DNA of 64,000 bases. It comes from Chitinophaga sp. MM2321 (GTDB taxonomy: Bacteria > Bacteroidota > Bacteroidia > Chitinophagales > Chitinophagaceae). Both the position numbers and the translations under genes were made by a program. Below are positions 1 to 64,000 of the stretch, one piece after another. Position 1 is the first letter of the stretch. Each line of letters begins with the position of its first letter. The notes beneath the pieces were generated by a model, which saw nothing but the letters and a program-made list of their open reading frames with translations, was not told the origin of the DNA and searched no databases. The stretch is from NCBI RefSeq assembly GCF_964033635.1, contig NZ_OZ035533.1:2542001-2606000 (forward strand). The letters run 5' to 3'.

Positions 1-419
1 AGTTCTCCCAGTTTATCTTCCCGTAATAATTTCCCTGTTTGCGGGTCCAGTACCAGCCGGAAGAATACCGGTGTATATTTTACAATCTGTTGCAGAAAGA
101 CAACCGGTTGCCCGTTTATTTCATAGATACCATCTATTTCTGTAGACTCCAGATCAGCCGCATTCCACTGTGTTCCTCCTACAATGCTATCCATTGCTAC
201 CAGCTCCCGCTGCGGGTTGTAAACGCTTATGCGGATGCCCTCCTTCTTTGAAAAATGCAGGTAGACGGTATTACCGTTTTTCAGTTGCATTAATTTATCC
301 CATCCATCGCCAGGTTCCTCAAACGACGGCCCCAATGTAACAATGGGTACCTGTGCTGATAACGTTATGATCCCTGCGCACAACAGCAATAGTAAAAAGG
401 CTGGTCTGAAGTAGTTCAT
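1..419 (-). CDS. Secreted protein of unknown function, 3' end outside window
   Basis: The minus-strand frame starting at the ATG at 419 stays open to base 1, so at least 139 residues are present and the C-terminus lies outside the window. The N-terminus is a clear signal peptide: short charged start, a run of leucines (FLLLLLCAG), then a cleavage region near residue 20 (LSAQVP). The mature part looks like beta-rich secreted material (LVAMDSIVGGTQW, GIYEINGQPVVFLQQ). I do not recognise a family. It lies 125 bases downstream of the metal efflux operon on the same strand but has its own promoter-like site at 441-448, so it need not belong to that operon. Confidence 0.6.
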   Translation of the reverse strand, partial: MNYFRPAFLLLLLCAGIITLSAQVPIVTLGPSFEEPGDGWDKLMQLKNGNTVYLHFSKKEGIRISVYNPQRELVAMDSIVGGTQWNAADLESTEIDGIYEINGQPVVFLQQIVKYTPVFFRLVLDPQTGKLLREDKLGE

Positions 420-440
420 TTTTACATAAATTAATAATTT

Positions 441-448
441 CAAATATA
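441..448 (-). promoter_or_regulatory. Bacteroidota -7 promoter element
   Basis: On the minus strand this reads TATATTTG, an exact match to TAnnTTTG. It lies 21 bases before the ATG at 419, giving a leader of roughly 15 nt. No good TTG -33 element was seen. The site overlaps a 9-bp inverted repeat (TTTTACATA at 420-428, TATGTAAAA at 447-455) that could be an operator or a short terminator of the efflux operon. Confidence 0.4.
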
Positions 449-544
449 TGTAAAAAATAACTATGATTGAGATGATTTTAGGGAAGCCGCTCCAGACCCG
501 GACCTCCTTCCCTATCCATCCTGAAAATCAACAGCATACTGCTC

Positions 545-1723
545 CTAATGACCTTCATGTTCTCCGCTGTTCTTCATCTTCGCCAACAGGTCATAAGCGC
601 CTGTTATCACAACTGTTTTATCGGGTATGTCATCCCGGAAGATCACTTCCGTATAGCCTTGCTCGTTATTTCCCAGTTGTACTTCCCGCATGGTAAAATG
701 ATGGAGGCTATCTGTACCGGCGTCCTTTACAAATACATAGGATTTGTTTTCAAAATTAATGACAGCTGTTTCCGGCAGGGCTTTTACCTGCGCTTTGCCG
801 GTTTCAATCATCGCCTGCAGGTAGGCGCCGGGGAGTAACTGTGCATCCTCTTTATCCAGGTGGCAATGCACCCTGACAGTGCGCTCCGCGCTGATTTCAC
901 GGCCTATAAGATGCACGGTGGCAGTACGTTCTGTAGATTCATTCGCCAGGGTAAACCTGACGGGCTGTCCTATTTTTAATTTTGGAACATCCTTTTCAAA
1001 CACGGTCAGCTCCGCATGTAAATGCTCCGTATTTACAATTCTGAAAAGGATGTCTGCCGGATTGACGAACTGTCCCAGGTTGACATTCACCTGTGTCACA
1101 TATCCGCTGATAGGCGCATAGATATTGACAGATCGTTGCATGTTACCTTTTTCAAGGGAAGGGATATTGATATTCAGTAAAGACAATTTCTCGCGGAGTC
1201 CTTTCTCTTTCGCTTGTAAGGATTGAAAAGAAGCCTTAGCCAGTTGCACCGTTTTTAAGGCATTTACATTTTCACGCGATAATTCCTGCTGCCGCTCATA
1301 CTCCACGGTGGCATATTCCAGCTGACTTTTTATATCGAGATAATCCTGTTGCAGTTGGATATAGTCGAGGTTCTCCATAACCGCAATTACCTGTCCCTGT
1401 TTTACAGCCATGCCCTGGAGCAAAGTCGTGTTTTTGATGAAGCCGCCCATTGGTACAGATACGCTCACCAGCTGTTGTGGTGGTACATCCAGGAAGCCAT
1501 TCACTTTTATGGCGCCACTGATCTGCCGTGGCTCCGGTACGCCATAAGTGATTCCCGCCATTTTGAATTGTGCAGGGGTAAGCTCCACGGTATTCGTCGC
1601 TTCTTCCCCATGGTCATGGGCTTCCTCTTTACCAGGTACTGATTGGCTGCCACAGGACACAAAGGCCACCGAAAAACAGAGCAGTATAACGGAAAGGGAT
1701 ATATGTTTATTGATGAATTGCAT
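545..1723 (-). CDS. Periplasmic adaptor (membrane fusion) lipoprotein of heavy-metal RND efflux system
   Basis: 392 residues. The N-terminus is a lipoprotein signal with lipobox FVSC (Cys24), so the mature protein should be tethered to the inner membrane facing the periplasm. A His/Glu-rich stretch follows (AHDHGEE) and the C-terminus ends GEHEGH; both could bind metal. The middle is a typical HlyD/CusB adaptor: barrel-sandwich hybrid halves (GFLDVPPQQLVSVSVP, IYAPISGYVTQVNVNLGQ) flank a helical hairpin at about residues 120-185, followed by a beta-barrel domain. It is the last gene of the operon pump, channel, adaptor, 12 bases after the channel gene. Role: links the RND pump to the outer-membrane channel. 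The exact metal cannot be read from this subunit. Confidence 0.88.
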   Translation of the reverse strand: MQFINKHISLSVILLCFSVAFVSCGSQSVPGKEEAHDHGEEATNTVELTPAQFKMAGITYGVPEPRQISGAIKVNGFLDVPPQQLVSVSVPMGGFIKNTTLLQGMAVKQGQVIAVMENLDYIQLQQDYLDIKSQLEYATVEYERQQELSRENVNALKTVQLAKASFQSLQAKEKGLREKLSLLNINIPSLEKGNMQRSVNIYAPISGYVTQVNVNLGQFVNPADILFRIVNTEHLHAELTVFEKDVPKLKIGQPVRFTLANESTERTATVHLIGREISAERTVRVHCHLDKEDAQLLPGAYLQAMIETGKAQVKALPETAVINFENKSYVFVKDAGTDSLHHFTMREVQLGNNEQGYTEVIFRDDIPDKTVVITGAYDLLAKMKNSGEHEGH

Positions 1724-1735
1724 GATAATAATTTT

Positions 1736-2980
1736 TTAAAGTTGATGACCTGCGAGATAAGCGATATATAACTCGGCCTGTCTCGCATCGGTACGTGCCG
1801 ACAGATATCCCTGACGGGTAGTCATCACGTGTTCCAGGTTTAGAAAATACTCCGCATACCCGATATCACCGGTGGTAAAGGCTTTAGCGGTTTGTTGCAG
1901 CAACTGATCGGCATTTGGCAGCGCCGTTTGATGGTAATAATCCAGGCTGTTGCGTTGCTTGATATACTGCTGTACTGCTTGCTGGTATTGGCTTTGCAAT
2001 TGTATCACACTATTGTCGTAGTATAATCCTGCTGCCAGCTGCTGCTGCTCTTCTGCTCTTACCCTGGCTTTCATGGGGCCCAGCCATACGGGTATAGCCA
2101 GTCCTACATGAAATCCCTGGAAGCGGTTACTGTTGGTCGCCAACGGCATTCCTGAAGCATTGAGCGCACTGCCAATGAGTGACTGGTTAAAATACCCCAG
2201 GGTAATGTCTGGCAGTATGGAAGCACTGAATACCTTTTTCTGTTTTTCCGCAATGGTTACCTGTTGCTTGAAATAACGCAGCCGGGGATTGTTTTCCACC
2301 GCGAGCGAATCATTTGCCAGGACGGTGTTACCTACCGGGATCTCTGTGGTTACAATAGTTATAGCCGTATCACTTCCCGTCAATGCCTGTAAGCGCGACA
2401 TAAAGATCTGCTGGTCTGCATCGTTCTGACGCAACTGGTTCCGGACGTCCTGTAATCTTCCTTCGGCAGCTGTTTTCTCCAGCAACCGGCTTTCACCAGT
2501 CTTGTACCGCAGGTCCGCACTACGGGCAAAGCTGGTAAACAGGCTGTCCTGCTGCATCAGCAGGCCGTGTAACTCGTGTTGATATAGTAGCTGTACATAC
2601 ACCTGCTTCACCTGGTAAACCAGTTCCTGCTGTGTGGTTGCTTTTTCCCACACGGCTTTTTCCACCTGTGCTTCATTCAATGCTTTTTTTGCACCAAATA
2701 CCGAAGGGAAAGGAATGGTTTGCGTGATGCTATAGTTGTTGTCATTTTTTATGTAGCTGTTTACCTGCCCATATTGCAGGCCCAGCTGCATTTTGGGTAG
2801 CTCCGCGCTGGTTTTGGTAATATCACGGTAATAGGCCACGGAAGCGTCGGCCGATTTCAATCCTTTATTTTGTTGCAGCGCCAATTGCACTGCCTGTTCC
2901 ATTGTCAGTGGCTGCGATTGCGATTGCGCGAAAGCAGCGAAAGGACATAACAGCCATATTATGATGGTACGTAATTTCAT
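1736..2980 (-). CDS. TolC-family outer-membrane efflux channel (CzcC-like)
   Basis: 414 residues with a signal peptide (LLCPFAAFAQS) and the alpha-helical, Gln/Ala-rich repeats of outer-membrane efflux proteins. The N-terminal motif LTMEQAVQLALQQNKGL is the usual first helix of the family, and a second OEP repeat begins near residue 225 (NPRLRYFKQQVTIAEKQKK). Its ATG overlaps the TGA of the upstream pump gene by 4 bases (ATGA), which indicates translational coupling. It should form the trimeric outer-membrane exit duct of the tripartite system. Confidence 0.88.
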   Translation of the reverse strand: MKLRTIIIWLLCPFAAFAQSQSQPLTMEQAVQLALQQNKGLKSADASVAYYRDITKTSAELPKMQLGLQYGQVNSYIKNDNNYSITQTIPFPSVFGAKKALNEAQVEKAVWEKATTQQELVYQVKQVYVQLLYQHELHGLLMQQDSLFTSFARSADLRYKTGESRLLEKTAAEGRLQDVRNQLRQNDADQQIFMSRLQALTGSDTAITIVTTEIPVGNTVLANDSLAVENNPRLRYFKQQVTIAEKQKKVFSASILPDITLGYFNQSLIGSALNASGMPLATNSNRFQGFHVGLAIPVWLGPMKARVRAEEQQQLAAGLYYDNSVIQLQSQYQQAVQQYIKQRNSLDYYHQTALPNADQLLQQTAKAFTTGDIGYAEYFLNLEHVMTTRQGYLSARTDARQAELYIAYLAGHQL

Positions 2981-5900
2981 GCGTTGCGTTTTTTGAAAGC
3001 ATTTTCAAAGTAGATATATAAACAGGGCAACACCAGCAGCGTGAGTAAAGTGGATGTTATTAATCCACCTATCACAACGGTAGCCAGCGGGCGTTGTACC
3101 TCTGCACCTGCGCTGTAGGCAAGCGCCATCGGCAGAAAGCCCAATGAAGCCACGAGGGCTGTCATTAACACAGGGCGTAAGCGTATAGCCGTTCCCTTTA
3201 GTACAATATTATTCAGGTCTGTTTCCCCTTCCGCCTTCAGGCGGTTGAATTCTCCAATCAGCACCATACCATTCAACACGGCCACGCCAAACAAAGCAAT
3301 GAAGCCTACGCCTGCGGAGATACTGAAAGGCATTCCACGAAGCAGCAGCGCAAACACCCCGCCTATGGCGGCCATGGGAATAGCCGTGAAGATGAGCAAC
3401 GACTGCTTTACGGAATGAAAAGTGAAGTACAGCAATACAAAAATGAGCAGTAGCGCAACAGGCACGGCAATGGCTAAACGTGCATTTGCTTCACGGAGGT
3501 TTTCAAATTGCCCGCCGTAACGGATAAAATAACCCGTGGGTAGTTTTACTTCTTTATCAATAGCCGCTTCAATGTCTTTTACCACACTGGCAATGTCGCG
3601 CCCACGTACGTTGAAGCCCACAATGATGCGGCGTTTGGCGTCTTCCCGTTGCACCTGGTTTGGTCCCGTGCTCATTTCTACTTTGGCCAGTTGTTGTAAT
3701 GGTACCTGGTTTCCCGATGGTGTAGTGATGTAAAGGTTTTGTACATCCGTGATATCCCGGCGGTTCTGCTGATCCAGTCTTACCACGAGATCAAAACGCT
3801 TCTCTCCTTCATATACAAGGCCGGCACTTTGCCCTGCGAAAGCCGTATTGATAGCCTGGTTGATGGTAGCAATATCCAATCCGTACTGGGCTACTTTATT
3901 CCGGTCTGCCGATACTACGATCTGCTGCAACCCGCCGGTTTGTTCTACATATAAGTCGCGGGCGCCATCTGTACGATTTACGATACCGCCTATCTTCTGT
4001 GCCAGGGAAGCTAATGTGGGCAGGTCTTCTCCAAAAATCTTTATTCCGACATCCTGCCGTACCCCGGATATCAGCTCATTAAAGCGCAGCTGGATAGGTT
4101 GGGAAAAGCCAAAGCTCACGCCTGGTATGGCTTCCAGGGCTTCCTGCATTTTATTGGCCAGTTCTTCCCTGCTGCGGGCGCTGGTCCACTCCTTCTTTGG
4201 TTTCAGCAATATGGTAAGGTCGCAGGCTTCCATGGGCATGGGGTCTGTAGGGATTTCCGCCGCACCAATTTTACCTATCACCTCTTTTACTTCCGGGAAT
4301 TGTTTTAGCAGGATATCGGAAGCCTTGCTCACCTTATCGATGGTTTCAGATAAGGAACTCCCTGTAAGCAAGCGGGTTTCCACCGCAAAATCGCCTTCTT
4401 CCAGCGTGGGAATAAATTCACCGCCCATCCTGCTGAACAGGAACAGCGCCAACACAAAAAGAGCCACTGAAATACCTGTTACCAGGGCTTTTGCACGTAA
4501 GGTTGCCTTTATAACGGGATCGTATATACGATGAAAGAAACGCATGATGCGATCAGAAACAGTGACTTTATTCCGTAGATCTTTATGAAGAAATAAAGCC
4601 GCCATCATGGGTACGTAGGTGAGTGACAGGATAAATGCTCCCAGGATCGCAAGAGAAACCGTTTGCGCCATAGGGCGGAACATCTTCCCTTCAATGCCCA
4701 CCAATGCCAGGATAGGCAGATAAACGATCAGGATGATGATTTCCCCAAACGCTGCGGTATTGCGTATTTTGCTGGCAGCACTATATACTTCCTCATCCAT
4801 TTCCTGTTGTGATAAACGCAGGATACCAGCACCTTTATTTTTACCGGAGAGATGATGTAAAGTAGCTTCCACTATGATCACGGCGCCATCTACAATCAGT
4901 CCGAAGTCAATGGCACCCAGGCTCATCAGGTTGCCCGTTACACCGAATAACTTCATCATGGCAATGGCGAATAGCATCGCCAGCGGAATAACAGAGGCTA
5001 CAATCAGCCCTGCCCGCATGTTTCCCAGGAAGAGCACCAACACGAAAATAACGATCAGGGCGCCTTCAATGAGATTCTTCTGTACAGTGCCCATAGCACG
5101 CCCCACAAACTCGCTGCGGTCCAGGAAAGGTTCTATCACTACGCCTTCAGGTAGTGTTTTACGGATCTGTTCCATGCGCGCTTTTACCGCCTTCACCACC
5201 TCCTGCGAATTCTTCCCTTTCAGCATCATCACAATACCGCCTACGGCCTCCCCATCCGCATTGCGGGTAAGTGCCCCATAACGGTTGGCATTGCCGATCT
5301 GCACGGTAGCGATATCCCTGATCAGCACAGGCAATCCATTGGGAATATTTTTTACCACAATCCTTTCTATATCAGCCAGGCTGCTGATCAATCCTTCACT
5401 ACGGATGAAATAAGCGTTTGGTTTCTTATCAATATAAGCACCACCGGTATTCTGGTTATTTCTTTCCAGCGCGCTAAATACCTCCGCAATACTTAGGTTG
5501 TAACTCCGCAATTTATCGGGGTTCAGGGATACTTCATATTGCTTCAGTAAACCGCCGAAGCTATTGACTTCCGCCACACCGGGCGTTCCGAGCAACTGCC
5601 GGCGCACGTACCAGTCCTGGATCGTACGCAGCTCCCTGGTATTCATCTTTTCTTCATAACCTTTTTTCGGATGTACCACATATTGGTAAACCTCTCCCAG
5701 TCCACTGGACACCGGCGACATTTCGGGCGTACCAATACCGGGAGGAATGTTTGCTTTAGCCTCTCCCAGCTTTTCGTTTACCTGTTGTCGTGCCCAGTAA
5801 ATATCTACGTTATCATGAAATACGATGGTGACCACAGATAGTCCAAAGCGGGAAACAGAGCGGACTTCTTTCAGCTCAGGAATCACGGCCATGGTTTGTT

Positions 5901-6108
5901 CTATAGGAAAAGTGATCAGTCTTTCCACCTCCTGGGCTGCCAGGGATGGGGATTGCGTGATCACCTGTACCTGGTTGTTGGTGATATCGGGTACTGCATC
6001 TACGGGTAGCCGTGTGAGTGAGAAGATGCCCCACACCAGCAGGGCAAGTGTGAACACCCCTACAATAAGTTTGTTTCTGATGGAGAAACGAATAATTTTA
6101 TCCAGCAT
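2977..6108 (-). CDS. Heavy-metal efflux RND transporter, CzcA-like
   Basis: 1043 residues if translation starts at the ATG at 6108 (MLDKIIRFSIRNK), the usual start of this family; the frame extends 20 codons upstream without family-like sequence. It has the RND architecture: TM1, periplasmic porter/docking domain, TM2-6, TM7, second porter domain, TM8-12. TM4 carries DFGLIVDGAVIIVE with Asp401, Asp407 and Glu414. These correspond to the proton-relay/metal residues of CzcA (DFG-x3-DGA-x5-E), whereas monovalent-copper CusA pumps lack this D/D/E set. I infer export of divalent cations such as Co, Zn, Cd or Ni. First of three overlapping or closely spaced efflux genes. Confidence 0.93.
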   Translation of the reverse strand: MLDKIIRFSIRNKLIVGVFTLALLVWGIFSLTRLPVDAVPDITNNQVQVITQSPSLAAQEVERLITFPIEQTMAVIPELKEVRSVSRFGLSVVTIVFHDNVDIYWARQQVNEKLGEAKANIPPGIGTPEMSPVSSGLGEVYQYVVHPKKGYEEKMNTRELRTIQDWYVRRQLLGTPGVAEVNSFGGLLKQYEVSLNPDKLRSYNLSIAEVFSALERNNQNTGGAYIDKKPNAYFIRSEGLISSLADIERIVVKNIPNGLPVLIRDIATVQIGNANRYGALTRNADGEAVGGIVMMLKGKNSQEVVKAVKARMEQIRKTLPEGVVIEPFLDRSEFVGRAMGTVQKNLIEGALIVIFVLVLFLGNMRAGLIVASVIPLAMLFAIAMMKLFGVTGNLMSLGAIDFGLIVDGAVIIVEATLHHLSGKNKGAGILRLSQQEMDEEVYSAASKIRNTAAFGEIIILIVYLPILALVGIEGKMFRPMAQTVSLAILGAFILSLTYVPMMAALFLHKDLRNKVTVSDRIMRFFHRIYDPVIKATLRAKALVTGISVALFVLALFLFSRMGGEFIPTLEEGDFAVETRLLTGSSLSETIDKVSKASDILLKQFPEVKEVIGKIGAAEIPTDPMPMEACDLTILLKPKKEWTSARSREELANKMQEALEAIPGVSFGFSQPIQLRFNELISGVRQDVGIKIFGEDLPTLASLAQKIGGIVNRTDGARDLYVEQTGGLQQIVVSADRNKVAQYGLDIATINQAINTAFAGQSAGLVYEGEKRFDLVVRLDQQNRRDITDVQNLYITTPSGNQVPLQQLAKVEMSTGPNQVQREDAKRRIIVGFNVRGRDIASVVKDIEAAIDKEVKLPTGYFIRYGGQFENLREANARLAIAVPVALLLIFVLLYFTFHSVKQSLLIFTAIPMAAIGGVFALLLRGMPFSISAGVGFIALFGVAVLNGMVLIGEFNRLKAEGETDLNNIVLKGTAIRLRPVLMTALVASLGFLPMALAYSAGAEVQRPLATVVIGGLITSTLLTLLVLPCLYIYFENAFKKRNA

Positions 6109-6205
6109 GATTGGTTTATATGAAATAAACAGACGTACTACAGCCATGGATGCACCGTATAAAGGCACACCATATGCTCATAGCAAAAACATCATTTAAT
6201 TAATA

Positions 6206-6520
6206 CTAAACCAGCTGTGGAGGTTGCCAGATGTTATCTGATAAAGCGGGAAGCGGGGCAAGAGGTAATGGTGGGTAACCGATCATGGTTTGCCTGCCGG
6301 AATAATTAAGCAGGATAACCGCTCCGGTTGTAATTTGTGTATTGCAGCAACTGCAAATGCATAAAGGTGAGCAATAGTCAGCATGCGCTTCATGTCCGCT
6401 CGGCGTGTCTGTATTTTCAATAGTGGTACTTTTAAGCAGCATGGCAGCACTGGCGTCGTTGCAGGGAATGCAGGACAACAGGATGATGTAGACGCTTAAT
6501 ATGTATACCAACCATTTCAT
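6206..6520 (-). CDS. DUF6660-like small protein upstream of metal efflux operon
   Basis: 104 residues from the ATG at 6520 (MKWLVYILSVYIILLSCIPC). The track frame starts 17 codons earlier, but this start gives the family-like hydrophobic N-terminus. It has a signal or anchor segment followed by a Cys/His-rich exported region (GHEAHADYCSPLCICSCCNTQ) that could bind metal, and a Pro-rich C-terminus. Small proteins of this shape commonly precede CzcA/CusA operons in Bacteroidota. The gap to the pump gene is 97 bases. I infer a periplasmic metal-binding accessory; this is untested. Confidence 0.65.
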   Translation of the reverse strand: MKWLVYILSVYIILLSCIPCNDASAAMLLKSTTIENTDTPSGHEAHADYCSPLCICSCCNTQITTGAVILLNYSGRQTMIGYPPLPLAPLPALSDNIWQPPQLV

Positions 6521-6624
6521 TTGTACAAATGTAAAAATTAATGAGAACATCATTTCAATAAAAAACTGCATCCCCGTTGCGTGTACGATGCCGGTATATT
6601 ACGATTTGTTGTTAAATTAGCTGC

Positions 6625-7320
6625 ATGAACTGTCTGATAGTAGACGATAACAAGATGGCCCGTACCGCCATGAACCAGTTGGCCAGCCACGTAGCGCACC
6701 TGCATATTGCAGGGGAGTGCAGCAGCGCCATGGAAGCATACAACCTCCTGCAGGAGGAAAAGATCGATCTGCTGCTGCTGGATATTGAAATGCCCGGCAT
6801 GAGCGGACTGGAATTAACCCGGAACCTGGGAAAGAAGCGTCCGGTCATCATCTTTACCACAGTTAACAAAGATTATGCAGTAGAAGCATTTGAATTGAAT
6901 GTGGCAGACTACCTGATCAAGCCCGTTAGCCCTGCCCGGTTTATCCAGGCCATTGAAAAAGCCAGGGAAATCCTTGACAGCAACAGCGGAGAGCTACAGG
7001 TATCCGAAACTGAATTTGTATTTATCCGCGACAACGGTGTTTTAAAAAGAATACGTACGGAAGAAATTCTCTTCATGGAAGCCATGGGCGATTATGTAAA
7101 ACTCTATACTGCACAGAAGTTCCATGCCATTCATACAACATTGAAAGCATTGGAAGAAAAGCTGTCGCCCTCCCGGTTCATGCGCGTACACCGCTCTTAT
7201 ATTGTGGCATTGGACAAGATAGAAATAATAGAAGACGGTAATATCATCATACAAAAAAATGCCATACCGGTGGCTGATACCTATAAAGCGGCGCTGAACA
7301 ATAAACTCAACCTGTTATAA
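6625..7320 (+). CDS. LytTR-family response regulator
   Basis: 231 residues. The receiver domain spans about 1-115: acidic pair Asp7-Asp8, phosphoacceptor Asp53 in LLLLDIEMPGMSG, conserved Thr in IIFTTV, and Lys99 in YLIKP. The LytTR DNA-binding domain spans about 130-231, with FMRVHRSYIVALDKI typical of the family. It is transcribed divergently from the efflux genes, about 100 bp apart. The kinase at 7453 lies 132 bases downstream on the same strand, but LytTR regulators usually pair with LytS-type kinases, so partnership with that hybrid kinase is uncertain. Confidence 0.9.
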   Translation: MNCLIVDDNKMARTAMNQLASHVAHLHIAGECSSAMEAYNLLQEEKIDLLLLDIEMPGMSGLELTRNLGKKRPVIIFTTVNKDYAVEAFELNVADYLIKPVSPARFIQAIEKAREILDSNSGELQVSETEFVFIRDNGVLKRIRTEEILFMEAMGDYVKLYTAQKFHAIHTTLKALEEKLSPSRFMRVHRSYIVALDKIEIIEDGNIIIQKNAIPVADTYKAALNNKLNLL

Positions 7321-7452
7321 TCACCCGGACGACAAATTGCCCATTTTGACCGATAGCTACTGCCTGTTGGGCCATTAGTTGCTTCAGAACGTCTTAAATA
7401 TTGTACTTTGAACCAGCTTTCCTATATCAGCGTTTATATGTATTAAACTGTC

Positions 7453-9651
7453 ATGCAGCCTAAAAGAATAAAATATTACCTCCTCGGCCTGTTTATCACC
7501 GGCATGATCTTATTCATAGTGCTGCAATTTAATTCCGCTAAAAACATCCGCAAACTTATTTCAGGAAATGAACAACTGCTGCAGGAACTCAATGTAAAAA
7601 ATGAGATGCAGAAGCTGCAAACGAATATGGCTAAAACGGACAGCAAAGTACGTGGCGCCGTTATTTCAAGAGATACACTGCATATTACCGGTATTGAAGC
7701 AGATATTGCCGTGATCAGGGCAGACCTGAAGGAAATCAACAAGATGGTGAAGAACGACAGTACAGACAAGCTGCTGACGCAACTCAACTACCTCGTGGAT
7801 GAGAAGAACAATTTCAATATGCTCGTGCTGGATACCTTCTACAGCACCGGGAAAATGGCTGCGGAGAAGATGATCAACAACCAGCGGGGTAAACGGCTGG
7901 GCGAGGCTATCACGGGTATTCTGCATCAACTGGACACTACGCGGCAAACGGAAGTAAACCGTACTGCAAACCTGATTGATACCAGCGGACAAAAAGCACA
8001 AAGCTGGGGATCGGTACTCGTTCTTTTCGCCTGTCTCACCAGCCTGCTGGCCTTTCTTTATATTACCAGCCGGATACATAAGCAGGAACAACTCATTGAA
8101 GCACTCGATGAGTCCCGACAGCAGGAAAAAAAGCTCGCTGCGGTAAAAGATCAGTTCCTGGCGAATATGAGCCATGAGATCCGTACACCGATGAATGCGG
8201 TGATGGGTTTTACTCACCTGTTACAGGCCCAGCCCCTGAATGAAAGATCACAGGAATATGTAAGCGCCATCGCAGGTGCGGGCAGGAACCTGCTGGAAAT
8301 TATCAACGACATCCTGGATATTTCGAAGATAGAATCCGGTATGATGCGCATAGAAGCAACGTCATTTAGTTTGCATGGAATACTGCATGCACTATACACC
8401 ATGTTCAGACCCAAGGCAGAAGAAAAACACCTGCAACTGACCGTAACAATCGATGACCAGGTGCCTGATCTCCTGTATGGAGACGGGATGCGGCTTACAC
8501 AGGTGCTGGTTAACCTTACCAGTAACGCCATTAAATTCACCTCAGAAGGCGCTGTTGATATTCACGTAGCCTGCATTAAAGCAGCAGGCAACATAGTTCG
8601 TATAGTATTCACCGTTAGAGATACCGGTATTGGCATCGAACCCGCCAAACTGGATAGTATCTTCGACCGGTTTAATCAGGCGGAAGCCTCTACCACACGC
8701 AAATACGGCGGCACCGGGCTTGGACTCACCATCGTAAAACAACTAATAGAATTACAGGACGGTACCATTACTGTTGAGAGCAAACCAGGCGCTGGCAGTA
8801 CTTTCAAGGTAGAACTACCTTATACACCCGGAGAGTTCCTGCCGGAAAACGGCGAAGGCAGCTATGCCGAGCATGACCCCTTGCCGCTTCATCCGGACGT
8901 ATGGCTGTTGGTAGCAGAAGATAACAGGATGAATCAAAACCTCCTCCGGCATTTATTGACCAGCTGGCAACTGCAATATAAAGTGGTGAACAATGGAAAG
9001 GAAGCCCTGCAAGCCATTGAAAAACAACATTTCGACCTGGTGCTGATGGATATACAAATGCCTGAAATGGACGGCTATACAGCCGTACAGAAGATCCGGC
9101 ATGAACTGCATTCAAATATTCCCGTAATAGCCATGACGGCACATGCAATGGCGGGCGAGCGGGATAAATGCCTCCAGATGGGGATGAGTGAATACATCTC
9201 CAAACCTATACAGGAAGATGACCTTTATCGCTTGATACAACTATATACAGGTAAGTCTGCCACCCAAACACTCCCGGCTTACCAGCACTATACGAGCGAA
9301 AACGGAACACCGCATCTCATCCGCATGCAATACCTCCAGGACCTTTCCAAAGGCAATAAAGCCTTTGAAAAAAACATGCTGGAGCAATTTATTTCCCAGC
9401 TGCCGGAAGATCTTTCCCTGTTGAAAAATGCTATTACCTCCAATGATGTTGCAGCCATCCGTGCAACAGCGCATAACCTTAAAACTACCGTGTCTTTTAC
9501 AGGACTGGAAATACACCTCTATCCCATCCTGGAACAACTGGAACACATAGATGAAAACAATTACAATGCAGCAGCAGTTACAGAATTGTTTAACACGCTG
9601 AAACAGCTGTGTTTACAGGCTATTCAGGAAGCTATAGACATTATATTATAG
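7453..9651 (+). CDS. Hybrid sensor histidine kinase with receiver and Hpt domains
   Basis: 732 residues. TM helix at about 8-26, periplasmic helical sensor at about 27-180, second TM at about 185-206, then a short coiled-coil. The HisKA domain has NMSHEIRTPMNAVMGF with His241. The HATPase domain has the N box NLTSNAIKF and G boxes DTGIGI and GGTGLGL. The receiver has Asp533 in LVLMDIQMPEMDG, and the C-terminal Hpt has His674 in AHNLKTTVSF. This is a complete His-Asp-His phosphorelay in one chain. With no further Asp-bearing output domain, the Hpt should pass phosphate to a separate regulator, possibly the LytTR protein just upstream. Confidence 0.92.
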   Translation: MQPKRIKYYLLGLFITGMILFIVLQFNSAKNIRKLISGNEQLLQELNVKNEMQKLQTNMAKTDSKVRGAVISRDTLHITGIEADIAVIRADLKEINKMVKNDSTDKLLTQLNYLVDEKNNFNMLVLDTFYSTGKMAAEKMINNQRGKRLGEAITGILHQLDTTRQTEVNRTANLIDTSGQKAQSWGSVLVLFACLTSLLAFLYITSRIHKQEQLIEALDESRQQEKKLAAVKDQFLANMSHEIRTPMNAVMGFTHLLQAQPLNERSQEYVSAIAGAGRNLLEIINDILDISKIESGMMRIEATSFSLHGILHALYTMFRPKAEEKHLQLTVTIDDQVPDLLYGDGMRLTQVLVNLTSNAIKFTSEGAVDIHVACIKAAGNIVRIVFTVRDTGIGIEPAKLDSIFDRFNQAEASTTRKYGGTGLGLTIVKQLIELQDGTITVESKPGAGSTFKVELPYTPGEFLPENGEGSYAEHDPLPLHPDVWLLVAEDNRMNQNLLRHLLTSWQLQYKVVNNGKEALQAIEKQHFDLVLMDIQMPEMDGYTAVQKIRHELHSNIPVIAMTAHAMAGERDKCLQMGMSEYISKPIQEDDLYRLIQLYTGKSATQTLPAYQHYTSENGTPHLIRMQYLQDLSKGNKAFEKNMLEQFISQLPEDLSLLKNAITSNDVAAIRATAHNLKTTVSFTGLEIHLYPILEQLEHIDENNYNAAAVTELFNTLKQLCLQAIQEAIDIIL

Positions 9652-9796
9652 TCCCTGCGACCGTTCATTTTTCCTTGTTCAACGACAGTAATTACCTGTT
9701 CACCGAAACTTCCCCAAACCACTTCTTCTTCGCATTACTTTTACAGTAGAAATTCAAAAACAAAAACTTCATTTAATCATTTAAAAAGACATTATC

Positions 9797-9997
9797 ATGA
9801 AAAAAAGCCTGATCGCCGCTGTAGTAGTAATGAGCATTTCTGTTGCTTCTTTTGCACAAGCTCCTGCTGCTAAACATGTAAAGAAAGAAAAAGCTAAAAC
9901 AGAAGTTAAAGCTACTGCAGACTCAACTAAGAAAGCTGCTACACATAGCCATAAAGCAAAAGCTGATCACGCAGCTCCGGTTGCCAAGAAAGCATAA
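9797..9997 (+). CDS. Small exported Lys/Ala-rich protein
   Basis: 66 residues. A signal peptide (MKKSLIAAVVVMSISVASFA, cleavage after SFA-Q) is followed by a low-complexity mature region of about 45 residues made of Lys, Ala, Thr and His. The mature peptide is strongly basic, so it may bind nucleic acid, polyanions or the envelope; this is inference. The gene is monocistronic: a near-consensus -7 box (TACTTTTA, 9736-9743) lies upstream and a strong intrinsic terminator at 10023 follows. No named family recognised. Confidence 0.65.
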   Translation: MKKSLIAAVVVMSISVASFAQAPAAKHVKKEKAKTEVKATADSTKKAATHSHKAKADHAAPVAKKA

Positions 9998-10022
9998 TCG
10001 CAACGATACAGCGTATGAGATG

Positions 10023-10057
10023 AAGTCCCGTCTGCCTCAGGCAGACGGGACTTTTTT
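10023..10057 (+). terminator. Rho-independent terminator of the 66-residue protein gene
   Basis: A perfect 14-bp stem (AAGTCCCGTCTGCC, 3-nt loop TCA, GGCAGACGGGACTT) is followed directly by a T run, 26 bases after the stop codon. Confidence 0.9.
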
Positions 10058-10088
10058 GTGTGCCAGGGGGATTTTGATCCAAATAGAA

Positions 10089-10119
10089 AAGCGTGTCTAC
10101 CTTTACGGCTGACACGCTT
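10089..10119 (-). terminator. Terminator of the TPR protein gene
   Basis: A 9-bp stem AAGCGTGTC/GACACGCTT with a 13-nt loop, 28 bases beyond the stop of the minus-strand gene at 10147. On the minus strand it is followed by a short TTCTATTT tract, so it is weaker than its neighbour. Confidence 0.6.
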
Positions 10120-10146
10120 CAATTTTATTATCTTTTAGCTATTTAC

Positions 10147-11400
10147 TTATTTCAGACCATCCAGTTTCTTCTTCACTTCGTCTACTTTAGCAGTCTGGTT
10201 TTTGATAGCATATATTTTCTGTAATGCATACAGACAGCTTTCGTAAGTCTGTTTATCGGATGCTTCGATGCTGCTTCCTTTGGCGGTGAAGCCGGCGTCA
10301 GCTTTTTCAAAGAAAGGCAAAGCCTGATTCATCAGTCCTTCCACTTTACCTTGTAATTCTTTCGCTTTAGAAGAGGTTTGTTGTTTGCTATCCAGTTCGT
10401 TCAGTTGTTTGTTGAAAACAACTGCGCGGTTGAAGTACAGGGCACCCAGTTGGAAATTGGCAGTAGCATCTTCAGCATTCATTTCGATTGCTTTCTTGTA
10501 AGCTGTTTCCGCTTTACCCATCAGCTCTTCGTAGTTAGCTGGTTTGGGAGCGTCGTTGCCTTTTTCATCGCGGGGATTAGCCATGTTATCAACACGGATC
10601 GCGTAATCCAGTACAGCCGCTTCGTCGGTAGGGTTGTCCTGCATTTTCTTTTCCAGCATGCTGATTAACTCGTTGGTTTTACCAGTTTTGCTGTAAAAGG
10701 CCATTTCCATATCGTTGAAGCGTTTATCCTTAGGGAATAAGGCTTTTGCTTGTTCGATAGTTTTGAGCCAGTTTTCCTGGTCGCCTTTTTCTTCATACAG
10801 TTGACCCAGTACTACGTAGAGAGCGGGTTCACCTTTGAATTGCAGATCTGCTGCTTTTTTCAGATAGGTGAAAGCATCATCTTTTTTACCGGCCTGGTTA
10901 GCTGCATAACCAACATAAAAAGTCAGGGCTGTATCTGTAGGGATTGAACCACCAAGATTTTTGCTGTTATAGAATTCGGCTATTTCAAAAGCATCTTTGA
11001 AATTTACCAGAGAAGAATCCCATTTCTGTTCGTTCAGGAAACCGTAACCTGCATTTGCTACCGTAGCGTATACGTTAAACAAAGGCTGATTCATTTCCAG
11101 CACTGCTTCTTTCATTTTAGGATCGATCTCCAGGGCTTTCTTGAAGGAAGAAAAAGCTTCGAGAGCCAGGGGGGCACTTTTCTGCTTGGTACCCATTGCT
11201 TCGAGTATCTTACCGTTTACGAGCCACGTTTTCGCGTCATTCTTAGTTTTATCATTCTGTAACGCTGCGTCAATATCTGCTTTGGCTTTTTCCAGATCTT
11301 GCTTTTTCAGGTTCTCATCCGCACTACTAACTTTTGCCCGCTGAGCCATAACCGATACGCCGGCCGTGCAAAAGAGAAGAGATACCAATAGTTTTTTCAT
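10147..11400 (-). CDS. Exported tetratricopeptide-repeat protein
   Basis: 417 residues with a signal peptide (LLVSLLFCTAGVSVMAQ). The mature part is helical throughout, with TPR-type repeats: DLEKAKADIDAALQNDKTKNDAKTWLVNGKI near residues 35-65, AFSSFKKALEIDPKMKEAV near 85-105, and KAETAYKKAIEMNAEDATANFQLGALYFNRA near 295-325. The reading is a periplasmic or outer-membrane protein-protein interaction scaffold. Neighbours give no hint of a partner: gyrA lies upstream on the same strand but is separated by its own terminator. Confidence 0.85.
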   Translation of the reverse strand: MKKLLVSLLFCTAGVSVMAQRAKVSSADENLKKQDLEKAKADIDAALQNDKTKNDAKTWLVNGKILEAMGTKQKSAPLALEAFSSFKKALEIDPKMKEAVLEMNQPLFNVYATVANAGYGFLNEQKWDSSLVNFKDAFEIAEFYNSKNLGGSIPTDTALTFYVGYAANQAGKKDDAFTYLKKAADLQFKGEPALYVVLGQLYEEKGDQENWLKTIEQAKALFPKDKRFNDMEMAFYSKTGKTNELISMLEKKMQDNPTDEAAVLDYAIRVDNMANPRDEKGNDAPKPANYEELMGKAETAYKKAIEMNAEDATANFQLGALYFNRAVVFNKQLNELDSKQQTSSKAKELQGKVEGLMNQALPFFEKADAGFTAKGSSIEASDKQTYESCLYALQKIYAIKNQTAKVDEVKKKLDGLK

Positions 11401-11511
11401 GTCTCGAGTTTTTTTAGTTGCTGTACAATAAGAGTATGGTGCTCTAATAAAGATTATACAACCAGCTATGTTGTTACCACTAATAGCCGGCAGTATTTAT
11501 TTTATTAGTTA

Positions 11512-11545
11512 TGCATAAGGGATCACTTTCCGGATCCCTTATGCA
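11512..11545 (-). terminator. gyrA terminator
   Basis: A 13-bp stem TGCATAAGGGATC/GATCCCTTATGCA with an 8-nt loop, 32 bases beyond the gyrA stop. The minus strand continues with an A/T-rich tract rather than a pure T run. Confidence 0.65.
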
Positions 11546-11577
11546 CAATTATTTAATGCTTTAATTACCAGTTTTAT

Positions 11578-14175
11578 TTATTCTGCCGGTTCTTCAGGGT
11601 CAGCTGCTGCTGCTTCCTGGTCCGGTGTGCCTTCCGCTGCGGTATCTTCTTCTCCGGCAACTGTTCCTTCTGCACCTTCTTCTCCTTCCACAATGTCTGC
11701 TGCCAGTTCTTCCTGTTCATCCAGGCGGGCTACTGCTGCTATTTCATCCGTGTCGTCCAGGCGGATCAGGCGTACACCTTGTGTAGCACGTCCTGCTTCT
11801 CTGATATCTGCTACTGCCATACGGATTGTGATGCCGGATTTGCAGGTGATCATCAGATCGTGTTTCTCTGTTACATCCAGGATAGCGATCAGGTTACCGG
11901 TTTTCTCTGTAATATTGATCGTTTTCACTCCTTTACCACCTCTGTTGGTGATACGGTATTCTTCAATATTAGTCCGTTTACCAAAACCTTTCTCAGATAC
12001 TACAAGAATTGTTCTTGATTCGTCTTCCTTGTTAACACAAATCATACCAACCACTTCATCTGTCTCACTATTTACTTCAATTCCTCTCACACCGATCGCA
12101 CCACGGCCGGTATCACGAACAGTTGCTTCAGGGAACCTGATAGCGCGTCCACTCTGAATCGCCATCATAATCTGACTATCGCCGTTGGTCAGTTTGGCTT
12201 CCAGCAGTTGATCGCCGTCATTGATAGTAATAGCATTTACACCATTTTGACGTGGGCGGGAGAATTCCTCTACCATTGTTTTCTTGATGATACCTTTTTT
12301 GGTACAGAGAACAATATAGTTGTTGTTGATGAAATCCTTATCATTCAGGTCTTTGAGGTCGATAATAGCGCGGATCTTATCATCTCCGGGCAGCTGGATC
12401 ATATTCTGGATGGCACGGCCTTTACCATTCTTTTCTCCATCAGGGATTTCGTAGACCTTTAACCAGTAGCAACGGCCTTTCTCTGTGAAGAACAGCATGG
12501 TATGGTGTGTAGAGGCCACAAACAGGTGTTCTATATAATCTTCGTCGCGGGTTTTGCCGCCGATAGCACCACGGCCACCACGTTTCTGCTGACGGTAATC
12601 GTAAGCAGAGGTACGTTTGATATAACCAAAATGAGAAATGGTGATCACCACATCTTCTTCTGCAATGATATCTTCAATCCTCATTTCGCTGGCGAGATAC
12701 TGAATTTCAGTTTTACGTTCGTCACCGAATTTCTTTTTCACTTCTTCCAGTTCATCCTTGATGATGGTCATACGTAAAGACTCATCATTCAGTACACTTT
12801 GCAGGTAAGCGATCAGTTTCATTACGTCGTCGTATTCAGCACGGATCTTATCGCGCTCCATACCGGTAAGGCGCTGTAAACGCAGTTCCAGGATGGCTTT
12901 TGACTGAATTTCCGATAGTCCGAACTGAGACATTAATCCTTCTCTTGCAACATCCGGTGTGTTGGATGCACGGATCAGTGCAATTACTTCGTCCAGGTGA
13001 TCCAGTGCGATGAGGTAACCAGAGAGGATATGCGCCTTTTCTTCTGCTTTACGCAGGTCGAAACGGGTTCTTCTCACGACTACTTCATGACGGAAATCGA
13101 TGAACTCCGATAACATATCTTTCAGGTTCAGGATACGCGGACGGCCTTTTACCAGCGCCACGTTGTTGATCCCATAAGATGTCTGTAATTCGGAATATTT
13201 AAATAACTGATTAATGATAACGTTGGAGATAGCCTCGCGTTTCAGATCAATTACCAGGCGCATACCTTCGCGGTCACTTTCGTCCCGTACATCGGTGATG
13301 CCTTCAATTATTTTATCATTTACCAGTTGTGCAATTTTCTGGTGGAGAACGGCTTTGTTGATCTGGTAAGGTAATTCGTAGATCACCAGTTTTTCGCGGC
13401 CATTCTTAGCCGTTTCTGCGTTGACCTTACCTCTTACCACTACCCTGCCTCTGCCGGTTTCGAAGCCCTGCTTCACGCCTTCAAACCCATAAATAACGCC
13501 TCCGGTTGGGAAATCGGGTGCTTTAATATGTTTGATCAGTTCTTCAATGGTGATGTCCCTGTTATCAATAAATGCAATAGCGCCGTCCACCACTTCGCTG
13601 AGGTTATGCGGCATAATGTTGGTGGCCATACCTACTGCGATCCCGGAAGCACCGTTTACGAGCAGGTTTGGAATACGGGTAGGCAGTACTGTAGGCTCTT
13701 CGAGGGTATCATCGAAGTTGGTGGTGAAGTCTACTGTATCTTTTTCAATATCTTCCAGCATAGCTTCCGCTACCTTTTGCAGCCGGATTTCGGTATAACG
13801 CATCGCTGCCGGCATGTCACCGTCAACGGAACCGAAGTTACCCTGACCGTCTACCATGGGATAACGCATGCTCCATGGCTGGGCCAGCCGCACAATGGTA
13901 TCATAGATAGAGGCATCACCATGGGGGTGATACTTACCCATTACCTCACCCACAATACGCGCTGATTTCTTGTAGGCTTTATTACTGTGGTTCCCCAGTT
14001 CATTCATACCGAATAAAACGCGGCGGTGCACAGGCTTCAACCCATCTCTCACATCGGGCAAGGCGCGGCCTACGATCACGGACATAGAGTAATCTATGTA
14101 CGCCGTTTTCATTTGTTCCTCGATATTTATCTGGACAATTCTACCATCCTGCTGATTTTCCGTATGCTCTGTCAT
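11578..14175 (-). CDS. gyrA: DNA gyrase subunit A
   Basis: 865 residues from the ATG at 14175 (MTEHTENQQDGRIV); the frame runs 16 codons further up to a TTG but those residues are not family-like. The N-terminal breakage-reunion domain has the catalytic Tyr127 in AAMRYTEIRL. The six-bladed C-terminal domain begins near 510 and contains the GyrA box QKRGGRG, which distinguishes gyrase from topoisomerase IV. The C-terminus is an acidic Glu/Ala tail. In the quinolone-determining region the sequence is HPHGDASIYD, so the residue matching E. coli Ser83 is Ala88, while the Asp87 equivalent is kept. Monocistronic, cytoplasmic, introduces negative supercoils with GyrB, which is not in the window. Confidence 0.97.
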   Translation of the reverse strand: MTEHTENQQDGRIVQINIEEQMKTAYIDYSMSVIVGRALPDVRDGLKPVHRRVLFGMNELGNHSNKAYKKSARIVGEVMGKYHPHGDASIYDTIVRLAQPWSMRYPMVDGQGNFGSVDGDMPAAMRYTEIRLQKVAEAMLEDIEKDTVDFTTNFDDTLEEPTVLPTRIPNLLVNGASGIAVGMATNIMPHNLSEVVDGAIAFIDNRDITIEELIKHIKAPDFPTGGVIYGFEGVKQGFETGRGRVVVRGKVNAETAKNGREKLVIYELPYQINKAVLHQKIAQLVNDKIIEGITDVRDESDREGMRLVIDLKREAISNVIINQLFKYSELQTSYGINNVALVKGRPRILNLKDMLSEFIDFRHEVVVRRTRFDLRKAEEKAHILSGYLIALDHLDEVIALIRASNTPDVAREGLMSQFGLSEIQSKAILELRLQRLTGMERDKIRAEYDDVMKLIAYLQSVLNDESLRMTIIKDELEEVKKKFGDERKTEIQYLASEMRIEDIIAEEDVVITISHFGYIKRTSAYDYRQQKRGGRGAIGGKTRDEDYIEHLFVASTHHTMLFFTEKGRCYWLKVYEIPDGEKNGKGRAIQNMIQLPGDDKIRAIIDLKDLNDKDFINNNYIVLCTKKGIIKKTMVEEFSRPRQNGVNAITINDGDQLLEAKLTNGDSQIMMAIQSGRAIRFPEATVRDTGRGAIGVRGIEVNSETDEVVGMICVNKEDESRTILVVSEKGFGKRTNIEEYRITNRGGKGVKTINITEKTGNLIAILDVTEKHDLMITCKSGITIRMAVADIREAGRATQGVRLIRLDDTDEIAAVARLDEQEELAADIVEGEEGAEGTVAGEEDTAAEGTPDQEAAAADPEEPAE

Positions 14176-14597
14176 TTTGTGTGTTGATTTACAGTTTTTT
14201 CTGCTGAAAACAGATAAGGGCAAATATAGCCATTTCAGCCCTTATTCCGGCCTAAAAATGCAGAAATGTGAATAAAAAAGGTCATAGGGATAATCGATTA
14301 TATAGCAAGATCGATATATGATTAATTCCGGGTATGAATGACAACCATTTATCCCTTTTTTACGTTAGTATGTTGGGCAGATCATTTTCACTTTATCTGG
14401 AATATGTGTTATAAACAAAATATGTAATATTTTAAATATTGGCAAAGTATTTGTTTTTAAAGAACTGAATATCAACACATCGAAGCGATAAAAATAATTT
14501 ATCTGGCGATATAAGATCCGAATTTTAATGAAATTCGAACATAAGCATTTAAAAAGCTGTTATTCCCCTGATTCTTAACCACTTTTCTAAAGAGACC
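14176..14597. other. Divergent intergenic region between gyrA and saccharopine reductase gene
   Basis: About 420 bases without a supported gene. The region is A/T-rich and must hold both divergent promoters, but I see no unambiguous TTG/TAnnTTTG pair, no strong hairpin and no coding frame worth reporting. Confidence 0.5.
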
Positions 14598-15923
14598 ATG
14601 AAGAACATATTGTTGTTCGGTGCCGGTAAATCGGCAACGAGTCTGATCGACTATCTGCTGGCCAATGCTCCCCGGCAAAAATGGCACGTAACAGTAGCAG
14701 ATAATGACCTCATACTGATAAAATCAAAAATCGGAAAGTCGTATTATGCTTCACCAGCAACGATCGACATCAACGACCAGGCTGCCAGACAGCAACTGAT
14801 CCGGGATACTGATCTCGTTATCTCCCTGCTTCCCCCTCCTTTGCATATTATCGTTGCCCGGGATTGCCTGCAATTCCATAAAAACCTGCTGACCGCTTCC
14901 TACATAGATCCCGAAGTACGCAAACTGGAGAAAGAAATAGAAAAAGCCGGTCTGCTTTTTATGTATGAAATGGGCCTGGACCCCGGTATAGACCATATGT
15001 CGGCCATGAAACTCATTCACTCTATTGAGAAAAAAGGCGGGCAGATCTTCTCCTTTAAATCTTATTGCGGTGGACTCGTTTCACCAGACAGTATTGATAA
15101 TCCCTGGCAGTATAAAATATCCTGGAATGCCCGCAATATCGTGATGGCCGGCAGCTCAGGCGCTACTTACCGGGAAAAAGGCAAGGTAAAAGAACTTAGC
15201 TACGAACAACTATTTGATCACTCCAAAACCATACAGGTGCCTCATCTCGGCAAACTGGCCTACTATCCTAACCGCGATTCCCTGGCTTACATGGCGTCTT
15301 ACAAACTGGAAGATATCGCCACGTTTATGCGGGCCACCCTGCGGTTCCCCGACTTCTGTGAAGGCTGGAATGCACTCGTGAAACTGGGTCTTACCAATGA
15401 TACCGATAAAATAAAAACAGATGATCTCTCCTACTTTCAGTGGGCTACCCACCTGTTTCAGACCGACCCACAGCTGGGTAATGAAGAAAACATTGCACAG
15501 CACCTGGGCATAAGCAGTAAATCAAAGGTGATCAGGCAACTGAAATACCTCGGCTTACTGAATACCGATAACATCAACCTGGGAGAACAAACCAATGCCG
15601 GCATCCTGCAACATCTCGTGGAAGATAAGCTGAAAATGGAGCCTGCCGACAAAGACATGATCGTGATGATGCACGAAATTGAATTCGAACGCCGCAACAT
15701 GGCTACCCGGATACACAGTTACATGATTACACAGGGAGAAGATAACGTGCGGACAGCCATGGCAAAAGCAGTAGGGCTGCCCCTGGGGATCATGGCCAAA
15801 CTGATACTACAGGACAAAGTAACATTGACCGGCCTGCAAATACCCGTTATGCCTGAAATATATAACCCGGTATTGAAAGAACTGGAAGAATTTGATATCA
15901 GGTTTGAAGAGAGTTTTGAATAA
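14598..15923 (+). CDS. Saccharopine dehydrogenase/reductase family protein
   Basis: 441 residues. The N-terminal Rossmann fold has a dinucleotide loop LFGAGKSATSLIDYLL, followed by DTDLVISLLPP and the family motif MGLDPGIDHMSAM near residues 128-140, then SYCGGLVSPDSIDNPWQYKISW typical of saccharopine reductase. The C-terminal saccharopine-dehydrogenase domain covers about 130-435. Known family reaction: NADP-linked interconversion of saccharopine with glutamate and aminoadipate semialdehyde. In bacteria it may serve lysine catabolism or another opine-like reaction; nothing nearby decides this. Followed by an intrinsic terminator. Confidence 0.88.
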   Translation: MKNILLFGAGKSATSLIDYLLANAPRQKWHVTVADNDLILIKSKIGKSYYASPATIDINDQAARQQLIRDTDLVISLLPPPLHIIVARDCLQFHKNLLTASYIDPEVRKLEKEIEKAGLLFMYEMGLDPGIDHMSAMKLIHSIEKKGGQIFSFKSYCGGLVSPDSIDNPWQYKISWNARNIVMAGSSGATYREKGKVKELSYEQLFDHSKTIQVPHLGKLAYYPNRDSLAYMASYKLEDIATFMRATLRFPDFCEGWNALVKLGLTNDTDKIKTDDLSYFQWATHLFQTDPQLGNEENIAQHLGISSKSKVIRQLKYLGLLNTDNINLGEQTNAGILQHLVEDKLKMEPADKDMIVMMHEIEFERRNMATRIHSYMITQGEDNVRTAMAKAVGLPLGIMAKLILQDKVTLTGLQIPVMPEIYNPVLKELEEFDIRFEESFE

Positions 15924-15978
15924 GCAGGTCATTTGTTTCCTATGATGAACTCCACCTGAGCAGAAGGATTTGTGAGAG

Positions 15979-16005
15979 CTCCCCGTACACCGGGGAGTTT
16001 TTTTT
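15979..16005 (+). terminator. Terminator of saccharopine reductase gene
   Basis: A 7-bp G/C stem CTCCCCG/CGGGGAG with a 5-nt loop, followed by eight T. The T run overlaps the last bases of the convergent sirtuin gene. Confidence 0.85.
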
Positions 16006-16681
16006 ATAAGATAGCTAACAGCTCCATGACCCCTGCCGTTGCCGGTTTTTCGATACGGATAAGTGACCCGAAACCATCTACCAGCGGCACATTCCTGTCA
16101 ATGATATATTTAGGGACATCCGGTTTTGCATAATGAAGCAGTCCGGCAGCGGGATACACCTGCAAAGAGGTACCGATGACCACAAAAATATCGGCTTTCC
16201 GCACTTCCTGCAATGCCGCTTCAATCATGGGCACAGCCTCTCCGAACCATACGATGTGCGGTCTTAGTTGTCCGCCATCAGCAGCCAGATCGCCCATTTT
16301 AATATCCTGCCGGATATCAAAAACAAGTCTGTCATTCTTCACACTGCGCATCTTGAATATTTCACCATGCAGGTGCAGTACCCGCGTTGATCCACCGCGC
16401 TCATGAAGGTCATCAACATTTTGTGTAATGATACATACATCGTATTTATCTTCCAGCGTTGCCAGCCCCGTGTGTGCTGCATTGGGCATGGCCGCTTTCA
16501 CATCCTGGCGCCGGTCATTATAAAAATCAAGTACCAGCTCCGGGTTCTTTAACCATCCTTCGGGGGAGGCTACTTCATATACATCGTGACCTTCCCACAA
16601 TCCATCGCTGTCACGAAAGGTCCGGAGCCCGCTTTCCGCGCTGATTCCGGCTCCGGTCAACACCACCAGTTTTGGTTTCAT
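16004..16681 (-). CDS. Sir2-family NAD-dependent protein deacylase lacking the zinc Cys motif
   Basis: 225 residues, short for the family. NAD-binding motifs are intact: LTGAGISAESGLRTFRD at the start, TQNVDDLHERGG near 90, catalytic His in LHLHGE near 104, IVWFGEAVP near 145 and VIGTSLQVYPAAGL near 172. The YxxR pair that marks class III (desuccinylase/CobB-like) sirtuins is present in DFYNDRR. The usual four zinc-binding cysteines are absent: the segment after HGEIFKMRS has no CxxC. I infer an active cytoplasmic deacylase with a reduced small domain. First gene of a same-strand run with DUF4349 and EVE genes upstream. Confidence 0.88.
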   Translation of the reverse strand: MKPKLVVLTGAGISAESGLRTFRDSDGLWEGHDVYEVASPEGWLKNPELVLDFYNDRRQDVKAAMPNAAHTGLATLEDKYDVCIITQNVDDLHERGGSTRVLHLHGEIFKMRSVKNDRLVFDIRQDIKMGDLAADGGQLRPHIVWFGEAVPMIEAALQEVRKADIFVVIGTSLQVYPAAGLLHYAKPDVPKYIIDRNVPLVDGFGSLIRIEKPATAGVMELLAIL

Positions 16682-16693
16682 TATTATGTACGT

Positions 16694-17572
16694 TTATTGG
16701 TTTACGTTAGCGGGGACCGGGGTGGTTGCTATCCTGCGTTTCCATCTCTTTATCCTTGCCCGTATAAAAATAACAAGAAAAATGATACCGGTCATCAGGG
16801 GCCACATACTGAGCAGCGATACAGACAGCCCCAGCAGGTTATTCCAGCCGTCTTTCAGTGCCAGCAAGGCGCGCTGAAAAAATCCGGGCGACTGAGGATC
16901 TGTATTGGCAAATGTCTGGTAATAGGTAAGATGGATTGTACTTAAAGCCGCATGATGATCCAGGTACTGAAGCCGGCCTTTGGCTGCTTCCACTTCTTCC
17001 CGGATGTCTTTCAACTTATCTTCTACTTCCAGTACCTCCTTCACATTTTTTGCCTGTTGCAGAAACTGCAGATAACGTTTTTCGGTTTCCATCCTCGCTT
17101 TCATCCGGGCGTCCAGGTCTATATATTCTTCGGTCACATCCTGGGAGGTAATACTTTTCTCGTCCAGCCGGAAGACACCACTGGTCAGGGCTTCCACGCA
17201 ACTATCAAATTGAGCCAGCGGGATTTTTATTTCCAGCTGATTGCGCAATTCGAGGCTGGTACGGTTTTCTGTTTCGTTGGCTATATAACCGCCTGCCTTG
17301 CTAACGGTTTGGGCTATACGACTTCTGACAGGTGCGAAGTCACTCACCACAAAACGTATAGATGCATTCCTGATAATTTTTTGTGGGATCACCGGCGCAG
17401 GTGCTGCAAGCGTTGCGTTTCCCTGGCCTGCAAAGGCAACCAAACCGCCTGCTGTATCCAGCGCGGTCATTTCCATTGCCAGAGTTGCTTGTTTTTCAAG
17501 ATGATTTCTGGATCCGCAGGCGGATAACAGGAGTGCTGAAGTACAAAGGGAAAGGAAGCGCGCGTAGTTCAT
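16694..17572 (-). CDS. DUF4349 lipoprotein
   Basis: 292 residues from the ATG at 17572, which gives a lipoprotein signal with lipobox LSAC (Cys19). The DUF4349 domain covers about 60-270: IIRNASIRFVVSDF, KAGGYIANETENR, DLDARMKARMETEKRYLQFL, a coiled-coil rich in Glu/Lys, then a C-terminal TM helix (MWPLMTGIIFLVIFI) and a basic tail. The family is membrane-associated and of unknown function. The frame extends 15 codons upstream, but only this start gives a signal sequence. Confidence 0.85.
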   Translation of the reverse strand: MNYARFLSLCTSALLLSACGSRNHLEKQATLAMEMTALDTAGGLVAFAGQGNATLAAPAPVIPQKIIRNASIRFVVSDFAPVRSRIAQTVSKAGGYIANETENRTSLELRNQLEIKIPLAQFDSCVEALTSGVFRLDEKSITSQDVTEEYIDLDARMKARMETEKRYLQFLQQAKNVKEVLEVEDKLKDIREEVEAAKGRLQYLDHHAALSTIHLTYYQTFANTDPQSPGFFQRALLALKDGWNNLLGLSVSLLSMWPLMTGIIFLVIFIRARIKRWKRRIATTPVPANVNQ

Positions 17573-17621
17573 GTAGTTGGAATTTCCTGTATGATGTAGC
17601 CATACGGGAAATTCCATAAAA

Positions 17622-18035
17622 TCATATTTTCATGCCGCCCATGCCCATAATCACCTCATATTCATCTTTGGTGAGGTTGCAAACGGACAAGCGGCCCTGC
17701 CGGATCAATGACAGGTCAGCCAGTTTTTTTTCTACTTTCATCTGCGCCAGCGTAACCGGTTTTTTGAATGGCTTTAATGGCTTGAGATCCACTACTACCC
17801 AGTTTGGGTCCGGCGTAGTAGGGTCCTGGTAATGTTCTTTGGCAACGGTAGCCAATCCTACTACTTCCAGTCCTTCATTACTGTGGTAAAAGAGCACCGG
17901 ATCGCCTTTCTTCATATCTCTGAGGTTATTACGCGCCTGGTAGTTGCGTACACCGTCCCAGAAAGTAACTTTATCTTTTACAAACTGATCCCAGGAATAT
18001 TTAAAGGGTTCGGATTTGACCAGCCAATAATTCAT
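17622..18035 (-). CDS. EVE domain protein
   Basis: 137 residues, all one EVE domain: MNYWLVKSEPFKYSWDQF at the start, TFWDGVRNYQARNNLRDMKKGDPVLFYHS and the C-terminal LIRQGRLSVCNLTKDEY. EVE domains belong to the PUA-like fold and bind modified bases in DNA or RNA. This stand-alone form matches the thymocyte-nuclear-protein-like subgroup. No restriction or modification genes lie nearby, so a housekeeping role in RNA modification seems likelier than defence. Confidence 0.9.
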   Translation of the reverse strand: MNYWLVKSEPFKYSWDQFVKDKVTFWDGVRNYQARNNLRDMKKGDPVLFYHSNEGLEVVGLATVAKEHYQDPTTPDPNWVVVDLKPLKPFKKPVTLAQMKVEKKLADLSLIRQGRLSVCNLTKDEYEVIMGMGGMKI

Positions 18036-18059
18036 TTGCTTAATTTTTTGTGTTAAGAT

Positions 18060-18779
18060 TTACCAGCCGCTGGCAAGTACATCAGCGATGTGCATCACTT
18101 TGATATTGGTGCCATGCTTGCGGATATAACCATCAAGATGCATCAGGCAGGAAAGATCTGTGGAGATGAGGTAATCAGCGCCACTGTTGACCGCATTATT
18201 CACTTTCTGTTCGCCCATACCCATAGAGATAGGCTCGAACTTGACGGCGAAAGTACCGCCAAAGCCGCAGCATACTTCACAGTCATTCATTTCTTTCAGT
18301 TCCAGTCCCTTCACTTTCTCCAGCAGTTTTCTGGGTCCTTCTTTAATGCCGCATTCCCGCAAAGCACCACAGGCATCGTGATAAGTGCCCACACCATTCA
18401 GGGTAGCGCCCAGATCAGTGACATGCAATACATCTGTGAGGAATTCCGTAAACTCATACAGATTTTTCCGGAGCAATTTCACGTCGTTATGTGCAGCGGA
18501 ATTATCGAACAATTTTGTATAGTAGTTGCGTACAAAGCCTGTACAGGAGCCGCTTGGCGCAACAATATAATCGAAAGTCTTGAAGTCTTTCACAAACTTG
18601 GTAGCTACCGACCGGCATTCATCCTGGTAGCCTGCGTTGTAAGCAGGCTGACCGCAACAGGTCTGTTCTGTATTATACATCACGTTACACCCCAGCTTCT
18701 CCAATACTTTGACCATATTGAATGCGGTTTCAGGAAACAGCTGGTCTACAAAACACGGTATAAATAACTGTACATTCAT
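18060..18779 (-). CDS. Cys-rich (Fe-S) protein, LutA/YkgE-like lactate utilisation subunit
   Basis: 239 residues with two CCG domains: TCCGQPAYNAGYQDE near residues 42-56 and CEVCCGFGGTFAVKFEPIS near 155-175, plus VAPSGSCTGFVRNYY between. These are the ligand motifs of heterodisulfide-reductase-like subunits. In LutABC the subunit acts in L-lactate oxidation with LutB and LutC, neither of which is in the window, so the specific assignment is tentative. Confidence 0.83.
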   Translation of the reverse strand: MNVQLFIPCFVDQLFPETAFNMVKVLEKLGCNVMYNTEQTCCGQPAYNAGYQDECRSVATKFVKDFKTFDYIVAPSGSCTGFVRNYYTKLFDNSAAHNDVKLLRKNLYEFTEFLTDVLHVTDLGATLNGVGTYHDACGALRECGIKEGPRKLLEKVKGLELKEMNDCEVCCGFGGTFAVKFEPISMGMGEQKVNNAVNSGADYLISTDLSCLMHLDGYIRKHGTNIKVMHIADVLASGW

Positions 18780-18805
18780 CTTTTATAATTTGCTGAAAGC
18801 GCAGG

Positions 18806-19306
18806 CTAGCTTCTGGCTAAATTCCTTTGTAATGAAATCATCTTTAATGCGGTGATAGCTGCTTCTTCTCCTTTATGCCCATGTGCGCCACCCAGCCTGT
18901 CCAGTGCCTGTTGTTCATTATCTACAGTTAAGATCCCGAATATAACGGGAACGGGTAACTGAAGATTCAGCTGTAAGATACCTTCTGTTACGGCTTTGCA
19001 CACATAATCAAAATGAGGGGTTTCACCGCGGATCACGCAACCAAAAGCAATAATAGCGCCAGGCTGGTTGCCGGTGCCCCTGGTAGCCTCCCAATATTGT
19101 TTGCACGCATAAGGTAATTCAAAAGCACCAGGTACCAGGATCTTGTTTGTTCTGGATACTTTATATTGTGAAAGTGCTTTATCACAGCCCGCTACGAGTT
19201 CATTCACGATGGTATCATTCCATTCGGTATATACCATAACAACACTGGCATCCTCCAGGTTGAGAATGCCAGCGTCATTTAATAAGCTTTTATTATGCTC
19301 GGACAT
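18806..19306 (-). CDS. ribH: 6,7-dimethyl-8-ribityllumazine synthase
   Basis: 166 residues. Family motifs: VMVYTEWNDTIV, VPGAFELPYACKQY and GCVIRGETPHFDYVCKAVTEGI, which contains the catalytic His of HFDYV, then PVIFGILTVDNEQQALDR and the Gly/His/Lys-rich HGHKGEEAA motif. It condenses ribulose-derived butanone phosphate with the ribityl-pyrimidine in riboflavin synthesis. Its start lies 13 bases from a long inverted repeat that separates it from the upstream TPR gene. No FMN riboswitch was seen. Confidence 0.95.
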   Translation of the reverse strand: MSEHNKSLLNDAGILNLEDASVVMVYTEWNDTIVNELVAGCDKALSQYKVSRTNKILVPGAFELPYACKQYWEATRGTGNQPGAIIAFGCVIRGETPHFDYVCKAVTEGILQLNLQLPVPVIFGILTVDNEQQALDRLGGAHGHKGEEAAITALKMISLQRNLARS

Positions 19307-19319
19307 AAAATCGATTTGA

Positions 19320-19439
19320 ATTTTCGAATTTTTTGATTTTCGAATTTAAGAATTTAGAAATGCAGCGAATTTTACCTTTCGCTAAGATCTTCACTGCATT
19401 TCTAAATTCTTAAATTCGAAAATCAAAAAATTCGAAAAT
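19320..19439. repeat. Long intergenic inverted repeat, family A, copy 1
   Basis: 50-nt arms at 19320-19369 and 19390-19439 match in 49 of 50 positions, separated by a 20-nt loop. The arm is a series of GATTTT/CGAATTT-like words ending in ATGCAGCGAA. It fills the gap between the stop of the TPR gene (19446) and the ribH start. Sequence kinship with copies at 22576 and 47248 shows this is a dispersed element. On RNA it would form a very stable hairpin. Confidence 0.9.
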
Positions 19440-19445
19440 ATTTAT

Positions 19446-20147
19446 TTAGTTTTTAACGTCACCCAACCTCGCCAGGTATTTGTCCATTTCACGGCCTTCG
19501 TTGGTGAGGGGGAATTTCGCTTTAATTTCTTTATAGATAGTGACAGCTTCGGCTGCTTTACCTGCTTTTTCCAGGGCCATGCCAGCGCGGAAAAGGTAAA
19601 CGGGAGCAGTCAGTTCGTTATCGTTATAGTGACCGGCTTTTTTGTAGGATTCAATTCCTTCGGTGGTTTTGTTCAGTTCCATGTAAGCGTCACCGATCAG
19701 GCCAAAAGCTGTAGGCTGTAACAGCAGATCAGCAGAGCTGAAGGATTTCAACATATCAATACCTTTCTGGAATTCGCCCAGGCGGATATAACATACGCCT
19801 GCACTGTATTTAGCCAGGTTACCAGCTTGTGTGCTGCCGTATTTGTCCACTACCTGTAAAAAACCGTAGTTATTACCATCACCATTGAGTGCCAGTTTAA
19901 ATGAATCTACTGCGAAATAATTTTGCGCATGGAAGATCATTTCCTGTGCTTTATTTTCTTTGGGCTGTTTAACGAAATGGTTATAGCCGAAAAAACCACC
20001 TACGACTAAAACTACTGCTACCACTGCAATAATGATAACATTCTTATTTTGCAGGAAAAAATCTTCCGCTCTATGCATGGATGCTTCCAGGTCGAAATTC
20101 TTTGTTGTAGGGTGCGACTTAGTGGCTCTATCTTTAGTTTCTGCCAT
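19446..20147 (-). CDS. Membrane-anchored tetratricopeptide-repeat protein (YfgM-like architecture)
   Basis: 233 residues. A charged cytoplasmic N-terminus of about 35 residues precedes one TM helix (NVIIIAVVAVVLVVGGFFGY, about 36-57) and a TPR-rich periplasmic domain (LAKYSAGVCYIRLGEFQKGIDMLKSF, PTAFGLIGDAYMELNKTTEGIESYKKAG, VYLFRAGMALEKAGKAAEAV). Its plan is like the YfgM/ancillary SecYEG family. Function is not established from context; the downstream ribH is separated by the family A repeat. Confidence 0.82.
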   Translation of the reverse strand: MAETKDRATKSHPTTKNFDLEASMHRAEDFFLQNKNVIIIAVVAVVLVVGGFFGYNHFVKQPKENKAQEMIFHAQNYFAVDSFKLALNGDGNNYGFLQVVDKYGSTQAGNLAKYSAGVCYIRLGEFQKGIDMLKSFSSADLLLQPTAFGLIGDAYMELNKTTEGIESYKKAGHYNDNELTAPVYLFRAGMALEKAGKAAEAVTIYKEIKAKFPLTNEGREMDKYLARLGDVKN

Positions 20148-20221
20148 TTTAATGTGTAATTGTAATTGCTTGGTTATTTAATATGAATAGGGAATTTATT
20201 CCCCCGGGACAAGTGCTTTTC

Positions 20222-20274
20222 TAAAAAAATCAAGAGGCCAGCAACGCCTTCACAGGAACAATTGCTAACCTCTT
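20222..20274 (-). terminator. pdhA terminator
   Basis: Arms 20232-20244 and 20262-20274 form a 13-bp stem (two G-U pairs in the minus-strand transcript) with a 17-nt loop, followed on the minus strand by GATTTTTTTAG. It starts 11 bases beyond the pdhA stop. Confidence 0.8.
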
Positions 20275-20284
20275 CAATGATTTA

Positions 20285-21295
20285 TTAGTCAACGATGAAC
20301 GGATAATCTTCCTGAATGTAAACATCTTTCAGCAGTTCATCATCATTTGGCCAGGGTGATTCTTCAGCAAACTGAACACACTCTTCTACTTCGATTTTAA
20401 CGCGTTCGTTGATCGCTTCAATCTCTGCTTCGGTAGCCCATTTATTTTTCTGGATCACTTTCAATACTTCAGTGATCGGATCTTTCTCTTTATACTCTTC
20501 CAGTTCTTCCTTGGTACGGTATTTCGCAGGATCACTCATAGAGTGGCCACGATAACGGTACGTTTTGATTTCCAACAGGGTTGGTCCACCGTTTTCACGC
20601 GCACGTTTTACCGCTCTTTCCACACCATCATGTACAGCTTCGCAGCTCATACCGTCGATAGAATCGGCTGGCATTTCGTATGCATCAGCCAGTTTATAGA
20701 TATCCATGACGTTGGAAGTACGTTCTACAGAAGTACCCATGGCGTACATGTTATTTTCGCAGATGAAGATCACCGGGAGTTTCCAGGTCATCGCCATATT
20801 GAAAGTTTCATGCAGGATACCCTGACGGGCAGCACCATCTCCGAAGAAACACAGTACTACGTTGTCTGTTCCTTTATATTGTTCTGCCAATGCCAGACCG
20901 GCACCAGTGCCTATCTGTGCACCAACGATACCATGCCCTCCAAAAAAACCATGCTCTTTGGAGAAGAAGTGCATACTGCCTCCTTTACCTTTGGAACATC
21001 CGGTAGCTTTACCAAACAATTCAGCCATACAAGCCTTAGCAGAAATCCCCTTAGCAATAGCCAAAGCATGGTCACGGTACGCAGTGATGAATTTATCTTC
21101 CGGCTTCGTCGCTGTCATCGCACCTGCAGCAATTGCTTCCTGACCAATGTACAGGTGACAAAACCCACGGATTTTTTGCATTCCGTACAATTGGCCTGTC
21201 TTTTCTTCAAAGCGGCGCAGCAAAAGCATCAATTCATACCAGTACAGATATGTCTCTTTGGTGAATTTCGTCTTCACGTCTGTTTTAGTTTGCAC
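20285..21295 (-). CDS. pdhA: Pyruvate dehydrogenase E1 component, alpha subunit
   Basis: 336 residues using the GTG at 21295; no ATG occurs before the conserved YWYELMLLLRRFEEK, and the frame also runs back to a TTG at 21316. Thiamine-diphosphate binding motif GDGAARQGILHETFNMAMTW...ENN is present near residues 165-190, with HGIVGAQIGTGAGLA before it and the regulatory-loop-like RYRGHSMSDPAKYRT near 255-270. It decarboxylates pyruvate together with the beta subunit, which is not adjacent. Cytoplasmic; monocistronic with its own terminator. Confidence 0.94.
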   Translation of the reverse strand: MQTKTDVKTKFTKETYLYWYELMLLLRRFEEKTGQLYGMQKIRGFCHLYIGQEAIAAGAMTATKPEDKFITAYRDHALAIAKGISAKACMAELFGKATGCSKGKGGSMHFFSKEHGFFGGHGIVGAQIGTGAGLALAEQYKGTDNVVLCFFGDGAARQGILHETFNMAMTWKLPVIFICENNMYAMGTSVERTSNVMDIYKLADAYEMPADSIDGMSCEAVHDGVERAVKRARENGGPTLLEIKTYRYRGHSMSDPAKYRTKEELEEYKEKDPITEVLKVIQKNKWATEAEIEAINERVKIEVEECVQFAEESPWPNDDELLKDVYIQEDYPFIVD

Positions 21296-21504
21296 TCTTT
21301 CTAAATTTGTTCGCAAATATAACAGGAAAATCGTAAAATATAAATATCAATTCCAATTCCTATTAAATTATGCAATTTCATCAATTTCAAACAGTTTTGC
21401 ATTTAATTGCAGATATTACCGGCTAAGCGCCGATTGATACGGTTCTTTATCTTTTATAAATCTGTTAATTTTTGTATATCATTAATAACGCATAAACAAT
21501 TTCT

Positions 21505-22584
21505 TTGCTGCATTTAAACAAAATATCGCTCGTTCAATTTAAAAACTACGCCCAGCAACATTTCGTATTCGATAAAAGGGTAATAGGTATTACCGGCAGA
21601 AATGGCTCCGGAAAAACCAACCTCCTCGATGCGATCTATTACCTCTGTTTTACCCGTAGCTATTTTACGAGCAGTGAAAGTCAGAATACGCAGTACCAAA
21701 CCAACGGTTTCCGGCTTGAAGGTCTCCTGGAAAAGAACGGGCAGCCCGAAAAAATCGTTTGTACCGTAAAAGATGGTAAAAAGGAAGTATCTCTCAACGA
21801 AGAAAAATACGACCGCTTCTCCCGTCATATCGGCCAGTTCCCTGCCGTTATGATTGCCCCCGATGACGCAGAGATCATCCTCGGCGGCAGCGAAGAACGC
21901 CGCAAATGGCTGGATACCCTCCTGTCGCAACTCCACCCCGACTACCTCGATCACCTGATCATCTATCAAAAAATATTATTACAGCGGAATAGCCTGCTAA
22001 AAAATATTGCTGCCACCGGACAGCACCAAGACAGTTTGCTCGATATCTTTGACTTACAGCTGGTACTCCATGGTGTTCCCGTATTTGAAGCAAGGCGTCA
22101 GTTCCTGCAATCATTTATCCCGCAGGTACAGCAACGCTACGATTTCATTGCCGGCAGGCATGAAGTGGTGAGCATCCGCTACCAGTGCACCCTGCAGGAA
22201 GAAGATTATGCCACCCAGCTGACTGCATCCCGGTATAAGGATCTTCAATTACAGCGCACTACAGCCGGCATCCATCGTGATGACCTGCTATTCCTCCTGG
22301 ATGAACATCTCATGAAAACCAGCGCCTCCCAGGGGCAACGCAAAAGCTTTTTATTTGCACTCAAACTCGCACAGTTTGAAGTCATCAAACAAAGTAAAAA
22401 GTTCGCCCCCCTCCTGTTGCTCGATGATATTTTTGAAAAACTGGACCAGGAAAGAGTGATGCGCTTAATTTCCCTGGTAGCCGGCAATACTTATGGCCAG
22501 GTATTTATTACAGACACCCACGCAGAGAGGCTATTGCAGGCTTTCGCAGGAACCGGGGAGGAAATACAACTCATTAATATTTAG
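21505..22584 (+). CDS. recF: DNA replication and repair protein RecF
   Basis: 359 residues, starting at TTG (21505) because no ATG precedes the conserved LNKISLVQFKNY. Walker A is GRNGSGKTNLLDAI near residues 32-45; the ABC signature region is ASQGQRKSFLFALKLAQ near 270-285; Walker B is LLLLDDIFEKLD near 305-315. RecF loads RecA at gaps with RecO and RecR. The stop codon TAG lies inside the arm of a family A inverted repeat. A DUF721 gene follows on the same strand, a pairing common in this phylum. Confidence 0.95.
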   Translation: MLHLNKISLVQFKNYAQQHFVFDKRVIGITGRNGSGKTNLLDAIYYLCFTRSYFTSSESQNTQYQTNGFRLEGLLEKNGQPEKIVCTVKDGKKEVSLNEEKYDRFSRHIGQFPAVMIAPDDAEIILGGSEERRKWLDTLLSQLHPDYLDHLIIYQKILLQRNSLLKNIAATGQHQDSLLDIFDLQLVLHGVPVFEARRQFLQSFIPQVQQRYDFIAGRHEVVSIRYQCTLQEEDYATQLTASRYKDLQLQRTTAGIHRDDLLFLLDEHLMKTSASQGQRKSFLFALKLAQFEVIKQSKKFAPLLLLDDIFEKLDQERVMRLISLVAGNTYGQVFITDTHAERLLQAFAGTGEEIQLINI

Positions 22585-22707
22585 GGATTTTTTGATTTAC
22601 GAATTTAGGAATTTAAAATGCAGCGGAGATTACCGTATAGATCTCGGCTTGGATCTCCGCTGTATTTTAAATTCCTAAATTCGTAAATCAAAAAATCCCT
22701 AAATATT
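22576..22707. repeat. Long intergenic inverted repeat, family A, copy 2
   Basis: 55-nt arms at 22576-22630 and 22653-22707 match in 54 of 55 positions around a 22-nt loop. The arm includes the last codons and TAG stop of recF. The shared core GATTTTTTGATTTACGAATT with GAATTTA-rich extension and ATGCAGCG ties it to copies 1 and 3. Confidence 0.92.
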
Positions 22708-22722
22708 TCATAGTTTCGCTGC

Positions 22723-23010
22723 ATGCGCCATGGAACGACCAGTATAGGAGATGCCCTTCGGGAATATATGAACAAAAGCCGGATGAAACCGCGTTTTACA
22801 GAAGTGCGCATCCAGGAAAACTGGGAGAAAATTATGGGTAAAACCATTGCCCGTTACACACAGAGTGTCAAGCTGATAGAGCATAAGCTCATCATTACAA
22901 CAACGGTAGCACCATTAAAACAGGAATTGACTTATTCTAAAGACAAGATCATCAAGCTCGTGAATGAACTGCTGGGAGAAAATATTGTAAAAGAAGTGAT
23001 GATCTGCTGA
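22723..23010 (+). CDS. DUF721 (DciA-like) protein
   Basis: 95 residues: SIGDALREYMNKSRMKPRFTEVRIQENWEKIMG, then a small beta-rich part (RYTQSVKLIEHKLIITTTVAPLKQEL) and a terminal helix. This is the complete short form of DUF721, the domain of the replicative-helicase loader DciA. Position directly after recF supports a role near replication or repair. The family A repeat lies in the 138-base gap between them, so co-transcription would have to read through that hairpin. Confidence 0.85.
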   Translation: MRHGTTSIGDALREYMNKSRMKPRFTEVRIQENWEKIMGKTIARYTQSVKLIEHKLIITTTVAPLKQELTYSKDKIIKLVNELLGENIVKEVMIC

Positions 23011-23014
23011 GTTT

Positions 23015-23527
23015 TTAGTTAGCAGCAAACTGACGGATCAGGCTATTGATATCTGCTATTTTAAGGTCGGTCTGTAAATTTACGATCACAAAATCACTGG
23101 CATCCTGTACCAACATCACCACGTTTCCTAATTCATCATCTTTCCCTTTATTCATCACGTGTACGAGGCTACCCTTGTCCCTTACTTCCATGAGCAGTTC
23201 AAAATGCTCCTTATGTTCCAGGTCTCTTTTTAATTTTGCAATAGATTCGTCAGATACCGTATTGCCGTTGGCGTTAGAAATGGTATACACTTTCACGTGG
23301 CGTACCTTCTTCAGTAAATGCCTGGTAGCAACAGTTTCCGGATCGTTACTGTCATCAAACGACATGCAGAAGCTGGCCAGCTTCATCGCTGAAGATCCCA
23401 CTCCGATGCTGTGTGTTTCCGCCTTTCCACGGTAGCTGTTGCGGAATTCACGCAAACACTTATCCTGTGCCATTGCGGTAGTGGCGAAACATACGATACA
23501 AAAGCCTGCAATAAGAAACGATTTCAT
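23015..23527 (-). CDS. DUF4252 exported protein (second copy)
   Basis: 170 residues with a signal peptide (FLIAGFCIVCFATTAMAQ). The body has the DUF4252 pattern: KVRHVKVYTISN, LKRDLEHKEHFELLMEVRDKGSLVHVMNKGK, then DELGNVVMLVQDASDFVIVNLQTDLKIADI. Last gene of the operon sigma factor, anti-sigma, DUF4252, DUF4252. The family is of unknown function but is regularly found with ECF sigma factors in Bacteroidota. It is paralogous to the gene at 23549. Confidence 0.85.
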   Translation of the reverse strand: MKSFLIAGFCIVCFATTAMAQDKCLREFRNSYRGKAETHSIGVGSSAMKLASFCMSFDDSNDPETVATRHLLKKVRHVKVYTISNANGNTVSDESIAKLKRDLEHKEHFELLMEVRDKGSLVHVMNKGKDDELGNVVMLVQDASDFVIVNLQTDLKIADINSLIRQFAAN

Positions 23528-23548
23528 GGGAGTTGATTTTAAATTGAT

Positions 23549-24070
23549 TTACTTCTTTTTCAGGTTCTTCAGTTTATCCATTCCCTGGATGTTGACGGAA
23601 TTGGCAATCTGTGAAATTTCATTGAGATCAATATCACCTACCAGGCTCATAGCCAGGAACTGATCCGCACTTCCCACCAGCATAATCAACTCGCTGATGT
23701 TACCCCTGCTGTTTTCTTTGACGAGGAATTTAAGATCGCTTTCTTTATCCCTGACTGTCATCAGCTCTTCAAATTCAGGTGTGAGAAAAGCAGCGGCTTC
23801 CTTGTATAAACGGGGGCCGTCTTTTGTTTCTTCCTTTGCCAGGATCCTCAACCCTTTCAGCTTCTGTACTACTTTCATCAGGTTCCTTGCATCCGGATCG
23901 CCGGGATCTATTTTGGCAAACATGCTGAACATTTTGGGCGTAATACTTACCAGCGTGAAGTTCCGGTCGTTTTCGTACTTCTGAAAGAAGCGATCGATCA
24001 CACTCGTTTGCTGGGCAAACAGGTGCATACTGGCGAAGACCGCTATCAGTAATAAAAGTGAACGTTTCAT
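23549..24070 (-). CDS. DUF4252 exported protein (first copy)
   Basis: 173 residues with signal peptide (LLLLIAVFASMHLFAQQ). DUF4252 body: KLKGLRILAKEETKDGPRLYKEA, FEELMTVRDKESDLKFLVKENSRGNISELIMLVGSADQFLAMSLVGDIDLNEI. The C-terminal half aligns by eye with the neighbour at 23015, so the pair arose by tandem duplication. Periplasmic or outer-membrane location is inferred from the signal peptide only. Confidence 0.85.
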   Translation of the reverse strand: MKRSLLLLIAVFASMHLFAQQTSVIDRFFQKYENDRNFTLVSITPKMFSMFAKIDPGDPDARNLMKVVQKLKGLRILAKEETKDGPRLYKEAAAFLTPEFEELMTVRDKESDLKFLVKENSRGNISELIMLVGSADQFLAMSLVGDIDLNEISQIANSVNIQGMDKLKNLKKK

Positions 24071-24107
24071 CTTTCTAAATTTATATCAGGTTTTATAATG
24101 GCCTTCA

Positions 24108-24602
24108 TTAATCTTTCCCTTCAATCCGGTCTGTTGCCTCATTGAAATAGGCAAGCTTCTGCATTTTGTCGGTACCCTTGTTCAGGTTCTTTGCCAGCAG
24201 TTGCAATGCTTTTTTCGTTTCCGCATATGCCTTCTGCGGATCATTCATATCTCCTTCCTGTAGCGCCACTACAGCAGCGCGTTCCTGTTGCTGGTGCTGC
24301 TTCATGGCGTAGCCGATGCCGATGGCAACCAGCAATACCGCTGCATATTTCATCCAATGGCGGAATGGTGACAGCTGCATTATTTTCGCGGGTACTGCTT
24401 CCACCACTTTCCCGGACGGCTCTTCAAATACTCTTTCTGCCTCCTCATGAAAATATTGGAATAAAGGCGCTGCTTCTTTCAGCTCATCCGGCAGATCAGG
24501 ATGATGTACGCTATAAAATCCGCGTAGCAGGGCCTCCTCCTCGAGGGATGTTTCACCCTCCCAATACTTTTCCAGCAATGCGCTGATCCTGTTATAATCC
24601 AT
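24108..24602 (-). CDS. Putative anti-sigma factor with one TM helix
   Basis: 164 residues from the ATG at 24602. The N-terminal part (DYNRISALLEKYWEGETSLEEEALLRGFY) is the short helical module seen at the start of many Bacteroidota anti-sigma-type proteins. One TM helix follows (WMKYAAVLLVAIGIGYAM, about 87-104), then a helical periplasmic tail. The start overlaps the end of the sigma factor gene by 11 bases, strongly suggesting co-expression and inhibition of that sigma factor. No FecR or zinc anti-sigma motif was found. Confidence 0.72.
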   Translation of the reverse strand: MDYNRISALLEKYWEGETSLEEEALLRGFYSVHHPDLPDELKEAAPLFQYFHEEAERVFEEPSGKVVEAVPAKIMQLSPFRHWMKYAAVLLVAIGIGYAMKQHQQQERAAVVALQEGDMNDPQKAYAETKKALQLLAKNLNKGTDKMQKLAYFNEATDRIEGKD

Positions 24603-25107
24603 ATACATGCAGATTTTGTAATTTTTCCCGTACCGTTTTGCGTGCCCGGTGCAGGTTCACTTTAACCTCATTCATATCTATATCCAGTATATCCGCAATT
24701 TCCTGGTAAGAAAACCCGTCCATATCACGCAATTGAATAATGGTGCGGTATTTCTCCGGCAGGTCACTGATAGCACCGCGTACCTTGTGCATCACATCGT
24801 TTTGTTCTGTCACCATATGCGGACTTTTCTGCTGCAATGCCGGCATCTCTCCTGCGCGGTCCAGCTCATCAGCCGTACGGTACTTTTTTGATTTGATCTT
24901 ATCCAGGGCCATGTTGCGGGTAATACGCATACACCAGGCCTCCATATTCTGTAACTCCCTCATCTTTTCCTGCATGCCCCACACTTTCATCAACACATCC
25001 TGGGTAATATCCTGCGCATCTTCCTCATTCCCCAACAGGCGGAATGCAAAGCGATACAGCTTTTGCCTGACGGGAACTACCTGAGAAAGAAACAATTCTA
25101 GAGACAT
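24592..25107 (-). CDS. ECF RNA polymerase sigma factor
   Basis: 171 residues from the ATG at 25107. Region 2 has LYRFAFRLLGNEEDAQDITQDVLMKVW and MEAWCMRITRNMALDKIKSKK; region 4 has AISDLPEKYRTIIQLRDMDGFSYQEIADILDIDMNEVKVNLHRARKT. It heads an operon with a membrane anti-sigma protein and two DUF4252 exported proteins, so it likely responds to an envelope signal and controls this operon. Confidence 0.93.
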   Translation of the reverse strand: MSLELFLSQVVPVRQKLYRFAFRLLGNEEDAQDITQDVLMKVWGMQEKMRELQNMEAWCMRITRNMALDKIKSKKYRTADELDRAGEMPALQQKSPHMVTEQNDVMHKVRGAISDLPEKYRTIIQLRDMDGFSYQEIADILDIDMNEVKVNLHRARKTVREKLQNLHVYGL

Positions 25108-25160
25108 GCGGAATATCACATTTTATAAGAAGACGACCGGGGAAAGAGGATGTTACAAAA

Positions 25161-25318
25161 GACCAGGATTAAAGGAAAAAAAAGATTTACAAGATGGGTG
25201 TTTGGTTGTTTATATTTTCAAATAACTACTATATAACTGTTTTTACTGGTGGTATTTACTGTTATTTAAATAACAGAACACCCATCTTGTAAATCTTTTT
25301 TCTCCTTTAATCCTGGTC
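25161..25318. repeat. Long intergenic inverted repeat, family B, copy 1
   Basis: Arms 25161-25201 and 25279-25318 plus one base pair as a 41-nt inverted repeat with a single mismatch. The arm begins GACCAGGATTAAAGGA and ends with GATGGGTGT. The A/T-rich loop is 77 nt. The outer end of the right arm encodes the last residues (Asp-Gln-Asp) and TAA stop of the permease gene at 25307. Confidence 0.92.
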
Positions 25319-26368
25319 TAGTTTGATTCTCGGATCTACCAGTGTATATAAAAGATCAGAGAGCAGATTTACCAGCACAAAGATACCGGCTGTAAACAAG
25401 ATAGCGCCCATTACGACGGGGAAGTCAAATTTATCGAGGGCATCAACGGTGACTTTGCCAATGCCTTTCCAGCCAAAGATATATTCAACAAAGAAAGCGC
25501 CTGCGAGCAATTCTGCAAACCAGCCGGTGATGGCGGTGATCACAGGGTTTAGTGCATTCCGCAGGGCATGGTGCCAGATAACGCGGGACTTTGACAACCC
25601 TTTGGCGTAGGCGGTACGGATATAATCCTGGTGCAGTACGTCCAACATGGCGCTGCGCGTGAGCTGCACGATAATAGCTAACGGGCGGATACCCAATGTT
25701 ATGGCCGGCAGCACAAGGTTGCGCAGGTTCAGCACCCTTCCCTTGAAAGGGTCCACATCAAAGAGACTGCCTGACATATGCAGGCCGGTATAATCACTCA
25801 GCACGAAGCCAAACAGGTATGCCAGCACAATACCGGTAAAGAACGATGGCGCCGAAATACCGGCTACGCTGGCAAAGACAGCGGTAGTATCCATCCAGGT
25901 ATTTTGTTTTACGGCAGATAAAATTCCCAGGGAAATGCCCACCACCGTGGCAAAGAGGATGGCTGCCACCGCCAGTAGCAAGGTGCCCGGCAGTGCTTCT
26001 GTCAATATTTCCCACACCTGTTTTTTGCCCTGGTAAGAGCGGCGCAGGTAGGGCGTTTTCAGTACCAGCATCTTCTCTTTTGAAATATGCAGGAGCGTTA
26101 CATAGCTTAAGTTTTCCCTGGCAGCGGCCTCCGTATGCACGCCCACGGGTGACAGGTCATTGAGGTAAAGCAGGAACTGCATCCCTACCGGTTGGTCGAG
26201 ATGCAGTTCCTTACGTACATTTTCCAGTGATGATACATCCGCCCGCTGTCCCAGGGTAAGCCTGGCTGGATCACCCGGTAATACATTAAACAGGAAGAAG
26301 ACCAGCACCACTACACCGAGTAATACCAGTAATCCATAACCCGTTTTGCGAAGAAGATAGCGGAACAT
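25307..26368 (-). CDS. DppB/OppB-type ABC transporter permease
   Basis: 353 residues. N-terminal TM helix and the family motif FFLFNVLPGDPARLTLGQRA, then five more TM helices and the ATPase-coupling EAA loop DYIRTAYAKGLSKSRVIWHHALRNALNP near residues 245-272. A long periplasmic insertion follows TM1. This is an inner-membrane subunit for peptide or nickel uptake. No second permease, ATPase or binding protein is adjacent, so it is an orphan here. The C-terminus reads LDQD and its last codons lie in the family B repeat. Confidence 0.9.
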   Translation of the reverse strand: MFRYLLRKTGYGLLVLLGVVVLVFFLFNVLPGDPARLTLGQRADVSSLENVRKELHLDQPVGMQFLLYLNDLSPVGVHTEAAARENLSYVTLLHISKEKMLVLKTPYLRRSYQGKKQVWEILTEALPGTLLLAVAAILFATVVGISLGILSAVKQNTWMDTTAVFASVAGISAPSFFTGIVLAYLFGFVLSDYTGLHMSGSLFDVDPFKGRVLNLRNLVLPAITLGIRPLAIIVQLTRSAMLDVLHQDYIRTAYAKGLSKSRVIWHHALRNALNPVITAITGWFAELLAGAFFVEYIFGWKGIGKVTVDALDKFDFPVVMGAILFTAGIFVLVNLLSDLLYTLVDPRIKLDQD

Positions 26369-26374
26369 CTTATT

Positions 26375-27457
26375 TTATGGTATATCGTTATAATGCCATT
26401 TCGCCTTAATGGTGCCTTTGTCCAGCAGCAACAGGCAGGGATTACTTCTGCCAGCCGTTTTAATGGCTACACCATCCATCTGCACAAAAGGAAATTCCAG
26501 TCCGTGCTTTGATTCGAATGCCGCCAGCTGATCTTTTGTGGAGGCTGTTACACCATATATAAGGATCTCCTGGTTTTTCCATTTTTGCTGGAGGGCTTTC
26601 ATTTTCTCATCCCAGCCACTGCCGGCCTTGTCCACGTTTTGCACAAGAAACAGGTACACCGGTTTTGTTTCAGACAGGATAGCCTCGGTTTGATTCACCC
26701 CGTCGAGGTCTGTCAGGATGAAATCCTTGATGGCCGGTTCTGCATTCCCTTTCTTTATCAACTTATCTTTACGGTCAACAAATTTCCAGGTGCTGTCTGA
26801 CCACGGGTAATTATCTACCGTAAATTCTTTCTTCTCTCCATTCTTCTCATAAATAAACATCATTTCATAAACATCCGGTGTAGCGCCTGGCGGTAGCTTC
26901 ATCTTGTCCGGAATATTATTACCTACTTTATAAGGCAGACAATCAATAAAAGGCAGGTGTTTCAGCGTATACCACTGGATGCCGAATGAAAAGACCGCAG
27001 CCACCAGCATAACGATGCCCGTGCCTTTGAAGAGCGGTTGTATCTGATCGCGGCGGAAGAAGATCACGAGGATCATCAGCAGCAGGATCACATCTTTCCA
27101 GAATGTTTGTATGGCAGTTAGTTTGATGCAGTCTCCAAAACAGCCACACTCGCGGATAGTACCGCTGAATAAGGCGTAGCCGGTGAGAAAGGTAAAGAAG
27201 GTGATCAGTAATAACAGCAATACAGAAAAGATACGCATACGGTATCCTATTAATACTGCTACGCCTGCAATAATTTCAAATGCATTCATGATCACCGAAA
27301 ATGCCAGGGAATATGGAGAGAGGAAGGTCAGGTGCAATACCTCAAAAAATTCTTCCATCTTGTAACTCAGTCCTAACGGGTCATTAGCTTTAATAAGACC
27401 TGAAAAGATGAATAATACGCCTACAATAATCCGCAACAGGTTCAGGATAATCTTCAT
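26375..27457 (-). CDS. DoxX/MauE-like membrane protein fused to redoxin-like domain (BT_3928 type)
   Basis: 360 residues from the ATG at 27457 (MKIILNLLRIIVGVLFIFSGLIKANDPLGLSYKMEE), the standard start of the family; the longer frame overlaps the upstream gene and is not family-like. Four TM helices with GVLFIFSGLIKANDP and IRECGCFGDCIKLT form the DoxX/MauE part. The C-terminal region (about 270-360) resembles a thioredoxin-fold domain (PVYLFLVQNVDKAGSGWDEKM, LEFPFVQMDGVAIKTAGRSNPCLLLLDKG) but shows no CxxC pair. Stop lies 6 bases before the permease start. Confidence 0.85.
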   Translation of the reverse strand: MKIILNLLRIIVGVLFIFSGLIKANDPLGLSYKMEEFFEVLHLTFLSPYSLAFSVIMNAFEIIAGVAVLIGYRMRIFSVLLLLLITFFTFLTGYALFSGTIRECGCFGDCIKLTAIQTFWKDVILLLMILVIFFRRDQIQPLFKGTGIVMLVAAVFSFGIQWYTLKHLPFIDCLPYKVGNNIPDKMKLPPGATPDVYEMMFIYEKNGEKKEFTVDNYPWSDSTWKFVDRKDKLIKKGNAEPAIKDFILTDLDGVNQTEAILSETKPVYLFLVQNVDKAGSGWDEKMKALQQKWKNQEILIYGVTASTKDQLAAFESKHGLEFPFVQMDGVAIKTAGRSNPCLLLLDKGTIKAKWHYNDIP

Positions 27458-27506
27458 AAAATAGTTTAATGGTTTAGCGATAGACGAAGATAATGACAAT
27501 CCGGTG

Positions 27507-28043
27507 TTACTCCTCACTGATCTTGATGAGCGCAAACAGGGCATAGTTGATGATGTCAACATAATTGGCATCTATCCCTTCAGAGATCAGTGTTTTGCCC
27601 TGATTGCGTAGGATCTGTTTTACACGCAGCAATTTTGTGAGGATGAGATCTACAAAGGATTCCTGGCTCATATCGCGCCAGGCTTCGCCATAGTCGTGGT
27701 TTTTAGCTTCCATCACCTCCTTCACCATGTTAATATACTTTGTATACAGGCGCTCCACTTCTGCTACCGGTAAGTCCGTATAGGGGTTACCGTGTTGCTC
27801 CATCTGGATAAGACCTATGATACCATAGTTTACGATGCCTTTAAATTCCCCTTCTATATTATCATCTACTTTTTGTGTGCCGATTTCCTGTATATTACGA
27901 ATGCGTTGGGCTTTGATAAAAATCTGGTCTACAACAGAAATGGGACGCAATACGCGCCATGAGGTGCCGTAATCTTTTGCTTTCTTGATAAAAATGTCCC
28001 TGCAAGCCACTATTGCAGCTTCATACTGTGCTAATGTATCCAT
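27507..28043 (-). CDS. DUF1599 protein
   Basis: 178 residues from the ATG at 28043. It contains two repeats of one all-helical unit: YEAAIVACRDIFIKKAKDYGTSWRVLRPISVVDQIFIKAQRI and YTKYINMVKEVMEAKNHDYGEAWRDMSQESFVDLILTKLLRV, each with a KxxDYG-xxW motif. DUF1599 has been linked by others to nucleotide-modification contexts (Nmad1); here it sits between a DoxX gene and folP, the common Bacteroidota arrangement, so a nucleotide-pool or folate-linked role is only a guess. Confidence 0.85.
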   Translation of the reverse strand: MDTLAQYEAAIVACRDIFIKKAKDYGTSWRVLRPISVVDQIFIKAQRIRNIQEIGTQKVDDNIEGEFKGIVNYGIIGLIQMEQHGNPYTDLPVAEVERLYTKYINMVKEVMEAKNHDYGEAWRDMSQESFVDLILTKLLRVKQILRNQGKTLISEGIDANYVDIINYALFALIKISEE

Positions 28044-28111
28044 GAATTCGTAATTTGTAATCTCTGTAATTTTTTCCTGCTTAGATTTGCAGGGCAAAAT
28101 AAAGAATTTCG

Positions 28112-28975
28112 ATGACACCACACCATATCAACATTTTACAGGAACCTGCTATTAACTGCAAGGGGCGGTTGTTGTCACTTGCCAGCCCGGTAGTGATGGG
28201 AATTATCAATGTGACGGATGATTCTTTTTATGAAGGCAGCCGGATGCATGGTTTACACCAGGTAGTGGAGAAAGCGGGGCAACACCTGGGGGAAGGCGCT
28301 ACCATCCTGGATCTGGGCGCACAAAGCACCCGGCCCGGCGCAGCAATGGTCGGTGCAGAAGAAGAGATCAACCGGTTATTGCCGGCCATTCATGCTATCA
28401 TCAATCATTACCCGCAGGCTATTATTTCTGTAGATACCTGGTATGCCGCAGTAGCAGAAAAAACCGTGATGGCTGGGGCTTCTATCATCAATGATATCAG
28501 TGCGGGCGACCTGGATGCGGGTATGATACCGCTGGCAGGTAAATTACAGGTACCGTATATTGCGATGCATATGCAAGGCAAACCTGCTACCATGCAGGAA
28601 AAGCCGCACTATGAAAATGTAGTACGGGAAGTGCTGGACTACCTGATTGCGAAAATGGCACAGTGCCGTGCGGCAGGCATCAAAGATTTTATTGCTGATC
28701 CCGGTTTTGGCTTTGGTAAAACACTGGATCATAATTATGCATTGCTGAAAGACCTGCGCCTCTTTCATGAAATTCTTGGCGCACCGGTATTGACGGGTAT
28801 CTCCCGGAAGTCCATGATCTATAAACTATTGAACATTACCCCTGACGAAGCCTTGAATGGTACTACAGTGCTAAATACCATTGCATTGCAGCAGGGCACA
28901 CATATTTTAAGGGTACACGACGTAAAAGCTGCTATGGAAGCGGTGAGGATAATAGAGAAAATAAAAGGTAACTAA
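28112..28975 (+). CDS. folP: Dihydropteroate synthase
   Basis: 287 residues. Family motifs in order: VMGIINVTDDSFYEGSR, ILDLGAQSTRPGA, IISVDTWYAAVA, IINDISAG, IAMHMQGKPATMQ, FIADPGFGFGKTLDHNYALLKDL, TGISRKSMI. It joins p-aminobenzoate to the pterin diphosphate in folate synthesis and is the sulfonamide target. Divergent from the DUF1599 gene; cdaA follows 17 bases downstream, so the two form an operon. Confidence 0.95.
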   Translation: MTPHHINILQEPAINCKGRLLSLASPVVMGIINVTDDSFYEGSRMHGLHQVVEKAGQHLGEGATILDLGAQSTRPGAAMVGAEEEINRLLPAIHAIINHYPQAIISVDTWYAAVAEKTVMAGASIINDISAGDLDAGMIPLAGKLQVPYIAMHMQGKPATMQEKPHYENVVREVLDYLIAKMAQCRAAGIKDFIADPGFGFGKTLDHNYALLKDLRLFHEILGAPVLTGISRKSMIYKLLNITPDEALNGTTVLNTIALQQGTHILRVHDVKAAMEAVRIIEKIKGN

Positions 28976-28992
28976 TTAGTATTTTTACAACT

Positions 28993-29802
28993 ATGAAGGA
29001 AGTAATAGCGTTTTATGGATATGAGTTTCGCTGGCTGAATATTTTGGACCTGCTGATCGTAATTTTTTTAATCATTCAACTATATCGTTTATTAAAGGGA
29101 AGTCTTGCTTTTAATATTTTCGTGGGGCTATTGATGGTGTATGCTATCTATTTTCTTGTGAGAGCCCTGAAAATGATGATACTCACCACTATCCTGCAGA
29201 ACTTTATTAATGTGGGGATCATTGCCATCATTATTATTTTTCAGCCGGAGATCCGGAAGTTTCTGCTGGTACTGGGCAAGAAAACGCCCTTGAGTAAAGA
29301 CAGCTTCTTAACCAAACTGTTTTTACCTGATAAGTTTAAGAGTTATAAAGAAGAAGAAAACATTATCAACGAAGTTATTATCGCTGTTAGCCGTATGCAG
29401 GCCACCTATACCGGTGCATTGATTGTAATAGCCACTACCTACCGCTTGAAATTTGATACGGCCTCCAGTATTCCTATCGATGGTAATGTGAGCAGCAAAC
29501 TGATAGAGAGTATTTTTGAAAAGCATAGTCCGCTGCACGATGGCGCCCTGATCATTGTAGGCAACAAGATCCTGGCCGCTAAAGTGATCCTGCCGGTTTC
29601 AGAAAACCCGAACCTCCCTACGCGTATAGGTTTACGTCATCGTTCCGCAGTAGGGATTACAGAACACAGTGATAACCTGGCCATTATCGTTTCAGAAGAG
29701 AGAGGGTCTATTTCCTATGCACGGGATGGAAAACTTGTACAGGATGTGTCGCTGGAAGATTTGAAGGTGAAGCTCTACGAAGTAATCATAGACCAGGATT
29801 AA
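28993..29802 (+). CDS. cdaA: Diadenylate cyclase CdaA
   Basis: 269 residues. Three TM helices in the first 90 residues (LDLLIVIFLIIQLYRLL, NIFVGLLMVYAIYFLV, FINVGIIAIIIIFQPEIRKFL) precede the DAC domain with the catalytic HDGALIIVG near 182-190 and RHRSAVGITE near 215-224. It makes c-di-AMP from two ATP at the inner membrane. Downstream of folP in one operon. Its C-terminal residues IDQD and TAA stop are encoded within the family B repeat arm. Confidence 0.95.
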   Translation: MKEVIAFYGYEFRWLNILDLLIVIFLIIQLYRLLKGSLAFNIFVGLLMVYAIYFLVRALKMMILTTILQNFINVGIIAIIIIFQPEIRKFLLVLGKKTPLSKDSFLTKLFLPDKFKSYKEEENIINEVIIAVSRMQATYTGALIVIATTYRLKFDTASSIPIDGNVSSKLIESIFEKHSPLHDGALIIVGNKILAAKVILPVSENPNLPTRIGLRHRSAVGITEHSDNLAIIVSEERGSISYARDGKLVQDVSLEDLKVKLYEVIIDQD

Positions 29803-30074
29803 AGGATTAACTGGATTTATAGGATGGATCGGGGAGATATAAGCGGAGATAGTTTGGATAAGATTTAAACACTGATCAGGTTATATATTGGAAGACAAAA
29901 TATAGAGAGATAAAATATAAAAGATAAAAGCGAAAACCCCGTTTGGTAATTTACCAAACGGGGTTTTCGCTTTTATCTTTTATATCAGGGAAATCACAAA
30001 ATCATTCACAGCCTTCGCTTATATCTCCCCGATCCATCCTATAAATCCAGTTAATCAATCCTTTAATCCTGGTC
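29791..30074. repeat. Long intergenic inverted repeat, family B, copy 2, with nested palindrome
   Basis: Outer arms start GACCAGGATTAAAGGATT and run inward about 55 nt through GGATTTATAGGATGG and GATATAAGCG; the right arm (about 30016-30074) differs mainly by an extra GATT. The element fills the whole gap between convergent cdaA and FKBP genes, supplies the cdaA stop codon and overlaps the FKBP stop by two bases. A perfect 35-bp palindrome lies at its centre. Confidence 0.93.
29915..29985. terminator. Perfect 35-bp palindrome, bidirectional terminator
   Basis: Left arm 29915-29949 and right arm 29951-29985 are exact reverse complements around a single central T. The core pairs GCGAAAACCCCG with CGGGGTTTTCGC and the outer part is A/T-rich, giving a T-rich tail on both strands. 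It lies midway between convergent cdaA and the FKBP gene, so it probably ends both transcripts. Confidence 0.85.
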
Positions 30075-30942
30075 ATTTGTGTGTAGGCAGTGCAGGAGCT
30101 GCTTCCGGAGCACCAGCTTTAATATCTACCAGTTGTACATCAAATACGAGGATAGAGTTACCTGGAATTGTTGGAGGGCTACCTTGTAAACCGTAAGCAA
30201 GTGTGGAAGGAACAACCAGTGTTGCTTTGGAGCCTTTCTTCAGGCCACTCAAACCAGCATCCCAACCTTTGATAACGAAACCGCGACCGATAGGGAATTT
30301 AATTGGTTCTAAAGGCATACCTGGGCGCAGTGTTGAGTCCTGGCTGGAATCAAATACTTTACCGGAAGTCAGTTTACCAGTGTAGTGAACATAAACGGTA
30401 TCACCTGCATTCGGGGTATTACCGGTACCTTCCTGGGTAACGGCTACGTATACACCTTCTGCATTTTTGGTAGCGTTGATCTTATTTTTTTCCAGGTATT
30501 CCTTGATCAGTTTCTCGTCTTTTTCCTTTTGGCTGCTGGCAGAGAATTTACTTTCTACCGCGAAAGTGATTTTCAGTTTATCACCTTTTTTACCGAAGGG
30601 AGGACGTTCCTGTGCAGGTAAGGAATCCCATGGAATAAAGAAAGTAGCACTGTCACCTTCGTGCAGCAGGGCAATACCTTCCATCAGATCATATTTGTTT
30701 TGTGGTTTAGACACCAAAACGGGAATAGGAGCGCCAACGATTGTACGGGATGCGCCCAGCAGCGAATCATTGATCTTCTGGGTCACATTCATAAGGGCAG
30801 TATCTCCCAGCTTCAGTTGTGCACCGCTGCCGGATTTGTGAACGATATATTCAATACCGCCTGGTGTTTTTTTAACACCTGTTCCGCAGCTGGCTATCAG
30901 TAAGCCTAACGCTGCAACTAATAACTGATTGTTTCTTTTCAT
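30073..30942 (-). CDS. FKBP-type peptidyl-prolyl isomerase lipoprotein
   Basis: 289 residues with a lipoprotein signal (LLIASCGTG, Cys19). The C-terminal half holds a full FKBP domain: DTVYVHYTGKLTSGKVFDSS, PIKFPIGRGFVIKGWDAGLSGLKKGSKATLVVPSTLAYG, NSILVFDVQLVDI. The N-terminal half is a second, weaker FKBP-like region (SGSGAQLKLGDTALMNV). It should assist folding in the envelope. Downstream of nrnA on the same strand, 30 bases apart. Confidence 0.92.
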   Translation of the reverse strand: MKRNNQLLVAALGLLIASCGTGVKKTPGGIEYIVHKSGSGAQLKLGDTALMNVTQKINDSLLGASRTIVGAPIPVLVSKPQNKYDLMEGIALLHEGDSATFFIPWDSLPAQERPPFGKKGDKLKITFAVESKFSASSQKEKDEKLIKEYLEKNKINATKNAEGVYVAVTQEGTGNTPNAGDTVYVHYTGKLTSGKVFDSSQDSTLRPGMPLEPIKFPIGRGFVIKGWDAGLSGLKKGSKATLVVPSTLAYGLQGSPPTIPGNSILVFDVQLVDIKAGAPEAAPALPTHK

Positions 30943-30972
30943 TTGATTGTATTAGTAGTTGATATACTCTCT

Positions 30973-31977
30973 TTATTGTAACAGATCCTCGTTTGCTTCT
31001 ACTGCCTGAATAAACCTGTTCACGGTTTTCTCCAGTGAATCGGCGCTTCTGCCACCGGAAGCGTTGAAATGCCCCCCTCCTTCAAAATATTTGCGGGCAA
31101 AAGTGTTTACATCAAAATCACCTTTTGAGCGGAAAGAGAGTTTCACCTCTGAATTCCGGTCAATGATCAATGCAGCCATTTTTATGCCCTGAATGGATAA
31201 CAGGAAATTTACCAGTCCTTCCGTATCGCCGGTTTGAAGATCAAACCTTTTGAGATCGGAATAAGGAATGGCGAGCATGGCGGTATTGTATTCATAGAAT
31301 ACTTCCATGCGGTTTAGCAGGCTGTGTCCCAGGAACCGCAGGCGGTTTTCCAGGAAATTGTCATAGATCTGCTGATGAATCACCTCATGACGCAGGCCCC
31401 TATCCATCAGATCCGCCACCATGCGGTGTACGCGGGCGGTGGTAGATGCAAAACGGAACGAACCGGTGTCGGTTACTGTACCGGCGTAGATACATTGCGC
31501 AATATCAAGGTTAATATACTGCTCATCTCCCAATTTATAAATAGTTTCATAAACAAGTTGGGCAGTTGAACTCGCTGCGGTATCACTCACACCATAATCG
31601 AAGCTCGGACTAGGCTCCAGGTGGTGATCAATCAGTATTTTGATGCAATCCAGCTTTTCCAGATGCGGCGCCAGGTTCCGGGTACGGTATAAAGCGTTGA
31701 AGTCCAGGCAGAACAAGAGTTCTATCCCTTTCAATGCTTCTATGGCCCTGTCTGTAGACGATTCATAATCGATCACCCCGTCTGCACCGGGCATCCATTT
31801 TAAAAAATCCGGGAAATTGGTAGGAGATATTACAGTTACATCATGCCCCTTCTGTATTAAGTAGTGGTACAATGCTAACGAAGATCCCATCGCATCCGCA
31901 TCCGGCTTCTGATGCATTGTGATAACCACTTTCTTCGGACTCTCCAGCAAAGGCTTAATTTCCTCTATCGACTTCAT
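30973..31977 (-). CDS. nrnA: DHH/DHHA1 phosphoesterase, NrnA-like
   Basis: 334 residues. DHH motifs: HQKPDADAMGSSLALYHYL, LFCLDFNALYR, LIDHHLEPSPSFDYGVSDTAASSTAQ, AGTVTDTGSFRF; the DHHA1 substrate motif is GGGHFNASGGRS near residues 302-313. Family members degrade nano-RNA, pAp and linear dinucleotides such as pApA. Its closeness to the c-di-AMP cyclase locus (about 1.2 kb, opposite strand) is suggestive, since pApA is a c-di-AMP breakdown product. Confidence 0.9.
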   Translation of the reverse strand: MKSIEEIKPLLESPKKVVITMHQKPDADAMGSSLALYHYLIQKGHDVTVISPTNFPDFLKWMPGADGVIDYESSTDRAIEALKGIELLFCLDFNALYRTRNLAPHLEKLDCIKILIDHHLEPSPSFDYGVSDTAASSTAQLVYETIYKLGDEQYINLDIAQCIYAGTVTDTGSFRFASTTARVHRMVADLMDRGLRHEVIHQQIYDNFLENRLRFLGHSLLNRMEVFYEYNTAMLAIPYSDLKRFDLQTGDTEGLVNFLLSIQGIKMAALIIDRNSEVKLSFRSKGDFDVNTFARKYFEGGGHFNASGGRSADSLEKTVNRFIQAVEANEDLLQ

Positions 31978-32101
31978 TCAAAAACTGTAATGTTAAGAGT
32001 AATATCTTGTCACAACCAAGTGTTTGTGACACAAAACGAAGTGCGAAGATCTTTATTTGACGCAGAATTTCAAAATTTTTTACCACTAAAGAAAATGTAA
32101 T

Positions 32102-32109
32102 TACTTTTG
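32102..32109 (+). promoter_or_regulatory. ndk promoter -7 element
   Basis: TACTTTTG matches TAnnTTTG exactly and lies 33 bases before the ndk ATG. The -33 position is only a T run, so the -33 match is weak. Confidence 0.45.
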
Positions 32110-32142
32110 CGGCCTAATCTGTAATTCGGAATAACACAAAAT

Positions 32143-32559
32143 ATGAGCAACAGAACATTTACAATGATCAAGCCTGATGCGGTAGCAAACGGGCATATTG
32201 GTGGCATTCTTGACATGATCAATGCTGCCGGCTTCCGTATCGTAGCCATGAAAATGACCCAGTTATCATCCGGTAAAGCGGGCGAATTTTATGCAGTGCA
32301 TAAAGAAAGACCTTTTTATGGTGAACTGGTTGAATTTATGAGCAGCGGTCATATTGTAGCAGCTATCCTGGAAAAAGACAATGCTGTAGAAGATTTTCGT
32401 AAACTGATCGGTGCTACTAACCCTGCTAACGCAGAAGAAGGTACTATCCGTAAAAAATACGCTGAGTCTATCGGTCGTAACGCCGTTCACGGTTCTGATT
32501 CCGATGAGAATGCTGCGATAGAAGGTGACTTCTTCTTCAGTGGTCTGGAAAAATTCTAG
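32143..32559 (+). CDS. ndk: Nucleoside diphosphate kinase
   Basis: 138 residues, normal length. [16 protein letters not shown] at the start and the active-site [12 protein letters not shown] with the phosphorylated His116. It transfers the gamma phosphate from ATP to NDPs. Monocistronic, with a promoter-like box upstream and a strong terminator downstream. Confidence 0.97.
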
Positions 32560-32586
32560 TCATACTGCAGCAGTTTTACAAAATTT

Positions 32587-32624
32587 AACGGCCGGCTTCT
32601 TTTTAGAAAGCCGGCCGTTTTTTT
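32587..32624 (+). terminator. ndk terminator
   Basis: A 12-bp stem AACGGCCGGCTT/AAGCCGGCCGTT with a 9-nt loop, followed by a T run, 27 bases after the ndk stop. Confidence 0.93.
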
Positions 32625-32650
32625 ATGCATACAATTAGTTGATTATTAAT

Positions 32651-32726
32651 GATCAGTAATGTTTATTTGAAGTAAACCCGTATATAAACGGACATTTGGT
32701 AGTATTAATGCGCCAAATGACTGATC
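32651..32726. other. 76-nt cloverleaf-like structured segment in ndk-pyc intergenic region
   Basis: Outer arms GATCAGT (32651-32657) and ACTGATC (32720-32726) pair over 7 bp and enclose three hairpins: GTTTA/TAAAC with 7-nt loop (32661-32677), CCGT/ACGG with 6-nt loop, and CATTTGG/CCAAATG with 13-nt loop ending next to the outer stem. It is not a tRNA: there is no T-loop GTTC, no CCA context and no D-loop GG. The remaining 304-base gap between ndk and the pyruvate carboxylase stop shows nothing else. Confidence 0.4.
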
Positions 32727-32863
32727 CTGCCCTCTTTTTATCTTCATAAAAGTATAAAAACCGGGCATTTATCTACAAAGTTGACTGTAAAATAGTGAAT
32801 CATAATCATCTCATTATTATATAATTAGATAGATAGAGCTCATGTGTTACTTTCAACAAAAGC

Positions 32864-35800
32864 TTAATTTTCAAATTCTACTACTAAATCGTCCTGTTGT
32901 ACCATCATTCCCTCTGCCAACAGCACCGCTTTCACTTTCCCATCACGGGTAGCTGTTACCGTTGTTTCCATCTTCATGGCCTCAATAATAAACAACGGTG
33001 TGTTTGCCAAAACGGGGGTACCGGCACTCACCAGCAAGCGGGATAATTTACCCTGAAGTGGTGCGCCGATTTCGAGTAACTGGTTCATGACCTTCCTGTT
33101 TATTGGCAGCACACTCTTTACCGAATGGTCCCTTACCTGTACCCGGCGGGCATATCCATTCAGCTCAAAAACCACTGTTCGCATACCGCTATCATCCGGA
33201 GGTAAAATATAGAGCAGCTTAACAATGATGGTTTTACCCTTGCCTAAAGTGATGAGGATCTCTTCGCCCATCTTCAGCCCATAAAAAAAGGCCGGCGTAG
33301 GAATCGCCTCCACATTACCATATATCATTGCATGGTGGTAATATGCATCAAATACTTTAGGGAACATATGATAGCTGAGATAGTCGAGATACTCCGCATG
33401 CGGATACTGCTGCAGGAAAACGGCGAAGTCGGCATCAAAGTCAACCGGTGGCAGGTGTGCATTGGGCTTTCCCTGCAAAGGCGCTTCGCCTTTCAGCACA
33501 ATCCGTTGCAGTTCAGCGGGGAAGCCACCATAAGGCACGCCCAGGTCGCCCCGGAAGAACCCCTTCACAGAGGCCGGAAATGCCAGGTTGCGGCTTTCGT
33601 CCATCACATCTGCTTCCGTAAGTTGGTTGCTGGTCATGAAAAGCGCCATATCACCCACCACTTTTGAGCTGGGGGTCACTTTTATCAGGTCGCCAAACAA
33701 CCGGTTCACGGCGGTATAATTCTTTTTGATCTGTTCCAGTTTGTCGCCCAGTCCCAATGATTCGGCCTGTTGCCGCAGGTTGGAATATTGTCCGCCCGGA
33801 ATTTCGTTTTCGTAGATCTGTGCGGTCCCCGCCTTCATATCGGATTCAAACGGATAATAGTAACCGCGTACATCTTCCCAGTAATTACTATACTCGTTTA
33901 ATGAATGCAAATTCATATTACTGCGGCGCTCATGGTTATCAAGTATAGCCACCATAGAATTAAGGTTGGGCTGGGAAGTAAGACCGCTGAGGGAAGCCAC
34001 TGCGCAGTCTACTACGTTTATACCGGATTCAATTGCTTTGAGGTAGGTGGCTGCCTGTACCCCGGCAGTATCGTGGGTATGCAGTACGATGGGTAGCTTC
34101 ACGGCATCCATCAGTGCGGGGATCAGTACGGTGGCTGCCTGTGGTTTCAGCAAGCCGGCCATATCTTTTACGGCCAGCATATGTGCGCCGGCATCTTCCA
34201 GGCGTTTAGCCAGGTCTACATAATATTGAAGTGTATATTTTTTGCCGGTTGGCTGCAACACATCACCGGTGTAGCTGATGGCTGCCTGTGCCAAAGCGTT
34301 GGTACGTTCCCGTACAAAACGGATGCTGGGTTCCATAGCATCCACCCAGTTGAGCGAGTCAAAAATGCGGAACACATCGATCCCGTTCTCCCAGGATTTT
34401 TCGATGAACTCTGCGATCAGGTTTTCGGGATATGCCGAGTAGCCGACGCCGTTAGAACCGCGGAAAAGCATCTGCAGCAACACATTGGGCATCGCCTTGC
34501 GCAACTGTTGCAGGCGCTTCCAGGGGCATTCATGCAAAAAGCGCATGGCCACATCAAAGGTAGCGCCACCCCATACTTCCATAGAAAATACCTGCGGATT
34601 ATTGCGGGCATACCCTTCGGCTACCGACAACAGGTCTTTGGTACGTACGCGGGTAGCCAGCAGGCTTTGGTGTGCATCCCGGAAAGTGGTATCGGTAAAG
34701 TACACCGGTTTTTCCTGCCGCAGCCATTGTGCAAACTTATCCCGCCCCATTTCTTCCAACAGGTCTTTGGTACCTTTTGGATAAGGTTGCAGGGAATCGA
34801 ATGCCGGGATCATGGGTATTCTGAAACGGTGACCAGGATCTTTTTCCTTCACATCGGGATGACCGTTTACCGTTACATCCGCCAGGTATAGCAGCGTTTT
34901 GGTGCCACGGTCGCGGATCTGGGATAGTTTAAACAGCTCCGGATGCTGGTCTATAAATGCTACGGTACAATTGCCTTTACGGAAAGTATCGTTGGTGATA
35001 ACATTTTCGAGGAAGCGGATATTTGTTTTCACACCACGGATACGGAACTCCCGCAAGGTCCGGTGCATACGCCCGGAAGCGCCTGACAGCGTGCGGCCCC
35101 ATGCGGTAACCTTTACCAGCATGGAATCGAAGAAGGGTGAGATCTTCACACCGGAGTAAGTACTGCCTTCATCCAGCCGGATACCGAAGCCACCGGCATT
35201 GCGATAGGCAATCACGGTACCATAGTCAGGGGTGAAATTATTTTCAGGATCTTCAGTAGTAATACGACACTGAATAGCAAAGCCATTCAGGCGTACATCA
35301 TCCTGATCTTTTAAAAATATTTCGGGATCAGACAGGTGATGTCCCTGTGCGATGAGGATTTGTGAGCGTACAATATCAATTCCTGTCACTTCCTCTGTTA
35401 CCGTATGCTCTACCTGGATCCGCGGATTCACTTCTATAAAATAGATACGATGTGTTTTGTCCACCAGGAATTCTACAGTGCCCACGTTGTTGAAGCCAAC
35501 TTTGCGGGCCAGTCGTAATGCGTACTCATACAGCTTCTCGCGGGTATGTTGCGGCAGATTGGGGGATGGCGCTATTTCCACCACTTTCTGAAAGCGGCGC
35601 TGTACGGAGCAATCGCGTTCATAGAGGTGTACAATATTACCATGGTGATCTCCCATGATCTGTACTTCTATATGTTTGGGTTCTTCTATAAATTTTTCTA
35701 TGAAGATGGTATCATCTCCGAAAGCTTTGGAGGCCTCGCTGCGGGCTTCGAGGAAAGATCTTGCCAGGTCGGCTTCCTTACTTACCATGCGCATCCCTCT

Positions 35801-36319
35801 GCCACCACCGCCGGAAGCAGCTTTGAGCATAACGGGAAAACCTATACGATTTGCTTCACTGATAACGGTAGCCACATCTGTGAGCGGTACGCGGCTGTCT
35901 TCAATCAGTGGTACTTCTGCTTCGCGGGCAATGACTTTGGCCGCCACTTTATCACCCAGTTGTGCCATAATTTCGGGTGACGGGCCTACGAAAATAATTC
36001 CTTCTTCCCGGCAGCGGCGTGCAAACTGCACATTCTCGCTCAGAAATCCGTACCCCGGATGGATGGCGTCTACTTCCTGTGATTTCGCCAGGTTGATGAG
36101 CCCTTCTATATCGAGATAAGGCTTCAGCGGATCGTCATCTTTCCCAATCTGATAGGCTTCATCTGCTTTATACCGGTGCAGCGAATAGCGGTCTTCGTAT
36201 GTAAATACGGCGATGGTCCGGATCCGTAATTCAGCGGCTGCTCTTAATACACGCACCGCTATTTCACCACGGTTGGCAACTAATAGCTTCGTTATCTTTT
36301 TAATCGATTGATCTGACAT
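32864..36319 (-). CDS. pyc: Pyruvate carboxylase
   Basis: 1151 residues, the usual single-chain length. Biotin carboxylase domain at about 10-460 (KLLVANRGEIAVRV, ATP-grasp GGGGRGMR, HIEVQIMGDHHGN, ERDCSVQRRFQKVVEIAPS, EVNPRIQVEHTVTE). Carboxyltransferase at about 540-810 (FTDTTFRDAHQSLLATR, LHTHDTAGV). PYC/OADA conserved domain, then biotinyl domain with the biotinylated Lys in EAMKMETTV about 40 residues from the end. It carboxylates pyruvate to oxaloacetate (anaplerosis). Divergent from xerD across 52 bases. Confidence 0.96.
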   Translation of the reverse strand: MSDQSIKKITKLLVANRGEIAVRVLRAAAELRIRTIAVFTYEDRYSLHRYKADEAYQIGKDDDPLKPYLDIEGLINLAKSQEVDAIHPGYGFLSENVQFARRCREEGIIFVGPSPEIMAQLGDKVAAKVIAREAEVPLIEDSRVPLTDVATVISEANRIGFPVMLKAASGGGGRGMRMVSKEADLARSFLEARSEASKAFGDDTIFIEKFIEEPKHIEVQIMGDHHGNIVHLYERDCSVQRRFQKVVEIAPSPNLPQHTREKLYEYALRLARKVGFNNVGTVEFLVDKTHRIYFIEVNPRIQVEHTVTEEVTGIDIVRSQILIAQGHHLSDPEIFLKDQDDVRLNGFAIQCRITTEDPENNFTPDYGTVIAYRNAGGFGIRLDEGSTYSGVKISPFFDSMLVKVTAWGRTLSGASGRMHRTLREFRIRGVKTNIRFLENVITNDTFRKGNCTVAFIDQHPELFKLSQIRDRGTKTLLYLADVTVNGHPDVKEKDPGHRFRIPMIPAFDSLQPYPKGTKDLLEEMGRDKFAQWLRQEKPVYFTDTTFRDAHQSLLATRVRTKDLLSVAEGYARNNPQVFSMEVWGGATFDVAMRFLHECPWKRLQQLRKAMPNVLLQMLFRGSNGVGYSAYPENLIAEFIEKSWENGIDVFRIFDSLNWVDAMEPSIRFVRERTNALAQAAISYTGDVLQPTGKKYTLQYYVDLAKRLEDAGAHMLAVKDMAGLLKPQAATVLIPALMDAVKLPIVLHTHDTAGVQAATYLKAIESGINVVDCAVASLSGLTSQPNLNSMVAILDNHERRSNMNLHSLNEYSNYWEDVRGYYYPFESDMKAGTAQIYENEIPGGQYSNLRQQAESLGLGDKLEQIKKNYTAVNRLFGDLIKVTPSSKVVGDMALFMTSNQLTEADVMDESRNLAFPASVKGFFRGDLGVPYGGFPAELQRIVLKGEAPLQGKPNAHLPPVDFDADFAVFLQQYPHAEYLDYLSYHMFPKVFDAYYHHAMIYGNVEAIPTPAFFYGLKMGEEILITLGKGKTIIVKLLYILPPDDSGMRTVVFELNGYARRVQVRDHSVKSVLPINRKVMNQLLEIGAPLQGKLSRLLVSAGTPVLANTPLFIIEAMKMETTVTATRDGKVKAVLLAEGMMVQQDDLVVEFEN

Positions 36320-36371
36320 GATAGAGGTTCTTGCACTAAAAATAGGGTAAAACTTTTAACTTGCTACTATT

Positions 36372-37271
36372 ATGTGGGCATCATTCCGGAAACTATTTAA
36401 AGGATATTTGAAGTTGGAGCGATCAATGTCGGATCATTCCATTGAAGCATATTTGCGTGATGTAGAAAAACTGGAACAGTATCTAACCGGCCATGGTAAA
36501 GGCAATTTGCGACCACAGGATGTAACGCTGGCAGAATTGAAGGCGTGTGTGCAATGGATTGCGAAACTTGGTATGACTGCTACCTCACAAGCGAGAACTA
36601 TTTCGGGGATCAAGGCATTTTATAAATTTCTCTTGTTGGAAGATATGGCAAAAGAAGATCCAACCCAGTTGCTCGAAGCTCCCAAGATCCAGCGGAAGCT
36701 ACCGGATGTGCTGACATTTGAAGAAATTGAAAAGATGATTGCGCAGATTTCGCTGGACACTGCTGAAGGCCACCGCAACAAAGCGATCCTGGAAACGATG
36801 TACAGTTGCGGACTCCGGGTGAGTGAAGTGATTAACCTGCAGATCACGCAGCTGCACATGGATGTTGGTTTTATCCAGGTGATCGGTAAGGGAGATAAAG
36901 AGCGGCTGGTACCAATAGGCAAAGATGCCATGCGACAAATAGATATTTACCGGCGCAATGTTCGTATACACATGCCCGTTAAACATGGAGAAGAAGATAC
37001 TTTATTCCTCAACCGCCGGGGCAGTGTACTAAGCAGGGTGATGATTTTCCTGGTGATCAAGGAGCTGGCAAAGAAAGCGGGTATCGTTAAAAATGTATCA
37101 CCCCACACCTTCCGGCATTCATTTGCCACCCACCTGATAGAAGGCGGCGCCGATCTCCGGGCCGTGCAGGAGATGCTGGGACATGAAAGTATTACTACCA
37201 CAGAAATCTATACACATCTTGACCGGGAATACCTCCGGGATACGTTGATGCGCTTCCACCCGAGGTTTTAA
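36372..37271 (+). CDS. xerD: Tyrosine recombinase XerD-like
   Basis: 299 residues. N-terminal SAM-like DNA-binding domain ([30 protein letters not shown]). Catalytic residues: Arg in [13 protein letters not shown], Lys in [12 protein letters not shown], His-x-x-Arg in [17 protein letters not shown], His in [15 protein letters not shown] and the nucleophile Tyr in that last motif. Length and motifs fit housekeeping Xer recombinase for chromosome dimer resolution, rather than an integrase of a mobile element; no att sites or phage genes nearby. Confidence 0.9.
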
Positions 37272-37302
37272 AAAAGAACAGCTGCCGGGGAAGGCAGCTG
37301 TT
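37270..37302 (-). terminator. Terminator of the 307-residue protein gene
   Basis: A 10-bp stem AACAGCTGCC/GGCAGCTGTT with a 6-nt loop; on the minus strand it is followed by TCTTTTTT. The T tract runs into the 3' end of the convergent xerD gene. It has no T tract on the plus strand. Confidence 0.75.
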
Positions 37303-37322
37303 ACTACTCGAAAGCGGGGTGC

Positions 37323-37390
37323 TCAAACGTAGGGGAAGGCTTTACAATCAACTAACTTCGTTGGGTCACAAACATCCAATGCTCTTTTAC
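37323..37390 (-). pseudogene. Degenerate duplicate of the 3' end of the adjacent gene
   Basis: On the minus strand this stretch can be read as CDPTKLVDCKAFPYV-stop, which mirrors the end of the neighbouring 307-residue protein, NPAKLMIKEFPCV-stop. The nucleotide match extends through GTTCAAACG-GGGG around both stops, 88 bases apart, at about 65% identity by eye. It lies between that gene's stop and its terminator, so it is a 3'-UTR remnant of a tandem duplication or of a lost paralogue. Confidence 0.5.
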
Positions 37391-37410
37391 AACAAGTGTA
37401 TACGGGGCGT

Positions 37411-38334
37411 TCAAACGCAGGGGAATTCTTTTATCATCAGCTTTGCGGGGTTGATCATCCGTAAATGATCCTGTTTTTTCCTGCGGTTACCTCTGAAGGA
37501 TATCATTTCATTCAGCCACTCATTCAACTGGCCGGAGGCTTTTTTTACCACGGAAGGTTTGTAATCGATATCCAGGCAACTGCATGGGGCAATATCGCGT
37601 CGCTCCCTGGCTGTTGCATCCTGTTCATCTTCTTCCCATATCAGCTGATCATTGTGGTAGATCTTAAAATATATGTCCGGGCCCATATTGCGGCGGCTGG
37701 TTTTTAGAAGTTGCAACCCACCGTTGTACAGGTTCTTCCGGGAAAAGTGCATAGTGTATCTGCCGGATTCATTGGTAAATGCGTGTCCGATCATTTGTCC
37801 GGATAAAGCATTATAGGCTTCAACTTTCAGGCGAGGCTGCCCGGAAGAAGCATATTGGTGCTTCACCATACCGGTAATGACCCAGGCACCGGCGTTGCCG
37901 CAGATGGTATTCCAGGAAGCAGATGGAATAACATAGGCGTAGGCACCCACATAGCCTTTGTTGTTACGTTTCCAGTGGGGCACTACTTTACTCAGGTGAT
38001 AGTTGCGTGGCTGGTGGCTGGCATTATCACCGGGCATTCTGTCCAGGCAAAGATCCAGGTCCAGTGGTTCCGTAAAGAGATGTACCTCTTCCCAGGCAAG
38101 GGTAAAATTCCCGTGGCTGTCGAGGGTTGCTTCCGCCAGCAGGCGGTCCGCTTTCATCAGCACTTCTTTGGCAGACAAGGGCCGGAGATCATTGAACATG
38201 CCAGTTGCCACTGCCTGTCTATCTGCCGGATACCGGGTATCTGGTAAATAGACACGGATGCGTGTATTAGCTAAGGGCTCTATACAATCATCACAAATAA
38301 GTGCAGAGATGTTTCCAATTAACAGGTAACTCAT
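37411..38334 (-). CDS. Unknown protein with transthyretin-like (carboxypeptidase-regulatory-like) segments
   Basis: 307 residues, no signal peptide or TM helix. The N-terminal third (LIGNISALICDDCIEPLANTRIRVYLP, then LAEATLDSHGNFTLAW) and the middle (WVITGMVKHQ, LKVEAYNALSGQMIGHAFTNESGRYTMHF, DIYFKIYHNDQLIWEE) look like two prealbumin/CarboxypepD_reg-like beta sandwiches: a property of a molecule, a change statement, then growth by G-x-F/Y-T. A Cys pair DDC and CSC occurs. The C-terminal 50 residues are basic and helical. Function unknown. Its own leader region has hairpins at 38360-38400. Confidence 0.65.
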   Translation of the reverse strand: MSYLLIGNISALICDDCIEPLANTRIRVYLPDTRYPADRQAVATGMFNDLRPLSAKEVLMKADRLLAEATLDSHGNFTLAWEEVHLFTEPLDLDLCLDRMPGDNASHQPRNYHLSKVVPHWKRNNKGYVGAYAYVIPSASWNTICGNAGAWVITGMVKHQYASSGQPRLKVEAYNALSGQMIGHAFTNESGRYTMHFSRKNLYNGGLQLLKTSRRNMGPDIYFKIYHNDQLIWEEDEQDATARERRDIAPCSCLDIDYKPSVVKKASGQLNEWLNEMISFRGNRRKKQDHLRMINPAKLMIKEFPCV

Positions 38335-38707
38335 AATTTTATTTTTTTAAAAAAAAGGGGGTTAACGAGCTTAACCTAATGAGCTGTTTAAGGTAACAGC
38401 CAGACCCTCTGCATACTACTTACAATAAACAAACAAGGTAGAAAGGCCAAATTGAAAATTCCGATTGATGCGATGAGTACAGTTAAGTACCTACCGATTG
38501 ATGACACAAAGATTAGTCAGAAAAAGTAAGGAGTCAAGCGTTATACAACTGAAAAAATGGAATGCGTATTTCTACGCAATTTTGGGTGGCCGCTACGTAA
38601 ATATGCCTGGATCAGACGGGGGTTATTTGGCATAAAACGCAATACTACTGCATGTTACAGCTGTTTTTTGGGATGATTTACACGGACTGGCAGTATATAT
38701 GACCCTA
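38335..38707. other. Divergent intergenic region with two small hairpins
   Basis: About 370 bases without a supported gene. Two adjacent small inverted repeats, GGTTAA-N5-TTAACC (38360-38376) and GCTGTT-N6-AACAGC (38383-38400), lie just upstream of the minus-strand gene and could form leader structure. The rest shows no coding frame or repeat. Confidence 0.45.
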
Positions 38708-38737
38708 TTGGAAAGGTGAAATTTTATAATAATTTTA
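38708..38737 (+). promoter_or_regulatory. Promoter of the 38761-40681 operon
   Basis: TTG at 38708-38710, then 19 bases, then TAATTTTA at 38730-38737, matching the Bacteroidota -33/-7 pattern TTG-N19-TAnnTTT(G). The ATG at 38761 follows after 23 bases. Confidence 0.55.
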
Positions 38738-38760
38738 CCTCCAAACTAAAACTACCCACT

Positions 38761-39192
38761 ATGAGCGAATTTACAAAAAGGCCGATCCCTTCGGATGCGG
38801 GCGGGTTCATTTCCCGTGAAGAAATGGATGTACTCACAAAAAATCACGATGACGAGCATGCTAACCAAAAATCTCTTAACGGACATATTAAAGCCATGTG
38901 CTTTGGTAAGGATAAAGTGGTGGAACTGCTGAATCATCCTGATTGTACAGCATTGCGTATCTATTACGGTGTAAAGATTGATACCGATGGTGATGGTATA
39001 AAAGAAAAGAAAATGATCCTGGTTGCCGTAGATGCAAATGGTAACGATATTCTACCTCCCTCCGGTGATGCCGCCACAGGGTCAGTAGCAAAAAGCATGT
39101 CATCCGCACTCATTCTGGACCAGGGTTTACCATGTCCTGATTATTGCGGTGGAAATCCTCCTCCTCCTCCTCCCAAACCTAATAAACCATAA
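38761..39192 (+). CDS. Unknown cytosolic-type protein with poly-Pro tail
   Basis: 143 residues from the ATG at 38761 (MSEFTKRPIPSDAGGFIS); the track frame starts 15 codons earlier in what should be the promoter. No signal peptide. The central part is KVVELLNHPDCTALRIYYGVKIDTDGDGIKEKKMILVAVDANGNDI, a compact beta-rich domain with an Asp-rich loop (DTDGDGIKE) like a calcium site. The C-terminus is PCPDYCGGNPPPPPPKPNKP. It is the first gene of a likely operon with a membrane protein and a histidine kinase. I recognise the pattern as conserved in this phylum but know no function. Confidence 0.65.
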   Translation: MSEFTKRPIPSDAGGFISREEMDVLTKNHDDEHANQKSLNGHIKAMCFGKDKVVELLNHPDCTALRIYYGVKIDTDGDGIKEKKMILVAVDANGNDILPPSGDAATGSVAKSMSSALILDQGLPCPDYCGGNPPPPPPKPNKP

Positions 39193-39201
39193 AGCTTCCA
39201 A

Positions 39202-39885
39202 GTGAGTCACACAATATTTATTACCATATTTTATATTATGCTGGGGGTCGAAACATTGATTTTGATCCCCTTCATAATGAAGTACCAGCAATTCGACACC
39301 CCTACGAAATGGGTCTTCTACTACATATTGAGCAGTGTGATATTTGCAGCAGGATCAGCTATTCTGGCTGAAATTTTCAGAAATAATATGTGGTTTTTCA
39401 GTGTGATGCATTTCGTACAATTTGTAATCCTATCCGTATTCTATTATCTATGTATTAACAACCCGAAGATTAAAACAGTGATTAAAATAATGCCCGCCAT
39501 CATTTTAATCGTATTTGCACTTGATTTCTTCAAAATTGAAGGTATCCGGTCTTACAACTCTATTTCCGCCGGTATAAAATCTATTATCATCCTTGCCTAT
39601 GGCGCAATATTTTTCCTTCAGTTGCTGGCAGACAAAGCCCTGATTGAACGTGCTATCTACATCAACAGCTTACCGGTTTTCTGGTATAATGCAGGCCTCT
39701 TTCTGTATTTTTGCAGTACCTTTCTATTCTCTCTGAGTTACAATCTTATCCAAGGCAGCGGAATAGGGAACCTGGAAATGACACTAACCTTAATATCAAT
39801 TAATTATATAGTTGGGATAATATCAATGATTCTGCTGTATATTGGTCTTTCAAAAATTAAAAGATTCGGGTATGCAGATAATTGA
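39202..39885 (+). CDS. Polytopic membrane protein, about seven TM helices
   Basis: 227 residues, starting at GTG (39202), nine bases after the preceding stop. Hydrophobic helices at about 5-25, 36-58, 66-87, 94-111, 120-142, 155-178 and 197-219, so about seven spans with little loop sequence. Followed with a 14-base overlap by the histidine kinase gene, and preceded by the 143-residue protein. I infer a membrane sensor subunit for the kinase, which itself has only a short TM segment. Confidence 0.7.
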   Translation: MSHTIFITIFYIMLGVETLILIPFIMKYQQFDTPTKWVFYYILSSVIFAAGSAILAEIFRNNMWFFSVMHFVQFVILSVFYYLCINNPKIKTVIKIMPAIILIVFALDFFKIEGIRSYNSISAGIKSIIILAYGAIFFLQLLADKALIERAIYINSLPVFWYNAGLFLYFCSTFLFSLSYNLIQGSGIGNLEMTLTLISINYIVGIISMILLYIGLSKIKRFGYADN

Positions 39886-40681
39886 TATTATTGTAATTGG
39901 TACTACAGTAATGTTAATCCTGGGGGTCATTGTGATATTACTGGTAATGCTGCAACAAAAGCAGGTTATCCAATATAAACTTGCTATCAGAGATAAAGAC
40001 TTACAGCTCCAACGTGAACGCCTCATCGCAGTTTTACAAGGTCAGGAACAGGAAAGAAAAAGAATAGCGGAAGACCTGCACGATGAAGTAGGTGCACAGC
40101 TTTCTGTACTGAAACTCAACCTGGGTGGCCTGCAGCCCCTTCTCAAAACCGGTAACGGTGAAACCGAAAGGCTCAAAGAAACCAAAGATTTCACCGACAC
40201 TATTATCCAGCAATTACGGTTTATCTCCCAAAGTCTGCACCCGCAGGCACTGGACAACCTGGGCCTGGCACATGCGCTGGACTCTTTCTGCAACCTGATG
40301 AATAAAAACAAACAGGTGAAAGTGTCTTTCCATAAAACCACTAACGGGCAAACGGTTGACAGGGAAAAAGCACTCAACGTATACCGCGTGGTACAGGAAC
40401 TGCTCAATAACATCCTGAAACATGCCGAAGCACAGGAAGTAACTATCACTTACCAGACCAGTCCTTCCCTGCTGACCATTACCGTAGAAGATGATGGCAA
40501 CGGCCAGCTACTCCCCTCCCTGGAAGCATCCAGGAAAAAGACCGGGAGCCTTGGCCTTAAAAATATTGGCAGCCGCCTGAATATTATCGGTGGAAATATT
40601 AACTTCACTGCAAGAACACCACAAGGTACCACCGCTACTATCAGTGTAGAAAATTACCAGTCGCCAACACATAATAGTTGA
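39872..40681 (+). CDS. NarX/DesK-type sensor histidine kinase
   Basis: 269 residues from the ATG at 39872, overlapping the membrane-protein gene by 14 bases. One N-terminal TM helix (IIVIGTTVMLILGVIVILLVML) and no extracellular domain, then a coiled coil. HisKA_3 motif ERKRIAEDLHDEVGAQLSVLK with His70, and HATPase motifs VVQELLNNILKHAEA and DDGNG...GLKNIGSRL. Its partner is presumably the NarL-type regulator 120 bases downstream. Lacking a sensor domain, it likely relies on the overlapping seven-TM protein. Confidence 0.88.
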   Translation: MQIIDIIVIGTTVMLILGVIVILLVMLQQKQVIQYKLAIRDKDLQLQRERLIAVLQGQEQERKRIAEDLHDEVGAQLSVLKLNLGGLQPLLKTGNGETERLKETKDFTDTIIQQLRFISQSLHPQALDNLGLAHALDSFCNLMNKNKQVKVSFHKTTNGQTVDREKALNVYRVVQELLNNILKHAEAQEVTITYQTSPSLLTITVEDDGNGQLLPSLEASRKKTGSLGLKNIGSRLNIIGGNINFTARTPQGTTATISVENYQSPTHNS

Positions 40682-40801
40682 TACTTATGTTGTTTTATTA
40701 CTAAATTGCCATCCGGTTGTGATGTACCCACTTGTAACAGCATGACTTGCAGTAATTTATTAACAATAAAATAATAGAATTTCTCTATAAACCGTCCACC
40801 T

Positions 40802-41461
40802 ATGGCGCACATTAAAGTGGCAATTGCGGATGATCATAAAATTTTCCGCAGTGGAGTGATCAACACATTGATTCCGTACGAAAATATCAGCTTCATTTTT
40901 GAAGCAGATGATGGGGTGCATCTATTACAGATCATGGAGCAACAACAACAGCCGGACGTTATTCTCATGGATCTTAAAATGCCCAACATGGATGGCATTG
41001 AAGCCACTATTAAGGTAAGAGAGAAATACCCGGATGTGAAAATTATCATCCTGACCATGTATGAAGATGATAACTTTATTATACATCTCATGGAAAACGG
41101 TGCAAATGCCTATCTGTTAAAAAATGCCGAACCCGAAGAAATTTATGAAGCCATCTGTACTACCCATGATAAGGGTTTTTACTTTAATGAAAATGTAAAC
41201 CTGGCACTCCTGAAAAAGGTGTTGCATAAAAACAAACAACAATTTAAACCTACACTCAAAAACGAAATCCACCTAAACGAGCGCGAAGAAGAAGTATTAA
41301 AACTCATCTGCGGTGAATACACCACCCAGGAAATTTCAGAACAGATCTTCCTGAGCCCCCGTACCGTGGAGGGTATCCGGCAAAAACTGCTGGAAAAACT
41401 CAGCGTAAAAAACAGCGTAGGCCTTGTACTGTATGCATTTAGAAACGGGCTGATTGAATAA
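40802..41461 (+). CDS. NarL/FixJ-family response regulator
   Basis: 219 residues. Receiver with acidic residues Asp10-Asp11, phosphoacceptor Asp57 in VILMDLKMPNMDG and Lys in YLLKNAEPEE; LuxR-type HTH at about 155-215 (LNEREEEVLKLICGEYTTQEISEQIFLSPRTVEGIRQKLLEKLSVKN). Same strand as the kinase with a 120-base gap that could hold its own promoter. Confidence 0.92.
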   Translation: MAHIKVAIADDHKIFRSGVINTLIPYENISFIFEADDGVHLLQIMEQQQQPDVILMDLKMPNMDGIEATIKVREKYPDVKIIILTMYEDDNFIIHLMENGANAYLLKNAEPEEIYEAICTTHDKGFYFNENVNLALLKKVLHKNKQQFKPTLKNEIHLNEREEEVLKLICGEYTTQEISEQIFLSPRTVEGIRQKLLEKLSVKNSVGLVLYAFRNGLIE

Positions 41462-41514
41462 CCACCGGATTGCACATCCGGATTTGATTTTGCCACCAAT
41501 TAAAATCACTTAAT

Positions 41515-42363
41515 ATGAGAACTTTACGAACCTTTGCGGCAACAGCAGGCGCAATGCTGCTGATGTACGCCGGCACAACTTTAGCACAGGGAATTAAAAT
41601 GCCAGCTCCCAGTCCTTCACAATCTGTAAAACAGGATTTTGCTTTATCCAGTGTAGAACTGAACTACTCCCGCCCGGTTAAAAAAGGCAGGGTGGTAATG
41701 GGCGACCTGGTACCTTACAATAAAGTTTGGAGAACCGGCGCCAACTCCGCTACTACCCTTACTTTCGGTGAGGATGTAAAATTCGGTGGCGTTGATGTGA
41801 AAGCCGGTAAATACGGTTTGCTCACCATCCCCGGTGCCAAACAATGGACCGTGATCCTCACCAGCAGCCTTGATGTAACCAGCCCCGCTGCCTACAAACC
41901 AGAGAATGATGTGGCCCGCGTAAAAGTTACGCCGGTAACCGTGCCTGTCTCCCAGGAAAGCTTCAGCATTGAATTTGAAAAGGTATTGTCTTCCTCCATG
42001 GTCCTCTCTATCAACTGGGACAAGACCAAAGTTCCGGTGGTGATCACTGCTGACATTGACAGCAAGATCATGTCGCAGATCGACGAAGCCATGCAGTCTG
42101 ACAAGAAGCCTTATTTCCAGGCGGCTGTATACTATTATGAAAACAACCGCGATATTAAAAAAGCGGTAGAATGGATTGACCTGGCAGCAGATCAAACCCC
42201 GGATGCATTTTGGGTATGGTACCAGAAAGCCCGGATCCATGCTAAAGCAAAAGACACGAAAGGCGCCAAGGAAGCGGCTTTGAAGTCTATTGAGCTGGCT
42301 AAGGCAGCAAAGAATGATGATTACGTAGAGCTGAACAACAAGCTGCTCGCAACAATAAAATAA
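41515..42363 (+). CDS. DUF2911 exported protein with C-terminal TPR-like region
   Basis: 282 residues with signal peptide (AGAMLLMYAGTTLAQG). The DUF2911 domain covers about 25-180: MPAPSPSQSVKQDFALSSVELNYSRPVKKGRVVMGDLVPYNKVWRTGANSATTLTFGEDVKFGG, KAGKYGLLTIPGAKQWTVIL. The C-terminal 90 residues are helical, TPR-like (KAVEWIDLAADQTPDAFWVWYQKARIHAKAKDTKGAKEAALKSIELAK). Envelope location inferred; function unknown. Followed by a strong terminator, so it ends the transcription unit. Confidence 0.88.
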   Translation: MRTLRTFAATAGAMLLMYAGTTLAQGIKMPAPSPSQSVKQDFALSSVELNYSRPVKKGRVVMGDLVPYNKVWRTGANSATTLTFGEDVKFGGVDVKAGKYGLLTIPGAKQWTVILTSSLDVTSPAAYKPENDVARVKVTPVTVPVSQESFSIEFEKVLSSSMVLSINWDKTKVPVVITADIDSKIMSQIDEAMQSDKKPYFQAAVYYYENNRDIKKAVEWIDLAADQTPDAFWVWYQKARIHAKAKDTKGAKEAALKSIELAKAAKNDDYVELNNKLLATIK

Positions 42364-42380
42364 TAAAAAAGTTACCATTG

Positions 42381-42415
42381 GCAGGCGTGAGCAATATGCT
42401 TACGCCTGCTTTTTT
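42381..42415 (+). terminator. Terminator of DUF2911 gene
   Basis: A 13-bp stem (GCAGGCGTGAGCA / TGCTTACGCCTGC, one G-U pair) with loop ATA, followed by a six-T run. Confidence 0.92.
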
Positions 42416-42437
42416 GTTGCTAACAAACAGATAACGG

Positions 42438-42465
42438 TTGCGTATATTAAATTAATGTACCTTTG
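42438..42465 (+). promoter_or_regulatory. Promoter of DUF1360 gene
   Basis: TTG at 42438-42440 and TACCTTTG at 42458-42465, an exact TAnnTTTG. The 17-base spacer is shorter than the usual 19-21. The leader to the ATG at 42559 would be about 85-90 nt. Confidence 0.45.
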
Positions 42466-42558
42466 TTTTCTGAAAAAGAGAATGACATAACTATAAGCTG
42501 CAACCCCCGGCGACCCCTGAATCAATAAATCGAAATCCAGCAAACCAATACACCCCAA

Positions 42559-42846
42559 ATGGACTGGCTTTTATTCTTCGTTTGTATATTGGCTACCTGG
42601 CGGATCACGCACCTGGTGCAAGCGGAAGATGGACCGTTTGACATGATTTTCAAACTACGCAAAATGATGGGCAACAGTCAGGTCGGTAAGATGATGGATT
42701 GTTTCTACTGTCTGAGTATCTGGACAGCCATACCTTCCGCTCTTCTCCTCGGCGACACCTGGCCTGTACGCATTGTATACTGGCTGGCATTATCCGGTGC
42801 AGCTATTATCATCGAACAACTGGTATCCGGGCACAAAAATCAATAG
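42559..42846 (+). CDS. DUF1360 small membrane protein
   Basis: 95 residues with three likely TM helices. N-terminal WLLFFVCILATWRITHLVQAEDGPFD and the family Cys motif MMDCFYCLSIWTAI near residues 46-59, then IVYWLALSGAAIIIEQL. DUF1360 is a small integral membrane family of unknown role. The CxxC pair could bind metal or be redox active. Followed by a hairpin and then by the 708-residue protein, possibly in one operon. Confidence 0.82.
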   Translation: MDWLLFFVCILATWRITHLVQAEDGPFDMIFKLRKMMGNSQVGKMMDCFYCLSIWTAIPSALLLGDTWPVRIVYWLALSGAAIIIEQLVSGHKNQ

Positions 42847-42865
42847 TCTGAGATTGAAAAACAGC

Positions 42866-42896
42866 CTTCCTTCCTCCGTATACTTCCGGAAGGAAG
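42866..42896 (+). other. Hairpin between DUF1360 gene and 708-residue protein gene
   Basis: A 9-bp stem CTTCCTTCC/GGAAGGAAG with a 13-nt loop, 19 bases after the stop. No clean T run follows, so it may be an attenuator, an mRNA-stability structure or chance. Confidence 0.35.
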
Positions 42897-42952
42897 AGTC
42901 CTTAGATTTTCCTGCGTAAAAAGATTTCATTAACCCCAAAAATCGATTCTTT

Positions 42953-45079
42953 ATGAGCGCAAATGAAAGAAAAACCGACGCCACCAAGGCCATCGGTCTA
43001 CGGCAAAACCTTCACCTGTTACTACTGGAAAACCCCAACTACTTTGGCATCCAGGACAGTAACAGTATTTTCAATGAAAAATTTAAACCCGTTCTAAGTA
43101 TCCTCAGCGACACTTTTTTTGAACAACTCACCTGTGTCAGCTACAAGCCGGACATACAAAGGCTGAGTGCCATCGTAAAAATAAAACAAGCCTCCGGATA
43201 CAGTGGCGGCCCCTGTACAAAAGGTAGCAAAGAGTATGTGCGTTTCTACGCCAGTTACGACAATGGCGCTTCCTGGGAAGACGAAGGCATCACCGATTTT
43301 GATGCACACGACCTGGGTTATACCGATGACTTCTGTTATGAGCTGGCCATCCCCTTTGTTTCCAAAAGGAAAAGCTGTTGCGACAGAACACCCGTGCTGC
43401 CCCTCATCAGGGCCATCCTGTCCTGGAATAAGATACCTCCTGCGGGTGTACCCAACTGGCTGCCCAACTGGGGCAATGTGCTGGAAGCCAGGGTGCAGGC
43501 ACCATCCAGAACTGGGTTCATCTGTTATCTTACCGGCGTATTCGGCCAGATAGATGTGAAGCTCAACGAAAAACAATACGAGCTGCTGGACCAGGCACTG
43601 ATCACCCATGAATATACACCGGTCATCAGCAACAACCCGACTTTGATTGACATCAAACGGCAATATGGTAAAGAAGTAGAGGATGCCCGTATCGGGTATT
43701 CATTCGCCAATGATACCCTGAAAAACCAGGAGCTCCTGTCTGCCGACCAATACGAAGTATTTAAAAAATACAACCTCGATCTGAAGTCCATCCTGGATTT
43801 CATCAAACTAAAAAAATTTAATACTACCTATGAAGAAGTACACTGTGTAGGTCTGAACCGGAATTTTGATACCCTGAATGCAGCCATCGAAGTAAAAAAG
43901 AACGTGGGTTACTCCGGCAACTTATGTTCAAAAGGTTCGAGGGAATACCTGGCGTATTATATGGATTTCGGCGCAGGATGGGTGTTTATGGGTACCACTT
44001 ACGTTACCGTTCATGACATCCCCATTCCGCAAGGCGGCCTATGGTACAATGCACCGCTGCACATCTCGCTCGACAAATACCAGAAGGCCTGGTGCATTAC
44101 CGGTAAAGCCAAACTGCGTGTAGTACTTTCCTGGAACCTCGTTCCCCCGGTAGATCCAAACTGGGTGGCACCATGGGGCGACTGGGAAGAATGCAATGTA
44201 GAAATTAAACCACTGCCTTCCGGTGTAGACCCTGGAAACTTCAAACCATTTATTGAACTGGTGGGCGGTATGCCGGTAAGTGATATTAATCCTATTAATA
44301 AAAATGCTTACGGTTTGCATACGCTGGGATTCGTTGCCAATAACAGTCCGTTTGCGGGCAACACCACTTTCAGAGGATTGTTCTTTAACCAGAGTACCCA
44401 CAGTTACAAATACAAGATCCTGATCACAGCTCCGGGCGGATCAGAACATCCGGTAATGGATAAAGTTAACTTGCACACGGATACTTTTGGTATCATCTCT
44501 CCCCTGATTACGCTGATACCAGATGCAGCCGGATGGATTAACTATCTCGCCAATCCTGCTACCAATACGGTGATTGTAGATAATTACTTTGGCGCCTACA
44601 CCCCTGCTGTTGACGGCGTTCATAGTGTAAGACTGGAAGTATGGGATCTGAATACAGGCATTATTTACTATAGCAATGCGGTGGACTTCAATGCCAATGT
44701 AGCTGGTCCTGTAGTGGCTATTGCCATTACCAGCGGCGCCGGTAATTGTGGTAAATTCCTGCCGGGAGATGTTATGGAAGGTACTTATTCCATCACCGAT
44801 TCCGATTGCGGCGGTATGACCATTTATGTAACACCGGGTATACCAGGTGCTGTATTTGACATCGACGGTGTTCCGGGTGTGTCTGCACTTTCTTATACTG
44901 GCGGCACATTGCCGAGCAGTGGTCAGTCAGGAACCTGGAAGCTGCATATGCCAGCTACCACTGTTTCCTGTGGTTATAATATCTGGATCCAGGGTAATGA
45001 CAGAAGTATTGTAGGCAGTTCCCAGCTGGGACATTACAGTTATGGTCTGCAAGGTTTCTGTGTACTGGATAAAAAATAA
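42953..45079 (+). CDS. 708-residue protein with internal domain duplication, function unknown
   Basis: No signal peptide, lipobox or TM helix. A unit of about 125 residues occurs twice. Copy 1 (about 57-185) has SGYSGGPCTKGSKEYVRFY, a W, DAHD, and LPLIRAILSWNKIPPAGVPNW then WGNVLEARVQ. Copy 2 (about 295-420) has VGYSGNLCSKGSREYLAYY, VTVHD, and AKLRVVLSWNLVPPVDPNW then WGDWEECNVEI. The shared Cys (88 and 325), GSxEY and LSWNxxPP-PNW motifs are striking. A helical linker joins the copies, and the last 280 residues are Ig/beta-sandwich-like, ending in a Cys-containing domain (SGAGNCGKFLPGDVMEGTYS). I do not recognise the family; carbohydrate or structural binding is a guess. Confidence 0.7.
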   Translation: MSANERKTDATKAIGLRQNLHLLLLENPNYFGIQDSNSIFNEKFKPVLSILSDTFFEQLTCVSYKPDIQRLSAIVKIKQASGYSGGPCTKGSKEYVRFYASYDNGASWEDEGITDFDAHDLGYTDDFCYELAIPFVSKRKSCCDRTPVLPLIRAILSWNKIPPAGVPNWLPNWGNVLEARVQAPSRTGFICYLTGVFGQIDVKLNEKQYELLDQALITHEYTPVISNNPTLIDIKRQYGKEVEDARIGYSFANDTLKNQELLSADQYEVFKKYNLDLKSILDFIKLKKFNTTYEEVHCVGLNRNFDTLNAAIEVKKNVGYSGNLCSKGSREYLAYYMDFGAGWVFMGTTYVTVHDIPIPQGGLWYNAPLHISLDKYQKAWCITGKAKLRVVLSWNLVPPVDPNWVAPWGDWEECNVEIKPLPSGVDPGNFKPFIELVGGMPVSDINPINKNAYGLHTLGFVANNSPFAGNTTFRGLFFNQSTHSYKYKILITAPGGSEHPVMDKVNLHTDTFGIISPLITLIPDAAGWINYLANPATNTVIVDNYFGAYTPAVDGVHSVRLEVWDLNTGIIYYSNAVDFNANVAGPVVAIAITSGAGNCGKFLPGDVMEGTYSITDSDCGGMTIYVTPGIPGAVFDIDGVPGVSALSYTGGTLPSSGQSGTWKLHMPATTVSCGYNIWIQGNDRSIVGSSQLGHYSYGLQGFCVLDKK

Positions 45080-45095
45080 AACATTCATTCATTAC

Positions 45096-45136
45096 AAGGC
45101 TCCGGGTGTAAATCCGGAGCCTTAAAATCTTTTTTT
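45096..45136 (+). terminator. Terminator between the 708- and 87-residue protein genes
   Basis: A 10-bp stem AAGGCTCCGG/CCGGAGCCTT with an 8-nt loop; six bases later comes a seven-T tract that ends at the ATG of the next gene (45137). Expression of that gene from the upstream promoter would need readthrough. Confidence 0.75.
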
Positions 45137-45400
45137 ATGGGTTGTTGCGGCAATAAAAGGGCTGGCCTGATCCGTCAGAAAGCAATTACGCCTTTCCCTG
45201 CACCTGAAACCTGGCCACAGGAGCCATTTAACGAGGAAGACGTTTTTACCTTCCAATACATGGGCAATAGTATGCTTTCTACTACCGGACAGATTACCGG
45301 CAAAGAATACCGCTTTACAGGAAAAGGCGCTGTGTTGTGGGTAGACAAAAGAGACGCGCATTTCCTGGAAGAGGTGCCTAACCTGCTGAAACTGGACTAG
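45137..45400 (+). CDS. Small Cys-start protein, function unknown
   Basis: 87 residues, no signal peptide. It begins MGCCGNKRAG and has the compact motif FQYMGNSMLSTTGQITGKEYRFTGKGAVLWVDKRDAHFLEEVPNLLKL. The Y-x-G / TG-x-x-YRF / V-D-x-RDA-x-x-L pattern resembles small proteins seen in phage or prophage structural neighbourhoods, but I cannot name it and no phage genes are near. The end overlaps the convergent symporter gene by 23 bases. The start lies right after a terminator T tract. Confidence 0.6.
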   Translation: MGCCGNKRAGLIRQKAITPFPAPETWPQEPFNEEDVFTFQYMGNSMLSTTGQITGKEYRFTGKGAVLWVDKRDAHFLEEVPNLLKLD

Positions 45401-47087
45401 GCCGTTTCGGTGGCAGGAATGCCTGGATCAATAGTGCAAACAATACAGCCATGATACACCCGATAGCATTGAGCCACAGGAAAGATACCTGCTCCAGCCA
45501 GTACATGATCAACACCACCGCTTCTGCAGCTATTGCACCCCAGAAAGTGGCAGTGCCCCCTACTTTTTTCACATAAAAAGCCACCATAAAAATACCGAGC
45601 GTAACACCGTAAAACCAGGACCCCAATATATTCACGGCTTCTATCAGGCTGCCCAGGCCGCTGGCAAACTGTGCTACCACGATACAGAACACCCCCCATA
45701 TCAGTGTGGAGAACCTGGATATTTTGAGATAATGCTCCGGCGTAGCTTCTTCATTGTACAAACGCTTGTATACATCAATCACCGTGGTAGATGCCAGTGA
45801 ATTGAGGGCTGCGGCAATACTGCCCCACGATGCCAGGAAAATGATGGCGATCAGCAAGCCTACTAATCCTTTTGGCAGACTGTTTACAACAAAATGTAAA
45901 AAGATATAGTTAGTATCATTCGTATCAGCGGTAGGATCTGCTTTTTTGATTAGTGTCAGGGCTTCCTGTCTTACTGCTAGTGCCTTGTCGTCTGTTTGCA
46001 GCAGGGCTTCTTTAGCTATCGCCACCTGTGCGGCATCTTCCGATTCCAGTGCCGCCGCCAGCGTTTTTACCTGTTGTTGTTTGATAGTCCCCAACGCATT
46101 ATATTCTCCTTCCAGCTGTGTAAGTGCAGGCCCTTGCTCGGTGTTATGCACCTTCGCCAGTTGACCTTCATTAAAGAAGATAGGCGCCCGGAAGTAGAGA
46201 TAAAATACAAATACCATCGCACCAATCAGCAGGATCACAAATTGCATGGGTACTTTTACCAGTCCGTTCATTAATAAACCCATCCGGCTTTCTCTCACAG
46301 AGCGGGCCGTGAGATAGCGCCCCACCTGCGACTGATCAGTACCAAAATAAGATAGTGCCAGGAAAAAGCCCCCTATCAATCCACTCCAGATATTATATTT
46401 ATCCTTCCAGTCGAACTTCGTTACAATCACATTCAGTTTATCCATTTTGCCGGATACGTGCAGGGCTTCTTTCAGTCCGATATCAGGCGGTAATAAATGC
46501 ACCACCATCCAACCCGCGAGGAACATGCCCCCGAAGATGATGAACAGCTGCAATGTTTGTGTATAGGCTACCGCACGGGTGCCTCCTGCAACCGTGTAGA
46601 TGATCAGCAATCCACCCATGACCATATTGGTCCAGTAAAGGTTCCAGCCAAGCAGGGAAGACAGGATAATGGAAGGCGCGCAGATACTGATCCCGGTGGA
46701 CAGTCCGCGTTGAATAAGGAACAATGCGGATGCAAGTGTGCGTGTTTTCAGGTCAAAGCGTTGCTCCAGAAATTCATAAGCCGTAAAAACTTTCAGCTTA
46801 TGAAAGATCGGAACGAAGGTGATACAAAGCACCACCATAGCCAGTGGCAGACCAAAATAATACTGCACAAAACGCATCCCGTCCGTATAAGCCTGACCGG
46901 GTGCGGAAATAAATGTGATGGCGCTGGCCTGTGTACCGATGATAGACAACAATATGATGTACCAGGGCATAGACTGGTTGCCCAGGAAATAGCTATCCAT
47001 ATTCTGCTTTCCACGGCTTTTCCAGATACCATATAATATTATAATCGTGAGCGTGGAAATGAGCACGATCCAATCTAATAGACTCAT
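45378..47087 (-). CDS. Sodium:solute symporter (SSS) family transporter
   Basis: 569 residues from the ATG at 47087 (MSLLDWIVLISTL), which overlaps the stop of the upstream microprotein gene; the longer frame would begin inside that gene. About 13 TM helices with SSS hallmarks: SYFLGNQSMPWYIILLSIIGTQASAITFIS, YTVAGGTRAVAYTQTLQLFII, FLALSYFGTDQSQVGRYLTA. An unusual hydrophilic, Glu/Ala/Gln-rich helical insertion of about 90 residues lies at 305-393 between TM segments. The substrate may be a sugar or sialic-acid-like solute, since the PIG-L deacetylase and SusCD locus are upstream, but this is inference. Confidence 0.9.
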   Translation of the reverse strand: MSLLDWIVLISTLTIIILYGIWKSRGKQNMDSYFLGNQSMPWYIILLSIIGTQASAITFISAPGQAYTDGMRFVQYYFGLPLAMVVLCITFVPIFHKLKVFTAYEFLEQRFDLKTRTLASALFLIQRGLSTGISICAPSIILSSLLGWNLYWTNMVMGGLLIIYTVAGGTRAVAYTQTLQLFIIFGGMFLAGWMVVHLLPPDIGLKEALHVSGKMDKLNVIVTKFDWKDKYNIWSGLIGGFFLALSYFGTDQSQVGRYLTARSVRESRMGLLMNGLVKVPMQFVILLIGAMVFVFYLYFRAPIFFNEGQLAKVHNTEQGPALTQLEGEYNALGTIKQQQVKTLAAALESEDAAQVAIAKEALLQTDDKALAVRQEALTLIKKADPTADTNDTNYIFLHFVVNSLPKGLVGLLIAIIFLASWGSIAAALNSLASTTVIDVYKRLYNEEATPEHYLKISRFSTLIWGVFCIVVAQFASGLGSLIEAVNILGSWFYGVTLGIFMVAFYVKKVGGTATFWGAIAAEAVVLIMYWLEQVSFLWLNAIGCIMAVLFALLIQAFLPPKRPSPVSAG

Positions 47088-47215
47088 GAATACGTTTTGG
47101 TGAATAAGTAGAATACAATGATTAATATCAGTAGCCACGCTACTACGACTACGTACCAGTAGCCCCACGATGGAAACAACGGTGGTTTCTCGTCATGCAG
47201 GTCTTTATCTGTCAT
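47084..47215 (-). CDS. One-TM microprotein translationally coupled to the SSS symporter
   Basis: 43 residues: an acidic N-terminus with MTDKDLHDEKPPLFPSWGYW, then one hydrophobic helix (YVVVVAWLLILIIVFYLF) and a short TKTYS tail. Its TGA overlaps the symporter ATG in the sequence ATGA, so translation of the two should be coupled. Too short for most gene callers. I infer a small accessory subunit of the transporter, by analogy with two-TM small subunits known for other SSS members; this one has only one helix and a Pro/Trp-rich interface motif. Confidence 0.7.
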   Translation of the reverse strand: MTDKDLHDEKPPLFPSWGYWYVVVVAWLLILIIVFYLFTKTYS

Positions 47216-47247
47216 GGTAGAACAGGAATTACAGGTTATATATTTAT

Positions 47248-47335
47248 TTGAGGATTTTTTTATTTACTTATTTAGAGATTTAAATCACGTTATGTTGTTT
47301 AAATTTCTAAATAGGTAAATAAAAAATCTCAAAAT
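47248..47335. repeat. Long intergenic inverted repeat, family A, copy 3
   Basis: Arms at about 47248-47284 and 47299-47335 match in roughly 33 of 36 positions around a 14-nt loop. The core GATTTTTTTATTTAC-TATTTAG-GATTTAAA relates it to copies 1 and 2. The right arm contains the TGA stop of the 59-residue protein gene (47329). It separates the PIG-L/59-residue unit from the microprotein/symporter unit. Confidence 0.8.
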
Positions 47336-47508
47336 TTTAATTATTGCTTTTGCCCCAGAGGCTACCGGTAAGAAAGCCCAGTCCCACCCCTATCAGCAAA
47401 CCGATATGCACTCTTTTGATACCAAATCCGATCAGCAGTCCGAGGACAATGCACAGTACGGCAGCTATTCGCATCCTGGGACGGTTTTCTACATGTTTAC
47501 TACTCATC
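47329..47508 (-). CDS. 59-residue two-TM membrane protein
   Basis: A basic N-terminus (MSSKHVENRPRMR) is followed by two short hydrophobic segments, IAAVLCIVLGLLIGFGI and VHIGLLIGVGLGFLTGSLW, with glycine-rich faces, and GKSNNLKF at the end. It starts 11 bases after the stop of... the PIG-L gene on the same strand, so it is likely the second gene of that operon. The last codons and stop lie in the family A repeat. Function unknown. Confidence 0.6.
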
Positions 47509-47519
47509 TTCCTTAGACA

Positions 47520-50003
47520 CTATTTTTTTTCAGAAATCAGGTTTACAAATAAACGATACGCGCCAGGCACCCCTGCAGGCAGCTGCCGGAAAAATGACAA
47601 GCCGGTGTATACGTATCTGCCTTTGCCATATGTTGCAATGATCGTAGAGTTATCCAGTGGGGATTCTCCTTTATCATGCATGCTGAATAGTTTATTGTAA
47701 GACTTATCGACGTTCACCGGGTAATATAACCCACGTTCCTGCACCCAGCCATTAAAATCACCGGCGGTAATATTATTGGGATAATGCAGCACCGGATCTT
47801 TCGGATCAATGAAGGTGACGGCCGCATTTTCATCTGTGACCCTGTCACGGGAAAGACTGAACGGGAACGGCCCCAGGTCGCTTGTGACCAATGGGCTGCT
47901 GACATTGTATTGTATGAGCAGTGTTCCGCCGTTACTCACATATTGCATCAGGTGAGGCTGCCAGTATTTCATGCGGGGATTGATATTGTAAGCACGCACC
48001 CCTGTGATGATCGCATCATACTGTTCCAGGTGTCCGCCCATAATATCCTTCTCTCCCAGCTCAGTTACATCATAACCTACCTGTCGCAGGGAAGCGGCGA
48101 CCATATCACCGGCACCCGGAATATATCCCAGTTTGTTGCCGTTGTGTTTCAGGTCTACCGTAACAAGCCGTGCTGCTGCCGGTGGAAACAAGGTGATAAC
48201 CGGAATATGATCATAGCGGATCTGCTGTATTCCTTGCGTGTAGTCTTTGCCGTTACAATTCATTACTACCGTAAACGTATCTACGTAGTTGGCAGTGGCC
48301 GCTTTCACCGGACTGATATTGAACCGGAGTTCTACCTCATCCCCTTTCTTCGCCAGTTGATATGGCAGGCTTGTTTCCTCCACACGGAAGCCGGTGGGCA
48401 ATTGCAGTCTTACCGTGCCATGCACGCCATCAGCCATGGCCTGGAGTTTTACAGGAATGGCCTGTGGTTTATTATCAGTAAAAATGTATACCTGGTTATT
48501 TAAGTCGCCTGTTACCGGCGGTGCAATGGCCAGTGGTTCATACAGCTCTCCTTTTACAGGATCCGTGTATTTATATTGCAGCGGGCGGTTCAATACAAAA
48601 TCCTGTCCTTCGATCTTCAGCCTGATCTGTGCCTGCAACGCCGGAATATTTTCCGGGTTGCCCACCAGCAAAGGATCTTTGATGATATAAGTACCTAAAG
48701 GATGTGATTCAGATAACCAATAGGGCTGTGATTCCGGTGTATTAGCCGGCACCTGGAGTGTATTGGAAATGCTGGTAAACTTATTAAAAGATAATTCCTG
48801 TGAGGGAACAATATTATTTTTTCCTGGAAGATCGATTTGTTGCAGGGTTACTTTTAACCGTCCCCTGTTGATCAGCTGCACGGTTGCTTCCATATTATAC
48901 CCCGGCACTACCGTTGGCGAAGCACTGTAAGCTTCTACCCACAAGCCTGCGCAGGCATAAATGAGCTGCTCCGTTTCTTTGAGTTTGAGATTACGCCAGT
49001 AACCTTCCGGCAATGCCTGGATGGTTTTACGGATCTCCAGCAGCGTAGGTACGGAAGCGGCGGGGTCTTCCATCTTATAGGACTGTATCACTTTATTTAC
49101 CAGTGTTTCTACCGCATTACCACCGGGAATGCGTGACCAGCCGGTATTTACGCCATCCAGCAATCCTTCTTCGGGGGTATCGCCTTTGATGGTTGCAAAA
49201 TATTCATAAGAACTTCCACGGCCAGCGGAAACGCCAAACCCCTGGCTCTTATGCTGGGAGCGACTTTCAGCGGCTATCTCTCCATAACCCCTGCCAAGCA
49301 GGTAATTGAAGGCGCCTACATCTAACTTAAACTGATCGTTTGATATCGTGTTGGTACTGCCAAAATTAAAGGTATTCCATAACAGGCGTTTGGCCTGCCA
49401 GGCCTTTACATATTTCAATTGTTCCGGGTAACGTTTGGGATCAGCGGCGGCGGTATAGGCTTCCGCAGCAAGCATCGCAGAGGCAGTATGATGCCCATGA
49501 CCTGCACGGCTATCCGCAGGGAAACGACAGATGATAACATCCGGTTGAAATTTGCGGATCATCCATACTACATCTCCCAGGATCTTTTCTTTATCCCAGA
49601 TAGTAAAAGTTTCTGTTGGATTTTTGGAGAAGCCAAAATCCTGTGCACGGGTAAAAAACTGTTCCGCCCCATCGATACGACGTGCAGCCAGCAACTCCTG
49701 TGTACGGACCAGCCCCAGCAACTCAGATTGCTCATTGCCTACCAGGTTTTGTCCGCCATCACCACGGGTGAGCGACAAATATCCCGTCCTGTATAATTTT
49801 TCTTTGGCCAGATAAGCCAGTAAGCGGGTGTTTTCGTCATCAGGATGAGCGGCCAGGTATAGCACGCTACCTAAAGTGTCCAGCTTGTTGAGCTGTAGTT
49901 TTATGTCGGCTGCATTCCATACGGGTGAAGGCTGTGCCATAGCAGGCAAGCCCGCTACCACCAGTAGAAATAAAGCCAATACGGTATAGATTCTTAAAAA
50001 CAT
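47520..50003 (-). CDS. PIG-L family deacetylase, large multidomain
   Basis: 827 residues with signal peptide (LFLLVVAGLPAMAQPS). The N-terminal 290 residues hold the LmbE/PIG-L fold: metal site LYLAAHPDDENTRLLAYL, LSLTRGDGGQNLVG, and GHGHHTASAM with metal-binding His. The rest is beta-rich, ending in a ThuA/glutamine-amidotransferase-like region (YDAIITGVRAYNIN, LLIQYNVSSP). PIG-L enzymes deacetylate N-acetylglucosaminyl groups. The exported form next to a SusCD locus suggests deacetylation of amino-sugar glycans taken up or cleaved at the surface; this is inference. Confidence 0.88.
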   Translation of the reverse strand: MFLRIYTVLALFLLVVAGLPAMAQPSPVWNAADIKLQLNKLDTLGSVLYLAAHPDDENTRLLAYLAKEKLYRTGYLSLTRGDGGQNLVGNEQSELLGLVRTQELLAARRIDGAEQFFTRAQDFGFSKNPTETFTIWDKEKILGDVVWMIRKFQPDVIICRFPADSRAGHGHHTASAMLAAEAYTAAADPKRYPEQLKYVKAWQAKRLLWNTFNFGSTNTISNDQFKLDVGAFNYLLGRGYGEIAAESRSQHKSQGFGVSAGRGSSYEYFATIKGDTPEEGLLDGVNTGWSRIPGGNAVETLVNKVIQSYKMEDPAASVPTLLEIRKTIQALPEGYWRNLKLKETEQLIYACAGLWVEAYSASPTVVPGYNMEATVQLINRGRLKVTLQQIDLPGKNNIVPSQELSFNKFTSISNTLQVPANTPESQPYWLSESHPLGTYIIKDPLLVGNPENIPALQAQIRLKIEGQDFVLNRPLQYKYTDPVKGELYEPLAIAPPVTGDLNNQVYIFTDNKPQAIPVKLQAMADGVHGTVRLQLPTGFRVEETSLPYQLAKKGDEVELRFNISPVKAATANYVDTFTVVMNCNGKDYTQGIQQIRYDHIPVITLFPPAAARLVTVDLKHNGNKLGYIPGAGDMVAASLRQVGYDVTELGEKDIMGGHLEQYDAIITGVRAYNINPRMKYWQPHLMQYVSNGGTLLIQYNVSSPLVTSDLGPFPFSLSRDRVTDENAAVTFIDPKDPVLHYPNNITAGDFNGWVQERGLYYPVNVDKSYNKLFSMHDKGESPLDNSTIIATYGKGRYVYTGLSFFRQLPAGVPGAYRLFVNLISEKK

Positions 50004-50056
50004 GTGCTATTGAATAATTTACAAGTAGGCAAAATAGTAATTTATTGCCCAAGATT

Positions 50057-50197
50057 TACCAAGATTATAAAGATTATGAGGATTTACAGGATTGATAAGA
50101 TAGATTTAAGCGAAGGTACCTATATAGTTTTTCCGATAATCCAGGTCATTCTACTATACCAATCCTGTAAATCTTCATAATCTTTATAATCTTGGTA
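50057..50197. repeat. Long intergenic inverted repeat, family B, copy 3
   Basis: 37-nt arms at 50057-50093 and 50161-50197 match in 36 of 37 positions around a 67-nt loop. Arms begin TACCAAGATTATAAAGATTA and end TTTACAGGATT. The loop holds a TTAAGCGAAGG motif also present in copies 2 and 4. The right end abuts the T tract of the susD terminator. Confidence 0.9.
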
Positions 50198-50227
50198 AAA
50201 AAAGGTCCCGGTGATTCACCGGGACCT
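50197..50227 (-). terminator. susD terminator
   Basis: A 12-bp palindromic stem AGGTCCCGGTGA/TCACCGGGACCT (50203-50227), followed on the minus strand by a seven-T run at 50203-50197. It lies 69 bases beyond the SusD stop. Confidence 0.92.
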
Positions 50228-50295
50228 ACACATAATACATAAGCAAAAACCAACCAGTTTGCAAAAACCAATTATTAACAAAGGTGAGGTTTAGA

Positions 50296-51747
50296 TTAAT
50301 TGTAACCTTCGTTCTGCTGGTGGCGTATATTTGGATTGGCATCCAGCTCCCTTTGCGGGATGGGTAAGATTATCTTTGTACCGGGCAATGCCACGGCAAT
50401 TGTTTTATTACTTGCCAGGTACTTCGTAAAAGATGCAGTGGTACGTACCAGGTCAAAAAGCCGGTGCCCTTCAAAAGCAAGCTCCTTGCGCCTTTCCATG
50501 GCAATGGCACGCAGCAGCGCAGGACCGGTAGCCACAACAGGTATTGCACCAGGATCGGCCCTGCTTACAATACGGTTCAGATCTGCCTGTGCCTGGGGAT
50601 CTTTTTCCAGGTGAGCCCGTGCTTCCGCACGGATCAGGTAAAGTTCCGCCAGTCGTATTACCTTGATACCTTCACTGAACATGGTCACATCTTTATATTT
50701 AGTAATGATGTTCGCCGGATTCTCACCGCCGTTACCCGCTCTTTTATCACGCTTCAGAAAGCCCAGCCGCACATCTTTCGCTGCATAAATATTAAATAGG
50801 TCATCTGTTGCCAGTACATCGCCGTAACCATCCTGGCTGAACATATAACTGAGTGCATCTGCACCGCGGTTATCTACCGGTGTATTGATGACTTCAAAGA
50901 TCGTTTCGCTGTTGCCTGTTTTGCTAAAATCAGCTGTCAGCGCCTCGCTCTCCAGCAGCTTATATTTATTTTCATTTATCACGGTATCCGCATACTTTTC
51001 GGCGCCTGCCCAGTCTTCTTTATATAATAACACCCTCGACAGCAACGCTGCAGCCGAATAAATATTTATGCGACCGGAAGAAAAAGCAGTGCTTTTACTT
51101 TCTTCAAACCTGCTGATGGCTGTTCTCAGATCACTGATGATCTGATCATAGGTTTGTTTAGCGGTGCTGCGTGATGGTGATTGAACAGAATCGATGTTCG
51201 TTGTGGTCACCAGTGGTATGCCCATGTGCGATGCATCCGCAGTACGGTTGTAAGGCTGTGCATACAACCTGGACAGATCAAAAAACACCAGCGCCCTGAT
51301 GGCATAAGCCTCTGCAACGATCTGTTTCGCTTCCACACTATCTGTTGCTGCGGGCAGCAGGAAGATATGCGGGCCATACTGAATCACCATATTGGCGTTG
51401 GCTACCACACTGTATAACAGGTTCCAGGTATCCGTTGTGTACACGTCATTAGCGGTAACAATATACTGGTCCTGGTTGCGGTAGCGATTATTGTTGATTA
51501 CACTGATAAATCCATTATCGGCGCGCAGATCCGGTAATAACGGTACGGTGCGGCCATAATAATTTTCATTCTGCATCAGGGAATACACGCCGCTGATAGC
51601 TGCACGCAGTCCCGGTAAATCTTTAATAGCATTCTTCGTTTCTGTCGCTTGTTCCGGTTTCAGTTCCAGGAAATCCTTATTACAACCGGCCACCATGCCG
51701 GTTAGCAATACCAATACCAATACGCAATATGTATAACGTTTCAACAT
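50296..51747 (-). CDS. SusD/RagB-family outer-membrane nutrient-binding lipoprotein
   Basis: 483 residues. Lipoprotein signal with lipobox MVAGC (Cys22). SusD features: LPGLRAAISGVYSLMQNENYYGR, TPR-like helices (VAEAYAIRALVFFDLSRLYAQPYNR, SAAALLSRVLLYKEDWAGAEKYADTV) and the C-terminal IRLAELYLIRAEARAHL, AMERRKELAFEGHRLFDLVRT. It caps the SusC channel at the cell surface. Downstream of SusC, 8 bases apart. Confidence 0.94.
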   Translation of the reverse strand: MLKRYTYCVLVLVLLTGMVAGCNKDFLELKPEQATETKNAIKDLPGLRAAISGVYSLMQNENYYGRTVPLLPDLRADNGFISVINNNRYRNQDQYIVTANDVYTTDTWNLLYSVVANANMVIQYGPHIFLLPAATDSVEAKQIVAEAYAIRALVFFDLSRLYAQPYNRTADASHMGIPLVTTTNIDSVQSPSRSTAKQTYDQIISDLRTAISRFEESKSTAFSSGRINIYSAAALLSRVLLYKEDWAGAEKYADTVINENKYKLLESEALTADFSKTGNSETIFEVINTPVDNRGADALSYMFSQDGYGDVLATDDLFNIYAAKDVRLGFLKRDKRAGNGGENPANIITKYKDVTMFSEGIKVIRLAELYLIRAEARAHLEKDPQAQADLNRIVSRADPGAIPVVATGPALLRAIAMERRKELAFEGHRLFDLVRTTASFTKYLASNKTIAVALPGTKIILPIPQRELDANPNIRHQQNEGYN

Positions 51748-51755
51748 TGTCTACA

Positions 51756-54700
51756 TTAAAAATTTATATCCACACCTACCAGCAACGTTTTAAATACCGG
51801 TGGACGTTGATCATAATCCCCTGTTACCGGTACTTCCGGGTCCATTGTCAGCTGTTTATCTTTTACAAAAGTCCATAGATTATTGGCTCTTGCATACACC
51901 CGTACATCGTTGATACCCGTCCTTGCCAGGTATCCTTTGGGCAGATTATAAGCCAGCAACAAATCTCTCAGCCGTATAAAACTGCCATCATATAAAAACC
52001 GGGATGATGTCTGATTGCTCAATCCTGTTTGCGTACCACCATACACTACTTTCGGAATGTTGGTATGGTCGCCGGGTTGACGCCAGCGGTTTTCATAGAT
52101 CAGGCGCGACATTTTGGAGGTTCCTCCAAATCCGCCGCTGCCGTCAGATTCCGTGAAAGCGCCCCAGTTATCATATACTTTATTACCCCAGTTATAAAAG
52201 AACTGGAAGCTCAGGTCGAATCCTTTGTAACTCAGGTAGTTGGTGACACCCCCATAAAACTTTGGTAGCGCACTACCCTGATTGAAACGTTGTGCTTCGC
52301 CATAAACGTTGGTGGTGGTGGTTTTTGTAGCATCCTTATACCATAGCGCCTCTCCTGTTTGCGGATCTGCGCCGGCATATCCAACGAGGAAGAACTGGTA
52401 AAAATCTACCCCTACTTCCCGCTTATAAGTATAAGTACTGGTGATCGGGTTATCCAACTTCGTAATCCTGTTATTTAAAGTAGAGAAGTTAAGATCTGTT
52501 CTCCAGGAGAACCCTTTCTCTTCTTTTTCAATGATGTTACGGGAGGAAAGTGAAATCTCCAGACCGCTGTTCCGCATTTCTCCGTTATTACGGAACACAG
52601 TGGTGATACCGTTTGTGGACGATACCGGTACATTGAGTAACAGGCGGGAAGTGATCCTGTTGTAGTATTCTACGGTACCGGATATACGATTTTTAAGCAG
52701 TGCAAAATCAAGTCCTGCATTGAATGGTTTATTCTGTTCCCATGTAAGATAGGAATTGGGGTATTGACTTAGCACATACCCCGGTTTCCCATCATAATCG
52801 TTTGCCGGATTGTATAACGACAAAGAAGCATAATTATCAATAGCCTGGTTTCCGTTGCTGCCATAGCTAGCACGTATCTTTAATTCGTTTATTCCTGGGA
52901 TGTCCTGCAAAAAAGATGCTTTATAAATATTCCATGCAGCGCCCAATGACCAGAAAAAAGCACTCCTCTTGTCTCTTCCGAAGCGTGATGACGCATCACG
53001 GCGGATAGAGCCGGAGAGATAATATTTTTGTTTGTAGTTGTAACTTGTATTTAGTAATACGCCTGTTAAAGCATTTACGGCATTCACAGAAGAAACAAAT
53101 TCGGGGGTTGATGCATCTGCGAGCTGCTGCATGCCTGGCAGGAAATTAGTAGCTGCAGAGGAATTGCCCGTATTTGTTGTCTTTTGCGCTTCATAACCTG
53201 CGAAGGCATTTAATCCATGATAGCCCCATTGCCGGTTGAAACGCAGGATGTTGGTAGATACCCAGTTGTTCCATAAGCTGTTATTGACGGAGGCACGGCC
53301 ATTGGTATTTCTGCCATCACCAAATTCCGGTGAATAGAAAGAATTACTGCGCGCATAGTTTAAATCCAGGCTGATCTTCGTTTCAAAAGTGAGAAAATCG
53401 GTGAACCTGTATTTGGCGCCGGCGCCACCCAGCAAACCATATATAGTGCCGGTACGCGTAACACCATTCATGATGGCTACCGGATTGAATGTACTGTTGT
53501 AACTGAAATCATAAGAACCATCGTTGTTGTAAACCTTCAGCCAGGGCTGTACCCGTGCGAGTGAGCGAACCGGGTTGGCCAGCAGGCCCTCATCGCCTAC
53601 GGCATTTGCACGCTGATAGCCGAGCGACAGGTTCACATCAAAAGAGAGCCTGTCGGTAGCATTATTGATGAGATTCATTTTGCCCGTCAGCCGTTTGTAG
53701 TCTACGCCTCTCAAAGCAGATTTAGAATCGTAGTAACCGCCGGACACGTAAAATTTTGTTTTTGCATTTCCGCCTGCGGCGGATAAATTAGCCTGGGTAA
53801 AACCACCATGACGGGTAAGTACATCTATCCAATTGGTATTAACGGTTGTATCTATACCGCGGGCCTTGATTTCCTGTTGAAATCCTGCTTCGCCGGTACC
53901 ATCCGCCTTATTGGCCCAACCCTCCCGCAGCAGTTCCATCATCTCACTGGTATTAAGCGGATAATTTTTCTTTGCGATGGTGAGCTGGTTGGTACCACGT
54001 TGTACAGATGCGTCGATCTTTGTTCTTCCTGTACTGCCGGTTTTCGTTGTGATCAGGATCACGCCATTGGCAGCACGGGAGCCGTAAATAGAAGCCGCCG
54101 CTGCATCTTTCAACACAGAGATGGATGCAATGTCAGCACTGTTGATACCGGCCAGTGAGTTCACATTATAATCTGTGAGATCATCTGTAACTACCGGTAC
54201 ACCATCTACTACGTAGAGCGGCGAACTACCCGCATTGATAGAGCCTATACCCCGGATACGGACGCTGGGCACAGAGCCCGGCTGACCGGAGCCATTGGTG
54301 GATTGCAATCCCGGTACATTTCCCTGTAAACTTTCCTGGAAGCTGCTACGTGGTGCTTTATCATAAAGAGAAGCATTTACTGTAGTAGCTGAACCTGTCA
54401 AAGAACCTTTTGTTTGAACACCATAGGCCACCACTACAACTTCATTCAGGCCCCTGGCATCATCCTTTAATATTATATCGAATTCCTTTCGATCATTTAT
54501 CGGTACCCGCTGCTCTTCATAACCAATGAAAGAGCAGATCAGCATGGCATTTGAGGGTGCTTCCATTTGAAATTCCCCACTGCCATCTGTGGTAGCGCCT
54601 TTGTTTAAACCAGCAATACGCACTGTCACACCAGGCAATGGATGCCCGGTAAGATCTGTTACGCGACCGCTGATATGTATGCCTTCCATCACTGTGTTTC

Positions 54701-55034
54701 CCGGAGCAATAGCTATCAGGTTATCAGAAAGATGTTTAAAAGTCAGACCCGTATTCTTCAGAATTTTGTTCAATACGTCTTCTAATAATTCATCTTTCAT
54801 ATTAACAGATATCCTGCTGTTGGCTGGCAGCAGATCATTCCGGTATACGAAACGACAATTGCTTTTCTGTTCAATCAACTTCAACAGGCGGATTAAGGGC
54901 ATTTCATCTGCTTTCACGGAGAGACGCGCATGTTGACCATACACATCACTGATCCCGTGTAAACAGGTAAAAAGAATAATAAAGGATACCAATTTCATTT
55001 TCAGAACAACTTTTCCTATTGTTTTCGTATGCAA
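51756..55034 (-). CDS. SusC/RagA-family TonB-linked outer-membrane receptor with STN domain
   Basis: 1092 residues (a second in-frame ATG, MKLVSFIILF, lies 12 codons in and is also plausible). Signal segment, then STN domain at about 35-105 (MPLIRLLKLIEQKSNCRFVYR...), carboxypeptidase-like domain at about 117-195 (ISGRVTDLTGHPLPGVTVRIAGLNKGATTDGSGEFQM), plug with NEVVVVAYGVQTKGSLTGSAT, GSINAGSSPLYVVDGVP, ISVLKDAAAASIYGSRAANGVILITTK, and the beta-barrel. The STN domain marks regulation through the FecR and FecI genes just upstream. It transports a glycan or peptide not identifiable here. Confidence 0.95.
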   Translation of the reverse strand: MHTKTIGKVVLKMKLVSFIILFTCLHGISDVYGQHARLSVKADEMPLIRLLKLIEQKSNCRFVYRNDLLPANSRISVNMKDELLEDVLNKILKNTGLTFKHLSDNLIAIAPGNTVMEGIHISGRVTDLTGHPLPGVTVRIAGLNKGATTDGSGEFQMEAPSNAMLICSFIGYEEQRVPINDRKEFDIILKDDARGLNEVVVVAYGVQTKGSLTGSATTVNASLYDKAPRSSFQESLQGNVPGLQSTNGSGQPGSVPSVRIRGIGSINAGSSPLYVVDGVPVVTDDLTDYNVNSLAGINSADIASISVLKDAAAASIYGSRAANGVILITTKTGSTGRTKIDASVQRGTNQLTIAKKNYPLNTSEMMELLREGWANKADGTGEAGFQQEIKARGIDTTVNTNWIDVLTRHGGFTQANLSAAGGNAKTKFYVSGGYYDSKSALRGVDYKRLTGKMNLINNATDRLSFDVNLSLGYQRANAVGDEGLLANPVRSLARVQPWLKVYNNDGSYDFSYNSTFNPVAIMNGVTRTGTIYGLLGGAGAKYRFTDFLTFETKISLDLNYARSNSFYSPEFGDGRNTNGRASVNNSLWNNWVSTNILRFNRQWGYHGLNAFAGYEAQKTTNTGNSSAATNFLPGMQQLADASTPEFVSSVNAVNALTGVLLNTSYNYKQKYYLSGSIRRDASSRFGRDKRSAFFWSLGAAWNIYKASFLQDIPGINELKIRASYGSNGNQAIDNYASLSLYNPANDYDGKPGYVLSQYPNSYLTWEQNKPFNAGLDFALLKNRISGTVEYYNRITSRLLLNVPVSSTNGITTVFRNNGEMRNSGLEISLSSRNIIEKEEKGFSWRTDLNFSTLNNRITKLDNPITSTYTYKREVGVDFYQFFLVGYAGADPQTGEALWYKDATKTTTTNVYGEAQRFNQGSALPKFYGGVTNYLSYKGFDLSFQFFYNWGNKVYDNWGAFTESDGSGGFGGTSKMSRLIYENRWRQPGDHTNIPKVVYGGTQTGLSNQTSSRFLYDGSFIRLRDLLLAYNLPKGYLARTGINDVRVYARANNLWTFVKDKQLTMDPEVPVTGDYDQRPPVFKTLLVGVDINF

Positions 55035-55146
55035 AAGGATTACATAATGTATGATTTTTTTCCATACATTTATGGTTGTTAAAGGTCAATAAAACGACGA
55101 CAGGACTGCATTGCCAAGTGAAGTAATCTGCCGTTGGATCTCAACA

Positions 55147-55183
55147 AAGGGTAAATGTTTCCAGCATTTGCCCTTTTTTTATG
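55147..55183 (+). terminator. Plus-strand terminator-like hairpin between susC and fecR
   Basis: AAGGGTAAATG pairs with CATTTGCCCTT (one G-T wobble) around a 7-nt loop and is followed by a seven-T run on the plus strand only. Both flanking genes are on the minus strand, so it may end an unannotated plus-strand RNA running from about 55080. Confidence 0.5.
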
Positions 55184-55217
55184 CAATTGGTATCTTTTTT
55201 TTGTTGTACGTAACCTA

Positions 55218-56282
55218 TTATGGGTTAATAAATACTTCATTACCTGTTATACGGCAATGGAATGATGTTGTAACCTTCAGTGCTTCCAGTATTTCAGGAA
55301 ATGATTCATTTTTAAAGGTGCCGGTAAAATGGTAATTCTTTAATTTATTATTAGTCAGATGTATTTTGATGTCGTACCAACGTTCCATTTTCAGCGCAAT
55401 ATCTTCGAATCTTTCATTGTCAAATACCAGGATGTTATCACGCCAGGCTGTTTCGCCGATCATGTTATCTTCCGGAAGCTGTTTTATATTTTCTATACTA
55501 TATCCCAAACCGGGTCTGGTATTGCCTTCCTGGGTTCCCCGGATAATTATTTTCTGATTGGGTGCCAGTCTTATCCGCCGGCTGGCATCATGATGAGGTG
55601 TAACTTCTACCACACCGCTGATCAAAGATGTTTCTGCGGTTTTATCGCCAGGGTAAGCCTTTACGTTAAAGGAAGTACCTAATACCTTCACTTCCATGGT
55701 ACTGGTGCGGATGATGAAGGGTTTATCAGCATTCCGGGCTACATTAAAAAATGCTTCTCCTGACAGGAACACTTCCCTGGTGCCTTTTTTGTTCATGGCA
55801 GGATTGTAGGTTAATTTGCTGCCACCGTTGAGCCATATTTCAGAACCATCCGGAAGTACTGCTTTTGAGCGGGAGCCGTTGTGGGTCTGTATTTCTGCTA
55901 TCTCGTCTTTTTTCGTTTCCCCATCTTTGTTCATTAGCAGGAATATACAATAGCTACCCAGCATTACTACCAGCAGTGATAATACTGCCATAACCCCTAT
56001 CCGGCTTTTTGCCTTTGGCGCCGGGGGGACTACCACCGGGATCACCGGGAGGTCTTGTGGAAAAGCTGCTTCCATTTTCAGGAGATGCTTTTCCAGTGCA
56101 GCGGTTGTTTTTTGGGTCCACTCATCACATGGCGCCGGCACCTGCCAGCTACTTAGCACAGAAAATTTATATCGTAACTCAGGGAATTGCTGCAACAGTT
56201 CTTCCAGTTCACGTAGCTCCGCCATCGTGGCTTCACCCGATACTTTCCTTCCCAGCAATAACCATATTCTTTCCTGTTCCAT
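55218..56282 (-). CDS. FecR-family anti-sigma factor
   Basis: 354 residues from the ATG at 56282 (MEQERIWLLLGRKVSGEAT); the longer frame is not family-like. Cytoplasmic N-terminal helical part at about 1-90 binds sigma; TM helix IGVMAVLSLLVVMLGSYCIFLL near 104-125; FecR domain near 145-240 (HNGSRSKAVLPDGSEIWLNGGSKLTYNPAM, REVFLSGEAFFNVARNADKPFIIRTSTMEVKVLGTSFNVKAYPG); DUF4974 C-terminal domain (FDNERFEDIALKMERWYDIKIHLTN). It should transmit a signal from SusC's STN domain to the sigma factor encoded upstream. Confidence 0.93.
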   Translation of the reverse strand: MEQERIWLLLGRKVSGEATMAELRELEELLQQFPELRYKFSVLSSWQVPAPCDEWTQKTTAALEKHLLKMEAAFPQDLPVIPVVVPPAPKAKSRIGVMAVLSLLVVMLGSYCIFLLMNKDGETKKDEIAEIQTHNGSRSKAVLPDGSEIWLNGGSKLTYNPAMNKKGTREVFLSGEAFFNVARNADKPFIIRTSTMEVKVLGTSFNVKAYPGDKTAETSLISGVVEVTPHHDASRRIRLAPNQKIIIRGTQEGNTRPGLGYSIENIKQLPEDNMIGETAWRDNILVFDNERFEDIALKMERWYDIKIHLTNNKLKNYHFTGTFKNESFPEILEALKVTTSFHCRITGNEVFINP

Positions 56283-56363
56283 GTTGATGATACAAAAGCA
56301 TGATTGTATATAGAAGGACAAGCTGTATACAGAAATCTACTACTCCGGGTAAAAAAAAATAAA

Positions 56364-56930
56364 TTATTTTGATTTGATGAAGGACAGGTTAATCGCTTCG
56401 CTGATCTTTTTCAGCGCCTGGGCCATGTGTACGTCGATGGTATTAACAGATATATCCAGGATCTGGGCTACTTCCTTATATTTCAGGCCGTCTTCCCTGA
56501 TCAGTTTAAAGATCATTTTTCTTTTGGGGGGCAACATATCGATGGCAGCTTCTATTTTCCTGACCATTTCGCCGGAAATAAAGATCTGTTCGGGTGTTGC
56601 GTAGCTGACACTAAAATCCACGGCTAGTTCATCCAGGCTGAAATGGGGCGTACGTGCGGCTTTCGTTAAGTAGTTAAGGGCTATATTTTTTGTGGAGACA
56701 TACAGGTATACATTCAGGTTTTCCACCTGCAGCAGGCGCTCGCGGTTTTTCCAGATATTCATAAATACATCTGAAGCAATTTCCTCTGCTGATTCCCACG
56801 ATTTTACAATAGAGTAAGCAAATTGGCTGAGTGGCTTATAAAACAATCTGAACAGGGCTTTGTAGGCCTGTTCATCTCCCAGCGAAGCTACCCGTTCCAC
56901 CAGCAATTGTATATTCGCTTCTTCCCTCAA
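56364..56930 (-). CDS. ECF sigma factor, FecI-like
   Basis: 188 residues. Region 2: LFRLFYKPLSQFAYSIVKSWESAEEIASDVFMNIWKNRE; region 4: AIDMLPPKRKMIFKLIREDGLKYKEVAQILDISVNTIDVHMAQALKKI. First gene of the sigma, FecR, SusC, SusD array. An imperfect 10-bp inverted repeat (AGTGATTAAA 56955, TTTAATCACT 57010) lies upstream. Confidence 0.93.
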   Translation of the reverse strand: MREEANIQLLVERVASLGDEQAYKALFRLFYKPLSQFAYSIVKSWESAEEIASDVFMNIWKNRERLLQVENLNVYLYVSTKNIALNYLTKAARTPHFSLDELAVDFSVSYATPEQIFISGEMVRKIEAAIDMLPPKRKMIFKLIREDGLKYKEVAQILDISVNTIDVHMAQALKKISEAINLSFIKSK

Positions 56931-57104
56931 TGACTTAGTTTTTAGTCGGAATTAAGTGATTAAAGATACTGAGTAAAGTGGGAATTTTATATTTTATCTG
57001 TTTTTTAGGTTTAATCACTATCGTCTTTTTATAATGGAAGGCAAGGTAAAACGCTGTTATAACCGGAACGGTCGTACGTTGTTATGGCGGACTGAACCTT
57101 TTGC

Positions 57105-57434
57105 CTATTTCTTGAACATAAAGAACACAGCGCCTATCAAAAGAATAAAGGATACGAGGTAGTTCCATCTCAACGGTTCTTTCAGGAAAAAAATGGCGAA
57201 CAGGCTGAATACTGTTAGCGTCACTACTTCCTGGATCGTTTTCAGCTGAAAACCGCTGAACCCTTCCTGCGCACCGAACCTGTTGGCCGGTACCATAAAG
57301 CAGTACTCAAAAAAGGCAATTCCCCAACTGATGAGGATCACTTTCCAGAGTGCTGTATCCTGGTATTTCAAATGTCCGTACCAGGCGAAAGTCATAAAGG
57401 TATTGGAAACAAGGAGCAGAAGAACAGTGCGCAT
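57105..57434 (-). CDS. DMT-family membrane protein (DUF486)
   Basis: 109 residues with four TM helices: VLLLLVSNTFMTFAWYGHL, WKVILISWGIAFFEYCFMVPANRFG, LKTIQEVVTLTVFSLFAIFF and VSFILLIGAVFFMF. The conserved AWYGHLK and PANRFG motifs identify DUF486. It lies 13 bases downstream of the SecB-like gene on the same strand and might be read with it, but it has no evident role in that module. Confidence 0.9.
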   Translation of the reverse strand: MRTVLLLLVSNTFMTFAWYGHLKYQDTALWKVILISWGIAFFEYCFMVPANRFGAQEGFSGFQLKTIQEVVTLTVFSLFAIFFLKEPLRWNYLVSFILLIGAVFFMFKK

Positions 57435-57447
57435 AATGCGAAATTAT

Positions 57448-57897
57448 TTATTTGTTTATTTCTTCTATAAGTGAGCCGGGAATAATAATGGGTAACAATG
57501 CGTTGTGCAGGAATGTTCCTTTAAATGTAGCAAACATTACTCCTCTTGTAGTAGATAAGGAGGTGCTGTGCAACGTTTCTATCAGTTGTTCCGGCATATC
57601 CGGCTGGCCGGAAGCATTTATTTTTACCACCTCGTCAAAATTATCGATGGTATAAATGGAGCTGACAGTAATGGAACCCAGCAGGTGATGTATATTTTCA
57701 TTGGCTACATCCACTTTTACGATAACAAACAGCAGTCTTTTTTCTTCATCTGCTTTGCTGGTAATATTTAGATTGAAATTGAAGCTGGTCAATGCAGGCC
57801 GATCACCAGGATAATGAATAGTGTTATCCAATAGTTCGATTGCTTTGAGTGCCAGGTTAACCGGCTCCACTTTTACTATCTGTGTTTTCTTTTGCAT
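57448..57897 (-). CDS. SecB-like chaperone of a toxin-antitoxin-chaperone module
   Basis: 149 residues, close to SecB length. The order of elements matches the SecB fold: beta strands FNFNLNITSKADEEKRLLFVIVKVDVAN, the strand-turn SSIYTIDNFDEVVKI at 79-93 (compare SecB GIFTISGFDEE), then a long helix and the LSTTRGVMFATFKGTFLHNALLPIIIP segment at 114-140, like SecB SMVSRGTFPQLNLAPVNF. It lies 45 bases downstream of an XRE antitoxin gene, the position of chaperones in TAC modules. I infer it protects the antitoxin from degradation; the canonical export SecB is not expected in this phylum. Stop is 13 bases from the DMT gene start. Confidence 0.75.
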   Translation of the reverse strand: MQKKTQIVKVEPVNLALKAIELLDNTIHYPGDRPALTSFNFNLNITSKADEEKRLLFVIVKVDVANENIHHLLGSITVSSIYTIDNFDEVVKINASGQPDMPEQLIETLHSTSLSTTRGVMFATFKGTFLHNALLPIIIPGSLIEEINK

Positions 57898-57942
57898 GGC
57901 GAATATTAATACGGGGAAGAAAGGAAAAATACGATCAATTGG

Positions 57943-58332
57943 CTAATAATTGCTCACTACCGGCGAAAAATATGGTGCGTTTGATTTTACATCTTTTATC
58001 GTTAGTGACAAGCGGATATCTCTTACCACTTTCACCTGTGTTGGTATAAAAAACTGTTCTATAGGCACCTCCAGTGCAATGGCGATTTCAGACAAGGTGT
58101 CAATAGTAAAATTGTGTCCTCCACTCAGCCACCGGGAAATCTCAGAAGGGCTTTTACTCATTTTAGCTGCCAGGTCTTTATTGTTGAGGCCTCTGTCGTC
58201 CATGATCTTACCGATACGGTCTGCCAGCAATATTTTAGTTCCTATCTGTAAATCTTCCAGGGGCGTAATGCCTGCCAGCAGATCTGCAATAATTTTACTA
58301 CTGTATTTTCTTGCTTCATTATTCTTTGTCAT
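57943..58332 (-). CDS. XRE-family antitoxin of TAC module, HigA-like with C-terminal tail
   Basis: 129 residues. A 35-residue N-terminal extension precedes the HTH at about 38-92 (LADRIGKIMDDRGLNNKDLAAKMSKSPSEISRWLSGGHNFTIDTLSEIAIALEVPIEQFF). A tail of about 33 residues follows and ends NAPYFSPVVSNY, rich in aromatic and hydrophobic residues. Such a tail is what a chaperone-addiction (ChAD) region should look like. The start overlaps the upstream toxin stop by 14 bases. It presumably represses the promoter at 58867 through the palindrome there. Confidence 0.85.
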   Translation of the reverse strand: MTKNNEARKYSSKIIADLLAGITPLEDLQIGTKILLADRIGKIMDDRGLNNKDLAAKMSKSPSEISRWLSGGHNFTIDTLSEIAIALEVPIEQFFIPTQVKVVRDIRLSLTIKDVKSNAPYFSPVVSNY

Positions 58333-58816
58333 GGTCTTTAAAGATTAGATCTCCTTTCAATTGTGAACCATCCGGCGACCGGTATATTGCGCCATCATGG
58401 ATCTTATGTAAAATATCTTTTGAAATTTTCATCATGGCTATCACCTCTTCCGGTTTTTCGCCCTTCTGCAAAGAGGGTGGCTGCGCTGCGGCTGAACCGC
58501 CCCCTCCTATTATGATTGGTACTGCGCCATATCTGATACAATATAATCTAAGATTTTTTTCAATGTGTCCATATAAGGCACTAACGCCAGCAGCCGGTAT
58601 TCCTTCCTGTACTTTAAAATATTTTTCCTGTACGCCTACGCTGCACCCCATTGCAGTTAATAGTTTGGTAATCGCATTCAACTCCGTTTTGTATGTCGAA
58701 ATATGCGTCCTCACAAAACGCTCAAACAAACTGATATCTTCATTAGCCATTATTATAGAGTAAATATGTGCCCGCTTTCCGGAGAACTGCTGTAATTCAA
58801 TAATCTCGTAATTCAC
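58319..58816 (-). CDS. Putative RelE/HigB-like toxin of TAC module
   Basis: 165 residues starting at GTG (58814-58816). The first 75 residues are mixed helices (ISLFERFVRTHISTYKTELNAITKLLTAMG). Residues 89-107, LRLYCIRYGAVPIIIGGGG, look like the C-terminal strand-turn-strand of RelE/HigB toxins (LRLYxxR...ILGGG). A Ser/Ala/Pro linker and a helical C-terminus (PEEVIAMMKISKDILHKI) follow. It is the first gene of the three-gene unit toxin, antitoxin, chaperone, in the canonical TAC order. The toxin assignment rests on this motif plus gene order; no catalytic residues can be proven. Confidence 0.65.
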   Translation of the reverse strand: MNYEIIELQQFSGKRAHIYSIIMANEDISLFERFVRTHISTYKTELNAITKLLTAMGCSVGVQEKYFKVQEGIPAAGVSALYGHIEKNLRLYCIRYGAVPIIIGGGGSAAAQPPSLQKGEKPEEVIAMMKISKDILHKIHDGAIYRSPDGSQLKGDLIFKDHDKE

Positions 58817-58866
58817 GTTTACTTGGGGTTTACGTTAGGATAAGATTGGTTGGTGTAAAGTAGGAT

Positions 58867-58898
58867 CTAAATTAACATTAAAGTTAATTTCTGTCAAA
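58867..58898 (-). promoter_or_regulatory. TAC promoter overlapping a 22-bp palindromic operator
   Basis: On the minus strand TTTG (58898-58895), 20 bases, then TAATTTAG (58874-58867) match the -33 and -7 boxes with ideal spacing. The palindrome AAATTAAC-N6-GTTAATTT (58869-58890) covers the spacer and overlaps the -7 box. This is the expected layout for repression by the HTH antitoxin. The leader is about 45-50 nt. Confidence 0.7.
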
Positions 58899-59050
58899 TT
58901 ATTTTTAGCAACTAACTAGGTTCTCACGATTTCTAAAAATACTATTGTATATGGTGATGTATAACTAGTTTTAAATATCTATATAAAATATTAATAATCA
59001 ATTAATAAGAATGATTTCGCTTTTAATATTTTAAAGGAAGTGAATTTTTA

Positions 59051-59083
59051 GTTGTCCTTTAGGGGAACTTTTCTGTATCTTTG
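59051..59083 (+). promoter_or_regulatory. Promoter and operator-like dyad of the second TA pair
   Basis: TTG at 59052-59054, 21 bases, then TATCTTTG at 59076-59083 form a good -33/-7 pair. An imperfect dyad GTTGTCC-TTTA-GGGGAAC (59051-59068) overlaps the -33 box. The first possible codon of the toxin (GTG 59088) lies only five bases beyond the -7 box, so the transcript may be leaderless. Confidence 0.6.
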
Positions 59084-59087
59084 TGCT

Positions 59088-59435
59088 GTGGAAACAAAGA
59101 AGTATCGAACAGTCGTTTTTTATAAGAAGCATTTTGACAATTTTTTCAAAGAGCAGAAAAAAGAAGTTCAGGATAAGATACTCTGGACTTTAAAAGCAAT
59201 TGAAGAATTGGAGAGGGTGCCAGAATCATATTTGAAACATCTTGAAGGAACAGAAGGGTTATATGAGGTGAGAATAAAGCAACGCACTGACATTTTTCGA
59301 ATATTCTGTTTCTTTGATAAAGGGAAACTAGTTGTTTTGGCGAATGGGTTTCAAAAGAAAACGCAGAAGACACCCAAGAATGAAATTACAAAAGCATTGA
59401 AAATTAAAAGTGAATATGAAAAAGACGAAAAATAG
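59088..59435 (+). CDS. RelE/HigB-family toxin
   Basis: 115 residues with GTG start at 59088; the frame extends to 59052 but that runs through the promoter, and no ATG exists in the gene. The RelE-fold pattern is clear: YRTVVFYKKHFDNFFKEQKKEVQDKILWTLKAIEELERVPESYLKHLEGTEGLYEVRIKQRTDIFRIFCFFDKGKLVVLANGFQKKTQKTPKNEI. The basic Arg/Lys and the Leu-Tyr-Glu-Val-Arg, Arg-x-x-Phe motifs match HigB/phage-Gp49-like toxins that cleave ribosome-bound mRNA. Overlaps its antitoxin by 20 bases; A/T-rich codons. Confidence 0.88.
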   Translation: METKKYRTVVFYKKHFDNFFKEQKKEVQDKILWTLKAIEELERVPESYLKHLEGTEGLYEVRIKQRTDIFRIFCFFDKGKLVVLANGFQKKTQKTPKNEITKALKIKSEYEKDEK

Positions 59436-59724
59436 TAACCTCACTTCCCTTGACGATTTCATTGATAAACATCATGGTAAACGTGGAGCCGAAAAGCGCG
59501 AAGAATTTGAAGCTGGGTATGAAGTTTTTAAACTTGGTTCTTTATTACATGAAGCAAGGTTAGCCAAGGGGTTAACACAAGAGGAACTTGCAGCTAAAGT
59601 AGGGAAGAATAAATCTTACATATCAAAAATTGAAAATGATATTAAAGAAGTTAGGCTTTCCACTTTACAGAAAATCGTTAAGATTGGATTAGGGGGAAAG
59701 GTTAGTTTATCAATTGATTTTTGA
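59416..59724 (+). CDS. XRE-family antitoxin of second TA pair
   Basis: 102 residues from the ATG at 59416; a GTG two codons earlier is also possible. HTH at about 42-90: LGSLLHEARLAKGLTQEELAAKVGKNKSYISKIENDIKEVRLSTLQKIVKIGLG. The N-terminal part (DDFIDKHHGKRGAEKREEFEAGYEVFKLG) likely binds the toxin. Overlaps the toxin gene by 20 bases. Both genes are visibly more A/T-rich than the flanking genes. Confidence 0.88.
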   Translation: MKKTKNSNLTSLDDFIDKHHGKRGAEKREEFEAGYEVFKLGSLLHEARLAKGLTQEELAAKVGKNKSYISKIENDIKEVRLSTLQKIVKIGLGGKVSLSIDF

Positions 59725-59856
59725 TTGAATTTTAAAACCTGTTAAAGTCGTCCAAATCCTGTCGAGGATAATGAAGCTATATCAATGTGTTCTTTGAAGC
59801 GCATCTGATGTAGCTTTTAATTTTGCATTAAGGTTTTTGCTCCCCCCATACTTTTA

Positions 59857-59945
59857 TTAAAAAGGAGCCCATCTGGGCTCCCGGGGTTAACAAACATATT
59901 ATAATTCCACCTTGTGATTCACTCATATGTGAATGTAAGGCTAAA
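59857..59945 (-). ncRNA. Candidate small RNA ending in an intrinsic terminator
   Basis: On the minus strand a terminator hairpin GGAGCCC-AGAT-GGGCTCC (59864-59881) is followed by TTTTTAAT. No minus-strand protein gene ends there. About 65 bases upstream lies TTATTTTAG, a partial -7 box, and between them is a small hairpin ATTCAC/GTGAAT. Together they outline an RNA of about 85 nt. Alternatively the hairpin could end a 32-residue peptide gene. Confidence 0.3.
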
Positions 59946-60065
59946 ATAAGCAGTTGTTTTCATTTAGAAAAATATTTATTGCATTTTAAGCGAATTATTT
60001 TCATTTTAATATGTAAAATATCAGGTAAAGGAAGATATATGTACTTATAAGTTATCAAATAGCAT

Positions 60066-60095
60066 AAAAAAAGAGGGGCCATCGGCGGCCCCTCT
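60066..60095 (-). terminator. Terminator of the 60154 gene
   Basis: A 9-bp stem AGAGGGGCC/GGCCCCTCT with a 6-nt loop, followed on the minus strand by a run of seven T, 59 bases beyond the stop codon. Confidence 0.9.
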
Positions 60096-60153
60096 GAGAT
60101 CAAACCAAAATGGGTTCCCATTTGGATGCTATTGTATTGTTGGATGCTATATA

Positions 60154-60570
60154 CTATTGTTCCAGTTTGATTTCGCCCAGATCAGTAGCTTTACCGTCTT
60201 CTACTTTTACATCCTTGATCACCGCATTTTTGTACGGAGCCTTAGCCAGGACAGTAATTGTATAAGTACCGGCTTTTGCTGCGGGAATAGCGAAAGAACC
60301 TTCGGCGATAGCGCCTTTCAGCTTTTCTTCACCCATAGCGGCTTCTACTTCAGTAGCGCCATCTGCTGGTGAAATTTTTCCGGTAATGGAGCCGCCTTCT
60401 ACTGCGCGGAGAGAATCAATACTAACCAAAGAATCAGTAGCAGCCAGTGAATCTACCGCAACAGCGATGCTGTCGGTTGATTTAACGGCTTTTACATCAG
60501 CACTTTTAAATGCAGACATTCCTACTACAATTGTTGCTAAAGCGAGCATTCCTGTGATTGTTTTTTTCAT
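60154..60570 (-). CDS. Small exported protein with CarboxypepD_reg-like domain
   Basis: 138 residues from the ATG at 60570 (MKKTITGMLALATIVVGMSAF). Signal peptide, then a Ser/Asp/Ala-rich spacer (DSIAVAVDSLAATDSLVSIDS) and a beta-sandwich-like C-terminus (SITGKISPADGATEVEAAMGEEKLKGAIAEGSFAIPAAKAGTYTITVLAKAPYKNAVIKDVKVEDGKATDLGEI) typical of carboxypeptidase-regulatory-like domains. Envelope or secreted location is inferred. Monocistronic with its own terminator. Confidence 0.78.
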   Translation of the reverse strand: MKKTITGMLALATIVVGMSAFKSADVKAVKSTDSIAVAVDSLAATDSLVSIDSLRAVEGGSITGKISPADGATEVEAAMGEEKLKGAIAEGSFAIPAAKAGTYTITVLAKAPYKNAVIKDVKVEDGKATDLGEIKLEQ

Positions 60571-60726
60571 GGCATTCAATTTTTTGTATGGTTAAAATAA
60601 TAATGACTAATTGAACCAGCGTGCGGTGATTGTGCATGATTTTTGTTACTATGCCCAATTCGTTACCGGCGGTATAATAACAATACATCCGAAAATGAGG
60701 ATACCATTAGTCAAAGAAATGTTAAA

Positions 60727-60863
60727 GACCAGGATTAAAAGATTGAAGGATTAACCTGATGGGTGTTATGAACCTGGATTAATAGATATTATAAGCGTAA
60801 AAGATTGAAAAATTAATCTGTTACACCCATCCAGTAAATCTTTAAAATCAATATAATCATGGT
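60727..60863. repeat. Eroded family B inverted repeat, copy 4
   Basis: Left arm from GACCAGGATTAAAAGATT through GATGGGTGTTA (60727-60767) pairs imperfectly with 60821-60863 (TTACACCCATCCAGTAAATC, AATCATGGTTATC). The internal TATAAGCG word is shared with copies 2 and 3. Unlike the others it lies between divergent genes, in the presumed promoter region of the sigma factor at 60897. The surrounding 326-base gap shows nothing else. Confidence 0.7.
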
Positions 60864-60896
60864 TATCTTCGCTCAGGGGAAATAAATGAAAACAGC

Positions 60897-61439
60897 ATGT
60901 TGCAATTGAGTAACGAGGAAATAGTAAAAGGCATCAGGAACAGGCATAGAGACGTGTTTGAAGCTGTTTTTAAACAGTTCGCACCTTCTATGTATAATAT
61001 TGCCGTTCGTTATGTAAAAGATGAGGAAGATGCGAATGATATGGTACAGGATGTATTCCTCAACTTGTGGAAAGGAGCCGAAAACCTGGATGAACGGGCG
61101 CCAATAAATCACTACCTGGCCAGAGCAACGGTGAACACCTGTCTTAACCGGATAAAAAAAGAACAACGTAAGGAACTATATGCAAAGGAGCAATTGTTGT
61201 CTGCCACACCAGCAGATAATGGCCATGCCCTCCTGGAACATAAAGAACTGGAAGCACAGTACCGGTCAGCACTCGACAAGCTCCCGGACCAATGCCGCCG
61301 CGTATTTGAAATGAGCCGCCTCAAAGGTTTAACCCCCGCCGAAATAGCAGAACAATTAAATATCTCTATTAATACTGTATACGCTCACCTGACCACTGCG
61401 CTGAAAAAATTGCGGATTGTACTTATTAATAAAGAGTAA
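60897..61439 (+). CDS. ECF sigma factor, FecI-like
   Basis: 180 residues. Region 2: VFKQFAPSMYNIAVRYVKDEEDANDMVQDVFLNLWKGAE; region 4: ALDKLPDQCRRVFEMSRLKGLTPAEIAEQLNISINTVYAHLTTALKKL. Heads the second sigma, FecR, SusC array (plus strand). Confidence 0.93.
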   Translation: MLQLSNEEIVKGIRNRHRDVFEAVFKQFAPSMYNIAVRYVKDEEDANDMVQDVFLNLWKGAENLDERAPINHYLARATVNTCLNRIKKEQRKELYAKEQLLSATPADNGHALLEHKELEAQYRSALDKLPDQCRRVFEMSRLKGLTPAEIAEQLNISINTVYAHLTTALKKLRIVLINKE

Positions 61440-61506
61440 AAACCTGTATTTTTTTAACATCGCTTAATGGTAAACCCTTTTCTGGTTGTATAGTTAATAA
61501 GTAGCC

Positions 61507-62496
61507 ATGAACAGTAAAACTGACATAGACATAGTGATCCGTTACCTGGAAGATCCGGAAAATGAGCAGCATAAGCAGCAGCTCAATCAATGGATACAAC
61601 AGGATGCATCAAACCTCGATATCTTCCTGGACATGAAAGATATGTGGCATGGCGATCCGTTACCTGCTGCATCCGCTTTCGATACCCATGGACAATGGCA
61701 ACAACTGAATGCTGCACTGGATGCAGTACCCGTTTCTACTGAACAACCCGCTACCCCGCAACCTGTTAAAGGCCGCGTTATAAAAATGAAACCCCGCTAC
61801 TGGTGGGCAGCTGCGGCAGTAATGCTGTTTGCTGTTACCTGGACCTGGCTGGGCCCCGGTGGTTATAAAACAATTACAACAGCACAAAACCTGGATAGCC
61901 TTCATCTTCCCGATGGCTCCATGGTATATATTAATGCACATACTACCATCCGCTACCCCCGCTCTTTTGGTAAAGAAAACAGGCATCTCAGCATTGTTAA
62001 AGGAGAAGCTTTTTTCGATGTTACCAAAAATGATGCACTCCCCTTTACCGTTGATGCACCCGATGTGGAAGTACAGGTACTGGGCACTTCTTTCAACGTA
62101 AGAGCGGCCAGCGCCGGTGTTAAAGTATTTGTACAAACCGGAAAAGTAAGCGCCGCTTACAAAGGCACTGAAAAGAAAGTGATCCTTACTCCCGGTGTGG
62201 AAGCATCGCTGAAACATAACGGTACCGGTATTGAAACACAACTTCATAAAAAGAATAATAATATCCTCGCCTGGAAAACCAGGTGTCTTACTTTCGATGA
62301 TTCCCCACTTACAGAAGTGGCTACCGCATTGGAAGATTTTTATAATGTACAGATAGATATCCGCGATCAGCAACTGGCTGATAAAAAGCTGCTGGCTACC
62401 TTCCGTAACATGCCGCTGGATGAAGTCCTGGACATTATGAAGAAAACATTACAAATCAATATCTCTCATAAAAACAACCTGGTAGAAATCTACTAA
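61507..62496 (+). CDS. FecR-family anti-sigma factor
   Basis: 329 residues. N-terminal sigma-binding part (DIDIVIRYLEDPENEQHKQQLNQWIQQD), TM helix YWWAAAAVMLFAVTWTWLG near 98-116, FecR domain near 125-225 (LDSLHLPDGSMVYINAHTTIRYPRSFGKENRHLSIVKGEAFFDVTKNDALPFTVDAPDVEVQVLGTSFNVRAA) and C-terminal DUF4974 (LTFDDSPLTEVATALEDFYNVQIDIRD). Lies between the sigma factor and the SusC gene, 67 and 21 bases apart. Confidence 0.93.
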   Translation: MNSKTDIDIVIRYLEDPENEQHKQQLNQWIQQDASNLDIFLDMKDMWHGDPLPAASAFDTHGQWQQLNAALDAVPVSTEQPATPQPVKGRVIKMKPRYWWAAAAVMLFAVTWTWLGPGGYKTITTAQNLDSLHLPDGSMVYINAHTTIRYPRSFGKENRHLSIVKGEAFFDVTKNDALPFTVDAPDVEVQVLGTSFNVRAASAGVKVFVQTGKVSAAYKGTEKKVILTPGVEASLKHNGTGIETQLHKKNNNILAWKTRCLTFDDSPLTEVATALEDFYNVQIDIRDQQLADKKLLATFRNMPLDEVLDIMKKTLQINISHKNNLVEIY

Positions 62497-62517
62497 CAAG
62501 CGCCTGACCTCTTGCTT

Positions 62518-64000
62518 ATGCAGCAATTATTGCTTCAGGCGCTGCGCTCAAATACCAGGTTTAGGTGCGTGCCTGCTTTTCTTTTTATTGTTATCCTGGT
62601 GTTTGCTGACGCTGTTGCAGTCGCGCAGGTACCTATTGCCTCCCCGAAAAAAGTTTCTCTTCAATACAGTAATGCCAGCCTGAAAACAGTACTTCGCGAA
62701 ATAGAAAAGCAAACAAAATATACTTTTGCTATTTCTACCGGAGAGATGGAAACCCGTAATGGTGTTAGCATACACGTACATAATGCCCCCCTGCCGGATG
62801 TATTGCGTAACCTCTTCCCTCCCTCCAGGTATAAAGTGGAAATAAAAGACGGACAAATTATCGTCATCCCACTGAATGCAGCAGCAACAGATCCCTTGTT
62901 ACCGGGAAACAAACGTGATGATAATGATAACCGCTGGCAGATCAGCGGCACCATCACCGATGGTATGGTACCGCTGAGTGGTGTTTCCATCCGCGAAAAG
63001 GGGACGCAGAACGGCGCTGCTACTGCGGATAACGGCATATTCAAACTGGAAGTAGCCTCCGGACAGGCAGTATTGTCGGTATCGCTCATTGGTTTTGAAT
63101 CAAAAGAAATTACGGTAAGAGATCGCAGGAATATCTCCATTACCCTGCAACCCGATCTGAAAAAATTAAATGAACTGGTCGTATTAGGCTATGGCCTGCA
63201 AAAGCGCGCCAACATCACCGGCGCCATCGCGCAGGTAGACGGCGCCCGGCTCAAAAGCAGGCCCGTACCCAATGTGATGGCCGCTTTGCAGGGAACAGCC
63301 ACCGGCCTCATAGTAACGCGCAGCAACGGACAACCCGGAAAAGAAGGATTCAATATTCAGATCAGGGGCGTTAGCTCTGCTTCCGGCGGCAATACACCAG
63401 TCATTGTAGATGGTGTGCCGGGGTCACTGGCTGTTTTAAACCCCGACGACATCGAATCCGTTTCCATCCTGAAAGATGCTGCTGCGGCTTCCATCTATGG
63501 CGCCCGCGGCGCAGGTGGCGTGGTGCTGGTCACCACACGAACCGGCAAACCCGGAAAGCTGTCTGTAGACTTCAACACCCTCGCCGGTTTTGAAACGCCC
63601 ATCCGCCTCCCGAACCGGTTACATTCCTGGGAGGAAGCAACCATGCTGAATGAAGCGTCTGAAAATGCCGGACAACAAGCCCCCTGGCAGCCTTATGAAA
63701 TTGACCTGATGAAAACAGGCAATCATTACGCCATCGACTACGATCATCCTGACTACTACAAATATTATTACGACTTTAACCAGTTGCCCCTGCTTACAAA
63801 AAAACAGACTGGCATTCAGAACTATAATATCTCTGTTAAAGGAGGTGATACCATTAACCAGTTCTCCGCCTCCATGGGCTATTTCGGGCGGGAAGGACTT
63901 TTTGCCGCCGGGCCGGACAGAACACACCGGGTGAATGCACGCGTAAACCTGAACAGCCGCTTTAGTAAACACTTCAGCATGGAAACGAGGTTATCGTATG
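62518..64000 (+). CDS. SusC/RagA-family TonB-linked receptor with STN domain, 3' end outside window
   Basis: At least 494 residues from the ATG at 62518; the frame is open to the window end. Signal segment (FLFIVILVFADAVAVAQ), STN domain at about 45-115 (ASLKTVLREIEKQTKYTFAI), carboxypeptidase-like domain (ISGTITDGMVPLSGVSIREKGTQNGAATADNGIFKLEV), then plug with NELVVLGYGLQKRANITGAIAQVDG, NTPVIVDGVPG, VSILKDAAAASIYGARGAGGVVLVTT, and the start of the barrel. The STN domain again links it to the FecR/sigma pair upstream. A SusD partner is expected beyond the end. Confidence 0.93.
   Translation, partial: MQQLLLQALRSNTRFRCVPAFLFIVILVFADAVAVAQVPIASPKKVSLQYSNASLKTVLREIEKQTKYTFAISTGEMETRNGVSIHVHNAPLPDVLRNLFPPSRYKVEIKDGQIIVIPLNAAATDPLLPGNKRDDNDNRWQISGTITDGMVPLSGVSIREKGTQNGAATADNGIFKLEVASGQAVLSVSLIGFESKEITVRDRRNISITLQPDLKKLNELVVLGYGLQKRANITGAIAQVDGARLKSRPVPNVMAALQGTATGLIVTRSNGQPGKEGFNIQIRGVSSASGGNTPVIVDGVPGSLAVLNPDDIESVSILKDAAAASIYGARGAGGVVLVTTRTGKPGKLSVDFNTLAGFETPIRLPNRLHSWEEATMLNEASENAGQQAPWQPYEIDLMKTGNHYAIDYDHPDYYKYYYDFNQLPLLTKKQTGIQNYNISVKGGDTINQFSASMGYFGREGLFAAGPDRTHRVNARVNLNSRFSKHFSMETRLSY

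What the first reader, a model, noticed from the sequence alone, without database searches (positions are those of the whole stretch)
57448..58898. Complete toxin-antitoxin-SecB-like chaperone (TAC) module in a Bacteroidota genome
Seen: three minus-strand genes in TAC order. A GTG-start 165-residue protein carries a RelE/HigB-like LRLYCIRYG-x4-IGGGG segment; a 129-residue XRE protein overlaps it by 14 bases and ends in a hydrophobic/aromatic tail (NAPYFSPVVSNY); a 149-residue protein shows SecB-like strand and RGT...LP motifs. Upstream is a well-spaced promoter with a 22-bp palindrome AAATTAAC-N6-GTTAATTT over the -7 box. Known: in TAC systems a SecB-like chaperone protects an unstable antitoxin through a C-terminal chaperone-addiction tail. 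Inference: this is a TAC with a larger toxin than usual, with C-terminal linker and helix not seen in short HigB, in a phylum where SecB is otherwise uncommon.
Basis: partly seen in the sequence, partly recalled or inferred. Interest (0 to 1): 0.82.

Follow-up and report, generated by a model that had tools for sequence, protein, structure and literature searches.

The report
Chaperone-guarded toxin-antitoxin module in Chitinophaga
Three neighbouring genes look like a bacterial toxin, its DNA-binding antidote and a dedicated SecB-like chaperone that guards the antidote; similar sets occur in other Bacteroidota, and this copy belongs to a lineage that has settled at one spot in the chromosome and lost a toxin feature that the other relatives examined all keep.

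Summary

New: this copy belongs to one Chitinophaga lineage (10 genomes) fixed beside a DMT_6 gene, in which 9 of 10 toxins lost the loop lysine kept by 67 of 67 others; it aligns with the lysine essential in HigB1. The window toxin, alone of 77, has no basic residue there. Toxin genes of the lineage are under purifying selection (not measurable for the window). Toxicity, chaperone dependence and defence are untested.

The parts
58319..58816 (-). T: 165-aa toxin, divergent RelE/HigB superfamily, GTG start
   Evidence: no Pfam/NCBIfam match; PADLOC PDC-M64B 3.7e-31; AF2 model pLDDT 81.5; structure matches
58457..58507 (-). T residues 104-120: GGGG and the beta4-alpha3 loop; the lysine that the rest of the family keeps is A109 here
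   Evidence: aligned to the K of a Gp49 toxin; residues 109-120 pLDDT < 50
57943..58332 (-). A: 129-aa XRE/HTH_3 antitoxin
   Evidence: PF01381 2e-10; PDC-M64C 1.8e-21
57946..58041 (-). C-terminal tail of A (residues 98-129), candidate chaperone-addiction region
   Evidence: 55 or more residues after the HTH anchor in 69 of 69 pairs with a C gene, 28-51 in 11 of 16 without
57448..57897 (-). C: 149-aa SecB-like chaperone
58869..58890 (.). 22-bp palindrome, diverged copy of the family operator TTnACTTATAAGTnAA (3 of 14 mismatches)
58869..58897 (-). promoter-like TTGACA (58897-58892), 17-bp spacer, TAATTT (58874-58869)
   Evidence: read by eye from the sequence; the -10-like box lies inside the palindrome
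57105..57434 (-). DMT_6 (DUF486) membrane protein 13 bp downstream of C; border of the insertion, possibly co-transcribed
   Evidence: PF04342 1.9e-46; TAC next to it in 10 genomes

Best explanation
This is a toxin-antitoxin-chaperone (TAC) operon of a Bacteroidota-centred family that PADLOC lists as PDC-M64. T has the RelE/HigB fold (predicted) and by analogy would act on mRNA in the ribosomal A site (inferred). A binds T, represses the operon through the palindrome over the promoter (inferred from the shared operator), and ends in a tail that would make it depend on the SecB-like C for stability (inferred from tail and chaperone occurring together). By analogy with CmdTAC and HigBAC, titration of C, for example by a phage structural protein, would let A be degraded and free T (inferred). 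The window copy belongs to one lineage fixed between a DMT_6 gene and its former neighbour. In that lineage the operator and the loop lysine have diverged while toxin genes of the lineage that can be measured stay under purifying selection, so the module is probably kept for a function in which ordinary HigB-type cleavage may be weakened or altered.
Confidence: 0.8

Rival explanations
1. A domesticated module: in the fixed-locus Chitinophaga lineage T has lost RNase activity and is kept as a binding partner (co-repressor or ribosome binder), so the module is now a regulator or sensor rather than a growth-arrest system.
For: Loop lysine kept in 67 of 67 other toxins, in 1 of 10 here; the window alone of 77 has no K or R within 5 residues. 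HigB1 K95A is non-toxic (PMC9098466, passages). Fixed position in 10 genomes; T of the lineage under purifying selection.
Against: Eight of the ten toxins of the lineage have R in the same loop and one keeps K, so catalysis could be re-wired. R90 and Y92 are unchanged in 77 of 77. Selection could not be measured for the window itself.
Confidence: 0.3
2. A two-component HigBA-type toxin-antitoxin pair with an unrelated, co-inherited SecB-fold export chaperone that does not act on the antitoxin.
For: Relatives without C exist (16 of 85 pairs) and the toxin tree forces at least 4 changes of that state, so the pair can exist alone. PF02556 finds no SecB in this genome, so an export role is conceivable.
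Against: Antitoxin ends are short in 11 of 16 pairs without C and in none of 69 with C.
Confidence: 0.12
3. A decaying remnant: the toxin is dead and antitoxin and chaperone linger.
For: Loop lysine lost, operator diverged. In 9 of 88 loci of the family the toxin ORF is under 150 aa.
Against: Full-length toxin ORFs in all ten members of the lineage and dN/dS of T 0.055-0.192 in 24 of 45 pairs, none of them with the window.
Confidence: 0.1

Closest known systems
M. tuberculosis TAC (HigB1-HigA1-SecB-TA, Rv1955-1957)
   Same: Gene order, DNA-binding antitoxin with C-terminal extension, SecB-fold chaperone, RelE/HigB-fold toxin with a long C-terminal helix (PMC9098466, PMC6377645, PMC5105189, passages)
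   Different: Toxin 165 aa with an N-terminal strand and C-terminal strands outside the HigB1 alignment and no curated family match; lysine aligned with K95 replaced by A in the window; tail lacks the W-x-R-x3-Y of the solved ChAD peptide; no sequence match of C to any PDB chain
PADLOC candidate PDC-M64 (A, B, C)
   Same: All three proteins match its models (3.7e-31, 1.8e-21, 2.4e-17), and 77 of 77 toxins do
   Different: The output gives no description or mechanism, and models named A, B and C are mixed between the three roles. PDCs are unvalidated candidates from a guilt-by-embedding approach (PMC12988326, passages)
CmdTAC and HigBAC of E. coli
   Same: Toxin-antitoxin-SecB-like chaperone organisation; there a phage capsid or tail protein disrupts the chaperone-antitoxin contact (PMC11618068, PMC11980606, passages)
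   Different: CmdT is an ADP-ribosyltransferase; no phage trigger is known here; sequence relation to HigBAC not tested
HigB/Gp49-type RelE toxins, e.g. the neighbouring gene 59052-59435
   Same: The T profile matches that gene at 3e-4 in a set of 2579 ORFs and aligns the LR-Y strand and the turn before the K (probability 38)
   Different: T falls in no Pfam or NCBIfam model

Membership tests
TAC (toxin-antitoxin-SecB-like chaperone) | Three adjacent co-directional genes, toxin-antitoxin-chaperone | tested here: met
   C behind 69 of 85 T-A pairs, C sought only downstream on the same strand
TAC (toxin-antitoxin-SecB-like chaperone) | DNA-binding antitoxin | tested here: met
   PF01381 2e-10 over the cut-off; shared operator upstream; binding itself not tested
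TAC (toxin-antitoxin-SecB-like chaperone) | SecB-like chaperone | tested here: met
TAC (toxin-antitoxin-SecB-like chaperone) | Antitoxin C-terminal addiction extension tied to the chaperone | tested here: inconclusive
   extension present in 69 of 69 with C, short ends in 11 of 16 without; a correlation whose independent contrasts are too few; addiction itself untested
TAC (toxin-antitoxin-SecB-like chaperone) | Toxin inhibition needs both antitoxin and chaperone | not testable with these tools
   needs growth assays
HigB (RelE superfamily) toxin | RelE/HigB fold | tested here: met
HigB (RelE superfamily) toxin | Match to curated HigB/Gp49/RelE models | tested here: not met
   0 families for T in Pfam and NCBIfam at E <= 1; none among the 25 of 40 Pfam families listed for 77 relatives
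HigB (RelE superfamily) toxin | Catalytic basic residues (R77 and K95 of HigB1) | tested here: inconclusive
   R90 conserved 77 of 77; the position aligned with K95 is A109 in the window although K in 67 of 67 outside its lineage; the equivalence is inferred through one weak profile alignment
PADLOC PDC-M64 | Matches of all three genes | tested here: met
   no curated cut-off was shown
SecB (Pfam PF02556) | Score over the curated cut-off | tested here: not met
   1 of 68 C proteins matches, at E 0.0056

The most novel reading that the evidence does not exclude
A TAC module has been domesticated in one Chitinophaga lineage. Fixed in one chromosomal position, with a diverged operator and a toxin that has lost the lysine kept by every relative examined outside the lineage, it persists under selection because the T-A-C complex itself, not ordinary mRNA cleavage, does the work: the SecB-like chaperone acts as a sensor and T as a non-cleaving or re-wired effector.
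Probability: 0.27. Interest if true: 0.72.

Novelty: new variant of a known kind. Interest (0 to 1): 0.52.

Why it matters
It gives a likely mechanism class to a defence candidate that PADLOC lists without one (PDC-M64), and extends TAC systems to a Bacteroidota family whose toxin and chaperone the curated sequence models do not see. Relatives with and without the chaperone, and with long and short antitoxin ends, make the family a natural test of how chaperone addiction is gained or lost. The fixed-locus lineage raises the question of what a TAC does once its toxin's catalytic loop has changed.

Tried and rejected
Direct sequence routes to known folds failed and are reported as such: phmmer of T and C against PDB, 0 hits; profiles A1 and A2, only unrelated hits; wider profile A5, unrelated; wider profile A4, E. 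coli SecB at E 0.19-0.20 behind an unrelated hit at 0.1; L036 SecB against PDB, 0; hhalign of C with L036, nothing. Viral contigs: 170 pattern matches, none a relative. Phage records, 0 (query L012 T); plasmids, 0 for the window T and 1 partial match for L012 T. So no sign of recent mobility in those collections.

Considered and set aside: an ADP-ribosyltransferase toxin as in CmdT, because the predicted fold is RelE-like; C as an ordinary export SecB only, see rivals. Not resolved: whether toxin breaks at the G-rich GGGG codons in relatives are biology (slippage, inactivation) or assembly error.

Limits. The palindrome alone is not above chance. The operator consensus was refined by eye on the list, which draws on both sets, so the counts are partly circular; shuffles and the module-internal control are the check. 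Nine of the 27 relatives are in the fixed lineage and none of these is within 2 mismatches, so it is 14 of 18 outside it. Absence of C rests on profiles; the next ORF was scanned against Pfam in 10 of the 16 pairs without C, no SecB, and not scanned in the other 6. The neighbourhood of DMT_6 was read in 30 loci of 59 genomes with a match; for the rest only coordinates of toxin and DMT_6 were compared. The DMT_6 tree needs 4 changes of TAC state, one origin not excluded.

Rows dropped: L064, identical to L005 over the module; L063 and L086, no usable toxin; L033 and L053, no antitoxin paired; 8 truncated toxins of 85 left out of A5 (77 kept).

Literature: searches and passages of ten papers; nothing seen there describes this family as a TAC in Bacteroidota. 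Sala 2013 is not held; Mets 2024 was seen only as a reference in other papers.

Full report
WHAT IS THERE. PADLOC has models for all three under PDC-M64: T 3.7e-31, A 1.8e-21, C 2.4e-17. PDC entries are unvalidated candidates from guilt-by-embedding (PMC12988326, passages); a search for the name PDC-M64 found no paper in the held library.

FAMILY. The genome scan gave 60 loci; a survey of relatives found T in 28 of 99 genomes, own included, a phylum survey in 47 of 395, some weak or partial. Of 90 loci examined 88 had a toxin and 86 a T-A pair, 85 without the L064 copy of L005. C follows in 68 by profile, 69 with L036. The record titles are nearly all Bacteroidota, with Balneola and Ignavibacteria members and one MAG labelled Bacillota. 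L005 is Chitinophaga hostae and is identical over the module to L064 from a genome of the window's genus, so the window is most likely Chitinophaga. On the toxin tree (77 rows) the presence of C needs 7 changes; for the rows without C at least 4 are forced by well-supported branches.

THE TAIL. Counting residues after the KWLSG-type anchor of the HTH, all 69 antitoxins with a C gene have 55 to 89; of the 16 without C, 11 have 28 to 51 and 5 have 54 to 82. By eye the ends of L035, L052, L056 and L059 look charged or helical; L085 looks like the tailed L092. In M. tuberculosis the C-terminal ChAD region confers the need for the chaperone (PMC5105189, PMC6377645, passages), and the pattern here is what that predicts. 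It is a correlation: on the tree there are 4 well-supported independent pairs, of which 1.8 on average go the predicted way, 0 the other way and 2.2 do not differ. The window tail has aromatic residues but not the W-x-R-x3-Y of the solved peptide.

THE OPERATOR. The palindrome at 58869-58890 covers the -10-like box. In shuffles of the same promoter 5 of 60 do as well. But most relatives carry a palindrome near the toxin start: TTnACTTATAAGTnAA with at most 2 of 14 mismatches occurs in 51 of 58 regions of L004-L063 (shuffles 0.70, module-internal control 1 of 58) and in 14 of 27 relatives (0.20; 1 of 27). The consensus was refined by eye, so this is partly circular. The short-ended two-gene members have it too (8 of 11), as expected if A is the repressor. 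The window has 3 mismatches; of the ten members of its lineage 0 are within 2 and 4 within 3 mismatches.

A FIXED LINEAGE WITH A CHANGED TOXIN. In ten genomes of the genus (the window's, G011, G029, G037, G041, G043, G044, G053, G054, G059) the TAC lies beside the DMT_6 gene. Of the 20 loci read without it, 17 have on that side of DMT_6 a homologue of the gene that in the window lies at 60154-60579, beyond the TAC and a second, ordinary Gp49/XRE pair; L107 has it on the other side, L113 and L115 not within reach. So the TAC was inserted there, or lost in the others; the DMT_6 tree needs 4 changes (shuffled mean 8.6, 0 of 500 shuffles as low) and does not exclude one origin. The ten toxins form one clade (SH-aLRT 99). 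Outside it, 67 of 67 toxins have a lysine within 4 residues after the invariant G106; inside it 1 of 10 (L084); eight have arginine within 5; the window (GGGGSAAAQPP) has neither. In a profile comparison with the neighbouring Gp49 toxin this position (A109) falls on the K of its G-F-Q-K (probability 38), the F-x-K spacing of F93 and K95 in HigB1; K95A abolishes HigB1 toxicity (PMC9098466, passages). The equivalence is inference. T of the lineage is nevertheless maintained: dN/dS 0.055-0.192 in the 24 of 45 pairs with dS below 1.2; the nine pairs with the window are not among them (dN 0.44-0.53, dS saturated or above 2.5). All ten T genes start with GTG.

HOW IT MOST LIKELY WORKS. Shown by computation: gene order, predicted folds, XRE domain, tail-chaperone co-occurrence, shared operator, conserved position in one lineage, purifying selection on T in that lineage. 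Inferred: A binds T and the operator; C holds A's tail and keeps A from proteolysis; titration of C frees T. A phage structural protein as trigger is by analogy with CmdTAC (T4 major capsid protein, PMC11618068, passages) and HigBAC (lambda major tail protein, PMC11980606, passage). For the window's own toxin, ordinary HigB-type cleavage is in doubt.

NOVELTY. TAC systems are known, generally of HigBA, HicAB and MqsRA types (PMC5105189, passages), and the family sits in PADLOC as a nameless candidate. What is added is the likely mechanism class, the operator, the tail pattern and the fixed lineage with a changed loop. Searches listed no description of this family; key subscription papers were not readable.

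Noticed in passing
59052-59724 (+): A second, ordinary toxin-antitoxin pair (Gp49/HigB-type toxin PF05973 2.3e-23 and XRE antitoxin) lies divergently next to the TAC, between the same two flanking genes.
   Followed up: partly
L003:1375-1833 (-), own genome 4134589-4134906: A second protein of this genome matches the C profile weakly (1.5e-4) with no toxin or antitoxin match in its locus; no Pfam family.
   Followed up: partly
L006, L042, L051, L053, L055, L056, L057, L059, L060: The toxin ORF is under 150 aa or in pieces in 9 of 88 loci; 6 of the 9 end at or soon after the GGGG motif. Broken antitoxin or chaperone genes were not searched for in a frame-aware way (shortest paired antitoxin 97 aa, chaperone 134 aa). 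Assembly error or slippage at G-rich codons is not excluded.
   Followed up: partly
L036:4897-5343 (+): A Pfam SecB in the chaperone slot of a module of this family in Balneola, not alignable to the usual C: the chaperone may have been replaced.
   Followed up: partly
L058:5254-5448 (+): A 65-aa ORF resembling the C-terminal end of C overlaps the end of an intact C in another frame, perhaps the remnant of a second copy.
   Followed up: no
L035, L059, L052, L056: Antitoxins without a detected chaperone but with 54-61 residues after the HTH anchor, looking charged or helical by eye; possibly another kind of extension.
   Followed up: no
51756-56930 and 60897-62496: Genes that look by eye (not searched) like sigma factor and FecR lie on both sides of the insertion, with a TonB-type receptor on the left, all read away from it.
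   Followed up: no
NZ_CP103284.1:59865-60158: A partial relative of the L012 toxin (37% over 62% of the query) is on a Bacteroides thetaiotaomicron plasmid.
   Followed up: no
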